From IMG/VR virus record IMGVR_UViG_3300001472_000248, positions 1-20,734 of that record: a stretch of DNA of 20,734 nt. One strand, written 5' to 3'. A program made the position numbers and the translations under genes. Position 1 is the stretch's first letter; every line of letters begins with the position of its first letter. Below, one piece after another: positions 1-20,734 of this stretch. Source of the DNA: a virus. A model generated the notes under the pieces. That model ran no database searches and had not been told where the DNA came from. It saw only the letters and a program-made list of their open reading frames with translations.

Positions 1-2
1 AA

Positions 3-749
3 TCTGTAGGTGGCAGTGATAAAGCAGTACCAAGCACTGTTACTCCTTCAAGGACTGCACGAGGAATGAATCTAGGCAATGACAGTGGCGACATAGTACC
101 TGATGCATCATCGGGGAACAAAGAATCTATTGAGAAACTTAAATTAATTTTAGAAGATCCGGCTGCCGATATGATAAACTGTGAATTGCAAATTTTAGGT
201 GATCCATATTGGATTGAACAAAAAACTGTGCGTACAGGAACAAAAACAACAAGTCAAGCTGGTGCTTATATTGAACCGGATGGTTCTATCTCTGTTGACG
301 GATATGAACCTATTATACAGATCAATGCAAAGTTGCCTACAGATATAAATGATGCTAACGGTTTATATAATTTAACAGACACAGCATTTTTCCAAGGTAG
401 ATTCTTAGTTTATATGTGTGAGTCTAGCTTTGAAGGTGGTGTGTTCACACAGACTTTATCTCTAGTAAGACAAAAAGGTCAACAGCGAGACAGACAAAAA
501 GGTGGAATTCAACCCAATGTGTCTTCCAGTAGCTCACTATCTGGTATTTTAGGACAAGCATTTGATCGTGGATTCAACATAGGTGATATATCTGGAGGAA
601 CTACTCCGAATGTTAGCAAAAAAAGTTCATTATTTCCAATTCCTAATCCTCGTAGGAATAAAAAGTTAGTAACAAACCAAGGAAACCCAATTAACTTTAG
701 TAGCGGAGGTGTAAGCTATGGCGGTCTACGCCCGAATAAAAACAGATAA
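3..749 (+). CDS. Probable baseplate hub / tail structural protein, C-terminal part (5' truncated by window edge)
   Basis: The frame is open from the first bases of the window. An ATG lies at 66, but the 21 codons before it (3-65) have no stop and read as ordinary protein, so the true start is probably outside the window and 66 is an internal methionine. The visible part is about 248 residues. It contains a segment with GDPYWI, then an alternating hydrophobic region ending in FQGRFLVY and GGVFTQTLSLVRQ, followed by a Gly/Ser/Asn-rich tail of about 90 residues. A 'small domain, GDP.(W/Y)I, G.F.Q.L...R' arrangement is the kind seen in phage tail hub proteins; this is a pattern judgement, not a firm family match. 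The stop overlaps the start of the spike gene by one base (TAATG), which suggests translational coupling and a role in the central hub. A gp27 equivalent or another hub-associated structural protein are both possible. Confidence 0.6.
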   Translation, partial: SVGGSDKAVPSTVTPSRTARGMNLGNDSGDIVPDASSGNKESIEKLKLILEDPAADMINCELQILGDPYWIEQKTVRTGTKTTSQAGAYIEPDGSISVDGYEPIIQINAKLPTDINDANGLYNLTDTAFFQGRFLVYMCESSFEGGVFTQTLSLVRQKGQQRDRQKGGIQPNVSSSSSLSGILGQAFDRGFNIGDISGGTTPNVSKKSSLFPIPNPRRNKKLVTNQGNPINFSSGGVSYGGLRPNKNR

Positions 750-2689
750 TGCCTGAATTAAGAAGAGAATCAACTCAACTGCCTATGCCAGGTCCATATG
801 TTGGATTTGTAAAAGGCACAGCTGATGTAAACAGAATGGGAAGACTAGATGTTTTTATTCCAGAGTTGCAAGATCGATGGGATAACAATGATGATACTCC
901 GTTGTCTGAAAGAACAATCACAGTAGAATACTGTTCACCATTTGCTGGACAAACACCTTACGTCGACACAGGCGGTGGTGGTGCATTTGGCGCCACACAA
1001 AAATCATACGGATTCTGGATGATACCACCAGATGTAGAAACAAAGGTATTAGTGATGTTTGCAAATGGCAACATTAACAAAGGTTATTGGATTGGATGTA
1101 TTCCTGAAATTGGCGTAAACCATATGACACCTGGAATTGCATCAGCTAAAATTGCTGGAGTAAGTGAAAGCCAGCAAGATAAAGCCAGCACACTCAAAGG
1201 CAAAGGTGGTAGAAGGTCCTCGAAAGCGGCACAACCATCAACTGAGGGGAAATATAGTAGTCTTCCAGGAGTAAAATTTATTCCTGTTGCTGAACCTAAC
1301 AGACGTTCATCCACTATCAAAACAAGCACTAGCTATGAAAAAGATGGATCAGTAGCAACAAGACCTTCACATGACTATCATGCAGATGAATTAGTAAAAC
1401 AAGGTTTGCTTCCAGATCCTATCAGAGGCACTACAACATCATCTGCAAGACGAGAAACACCATCACAAGTGTTTGGTATCAGTACACCAGGACCTATAGA
1501 TCCAAAAGGCAACAAGGTGCCTTTGCGTGAATCAGGAAACAGACATGGTATCACAGAAGATGGAGCTACCTTAGTACATTCAAGATTGGGTGGACACACC
1601 TTTGTAATGGATGATGGAACTCCACCTAAGCATGACGGATCAAAATTTACCACAGATATTGAAAATGAATTAATAAGAATTAGAACACGCTCAGGTGCAC
1701 AAATACTGTTACACAATTCAGAAGACATTGTGTACATTATTAATAATTCGGGTGATGCCTGGATTGAACTTACTGCTAACGGCAAAATTGATGCATATGC
1801 AAATGATTCAATCAGTTTTCACACAAACACTGACTTTAACTTTAGAGCAGAACGTGATGTGAACATAGAAGCAGGAAGAAATATAAATCTTAAAGCCACA
1901 GGCACAAACAAAAAAGAGGGTGAAGACAATTATTTGATAAACTCCGGTGAACAAGCAGTCACAGGAAGAATTCATATGGATGCAAAAGAAGATATTGAAA
2001 TGATTGCTGAACTAGATATCAAAGCCAAGGCAGGGGTTGATATTGAAATGTTTGCTGTAGAAGACATTGCCTTAAAAGCAGAAGATAATATTCAATTAGA
2101 ATCTCAGGACAGTATGCATTTACAATCAAGAGACAATTTTACAATGTATGTTCAAAATTTTGCAGAGATCGAAATTGGCAGTCCAACAACCAGTGACAGT
2201 ACCGGTACAGGCACACTACAACTGAGAGTAAAAAATGATCTAAAAACTTTCATAGGTGACGATCATAAAACATATGTTGGTGGTGATCACCTCTTAGAAG
2301 TTGTAGGAGATGATAAAATATTTGCCGCAAATCATTGGGCCAATGTGACTGGTGAAATACATTTTAACACATCTGGAAAAGTTGCCGCAGGAGTAGTTGG
2401 TGCAACCATAGTAGCAGAAAATGTTGTTGGTGACAAAGGCGAACGGGTGCCTTCAGATGTTGTAGTGCCACTTACTACATTTTTAAATGTAGGTGTAGAT
2501 CCACTGTATCCTGAAGAGGAAAGATTATCTATCATGAAACGTGTGCCTACAGTTGAACCATATGCAGAGCATGAAAATAAAAAATTATTTAGATCTGATC
2601 AAACACGTACAGACAGAGAAATTGAACTTGAACAAAGATTTGAAGAAGAGTCTACTACAGAGTCAGTTCCTAATCCAGGAGGAAGATAA
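749..2689 (+). CDS. Baseplate central spike / hub protein, gp5-VgrG-like, without a visible lysozyme domain
   Basis: This is the trimeric needle at the centre of the baseplate, which pierces the cell envelope when the tail contracts. The N-terminus (about residues 12-125) reads as the gp5 OB fold: GPYVGFVKG, MGRLDVFIPEL, a Gly-rich loop, then YGFWMIPPDVETKVLVMFAN and GYWIGCIPE. Residues about 130-265 are a charged, Ser/Lys/Thr-rich linker where T4 gp5 carries its lysozyme domain; no Glu/Asp/Thr catalytic arrangement is evident. From about 265 there is a VgrG-like strand region (LGGHTFVMDDG, GAQILLHN). From about 370 to 475 there are short repeats of the DVNIEAGRNINLKA type, expected to form the intertwined beta-helix. 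A segment RVPTVEPYAEHEN starts at residue 598, near an acidic C-terminus. T4 gp5 is 575 residues, this one 646. The start is fixed by the one-base overlap with the upstream stop; the stop overlaps the PAAR gene in the same way. Confidence 0.88.
   Translation: MPELRRESTQLPMPGPYVGFVKGTADVNRMGRLDVFIPELQDRWDNNDDTPLSERTITVEYCSPFAGQTPYVDTGGGGAFGATQKSYGFWMIPPDVETKVLVMFANGNINKGYWIGCIPEIGVNHMTPGIASAKIAGVSESQQDKASTLKGKGGRRSSKAAQPSTEGKYSSLPGVKFIPVAEPNRRSSTIKTSTSYEKDGSVATRPSHDYHADELVKQGLLPDPIRGTTTSSARRETPSQVFGISTPGPIDPKGNKVPLRESGNRHGITEDGATLVHSRLGGHTFVMDDGTPPKHDGSKFTTDIENELIRIRTRSGAQILLHNSEDIVYIINNSGDAWIELTANGKIDAYANDSISFHTNTDFNFRAERDVNIEAGRNINLKATGTNKKEGEDNYLINSGEQAVTGRIHMDAKEDIEMIAELDIKAKAGVDIEMFAVEDIALKAEDNIQLESQDSMHLQSRDNFTMYVQNFAEIEIGSPTTSDSTGTGTLQLRVKNDLKTFIGDDHKTYVGGDHLLEVVGDDKIFAANHWANVTGEIHFNTSGKVAAGVVGATIVAENVVGDKGERVPSDVVVPLTTFLNVGVDPLYPEEERLSIMKRVPTVEPYAEHENKKLFRSDQTRTDREIELEQRFEEESTTESVPNPGGR
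2677..2682 (+). promoter_or_regulatory. Strong Shine-Dalgarno for the PAAR gene
   Basis: AGGAGG lies within the last codons of the spike gene, six bases before the ATG at 2689. It is the only near-perfect ribosome-binding site in front of any gene start in this window. It supports the 2689 start and implies high expression of the tip protein relative to its neighbours. Confidence 0.75.
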
Positions 2690-2949
2690 TGCCAGGAGTA
2701 TGCAGAGATAATGATGCGGCAGGAGGAGATTTAGTTCCTTCACAGACCACAGTAATAGCTAATGGCGAAGAAATAATTGTAAATGGTGATACAGTAGCAG
2801 TTCATGGTGTTATTCCCCATTTAGAACAAACCATAGTAGCAGGATCAAATGCAGTGTTTGTTGGCGGTAAAGCAGTGTGTAATGCTGGCGATGTTGCGTC
2901 AGTTTGTGGCGAGGCTGCTACAGGCTCCAGTGATGTATTTGTAGGATAA
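2689..2949 (+). CDS. PAAR-like baseplate spike tip protein (gp5.4-like)
   Basis: This 86-residue protein opens with MPGVCRDND and runs as short glycine-punctuated beta segments (VIANGEEIIVNGDTVAVHG, then VFVGGKAVCNAGD), typical of PAAR proteins, which form a small cone that caps the spike trimer and sharpens it. PAAR cones hold a metal ion near the apex through His and Cys side chains. Candidate ligands here are C5, H39, H44, C64 and C73, with GVIPH (residues 40-44) and C64 in the places where PAAR families often carry ligands. T4 gp5.4 is 97 residues, so the length fits. The gene starts on the stop of the spike gene (TAATG) behind a strong ribosome-binding site, as expected for partners that assemble together. 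Confidence 0.85.
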   Translation: MPGVCRDNDAAGGDLVPSQTTVIANGEEIIVNGDTVAVHGVIPHLEQTIVAGSNAVFVGGKAVCNAGDVASVCGEAATGSSDVFVG

Positions 2950-2952
2950 ATA
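2945..2952 (+). promoter_or_regulatory. T4-type late promoter octamer (GATAAATA), variant
   Basis: GATAAATA differs from the T4 late consensus TATAAATA only at the first base. It overlaps the stop codon of the PAAR gene and ends five bases before the ATG of the cysteine-rich mini-gene. In T4, late transcription starts about six bases after the octamer, which would put the mRNA 5' end on or next to that ATG. The sequence is AT-rich, so chance occurrence is possible. Confidence 0.4.
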
Positions 2953-2957
2953 TTTGT

Positions 2958-3098
2958 ATGGACAAAGATATATGTAAAAAATGTGATTGCCCAAGTCATT
3001 GCAGTGGTGGCAAATGTCCGCGTTGTTATGATGCCGGGGACGAGTGTCTAACTTGTGATTGCGTTAATTGTGATGGTTCTAAAACTATAAACAAGTAA
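2958..3098 (+). CDS. Cysteine-rich 46-residue protein, metallothionein-like or zinc-binding (function unknown)
   Basis: I do not recognise a family. The frame reads 46 residues from ATG to TAA with cysteines at 6, 9, 11, 15, 20, 23, 30, 33, 35 and 38, and a single histidine at 14. Ten of 46 residues are Cys. The layout is two related blocks, CKKCDCPSHC and CLTCDCVNC, on either side of a CPRC pair. Dense CxxCxC clusters with almost no hydrophobic residues are typical of metallothioneins and small zinc-binding proteins; a disulfide-rich virion component is the main alternative. There are no aromatic residues except Y24, and no signal peptide. Position supports a real gene: it starts 8 bases after the PAAR stop, and its stop is followed by one base and then the gp25 ATG. 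The ribosome-binding site is poor, but a late-promoter-like octamer sits immediately upstream. Confidence 0.7.
   Translation: MDKDICKKCDCPSHCSGGKCPRCYDAGDECLTCDCVNCDGSKTINK
3086..3093 (+). promoter_or_regulatory. Possible degenerate late promoter octamer (TATAAACA) before gp25
   Basis: One mismatch from TATAAATA. It lies inside the last codons of the cysteine-rich gene and ends six bases before the gp25 ATG at 3100. The main support is that its spacing resembles those of the octamers at 2945-2952 and 3579-3586. Weak on its own. Confidence 0.25.
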
Positions 3099-3099
3099 A

Positions 3100-3552
3100 A
3101 TGGCAGTCAAAAATTTCAACGAGATAGATGGTACTCAACAGGGTGTTAACAACACCAGAATATTTCGTGGGCATTCTACAGTGGGAAGAACATTTTCCGA
3201 CACAAAAATTTACGATATTGAACTAGTAAAACAAGATTTACTCAATCATTTCAATATTCTCAAGGGAGAAAAACTCGAAAATCCTGATTTTGGCACTAAT
3301 ATTTGGTTATATTTGTTCGATCCGCTGGATGATGACTTAAAACAGTCAGTACTTGACGATATAGATTCAATTATTGCCTATGATCCGAGAGTAGAGTTGG
3401 ATAAAGTAGAAGTTAACCAATATGAACATGGATTGTCTATCAAGGTATCTGTGCTGTATACTGGGTACGGATTGGGCGAAACAATGGATCTTTTGTTTGA
3501 TCAAACAGAAGGCTTGCTTACTAATGGCTCTCAAGTTTATTCTGCCGCCTAA
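3100..3552 (+). CDS. 25: Baseplate wedge protein gp25 (GPW/gp25 family)
   Basis: Gp25 is the small wedge protein that, with gp6, forms the baseplate core and helps template the first ring of the sheath; relatives are TssE of type VI secretion and gpW of P2. The sequence shows the family core: YDIELVKQDLLNHFNILKGE, then NPDFGTNIWLYLFDPLDDD, an amphipathic helix, YDPRVELDKVEV and a closing beta hairpin (LSIKVSVLYTGYG). Length is 150 residues against 132 in T4. The N-terminal 35 residues carry a polar extension. The ATG follows the TAA of the cysteine-rich gene after one base. No strong Shine-Dalgarno is visible. Old databases often label this family 'lysozyme', but no hydrolase motif is present here. 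Confidence 0.93.
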   Translation: MAVKNFNEIDGTQQGVNNTRIFRGHSTVGRTFSDTKIYDIELVKQDLLNHFNILKGEKLENPDFGTNIWLYLFDPLDDDLKQSVLDDIDSIIAYDPRVELDKVEVNQYEHGLSIKVSVLYTGYGLGETMDLLFDQTEGLLTNGSQVYSAA

Positions 3553-3578
3553 ACATTATCATAGCACATTTTAAAAAC

Positions 3579-3586
3579 TATAAATA
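3579..3586 (+). promoter_or_regulatory. T4-type late promoter octamer (TATAAATA, exact)
   Basis: An exact TATAAATA, preceded by C as in many cyanophage late promoters, sits in the 38-base gap between gp25 and gp6. It ends five bases before the gp6 ATG. With T4-like spacing the transcript would begin at or next to the ATG, giving a leaderless message. No Shine-Dalgarno is visible in the gap. It probably drives the gp6 plus giant-gene segment (about 16.5 kb). Confidence 0.65.
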
Positions 3587-3591
3587 TTATT

Positions 3592-6500
3592 ATGCCGTCA
3601 ACCGATAGACAAAACGCCTTGCTGGTTAATACTGCTTGGCAAAAGATTTATAGAACGTTCTCACAAGCAGACTTCAAATCGTATGATTTTGACACTGTAA
3701 GAAGAACACTAATAGATTACCTTAGATTAAACTATTCAGAGTCTTTTAATGATTATATCGAGTCTTCGGAATACGTTGCACTAATAGATTTAATATCGTA
3801 TATTGCCCAATCAATATCATACAGAGTAGATTTAAATGCTAGAGAAAACTTTATAGATCTTGCAGAACGGAAAGAATCTGTCTTAAGACTAGCAAGACTA
3901 ATTTCTTATCAACCAAAAAGAAATATTGCCGCGTCTGGACAATTAAAAATTGTTTCTATAACAACCACAGAAACAGTGTTTGACGCAAACAACAACAATT
4001 TAGCAAATACTCCTATCCTTTGGAATGATGTTACAAATAATAATTGGCAAGAACAATTTAATGCAGTGCTTAATGCATCATTACCTAGATCACAATCAGT
4101 AGGAAAACCTGTTGCTTCTAGTACAATTGGAGGCACAACTACAGAAGTTTATAGATTTAATTCAACAAATTTAGGACTGCCGATATTTAATTTTTCAAGA
4201 AATATCAACGGTTTTAATTCATTGTTTGAAATAATTCCAAGTGAGATAAAAGATGGGTTTGTTGTAGAAGAAGCACCGGTGCCAGGAAATGCACTTAGTT
4301 TCCTTTATAAAAATGATACAAAAGGATTTGCATCAAAGAACACCGGATATTTTTTACAGTTTAAACAAGGCACATTAACTAGTGAGCAATTTAGTATTAC
4401 GTCACAACTACCTAATACAAAGTATTCAATCGCTGATGCTAACATCAACAATGATGATGTATTTTTATTTAAATTAGATCAAAATAATATACTAGAAGAA
4501 TATTGGCAAAAAGTTCCAGCAATAACCGGTAACAATGTAATATACAATTCTTTAGCAAAAAATATTACAAATCAGTATGCTGTAATTACAAAAGAAAATG
4601 ATGCAATTGATTTAGTATTCAGTGATGGCACATATGGTGCTATGCCGGTTGGAAATTTTGTAGCGTATTACAGACAATCAAATGGCTTGTCATACAGAAT
4701 ACAAACATCGGATATGCAAAATGTTAATATTGATTTACAGTATGTTTCAAGAGATAATCAAGTTAACACAATGTCTATTACAATGTCATTACAAAATACA
4801 ATTACTAATGCGGCAGCTTCTCAATCTATATCTGATATACGTACACTTGCTCCACAATCTTATTACACAAATAACAGAATGATATCTCCAGAAGATTATC
4901 AAATTGTGCCGTTGATTGAAAATCCTTCACTAATAAAAGTTAGATCACAAGTGCGAGCAATAAGTGGTACATCGAGATTTTTAGATGTAACAGATCCAAG
5001 TGGTGTTTATTCTGAAACAGACATTGTTGCAGATGACGGAATGCTGTACAGAGATATTACAACAGAAACGTTTGACTTCAGTTTTACTACAAGAGATGAT
5101 GCTAGAAAAGTTGTGGTCAGTTCTGTATCTAATATTTTTGAATCTGAGTCATTAAAACAATATTATTATGAAAATTTTCCTAGACCGCAAATAGCAGGTC
5201 AAAAATTATGGAATAAAACTACACAAACAACTAGTCAAGTTTCTGGCTACTTTAAAGATGTTGCAGATGATTCAAGCATTTATGCAGTTGGTACCTCAGC
5301 ATTAAACAATTTACAATACATTAAGTCAGGTGCACTTGTTAAATTTATTCCAACATCTGGAAATCACTTTATGCCGCAACTTGGCACACAAATGACTGGT
5401 ACTGGAGGACATCCAGGCAGTGCAGATGTTATGTGGACAAAAGTAATCAGTGTAGAAGGAGATGGGTCAAATGGAGGATTAGGAGATCTTGCAGACGGAA
5501 CAGGGCCTATTGTCGTTACAGATTTTATTCCTACTGATGCACAGATAACAGAAATTATTCCAACATTTATAGATTCGATCTCAACAACTTTAGAAACTTC
5601 TATAATAGACAACATAGTAGCATACAAAAATTTTGGTTTAGGTTACAACAAAGAAAAAAGCGAATGGTATGTAATTAACGAAGATGATATAAAGGCATCA
5701 GGTTCGTTTGATTTAAGTGATGCACAAAATACTACTAGTTCAAACTTAGATGCATCTTGGCTCATACGATTTTCAACAAATGGTGTTACTTACACAGTAA
5801 CTAATAGAGCAACTCAGTATATTTTCCAAAGTTTTAGTAGAAATAAATTTTATCTTGATGAGTCAGAAAAAGCAACAGATCCAGAAACAGGGTTAACAAT
5901 AAAAGATTCTGTAACAGTACTGAAGTCAAACACTAAACCTGATTTTGTAAGCAATTTAACATATGATTATAAATGGCGTATTGTAAAAAATGTACTAGCA
6001 AGTGACGGATACAATGATACACGAAAAATGCAAGTAGGATTATTTGATTCAGATGATGACGGTGTTTACGATAATCCTGATCTTTTTGAATTAGTAGTTG
6101 CACCAGCAACCAGTCAAGACAACAAGTATGTGTTTTTTCAAACTGTAACAAAAAACGGTTTTGAACAAGACGATCCTGTGTCTAACATCAACTTTGTAAC
6201 AGTGTCTGCAGAATCTGATATTACAAATCCAGGTATCTATATAGATGGTCAAAAGTTTTATTTTTACAGCACTGATGAATTTAAATCTTACAGTACTGTT
6301 TCTAATACCTTGGTGGCAATTACAGGATATAAAGCAAAACTAGGAAGACAAGATTTAATTTACAAATATAATCATGGAGCTCCAAGAACAAGACGATTAG
6401 ATCCTTCTGTTAGCAATATTATTGAATGTTATGTAATGACAAAAAACTATGATACTGACTTTAGAAGTTGGCTTAACAATAATCAAATTACATCGAAACC

Positions 6501-7101
6501 AACAGCACCAACCATATCAACGTTGAACGACACATATGGCCAGTCATTGAATCAACTTAAAAGCATAAGTGACACATTTATATTTGTACCTGGACAATAT
6601 GTCTTATTGTTCGGTAAAGGAGCTGAATCAGATTTACAAGCAACATTTAAAGTAGTAAAAAATCCTAACACAGCGATATCTGATAATTCAATCAAGTCAC
6701 AAATGATTACTGCTATAAACAATTTCTTTTCAGTGCAATTATGGGATTTTGGTGATACGTTTTACTTTACTGAATTAGCCGCATATTTGCACAACGTCCT
6801 AGCACCAGATGTGTTGAGTGTTGTAATTGTTCCATCAAGTTCGTCTGTGTCTTTTGGTTCACTATTTGAAGTAACAGTAAAAGACAGTGAGATTCCTGTT
6901 TCATCTGCAACTGTAGACAACGTTGAAGTGATAAGTTCTAACACAGCAGAACAATTGAAAGCAACTGGTACAGTTGTATCATCAACGGGAACAAATACTT
7001 CAACAGTAACAAATGGTACGACAGCAACTTCGTCATCTACTTCAACAAGTTCTGTAACATCAACAGCAACTTCGGGATCATCGGGTTCAGGATACTATTA
7101 A
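3592..7101 (+). CDS. 6: Baseplate wedge protein gp6 (enlarged)
   Basis: Gp6 dimers form the continuous inner ring that ties baseplate wedges together. The N-terminal 120 residues match T4-like gp6 in style: YDFDTVRRTLIDYLRLNY, then YVALIDLISYIAQSISYRVD, LNARENFIDLAERKESVLRL and a short YQPKR segment. Gp6/gpJ-like features recur (RMISPEDYQIVPL, about 433-445), and a C-terminal domain around 1010-1080 (FVPGQYVLLFGKG, LWDFGDTFYFTELAAYLHN) looks like the gpJ-type wedge fold. The length is 1,169 residues, while T4 gp6 is 660, so roughly 500 residues have been added, mostly between about 450 and 1000. An EF-hand-like loop DxDxDGxxD is at D819-D827. The last 45 residues (1125-1169) are 29 Ser/Thr, ending GSGYY. 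The start is supported by the typical N-terminus; no clear ribosome-binding site precedes it. Confidence 0.88.
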   Translation: MPSTDRQNALLVNTAWQKIYRTFSQADFKSYDFDTVRRTLIDYLRLNYSESFNDYIESSEYVALIDLISYIAQSISYRVDLNARENFIDLAERKESVLRLARLISYQPKRNIAASGQLKIVSITTTETVFDANNNNLANTPILWNDVTNNNWQEQFNAVLNASLPRSQSVGKPVASSTIGGTTTEVYRFNSTNLGLPIFNFSRNINGFNSLFEIIPSEIKDGFVVEEAPVPGNALSFLYKNDTKGFASKNTGYFLQFKQGTLTSEQFSITSQLPNTKYSIADANINNDDVFLFKLDQNNILEEYWQKVPAITGNNVIYNSLAKNITNQYAVITKENDAIDLVFSDGTYGAMPVGNFVAYYRQSNGLSYRIQTSDMQNVNIDLQYVSRDNQVNTMSITMSLQNTITNAAASQSISDIRTLAPQSYYTNNRMISPEDYQIVPLIENPSLIKVRSQVRAISGTSRFLDVTDPSGVYSETDIVADDGMLYRDITTETFDFSFTTRDDARKVVVSSVSNIFESESLKQYYYENFPRPQIAGQKLWNKTTQTTSQVSGYFKDVADDSSIYAVGTSALNNLQYIKSGALVKFIPTSGNHFMPQLGTQMTGTGGHPGSADVMWTKVISVEGDGSNGGLGDLADGTGPIVVTDFIPTDAQITEIIPTFIDSISTTLETSIIDNIVAYKNFGLGYNKEKSEWYVINEDDIKASGSFDLSDAQNTTSSNLDASWLIRFSTNGVTYTVTNRATQYIFQSFSRNKFYLDESEKATDPETGLTIKDSVTVLKSNTKPDFVSNLTYDYKWRIVKNVLASDGYNDTRKMQVGLFDSDDDGVYDNPDLFELVVAPATSQDNKYVFFQTVTKNGFEQDDPVSNINFVTVSAESDITNPGIYIDGQKFYFYSTDEFKSYSTVSNTLVAITGYKAKLGRQDLIYKYNHGAPRTRRLDPSVSNIIECYVMTKNYDTDFRSWLNNNQITSKPTAPTISTLNDTYGQSLNQLKSISDTFIFVPGQYVLLFGKGAESDLQATFKVVKNPNTAISDNSIKSQMITAINNFFSVQLWDFGDTFYFTELAAYLHNVLAPDVLSVVIVPSSSSVSFGSLFEVTVKDSEIPVSSATVDNVEVISSNTAEQLKATGTVVSSTGTNTSTVTNGTTATSSSTSTSSVTSTATSGSSGSGYY
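6964..7098 (+). repeat. Ser/Thr-rich low-complexity C-terminal tail of gp6
   Basis: The last 45 codons of gp6 encode 29 Ser or Thr, with Gly, Asn, Val and Ala filling most of the rest and no charged residue. The DNA has imperfect runs of tca/aca codons. This looks like a flexible linker or tail rather than a folded domain. Confidence 0.8.
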
Positions 7102-7102
7102 A

Positions 7103-10100
7103 ATGGGGAAGAGTACACGCAAAACGCAGGCTCTATTACCAAGTGTTTTCCAAACGCCGAAGAACAATGATTTTCTTGAAGCAACTTTGGATCAATTGGT
7201 TGAACCAGCTAAAACGCAAAAACTATCACAGTATGTTGGTAGAACAACCGTTCCAAGTTATAAAACCACAGACGGGTATATACCAGAAGCCACTGATGAC
7301 AGAAAAAATTATCAATTAGAAACTGCAACAGTATATAGATCAGATGGAAATACTGTTGATTTTGCCGCACCTTATATTGATGTAATCAACGAGATCAGTG
7401 CAAGTGGTGGCAACAATAGTAAACATGACAGAATGCTATCTAATGATACATTTTCTTATACGCCACCTATTGATGCAGATAAGTTTGTAAACTATCGAGA
7501 ATATTATTGGATGGGCATGGGATTATCACCTGTGCGATTGTATGCAGGCACACCGGGAGCTAATATATCTTTTGATGTTGTAAACAATGCCGCCGGCGGT
7601 TACAAATTCAGTCACAAAACTGCAAGTAATCCAGACATCATTGTTTATAAAGGAAACACATACAATTTTGATATAGGTGCATATGGACACCCTTTTTGGA
7701 TCAAATCACAATATGGTACTGGAACAGATAATGCAATAGGATCAAGTTTAGTAATTAACAACGGTCAACAAAATGGCAGAGTCACACTTAAAGTTCCTGC
7801 AAGTGATTCTAGCACCAGTTATCCAGAAGTATTGTACTACCAGTGTCAACACCATACAGCAATGCGTGGTAGAATAATTGTAAGAGACCTTAGCGATGAA
7901 CTATTTGATGTAACTGAAAATTTAATAGGTGTAACTGAGTTTACTGACTTCTCAGGATTAAAATTATCCAACGGACTCACAGTATCAACATCATCGGACC
8001 TATCGGAAACCTACCAAAACAAAACTTATTACATAGAAGGAGTTGGTAGCACAATTGATCTTGTTGCAGAGACTGAGATGCGTACATACGGTGACTGGGC
8101 ACAAGACATCGGAGCCATATGGGATGAAAATGGAATTGAAGGTTGGGATACCGCAGGTTTTGATAATTCAACAGGACAACTTGTAAGAACTGATTACTTT
8201 ACAATATCTAGGCAAGCACCAGATAGAAATGCTTGGTCAAGATCTAATAGATGGTTTCATAAAGATGTAATACTTGAATCAAATAAAAGAAACAACTATT
8301 CTCAGATTTTACCTGAAACAGCAAGAGCAAAAAGACCTATTATTGAATTCCAGTCAGGCTTAAATTTATACAATTACGGATCATTGCATAGAGTAGTTGA
8401 TGTGGTAGACACACTTACAACAGATGCATTATCTTTAGTTTCGGGAACAGTCGGGTTTACTGCTGATGGTACATTATTACGAGAAGGCGACAGAGTAGTT
8501 TTCACTAGTGACCCAATTGAAAATAACAAAATTTTTACAGTACGATATCTATCACTTGATTCGTCTACAGCATTATCAAACGTAGACAATCCTACACAAA
8601 TTCATCTTCAACTAGAAGATGACTCAACAGTGATTGCTGACGACACTTCTATTGTATCTAAACGTGGAGATAAAAATAAAGGACAAGCATATCATTATAG
8701 CAGAAGCAATGCAACATGGACAAAGTCACAGCAAAAAACAGGAGTAAATCAAGCACCATTATTTGATGTATACAACACAGCAGGTATATCTTTGGGAGAT
8801 TTGACTGCTTATACATCAACTAACTTTACTGGTACTACTGTATTTCAAATAAACACTGATGAACAGGGAACACCTGATACAATATATGGCCAAAACGTTT
8901 TGTATTCTAGGTTAGGACTGTTATCGGATATACAAGTCAAAGATACATTTGACAGTGATACTTTTGCGTATGTTACTGGATCAGCAACACAAGTAGAGAA
9001 CGTAAAACAATATTATCTTAGAAAAACTGATAGACTTGGAAACCAAAACTACATTACAAATTACACGAAATCAGGCAACGCAGTTAGACAACGAGTAATA
9101 CAACAATATGTTGCAGGAAAAAATCAAACTGATTTCGAAGTGTTATCTTATGACAAACCTTCTACACTTGCAGACATAGATGTTCACGTTTTTGTAAATG
9201 GTGCAAAAATTTCTAAGTTTACTCAAGTGGAAGGCACTGACAACAAATTATTTGCAAGACTAACAACTGGATCGAAAGATAATGATATTATAACTATTAA
9301 AACACATAGTACTTTAGGAAAAAGAACATCTATAGGTTATTATGAAGTATCTGTCTCTGCAGAAAAAAATCCTCTTAATGAAGGTATATCAATATTCACA
9401 GTTGGTGACATAAACGAGCACTATCTATCAGCACTGAATAATCTGAATACAGTAACAGGGACACAAATTGGAACAAATAATACAAGAGACTTAGAACAAG
9501 TATTTGTAAACGGCACAAACATTTTGCAACATGAAGGCAGTATGCCTCTTGCTTCTCTTTTTGCTAGAGACACCGCAGTAAATTTAGTGGATGCTTGGAG
9601 ACAATCAGGCACACACTACGAACAGTATAAGGCAACTGTACTTAAAACGTGTGATAAAGTTGTGCTTGGAGATATAGCAAGAGATAATCTTGACACAATT
9701 TTAGAAGAAATAAATCTTAATAAAAATGCAACATTTGCATATTATGACTCGGACATGTTGGCATATGGCAATGATAAAACAGTTTTAAAATATACAGTAA
9801 CTGATGCAAGTGTAGTTTTTTATCCAATGACTACTGCTTTTAATTTAGAATCTACAAATGATTCTGCGATCTATGTGTATGTGAATGATGTTCAATTGAC
9901 ACATGGCACAGATTATGAATTTGTAGGATTGAGTGATAGTGCTAACTTTAATGGTATAGAAATAAAAAGTAGTTTGTCTGTAAATGATGTCATTAAAATT
10001 GAGGAACACGTTATTACTACTGCAAGTTTTTTACCGCCTACACCCGCAAAACTAGGACTTGCTCCTGCATACGAACCAACATTATCTTTCGATAACACTT

Positions 10101-13100
10101 ATCAAGCAGAAGATAGTACAGATGTTGGCTTGAAAGTTTTACGTGGCCATGATGGAAGTAAGATGATAGCATTTGGTGATCTACGAGATGATATAATGTT
10201 AGAATTTGAAAAAAGGATTTATAACAATATCAAAGTAACTCATGACCCAGAATTAATTGATCTATCATTTGGAAGATTTAAAACAAACGATTATACAAGA
10301 ACTGAATTAATAAATTTATTCGCTAGAGATTTTTATTATTGGACTGGAGTCAACGGTGTTGATTACACAACAAATGATATCTACACAGGTGAAAATAGTT
10401 TTACATGGAATTATGGAGATTATTCTAAAAATGTAAACAAATCTACTGACTCTGATCCGTTGCCTGGCTCGTGGAGAGGCATCTATTTAGAATATTTTGG
10501 TACAACATCTCCGCACACAACTCCATGGGAAATGTTTGGATTTTCTGTTAAACCAACATGGTGGGAAGACCAATATGGTCCATCTCCTTATACTTCTGGA
10601 AACGAAGTACTATGGGACCACGTAGCAAGAGGACAAATAGCACAAGGTTCAAGAGCAGGTACATATGCCAAATATGCTCGTCCGGAAGTTTATTCATGTA
10701 TTCCTGTAAATGAAAATGGCGATTTAATTACTCCTGGTACAGCAAGATTGCTTTCCAATGACACTAATAATTCTTTAAATTTAAAAAGAAATTGGTCATA
10801 TGGTGATTTAGGACCTGCAGAACATTCTTGGAGATTTAGTTCTAGTTGGAGATTTGCAGAACAGATTGCTAAATTTTTAGCATATCCAGTCAAATATGCA
10901 GGATTGTTTTTTGATGTTTCTAGGCAAAAGAAAAATTTTATAGGGCAGTCTGTGTATGACGGAAAGTTTAGAACAACGCCGATTAATTATGCATTACCTA
11001 ATTCAGCATTACATGTCCACACGTCAGGATATATTAATGTAATTTTAGATTATTTAAAATCACAAGGACTTGATCAAACTGCACTTACAGTTAGATTACA
11101 AAATTTAAGTGTTCAGTTAGTCTACAAAATGGCAGGATTTACAAATTCTGCAAACTTAAATGTACAACTTGGGTCATCATCACCATTAAGTTCAAACACT
11201 TCTGTCTTTGCTCCAAAAGAAAATTTTGATCTAATTGTACACAAGTCTGCTCCAAGTTCAGTTGCAAATTATTCAGGAGTAATTGTTGAAAAATCAACCA
11301 ACGGATACAAAGTAAGTGGCTATTCTAATTTTGATAGAGCATTTACAATTATGTCACCTATCGAGAACGGAGATTTTGGACAAGTATCAGTAGGACAAAC
11401 TACAGAAGCATTTACAGAATGGCAAGGTGGAGGATTTTATAATGTTGGATCCATTGTTAGAAATGGTGGAAAATTTTATAGAGCTACAAAATCAATTAAT
11501 TCTGTACAAGAGTTTGTTGAAGACAATTGGACTTTAATAGGAGCAACCTTACCACTAAAAGGAGGAGTTACTGTACGAAAATACAAGAATTATAAATCAG
11601 TTACTACAACAATTCCATATGGTACAGAATACAGAACAGAACAAGAAGTCGCAAACTTTATCTATGGATATGAAAAACACTTAGAATCTATAGGATTTAA
11701 TTTTGATGAGTTTTCACAAGACTTAAATCAAACAATGAATTGGGATCTTTCTGTAAAAGAGATATTATTTTGGAGCACACAAAACTGGGCCGTTGGTTCT
11801 GTTTTATCTGTTTCGCCTGCCTCTAGTAAATTAGTACACTCTAAGAAAACTACAATAGGAGATGATCTTGTACAAGGAGATAAGTTTTACACAATCTTGC
11901 AACAAAATGGTTTGCCAATTCAACCTAAAAATTTAAGGGTAAGACGAACAGACGGACAATTTATTATTGAAACTAATCCTGCAGAGGACGGAATATACAA
12001 TGCTGATATCAGATCAGTGCAAAAAGAACACTTGTTAATTTTGGATAATGTAACATCATTTAATGATATCGTATACAACAGGGCATTAGGAACTAGACAA
12101 CAAAGGCTTAGATTAGTAGGATTTAAAACAGCAGACTGGCAAGGTGATCTATATGCTCCAGGATTTATCATAGACAGAGCTATTATAAACTCATGGGAAG
12201 AATATGTTGATTATGCTATAGGTGATGTTGTATCTTATCAAGGAAACACATACGTTGCAACTGACAATCACCAATCGACTAATAAATTTGATGCATCGCA
12301 ATTCAACAACAAGCCAACACCACAACCTGATATATTAAACAACCTTGACAACAAGGCTGAATCATTTAGAGACTTTTATTCATTAGACACTGAAAACTTT
12401 GATGCAGAACAGCAAAGATACGCTCAACATTTAATAGGATACCAGCAAAGAGATTATCTAGTCAATTTAGGGTTTGAAGAGCAAACACAATACAAATTGT
12501 ACCAAGGATTTATAAAAGACAAAGGTACACAAAAGGTTGTTGACCGATTTCAGTTGCCGGAGCAGTATGGACAAGTAAAATCTTTTGAATTGTTTGAAGA
12601 ATGGTTATTTAGAATCGGCGAATATGGTGGTCACAGAAGTTTAACACAATATGCGTGGCCAGTAAGCGGAACCATTCACAAAGAAAAACAACACGTCTAT
12701 GAACTTACAACAACTGCAAAAGAAGATACAGAAACAGTTATAAATGTTACAGATTTCGAATTAAACAAACGTCCGTACAACTTGCCTGCTACTAAATTTG
12801 CAACATACAATTATGATACAAGCAATTATCCAAGTAACATTTTAAAACTAGGTACTGCAGGTTATCCACAAATAGATCAAGTTGATTTTACAGTTTGGTC
12901 TACAGATGACTTGTTTGATTTAGATGTAGCAAATTTTGAAGAAGGAACACTTATTTGGGTAGCAAACAATGATAAAGGTGACTGGGACGTTTTACGAGTC
13001 AACACATTAACTACACCTATTTTAGACTACAAGCAGTTTGATAACAAAACACAATTTACAACACGTAATGAACATGGTTTAGTCAAAGATGATATACTGG

Positions 13101-16100
13101 CCATAATAGATTTTAGTGGACAAGCACAAGGCATATACAGATTAGAAGAGCCTTTTGACAGTACAGATACTGCTACATCATTTACACTTGCAATATCAGA
13201 TACTTTAGATAGTGTGTTTACTCAAGGCACTTTAGCAAAACTTCAATCAGTAAGAATAAATGATTTTGATGAGTTGACTAACATAGTACCGTCAAAAGGA
13301 TGGAGAGAAAATGATTATGTATACGTGGATAATAATTATGAAACTAATGGCGGGTTATGGCAAGTATACAAACGTGATTCTTTAGGAAATTTTGAACTTG
13401 CTGACATATCCACTCTACCTTTAAATTCTGATCTGTCTGATGCAAAAATTGATGATGAAGAATTTGGACATTCTATGTCGTTGTCAAAGGATACAAGATG
13501 GATGGCAGTTGGTTCTGCTAACAAAGAAAGAATATTAATTTATAATAGAGCAACGTCAATTGACCCAATTATAAACTATTCACAAATAGTTCCAGATATT
13601 AAAAATGCCGCAGCTGATGATGAGTTTGGCCAGAGTGTTGCAATATCAAGCAATGGAAAAACAATTTTAGTAGGTGCGCCTAAGACCGGGGATATAATAA
13701 GACTTGTTTCTAATCACCCTGACAGCACAAGAACACTTGCACGTGGTCAAGATGTAGTAGGGTCTGAAACAACTGCTACAGGAAAAATTTTAAGATACGA
13801 AGAAGGTGAAACACAAGATGTATTATACATCAAGGTTTCGTCAGGCACGAACTTTGCAGATTCGGCACTGGATATATCCGACTCCTCTACAGTTTCAATT
13901 ATAGACGGACTTACTGATGGAGATCGAACAGATCAAGGTACAGTGCATATAGTCACTAGAAATGCAGACGAATTGTATGCAACAACAGAAAATATTGTTT
14001 CACCTGTGTTTGCACAAGGTGAACTATTTGGACAAAGTGTTGCTATTAGTGGAGACGGAGAATGGGTAGCTGTTGGTGCTCCTGGTGGACCAAATGACTC
14101 AACTTTCAGTAACAGAGGTTCGGTATATGTGTACAAAAAAATTGTCGATAGTAGCACACTTAGTACAACTAGATATGTTTATCAACAAACTCTAGCTCCT
14201 GGAGACAATCCAGAGCAAAAAGATGATAGTGGCAACCAAGGTATGCAGTTTGGTGATAATATTGTAATGAGCAATGATGGAAACACTATTGTTGTAGGTG
14301 CTAAACTTTACGATGATTCATCTATAACAGATTCTGGTAGAATCTTTGTTTATAGAAAACTAAATGATTCATTTGTTAAGATTGAAGAGTTTGGACCGGA
14401 TGTGGCATTTGATGAAACAAGATTTGGTGAAAGTGTTGTAATTAGTGATGATGGTACAGACTTATTAGTAGGCAGTCCGCGTGAAAAGAATACATTGTCA
14501 GAACAAGGTGTAGTGTATCACTACTTAAACAACAGTTCAGCACACATAGGTGACGGGTCAACTACTGCTTTTACACCAACGTTTACTGTAGACAAATATA
14601 CAAAATTGTATGTGTCTGTGAGTACTACACAAGTTAAATTTGATGACTCTTCATCAACATCAACATATCATATAAATGCGGCAACAAATCTAGTAACTTT
14701 GGCTACAACACCGCCATTAGGAGCACAAATTGTAATTCAACAGTACAAAAAACAAGCACGGATATTGTCAAATCCAATTGAGCAAGGTGCAAGATTTGGC
14801 GAATCTATGGCGTTAGCTGACAACATGCTGGCCGTGTATTCTGCAAGTGGACTGACAACTAGAGATACATCATTTGATAAGTTATTGCTTGATAGTTCCT
14901 CAAATTTAGCCAATGAAACTACATTTGATAACAAAGGTACGTCATTCTCAACTCGAATTCAAGATACAGGAAATGTGCAAATATTTCAAAAATATGATGA
15001 TACGTGGATACACAACGAAGTATTAACAAATGTCACTGGAACTGTTGATGATAGTTTTGGAAAAAGTATTGCATTATCATCACAAAATGTTTACGTTGCC
15101 GCACCTGGAAGAGAAATATCTGTAGGTAGTGATTCAACCAGAGTAGATGCAGGTGAAGTTTATGTTTATAACAAAACAAGTAATGTAAATTATTGGAACG
15201 TAGACGTAACACAACCTAACTTAGTGAATCCTTATTTGATCAAAAAAACTTTCTTGTATACACAAGGAAACAATAAACTTTTATTAGATATGCCTAGAAT
15301 TGATCCTGTGAAGAACTTATTCTTTGCACAGATTGATCAAGATATAAAATATAAAACTGATTTTGATCCAGCAAACTACGATTCATGGAACGATGAACAT
15401 GTTGGTGAAATTTGGTTAAACACTACCCAACTTAAATTCTTGTGGTACGAGCAAGGTGATCTAAACTACAAACTTCGCAACTGGGGTAAACCTCATCCGT
15501 CTGCAGTGATATCAGTCAAAGAATGGGTAAAAAGTACATTGACTCCGAGTCAATGGAATGCTCAGTCAATTACCGAAGATGGGTCAAATGCAGGAATCAC
15601 TGGTACAGCAAATGAAGACTTTAATACACAAGATGTCTTCAGTGATATTACTAACAATTTTATAACATTTTATTATTACTGGGTTGAACAACCAACTATT
15701 TTACCTAACGTGTCTACAAGGTCAGTCACAGCGGCACAAATAGCTAATACAATTCAAGATCCGAAAACATTCACAGACAATTACACAGCAATTATTTCAG
15801 ATGATGCTTTATTATTAAGCATACAAGCAAGTATTTTAACAAATAAAAATCTTTCATTCCATATAGAAAACACCAGTGACGAAAATGAACTAGAACCACA
15901 TGTTGAATATCTAATGGTAGCAGAAGGTGATGACGGTGTAAAAATTAATTCTACACTTGTTGCAAAAATGGAAGACTCATTAATAGGAACTGATAGTTTT
16001 GGTAGAAAAGTGCCTGACTTAACTTTCCCAGATGACATGAGATACGGGTTAGAAAACAGACCAAGACAAACTATTTTCAAAGATAGAACTGATGCTTTAA

Positions 16101-19100
16101 AAGGAATTGTTACTTTTATTAACAGTAGATTAACTTTGGCTCCATATGCAACACAAGTTAACTTAACTAAATTTAATGAATCGGATCCGATACCTAATGA
16201 AAAATTGGGAGAATGGAATCAACAAGTAGATACAGAGATTGATCTAGATTATATCAATACAGAAACACTAGTGTCCGGTCATACAGTATTAGTTACTTTG
16301 GATTCTCAGGCAGATGGATGGTCGATATGGACATACAACGGATCTGCATTTACTAGAACTAAATCTCAAACTTATGACACAACAAGATACTGGTCATATG
16401 CAGATTATTATGCGACAGGATACTCTTTGTCGACAGTTCCTGATATTATTGTTGCTAATGAAAAATCTAAAAAAGAGTTATCTCTAAATGTAGGACAAAT
16501 TGTTAAGGTTCGTTCAAGTTACAATGGTCAATTTAGAACATATCTAAAAACAGCAACTGGGTACGATGTAATTGCAATTGGCCAAGGCACACTAGAATTA
16601 TCTAATGCTTTGTATGATTATGCGGCAGCTAATAAAGGATTTGGTGGGTATGCATACGATAGTTTAGTGTATGACGAAGAAGCAGTGCAAGAAATAAGAA
16701 ATATTTTACAAGCAATACAAAACTTTAATGAATCTTCAGACTTTAATTATAATGAACTTTTCTTTACAGCTATTAAAATTGCACTAGCACAAGATAATGG
16801 CGTAGACTGGGTTGTAAAATCATCCTTTATTAAGAAAAATAATATTACAGATATAATCAGTACTGACACTGAATTTAAACTTGATAACTCTGTAAATGTT
16901 AACAAATATTTTGAAGAAGTACTTCCATTTAAAACATCAGTGAGAGATGATGTTAATAAAAATGGTGTGCTAGATGTTATTGAAGGTGATTATACAGATT
17001 TTGACAATCCAACTTATTGGGAGCCTACAGCATCCAAATATATTACGCCGGAAGTTTTTGCAGGAGATTCTACATATTATAGTGCATATGAAAAATATCC
17101 ACACAAAGCATATTCAGAAAATTACAAATACACACTGACTTCGATTGCAGTTGACGATGGAGGATCAGGCTATACAACGCCACCTGATGTAGTAATAGCA
17201 GGAGGTGGCGGATCAGGCACAAAAGCAACTGCGATTATCAATAATGCTACAGTGACATCGATAGTTGTTTCGTCAAAAGGTACTGGGTATTATGAAACAC
17301 CAACAGTTACTTTGATAGGCGGTGGAGGTGCAGTACTAGTATCGGCTAAAGTTCATGCTGTTTTAGAAAACACAAAAATTAGAAAATTAAATGAAACAAT
17401 CAAATTTGATAGGATTGCAGTAAATCATGCACTTGCTGGCGGACCGCCTAGTATAAAGACTTGGACAAAAGATACAGTGTATTCAAAAGGTGATAACTTA
17501 AGATACATCAATGAAATTTATAGAGTAAATTATTCATTCAAATCAGGAGCAACTTTTGATACTGATGTATTGCAAGATGATTCAGCAATTACTGATTCAT
17601 CGACAGTTAGTAATTTGACGCCGTTAACTAGATGGAACGCCGCTGACAGAATTCATGCTTACTATGCACCAACTGCAGGCATGGCTGGATTGTTAGGAGA
17701 TGGGTCAACAGCAATTAATTCATATGCTCAACTAATGACTGGTCTAGAATACAAAGGCACTAGGATTAAAGCAACCACGTTTAATGCAGGTTCAGGTTAT
17801 GATATGGCTAGTTACGATGTTTTAAATTATGACAAAGCTACAGAGGATAGTGAACTTACAGCAGAAGAACTAGGAGACTTGGACACTGTTATTGATTCTA
17901 AATCATTTACTACAAGTTTAGGAACCAGAGCAGAAGATATCAATGTTGTAGGTGATGCATTTATATCAGAATATTCTGCAAACGGGCCTGAAGAACTATT
18001 ACCTGGTGGAGTATATGACACTGTGGATATTAAAGTGTTTACTAGAGCAACCGACGGCGCTGGTATTATACAAAAACGAAATCATTATGGAGACGGTAGT
18101 ACAAGAACATTTACCACTCCGGAGCCAAGAGCAATTGATGGCGTAAGAGTATTTGTTAATGATCAATTTAAAAAATTGACTACAGATTACACAATAGATT
18201 ATAAAGCAAAAACAATTACATTTGTAGTTGCACCAGTGGAAAATTCATTTATTAAGATTGTGTGTTTCCAGGTATCAACAGATAACTTAATTGCTAATAT
18301 TACTAGAGAAGGCGATGGCTCTGCTGTTGATTTCGATATAGAAATTGCATTTAATTTAATACAACAAAATTATGTTTTAGTAAATGGTGTTAAAACAGCA
18401 GTAACTATTAGTAAAACGCCTAACACAATTACAACTAGAGTAACATTCAGTAGTGCTCCGGCAAACAATTCTATAATTGAAATGTACTTGTTTGATTCGA
18501 CAACAGGTACAAAAGCATTTTCAGAAGTTGAAACCACTGAATACACTATACCTACAGATTCTAGTAAAACAGTTGTAACATTGACAACATCTCCAGGAGC
18601 ATTTGGACCACTACACCACAAAGTAATTGTTGAAGGAGTTTCAGGTGGTGCAGGCGGAAACAGATACAGGTTAAGACCACCTCAAGTGAAATACTATGTA
18701 GGTGACGACACAACCGTAATATTTGCTGTGCCTGATGAACCTTTCAACAGTAGATTGGCAACACTTGCAAATTCAGAAGTGTATCTTAATGGAGTCAAGC
18801 AATCAGCATCTGAATACACATTGGAGTTAAATGTAAATTTAGAAAGAGAAATACATTTCAGCCTACCACCAGCATCAGGTGACGCTATTGCTGTTGTTTT
18901 AAAAGTTGGCATGGATTATGTTGTAAATGAAAATGGAACATTGGAACTGTTTGGTGAATGGCATGATGGCAGTACTATCATGAATGAAAAAATATTTGTA
19001 ACCACATTTAGTAATCATGATCAAATGGGTATGCGTACACAGGTGTTTGCCGCATCAACTGGTTCACTTGTGGCTAGTATATTAGACTTTGGAATTTTAT

Positions 19101-20065
19101 CTGTAGCAACTGCAGATACAACCGACTTTGGTATTGTTACTGGTTTAGATTCAACAGTGTTTGACAGAGGTAATGTAGTAAACGATCCGGGCATTCCAGA
19201 TATATCAGAAAAATCATATGTGTTGGATCGAACGCCAATCAATTCAGACTATGTGTTTGTGGCATACAACAAAAGATACTTGACAGCCAATATAGATTTC
19301 CGAGTTGAAGGCAAAACAGTGATTATTCCTAGAATTGCTCCTTCATCTACTGACACCATTGTGATTCATTATGTAACAGAAAATACTGTTAGTCAGAATG
19401 CAATAGGTTACAGAATTTTCAAAGATATTCTCAACAGATATCATTATAGAAGAATTAGTGAAACACACTCTACCACACTAACACAGGATCTTTTACCTGA
19501 TTCTGCAGAAATTAATGTTGCAGATCCTTCGGTATTGCCTACTCCTAATCCAGAAGACAGTGCACCAGGCATTATCTTTATTGGCAAAGAAAGAATTGCA
19601 TATTTTGAAAAAGACGGCAACACGTTGAAAAGATTATTTAGAGGAACACTTGGTACTGGTATACAGACACACACTAGTGGAACAAACATTGTAGATGCGT
19701 CTAACAATCAAGAAATTCCTTATTCGGATACAACCACAGAAGATCTCCATACAGCAGATGGTTCAACAGTGTTCTTCGGAACCACATTCACCCCAAGTGA
19801 TATAGATCAATTAGTAGTACAGGTAGGCGGCGAAACTTCCTCTGCTTTTTCACTTGGTGGTGATTCAACTAGCGGCATAACATTTACTACTGCACCAGCA
19901 AATGGCGTGCAAGTAAGAATTACTAAGAAAGATGGAAATGCATGGTATACTATGAATGGTGATTCTAGTACAGCGTCTAATGGTTTAGGATTACAACAAT
20001 CTTCTACAAAACAAGCAAATTTCTTAAAAGCAGAAACTACAAACTTAGATTTGATTTTAAATTAA
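7103..20065 (+). CDS. Giant multidomain virion structural protein (4,320 residues), probable baseplate-peripheral / host-facing protein
   Basis: This single frame starts one base after the gp6 stop. T4 has gp7 at this position, but I see no gp7 signature (1,032 residues in T4), so I do not name it gp7. Visible modules: an N-terminal anchor (1-140; LLPSVFQTPKNNDF); a cupredoxin-like segment (about 153-262); a Trp-rich block (about 1060-1280; HTTPWEMFGF, PTWWEDQYG); carbohydrate-binding-like W..Y..Gd.V...g..Y modules at W1440, W1698 and W3454; LYQGFIKDKGT (about 1808); seven FG-GAP repeats (2112-2693); a GRKVPD/RPRQTIFKDR block (about 2980-3000); a DxNxNGxxD loop (3283-3291); paired GSGY repeats (3354-3410); eight GDGST...VNG...AP beta modules; and an ERIAYF/RGTLGT module (4156-4198). 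No transmembrane segment or catalytic triad is evident. The build suggests a long mosaic of beta-rich adhesion domains on the baseplate. It probably shares the transcript with gp6. Confidence 0.85.
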   Translation: MGKSTRKTQALLPSVFQTPKNNDFLEATLDQLVEPAKTQKLSQYVGRTTVPSYKTTDGYIPEATDDRKNYQLETATVYRSDGNTVDFAAPYIDVINEISASGGNNSKHDRMLSNDTFSYTPPIDADKFVNYREYYWMGMGLSPVRLYAGTPGANISFDVVNNAAGGYKFSHKTASNPDIIVYKGNTYNFDIGAYGHPFWIKSQYGTGTDNAIGSSLVINNGQQNGRVTLKVPASDSSTSYPEVLYYQCQHHTAMRGRIIVRDLSDELFDVTENLIGVTEFTDFSGLKLSNGLTVSTSSDLSETYQNKTYYIEGVGSTIDLVAETEMRTYGDWAQDIGAIWDENGIEGWDTAGFDNSTGQLVRTDYFTISRQAPDRNAWSRSNRWFHKDVILESNKRNNYSQILPETARAKRPIIEFQSGLNLYNYGSLHRVVDVVDTLTTDALSLVSGTVGFTADGTLLREGDRVVFTSDPIENNKIFTVRYLSLDSSTALSNVDNPTQIHLQLEDDSTVIADDTSIVSKRGDKNKGQAYHYSRSNATWTKSQQKTGVNQAPLFDVYNTAGISLGDLTAYTSTNFTGTTVFQINTDEQGTPDTIYGQNVLYSRLGLLSDIQVKDTFDSDTFAYVTGSATQVENVKQYYLRKTDRLGNQNYITNYTKSGNAVRQRVIQQYVAGKNQTDFEVLSYDKPSTLADIDVHVFVNGAKISKFTQVEGTDNKLFARLTTGSKDNDIITIKTHSTLGKRTSIGYYEVSVSAEKNPLNEGISIFTVGDINEHYLSALNNLNTVTGTQIGTNNTRDLEQVFVNGTNILQHEGSMPLASLFARDTAVNLVDAWRQSGTHYEQYKATVLKTCDKVVLGDIARDNLDTILEEINLNKNATFAYYDSDMLAYGNDKTVLKYTVTDASVVFYPMTTAFNLESTNDSAIYVYVNDVQLTHGTDYEFVGLSDSANFNGIEIKSSLSVNDVIKIEEHVITTASFLPPTPAKLGLAPAYEPTLSFDNTYQAEDSTDVGLKVLRGHDGSKMIAFGDLRDDIMLEFEKRIYNNIKVTHDPELIDLSFGRFKTNDYTRTELINLFARDFYYWTGVNGVDYTTNDIYTGENSFTWNYGDYSKNVNKSTDSDPLPGSWRGIYLEYFGTTSPHTTPWEMFGFSVKPTWWEDQYGPSPYTSGNEVLWDHVARGQIAQGSRAGTYAKYARPEVYSCIPVNENGDLITPGTARLLSNDTNNSLNLKRNWSYGDLGPAEHSWRFSSSWRFAEQIAKFLAYPVKYAGLFFDVSRQKKNFIGQSVYDGKFRTTPINYALPNSALHVHTSGYINVILDYLKSQGLDQTALTVRLQNLSVQLVYKMAGFTNSANLNVQLGSSSPLSSNTSVFAPKENFDLIVHKSAPSSVANYSGVIVEKSTNGYKVSGYSNFDRAFTIMSPIENGDFGQVSVGQTTEAFTEWQGGGFYNVGSIVRNGGKFYRATKSINSVQEFVEDNWTLIGATLPLKGGVTVRKYKNYKSVTTTIPYGTEYRTEQEVANFIYGYEKHLESIGFNFDEFSQDLNQTMNWDLSVKEILFWSTQNWAVGSVLSVSPASSKLVHSKKTTIGDDLVQGDKFYTILQQNGLPIQPKNLRVRRTDGQFIIETNPAEDGIYNADIRSVQKEHLLILDNVTSFNDIVYNRALGTRQQRLRLVGFKTADWQGDLYAPGFIIDRAIINSWEEYVDYAIGDVVSYQGNTYVATDNHQSTNKFDASQFNNKPTPQPDILNNLDNKAESFRDFYSLDTENFDAEQQRYAQHLIGYQQRDYLVNLGFEEQTQYKLYQGFIKDKGTQKVVDRFQLPEQYGQVKSFELFEEWLFRIGEYGGHRSLTQYAWPVSGTIHKEKQHVYELTTTAKEDTETVINVTDFELNKRPYNLPATKFATYNYDTSNYPSNILKLGTAGYPQIDQVDFTVWSTDDLFDLDVANFEEGTLIWVANNDKGDWDVLRVNTLTTPILDYKQFDNKTQFTTRNEHGLVKDDILAIIDFSGQAQGIYRLEEPFDSTDTATSFTLAISDTLDSVFTQGTLAKLQSVRINDFDELTNIVPSKGWRENDYVYVDNNYETNGGLWQVYKRDSLGNFELADISTLPLNSDLSDAKIDDEEFGHSMSLSKDTRWMAVGSANKERILIYNRATSIDPIINYSQIVPDIKNAAADDEFGQSVAISSNGKTILVGAPKTGDIIRLVSNHPDSTRTLARGQDVVGSETTATGKILRYEEGETQDVLYIKVSSGTNFADSALDISDSSTVSIIDGLTDGDRTDQGTVHIVTRNADELYATTENIVSPVFAQGELFGQSVAISGDGEWVAVGAPGGPNDSTFSNRGSVYVYKKIVDSSTLSTTRYVYQQTLAPGDNPEQKDDSGNQGMQFGDNIVMSNDGNTIVVGAKLYDDSSITDSGRIFVYRKLNDSFVKIEEFGPDVAFDETRFGESVVISDDGTDLLVGSPREKNTLSEQGVVYHYLNNSSAHIGDGSTTAFTPTFTVDKYTKLYVSVSTTQVKFDDSSSTSTYHINAATNLVTLATTPPLGAQIVIQQYKKQARILSNPIEQGARFGESMALADNMLAVYSASGLTTRDTSFDKLLLDSSSNLANETTFDNKGTSFSTRIQDTGNVQIFQKYDDTWIHNEVLTNVTGTVDDSFGKSIALSSQNVYVAAPGREISVGSDSTRVDAGEVYVYNKTSNVNYWNVDVTQPNLVNPYLIKKTFLYTQGNNKLLLDMPRIDPVKNLFFAQIDQDIKYKTDFDPANYDSWNDEHVGEIWLNTTQLKFLWYEQGDLNYKLRNWGKPHPSAVISVKEWVKSTLTPSQWNAQSITEDGSNAGITGTANEDFNTQDVFSDITNNFITFYYYWVEQPTILPNVSTRSVTAAQIANTIQDPKTFTDNYTAIISDDALLLSIQASILTNKNLSFHIENTSDENELEPHVEYLMVAEGDDGVKINSTLVAKMEDSLIGTDSFGRKVPDLTFPDDMRYGLENRPRQTIFKDRTDALKGIVTFINSRLTLAPYATQVNLTKFNESDPIPNEKLGEWNQQVDTEIDLDYINTETLVSGHTVLVTLDSQADGWSIWTYNGSAFTRTKSQTYDTTRYWSYADYYATGYSLSTVPDIIVANEKSKKELSLNVGQIVKVRSSYNGQFRTYLKTATGYDVIAIGQGTLELSNALYDYAAANKGFGGYAYDSLVYDEEAVQEIRNILQAIQNFNESSDFNYNELFFTAIKIALAQDNGVDWVVKSSFIKKNNITDIISTDTEFKLDNSVNVNKYFEEVLPFKTSVRDDVNKNGVLDVIEGDYTDFDNPTYWEPTASKYITPEVFAGDSTYYSAYEKYPHKAYSENYKYTLTSIAVDDGGSGYTTPPDVVIAGGGGSGTKATAIINNATVTSIVVSSKGTGYYETPTVTLIGGGGAVLVSAKVHAVLENTKIRKLNETIKFDRIAVNHALAGGPPSIKTWTKDTVYSKGDNLRYINEIYRVNYSFKSGATFDTDVLQDDSAITDSSTVSNLTPLTRWNAADRIHAYYAPTAGMAGLLGDGSTAINSYAQLMTGLEYKGTRIKATTFNAGSGYDMASYDVLNYDKATEDSELTAEELGDLDTVIDSKSFTTSLGTRAEDINVVGDAFISEYSANGPEELLPGGVYDTVDIKVFTRATDGAGIIQKRNHYGDGSTRTFTTPEPRAIDGVRVFVNDQFKKLTTDYTIDYKAKTITFVVAPVENSFIKIVCFQVSTDNLIANITREGDGSAVDFDIEIAFNLIQQNYVLVNGVKTAVTISKTPNTITTRVTFSSAPANNSIIEMYLFDSTTGTKAFSEVETTEYTIPTDSSKTVVTLTTSPGAFGPLHHKVIVEGVSGGAGGNRYRLRPPQVKYYVGDDTTVIFAVPDEPFNSRLATLANSEVYLNGVKQSASEYTLELNVNLEREIHFSLPPASGDAIAVVLKVGMDYVVNENGTLELFGEWHDGSTIMNEKIFVTTFSNHDQMGMRTQVFAASTGSLVASILDFGILSVATADTTDFGIVTGLDSTVFDRGNVVNDPGIPDISEKSYVLDRTPINSDYVFVAYNKRYLTANIDFRVEGKTVIIPRIAPSSTDTIVIHYVTENTVSQNAIGYRIFKDILNRYHYRRISETHSTTLTQDLLPDSAEINVADPSVLPTPNPEDSAPGIIFIGKERIAYFEKDGNTLKRLFRGTLGTGIQTHTSGTNIVDASNNQEIPYSDTTTEDLHTADGSTVFFGTTFTPSDIDQLVVQVGGETSSAFSLGGDSTSGITFTTAPANGVQVRITKKDGNAWYTMNGDSSTASNGLGLQQSSTKQANFLKAETTNLDLILN
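7559..7888 (+). other. Cupredoxin-like domain with complete type-1 copper ligand set, inside the giant protein
   Basis: Residues about 153-262 read as a small Greek-key beta sandwich: PDIIVYKGNTYNFDI, then GHPFWI, then LYYQCQHHTAMRGRIIV (approximate strands). Blue-copper proteins use an upstream His, then Cys-x2-His-x2-4-Met in the last loop. Here H196 (in GHPFW) and C248, H251 and M254 (C-x2-H-x2-M) occupy those places, and the last loop closely resembles that of amicyanin (CTPHPFMRGK). H250 is a spare histidine. The H196-C248 gap of 52 residues lies within the range of known cupredoxins. Whether it binds copper in the virion is unknown; the fold could be kept for adhesion only. Confidence 0.7.
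11420..11540 (+). other. Carbohydrate-binding-like (CBM5/12-type) motif 1 in the giant protein
   Basis: From W1440 the pattern is W-x5-Y-N-V-G-S-I-V-R-N-G-G-K-F-Y-R-A-T, followed by a downstream Trp (DNWTL). This W..Y..G..V...G..Y.A skeleton is typical of small chitin- or cellulose-binding modules that are common in phage tail proteins. Sugar binding is inferred from pattern only. Confidence 0.45.
12194..12265 (+). other. Carbohydrate-binding-like (CBM5/12-type) motif 2 in the giant protein
   Basis: From W1698 the pattern is WEEYVDYAIGDVVSYQGNTY followed by VATDNH, the cleanest of the three copies. It has the Gly-Asp turn and the G-N-x-Y-x-A strand of the family. It follows a DWQGDLYAPGF segment. 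Its ligand is unknown. Confidence 0.5.
13436..15180 (+). repeat. Seven FG-GAP repeats forming a probable seven-bladed beta-propeller (integrin-alpha-like)
   Basis: Seven copies of the FG.S(V/I/M).(I/L)S pattern have their Phe at residues 2121, 2175, 2309, 2383, 2441, 2565 and 2652. Each is followed within about 20 residues by a VGAP-type strand (AVGSAN, LVGAPK, AVGAPG, VVGAKL, LVGSPR, AVYSAS, VAAPGR), and most then have a V.VY or I.VY strand. Turns are of the S(N/G/D)(D/N)G type rather than the calcium-binding DxNxDG of integrins, as in the bacterial FG-GAP_2 type. Extra material separates blades 2-3 and 5-6. Seven is the number needed to close a propeller. Such propellers commonly bind proteins or glycans. 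Confidence 0.8.
14549..14770 (+). other. GDGST beta module inserted between propeller blades 5 and 6
   Basis: Residues about 2483-2556 (GDGSTTAFTPTF ... LYVSVSTTQVKF ... NLVTLATTPPLGAQIVIQQY) are a copy of the GDGST...V.VNG...ITF..AP...I.I module that otherwise occurs mainly near the C-terminus of the giant protein. It interrupts the FG-GAP repeat series without breaking the frame, so it should project from the propeller as an inserted domain. Confidence 0.55.
17150..17345 (+). repeat. Paired glycine-rich GSGY repeats in the giant protein
   Basis: Two tandem copies of about 38 residues: one contains GSGYTTPPDVVIAGGGGSG (G3354 onward) and the other GTGYYETPTVTLIGGGG (G3393 onward). Each opens with an alternating hydrophobic strand (LTSIAVDDGG, VTSIVVSSKG). 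This repeat type recurs in structural proteins of marine myoviruses. Probably a short stalk or spacer. Confidence 0.65.
17462..17530 (+). other. Carbohydrate-binding-like (CBM5/12-type) motif 3 in the giant protein
   Basis: From W3454 the pattern is WTKDTVYSKGDNLRYINEIYRV, a W...tvY..Gd.......Y.v skeleton like the two upstream copies but more divergent. It lies just after the glycine-rich repeats and before a TAGMAGLLG / LMTGLEYKG block. Confidence 0.4.
18089..19935 (+). repeat. C-terminal array of GDGST...VNG...AP beta modules
   Basis: Divergent copies of one beta-module begin near residues 3663 (GDGSTRTFTTP), 3737 (GDGSAVDFDI), 3867 (GDDTTVIFAVP), 4036 (EKSYVLDRTPIN) and 4218 (ADGSTVFFGTTF). 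Each has a (V/Y)xVNG or equivalent turn in the middle and a closing AP...I.I/V strand. Further copies lie near 673-745, 893-970 and 2483-2556. The array is interrupted at 4156-4198 by a different module (GIIFIGKERIAYF ... RGTLGTGIQTH) known by pattern from other phage tail proteins. These are likely stacked sandwiches forming a fibre-like arm. Confidence 0.6.
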
Positions 20066-20074
20066 AATTAGATT

Positions 20075-20092
20075 AAAAATAAAGAAATTTTT
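20075..20092. terminator. Weak A/T hairpin in the convergent intergenic gap
   Basis: AAAAAT (20075-20080) and ATTTTT (20087-20092) can pair around a six-base loop, and T runs follow in both directions. It fills most of the 27-base gap between the stops of two convergent genes, where a bidirectional terminator would be expected. The stem has no G/C pair, so it may be inefficient or not a terminator at all. Confidence 0.3.
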
Positions 20093-20734
20093 TTATAGTC
20101 TTCCAACTACAACTTCAATAACACCTATATCGCTAGTGTCTTTTGACTCAAGTGCTTTACCGATAACACATCCTATTTGATATGATGATGTATTAAGTTT
20201 AGTGCCTACGCCTTCAACGTTGGATGCTACTATGATATCACCTTTAGCAACAACACCTTTAACTTTGCATGGAACACGCCCAGTTAACGCCAAGTCGATT
20301 ACATAAGTTGCTTCTAAACTGCTGTTCATCAAGTATGCTGGTGCTGTAGATACAACTCCTGCTACTCTAGTATCATGTGATAGTGTAGTTGTTGTGACTT
20401 CATTGTCTCCACCAAATATAACAACTGTGCCTGGCTCATATTGAGCATCACTAACATATTTCTCTGCCAAGTCAGAATATTGTGCGGCAGACGCTGTGGA
20501 TGCAATTACGTTGGTATTTGGATTGTAAGTTAGGTTAGTATCTGTTTCGATACCCTGTGTGCCAGTTGCTCCATCAACAAATGTTATGAAAACATTTTCA
20601 TCTGCTGTGTTGTTTGCAGTAACAGTTACCGCTGTTGCTAATGCCGCTGTTCCTGATGTGTTTTGGTTACCTGCGGAATTTACGCCAGGCAAGTTAATAT
20701 TAGCAGAACCGTTAAACGAAACACCACCAAGTGT
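20093..20734 (-). CDS. Tail-fibre-like virion structural protein, C-terminal part (5' end beyond right window edge)
   Basis: The frame is open through the right edge (213 residues visible). A TTG at 20690-20692 could be read as a start, but the codons upstream of it (TLGGVSFNGSANIN) continue the same repeat style, so the gene surely begins outside. The N-terminal visible part has the NTSGTAALA and GIETDTNLTYNPNTNVI patterns found in collar or fibre repeats of T4-like marine phages. From about residue 82 of the visible part comes a compact C-terminal domain: AAQYSDLAEKYVSD, YEPGTVVIFGG, HDTRVAGVVSTAPAYLMNS, LALTGRVPCKV, GDIIVASNVEGV, IGKALE. This domain type commonly ends phage tail fibres or other virion proteins. 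It is the only gene on the - strand, convergent with the giant gene. Confidence 0.75.
   Translation of the reverse strand, partial: TLGGVSFNGSANINLPGVNSAGNQNTSGTAALATAVTVTANNTADENVFITFVDGATGTQGIETDTNLTYNPNTNVIASTASAAQYSDLAEKYVSDAQYEPGTVVIFGGDNEVTTTTLSHDTRVAGVVSTAPAYLMNSSLEATYVIDLALTGRVPCKVKGVVAKGDIIVASNVEGVGTKLNTSSYQIGCVIGKALESKDTSDIGVIEVVVGRL

Follow-up and report, generated by a model that had tools for sequence, protein, structure and literature searches.

A domain with cupredoxin fold and complete type-1 ligand set in a giant phage baseplate-cluster protein is one copy of a mobile tail and fibre module

Introduction

Cupredoxins are known from small blue copper proteins like amicyanin, plastocyanin, azurin and rusticyanin, which act as free carriers in the periplasm or the thylakoid and hold their copper by His, Cys, His and Met. 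The copper loop of amicyanin has the spacing C-x2-H-x2-M. Type-1 sites can also be empty or contain Zn(II), Hg(II) or Ag(I). The same fold occurs in structural proteins such as the coagulation factors V and VIII, most domains of which lack type-1 copper.

Apart from a few iron and zinc sites, metals in virions have received little attention. One of the described cases is the T4-type tail fibre, where iron at HxH sites was seen in a T4 crystal structure; metal held by tail proteins is discussed for marine phages, too (PMC11705849).

Here we describe a cupredoxin domain in a giant protein encoded on a virus record of 20.7 kb (the whole stretch is called the window in the following), which carries a baseplate gene cluster on the plus strand and probably derives from an aquatic virus of bacteria. 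The domain is like amicyanin, plastocyanin, azurin and rusticyanin in its fold and in the order and places of the four ligands; it also has the loop spacing of amicyanin, a likeness that is limited to this spacing. In contrast to the free carriers, it is part of a giant phage baseplate-cluster protein and is itself missed by Pfam and NCBIfam. It differs from the coagulation factors by its full ligand set. With the T4-type tail fibre it would share a metal held by a phage tail protein, whereas metal, fold and coordination are different and the copper is predicted. In the literature searched, the domain was not described as a phage structural, virion, tail, fibre or baseplate cupredoxin. Cupredoxins as such are known, but as a widespread virion tail module with intact copper ligands they appear to be undescribed; some copies may carry an automatic superfamily annotation (InterPro/SUPERFAMILY).

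Results

The positions of the analyzed features are given in Table 1. The giant gene lies in a cluster with the spike, PAAR, gp25-like and gp6-like genes, which agrees with the baseplate location proposed in the initial annotation. Profile matches to phrog_10938 along the protein, in three pieces (7.6e-45, 1e-184 and 6.3e-67), place it in this family. In the phages PA5oct and Phosso the homologue of the giant gene likewise comes after two baseplate wedge genes, and for the one of Pseudomonas phage PA5oct the annotation gives a virion structural protein and an ESI-MS/MS note.

Table 1. Coordinates of the baseplate gene cluster, the slot and the ligand residues in the window.
Feature	Position	Strand	Remark
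gp5-like spike / hub protein	749..2689	+	
PAAR spike tip	2689..2949	+	
gp25-like baseplate wedge gene	3100..3552	+	PF04965
gp6-like baseplate wedge gene	3592..7101	+	phrog_10646
Giant virion structural protein, 4320 aa	7103..20065	+	phrog_10938; first gene after the gp25- and gp6-like genes
Conserved segment on the N-terminal side of the slot, residues ~5-146	7115..7540	+	Common to jumbo phages PA5oct, Phosso, Atu_ph07
Cupredoxin-fold domain, residues 153-263 (approx.)	7559..7891	+	AlphaFold, Foldseek, VIA; C-termini of phrog_677 and phrog_9158
H196, N-terminal His ligand	7688..7690	+	CAC, in GHPFW; directly precedes strand 51-54 of the model
C248, Cys ligand	7844..7846	+	Only Cys of the domain; ends strand 96-101 of the model
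H251, second His ligand	7853..7855	+	Loop after C248
M254, axial Met ligand	7862..7864	+	Directly precedes the last strand
Conserved segment on the C-terminal side of the slot, from residue 273	7919..8092	+	

Two further features were noted by the way. Residues ~2121-2669 of the giant protein (13463-15110) contain, as judged by eye, seven FG-GAP-like repeats (FGxSxxxSxDGxxxxVGAP) which resemble those of integrin-alpha beta-propellers. On the minus strand, a convergent open reading frame (20093-20734) leaves the end of the record; it resembles the C-terminal part of a tail fibre protein and has only a weak match in Pfam.

For residues 148-268 a structure was predicted with AlphaFold from an alignment of 45 viral sequences (mean pLDDT 90.9, pTM 0.85). 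The model is a Greek-key beta-sandwich and belongs, together with its structure matches, to the cupredoxin fold that had been proposed from the letters alone. Foldseek against the PDB revealed 165 chains at E <= 1e-3, the best 50 of which are two-domain laccases and rusticyanins. VIA-align gave Z scores of 10.3 for a small laccase, 10.1 for the N-domain of nitrite reductase and 10.0 for rusticyanin, the latter superposing with 2.3 A over 95 residues.

The four residues H196, C248, H251 and M254 were recovered where the initial annotation had placed them, on the plus strand in the open reading frame of the giant protein; the minus strand has no open reading across the ligand interval in the frame read. 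They correspond to residues 49, 101, 104 and 107 of the model, where the second His and the Met stand in the loop that precedes strand 108-114. Read from this topology and from the fold matches, the topological arrangement in the predicted structure is that of a type-1 site, and the claimed set of His, Cys, His and Met is present in its typical order and topological places. The distance from the first His to the Cys is 52 residues here and 53 in rusticyanin. The pattern H-x(40-62)-C-x2-H-x2-M occurs once in the giant protein and in none of 5000 composition shuffles. An internal disulphide was considered and rejected, because the domain has a single Cys; the giant protein contains four Cys in all.

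At the sequence level the domain alone shows no significant match in Pfam, NCBIfam or the PDB sequence set. PF00127 (Copper-bind) matches neither the domain nor the A1 members, and the amicyanin model TIGR02657 has no match to the domain and gives 12.4 bits for the gp9 copy at a cut-off of 110.2. The broader family profile has only a weak link, to blue copper proteins. A clearer link is given by a member of the same domain family from Bacteroidota (L231), which matches PF00127 with 32.3 bits (cut-off 21.2) and, among PDB sequences, plastocyanin, auracyanin, pseudoazurin, amicyanin, nitrite reductase and rusticyanin. In the alignments with the plastocyanins 3bqv and 1b3i, its first His aligns with the His of the PHN motif, the copper ligand of plastocyanin; in the 2plt plastocyanin alignments it is two residues off. 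Rusticyanin was of little help for this position, since the profile comparison aligned only the last 22 columns and MAFFT misplaced the first His of rusticyanin or set it opposite gaps. The correspondence of the first His is therefore based on the two plastocyanin alignments of L231 and on the topology.

As a mobile module of tail and fibre proteins, the domain was found in ~270-350 phage records, many of these phages infecting cyanobacteria. It forms the C-terminus of cyanophage gp9, the baseplate wedge tail fibre connector (phrog_677), a copy with matches in 340 phage records. Profile matches connect the domain of the giant protein to phrog_677 (E 3.5e-16) and phrog_9158 (E 6.7e-13). The C-terminal domain of gp9 (phrog_677) and the fibre domains of P-SSM2 (phrog_9158 and others) are ~38-42% identical to it and have the same four ligands, but they are C-terminal or linker modules, whereas the copy in the giant protein is an insert in a slot. 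P-SSM2 carries one domain in a collagen-like fibre and two copies in another fibre. Podovirus proteins contain the domain as well, and so does the long tail fibre of S-SCSM1, annotated as virion protein. The virion proteome of S-SCSM1 has been measured (PMC9602691). One phage copy bears the annotation PetE. In ten further copies from isolate phages, inspected by eye, H...C-x2-H-x2-M was present in all ten. The few cellular relatives, secreted-looking proteins of Bacteroidota and one deltaproteobacterial protein, carry the full ligand set in seven of seven cases. The ligand set that had been reported as a copper site of the baseplate protein is indeed there, but it is not special to this protein, which holds one copy of a domain found in many tail and fibre proteins and in some secreted bacterial proteins.

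The domain also occurs together with S8 (subtilisin-like) proteases of phages. In S-H9-1 it stands at the end of such a protease and in S-SCSM2R it adjoins one; the fused or neighbouring arrangements include L062 (815-2821), L063 (1-2303) and L101. Among the cellular relatives, a flavobacterial protein (L227) combines repeated CHRD domains with a C-terminal cupredoxin of this family that has all four ligands.

In the giant protein the domain sits near the N-terminus, where two conserved segments enclose it. The slot contains a 16-residue linker in PA5oct (L026) and a different sequence of 73 residues in the Sinorhizobium phage Phosso (L027); it is a possible insertion hotspot. A search that took only the N-terminal segment as query, and in which the ligands played no part, revealed 67 distinct slots with a cupredoxin-like match. 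C-x2-H-x2-M is present in 5 of these and absent in the rest, a few long slots being only partly covered by the profile. One ligandless slot (L191) was modelled and also has the cupredoxin fold (pLDDT 87.1), with AcoP, nitrite reductase and rusticyanin as best PDB matches and the cupredoxin folds of the structural coagulation factors V and VIII among the matches. It belongs to a large ligandless clade (L153-L226), in which the copper loop is replaced by a conserved polar loop, S-x-N-D-[IV]-[DN]. This loop is perhaps a site rebuilt for another ion or for a hydrogen-bond network. At this slot copper is an optional property of the module. Copper cannot be a general requirement of baseplate assembly, since the majority of the relatives have at this site a cupredoxin fold that lacks the ligands.

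In total, 172 distinct copies of the domain were compared. The Cys is present in 95 of them; the loop His and the Met accompany it in 94 of these 95 copies, and 90 have the first His, too. None of the copies without the Cys has the loop His, and the Met, found in 99% of the Cys-bearing copies, is retained in some ligandless ones. Partial sets are few: L043, L044 and L148 have Cys, His and Met without the first His, and L048 has the Cys only. The search for copies outside the slot used HPFxI among its patterns and so favours copies with the first His, a bias from which the slot searches are free.

An unrooted tree with many weak forks was built from 120 rows and 102 columns without the ligand columns. 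On this tree the state of the Cys changes five times and that of the loop His six times, where five is an estimate from a short tree with weak forks. In all five groups that lost the Cys, the first His and the loop His were lost with it (in the largest group the first His in most rows only), and the Met was lost in two of the five. For comparison, 15 other well-conserved columns were lost in zero to two of these groups, in a table that is descriptive; an independent-pairs sign test was not significant, with too few supported pairs. The cellular members and the solved relatives carry the ligand set, which suggests for the unrooted tree that the changes were losses rather than gains. The homologue alignment proposed in the initial annotation was run, and the ligands turned out to be either invariant or, for the core, lost together and not at random, apart from the few partial cases.

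Discussion

The fold, the ligand set, its concerted loss, the mobility of the module and the ligandless versions at the same site are established by computation. The metal site is very probably real, and it is quite likely that the domain, as predicted, binds copper. The domain is a genuine cupredoxin with a type-1 set under selection. That it serves as a metal-stabilised, exposed tail module is the reading we favour, with a little more confidence than doubt for the whole of it. Residues 153-263 are such a cupredoxin, inserted into a giant baseplate-cluster protein, and marine phages attach single domains of this mobile family to gp9, to tail fibres and to tail-associated proteases. Since virions assemble in the reducing cytoplasm, copper would probably be taken up outside the cell or at lysis. 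The domain may be an exposed module that acts as a spacer or makes contacts, and the main effect of the metal would be to staple and stabilise it in the free particle; host contact or redox chemistry could come in addition. Among the possible roles, stabilisation is the least specific, and as the main role it is less certain than the binding of copper.

It is unlikely that the fold is used only as a beta-sandwich spacer, as a relic or with four residues that bind zinc in the virion or no metal at all. The large ligandless clade with the same fold in the same slot would fit this, as would the coagulation factor V and VIII folds among the matches of the ligandless model and the copper-poor cytoplasm in which virions assemble. 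However, H, C, H and M are strictly retained at ~40% identity and the core is lost as a set, which argues for selection on the metal site.

Still less probable is a role in host contact, in which the copper-loaded domain would dock as a 'Trojan horse' on proteins in the outer membrane of the host, for copper uptake or of another kind, and aid adsorption. In most of the contexts found the carrier is a tail, fibre or secreted protein, and parallels exist. A Trojan-horse mechanism is discussed for iron in the tail fibres of marine phages (PMC11705849), and a contact of the cupredoxin azurin with the copper transporter OprC has been reported (PMC6907878), but another group did not reproduce it with native OprC (PMC8610252). 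The copies without ligands that occupy this site in the giant protein also speak against the role, and the module is found in too many different proteins for one receptor-binding tip.

A redox function, with copper giving or taking electrons to sense the periplasm or to imitate plastocyanin during entry, we consider very unlikely. The type-1 set is complete, plastocyanins are the closest sequence matches of the relative L231 and many carriers infect cyanobacteria, but there is no known partner, ligandless versions occupy the same site, the few copies per virion could move only few electrons, and the relatives in secreted proteins of Bacteroidota have no photosynthetic partner.

Chance co-occurrence of the four residues in an unrelated beta domain, to which the lack of a significant Pfam, NCBIfam or PDB sequence match for the domain alone might point, is refuted by the shuffles, the fold match, the concerted loss and the homologues down to ~40% identity that keep all four ligands, as the initial annotation had expected of a set beyond chance.

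The domain can be studied in cultured phages. It is present in the cyanophages P-SSM2, P-SSM4 and S-SSM5, so that virion copper is directly testable, as are a dependence on the copper of sea water and an effect on adsorption or decay. Because the site was lost repeatedly at a single position of one protein, metal-bearing versions can be compared with metal-free ones as they occur in nature. We regard it as rather improbable that the tails and fibres of many marine phages bear cupredoxins loaded with copper and that the metal takes part in infection. If true, the metal would act by docking on host copper-uptake proteins or as a redox trigger, copper would be a cofactor of virions, and phages would be carriers of copper in the sea.
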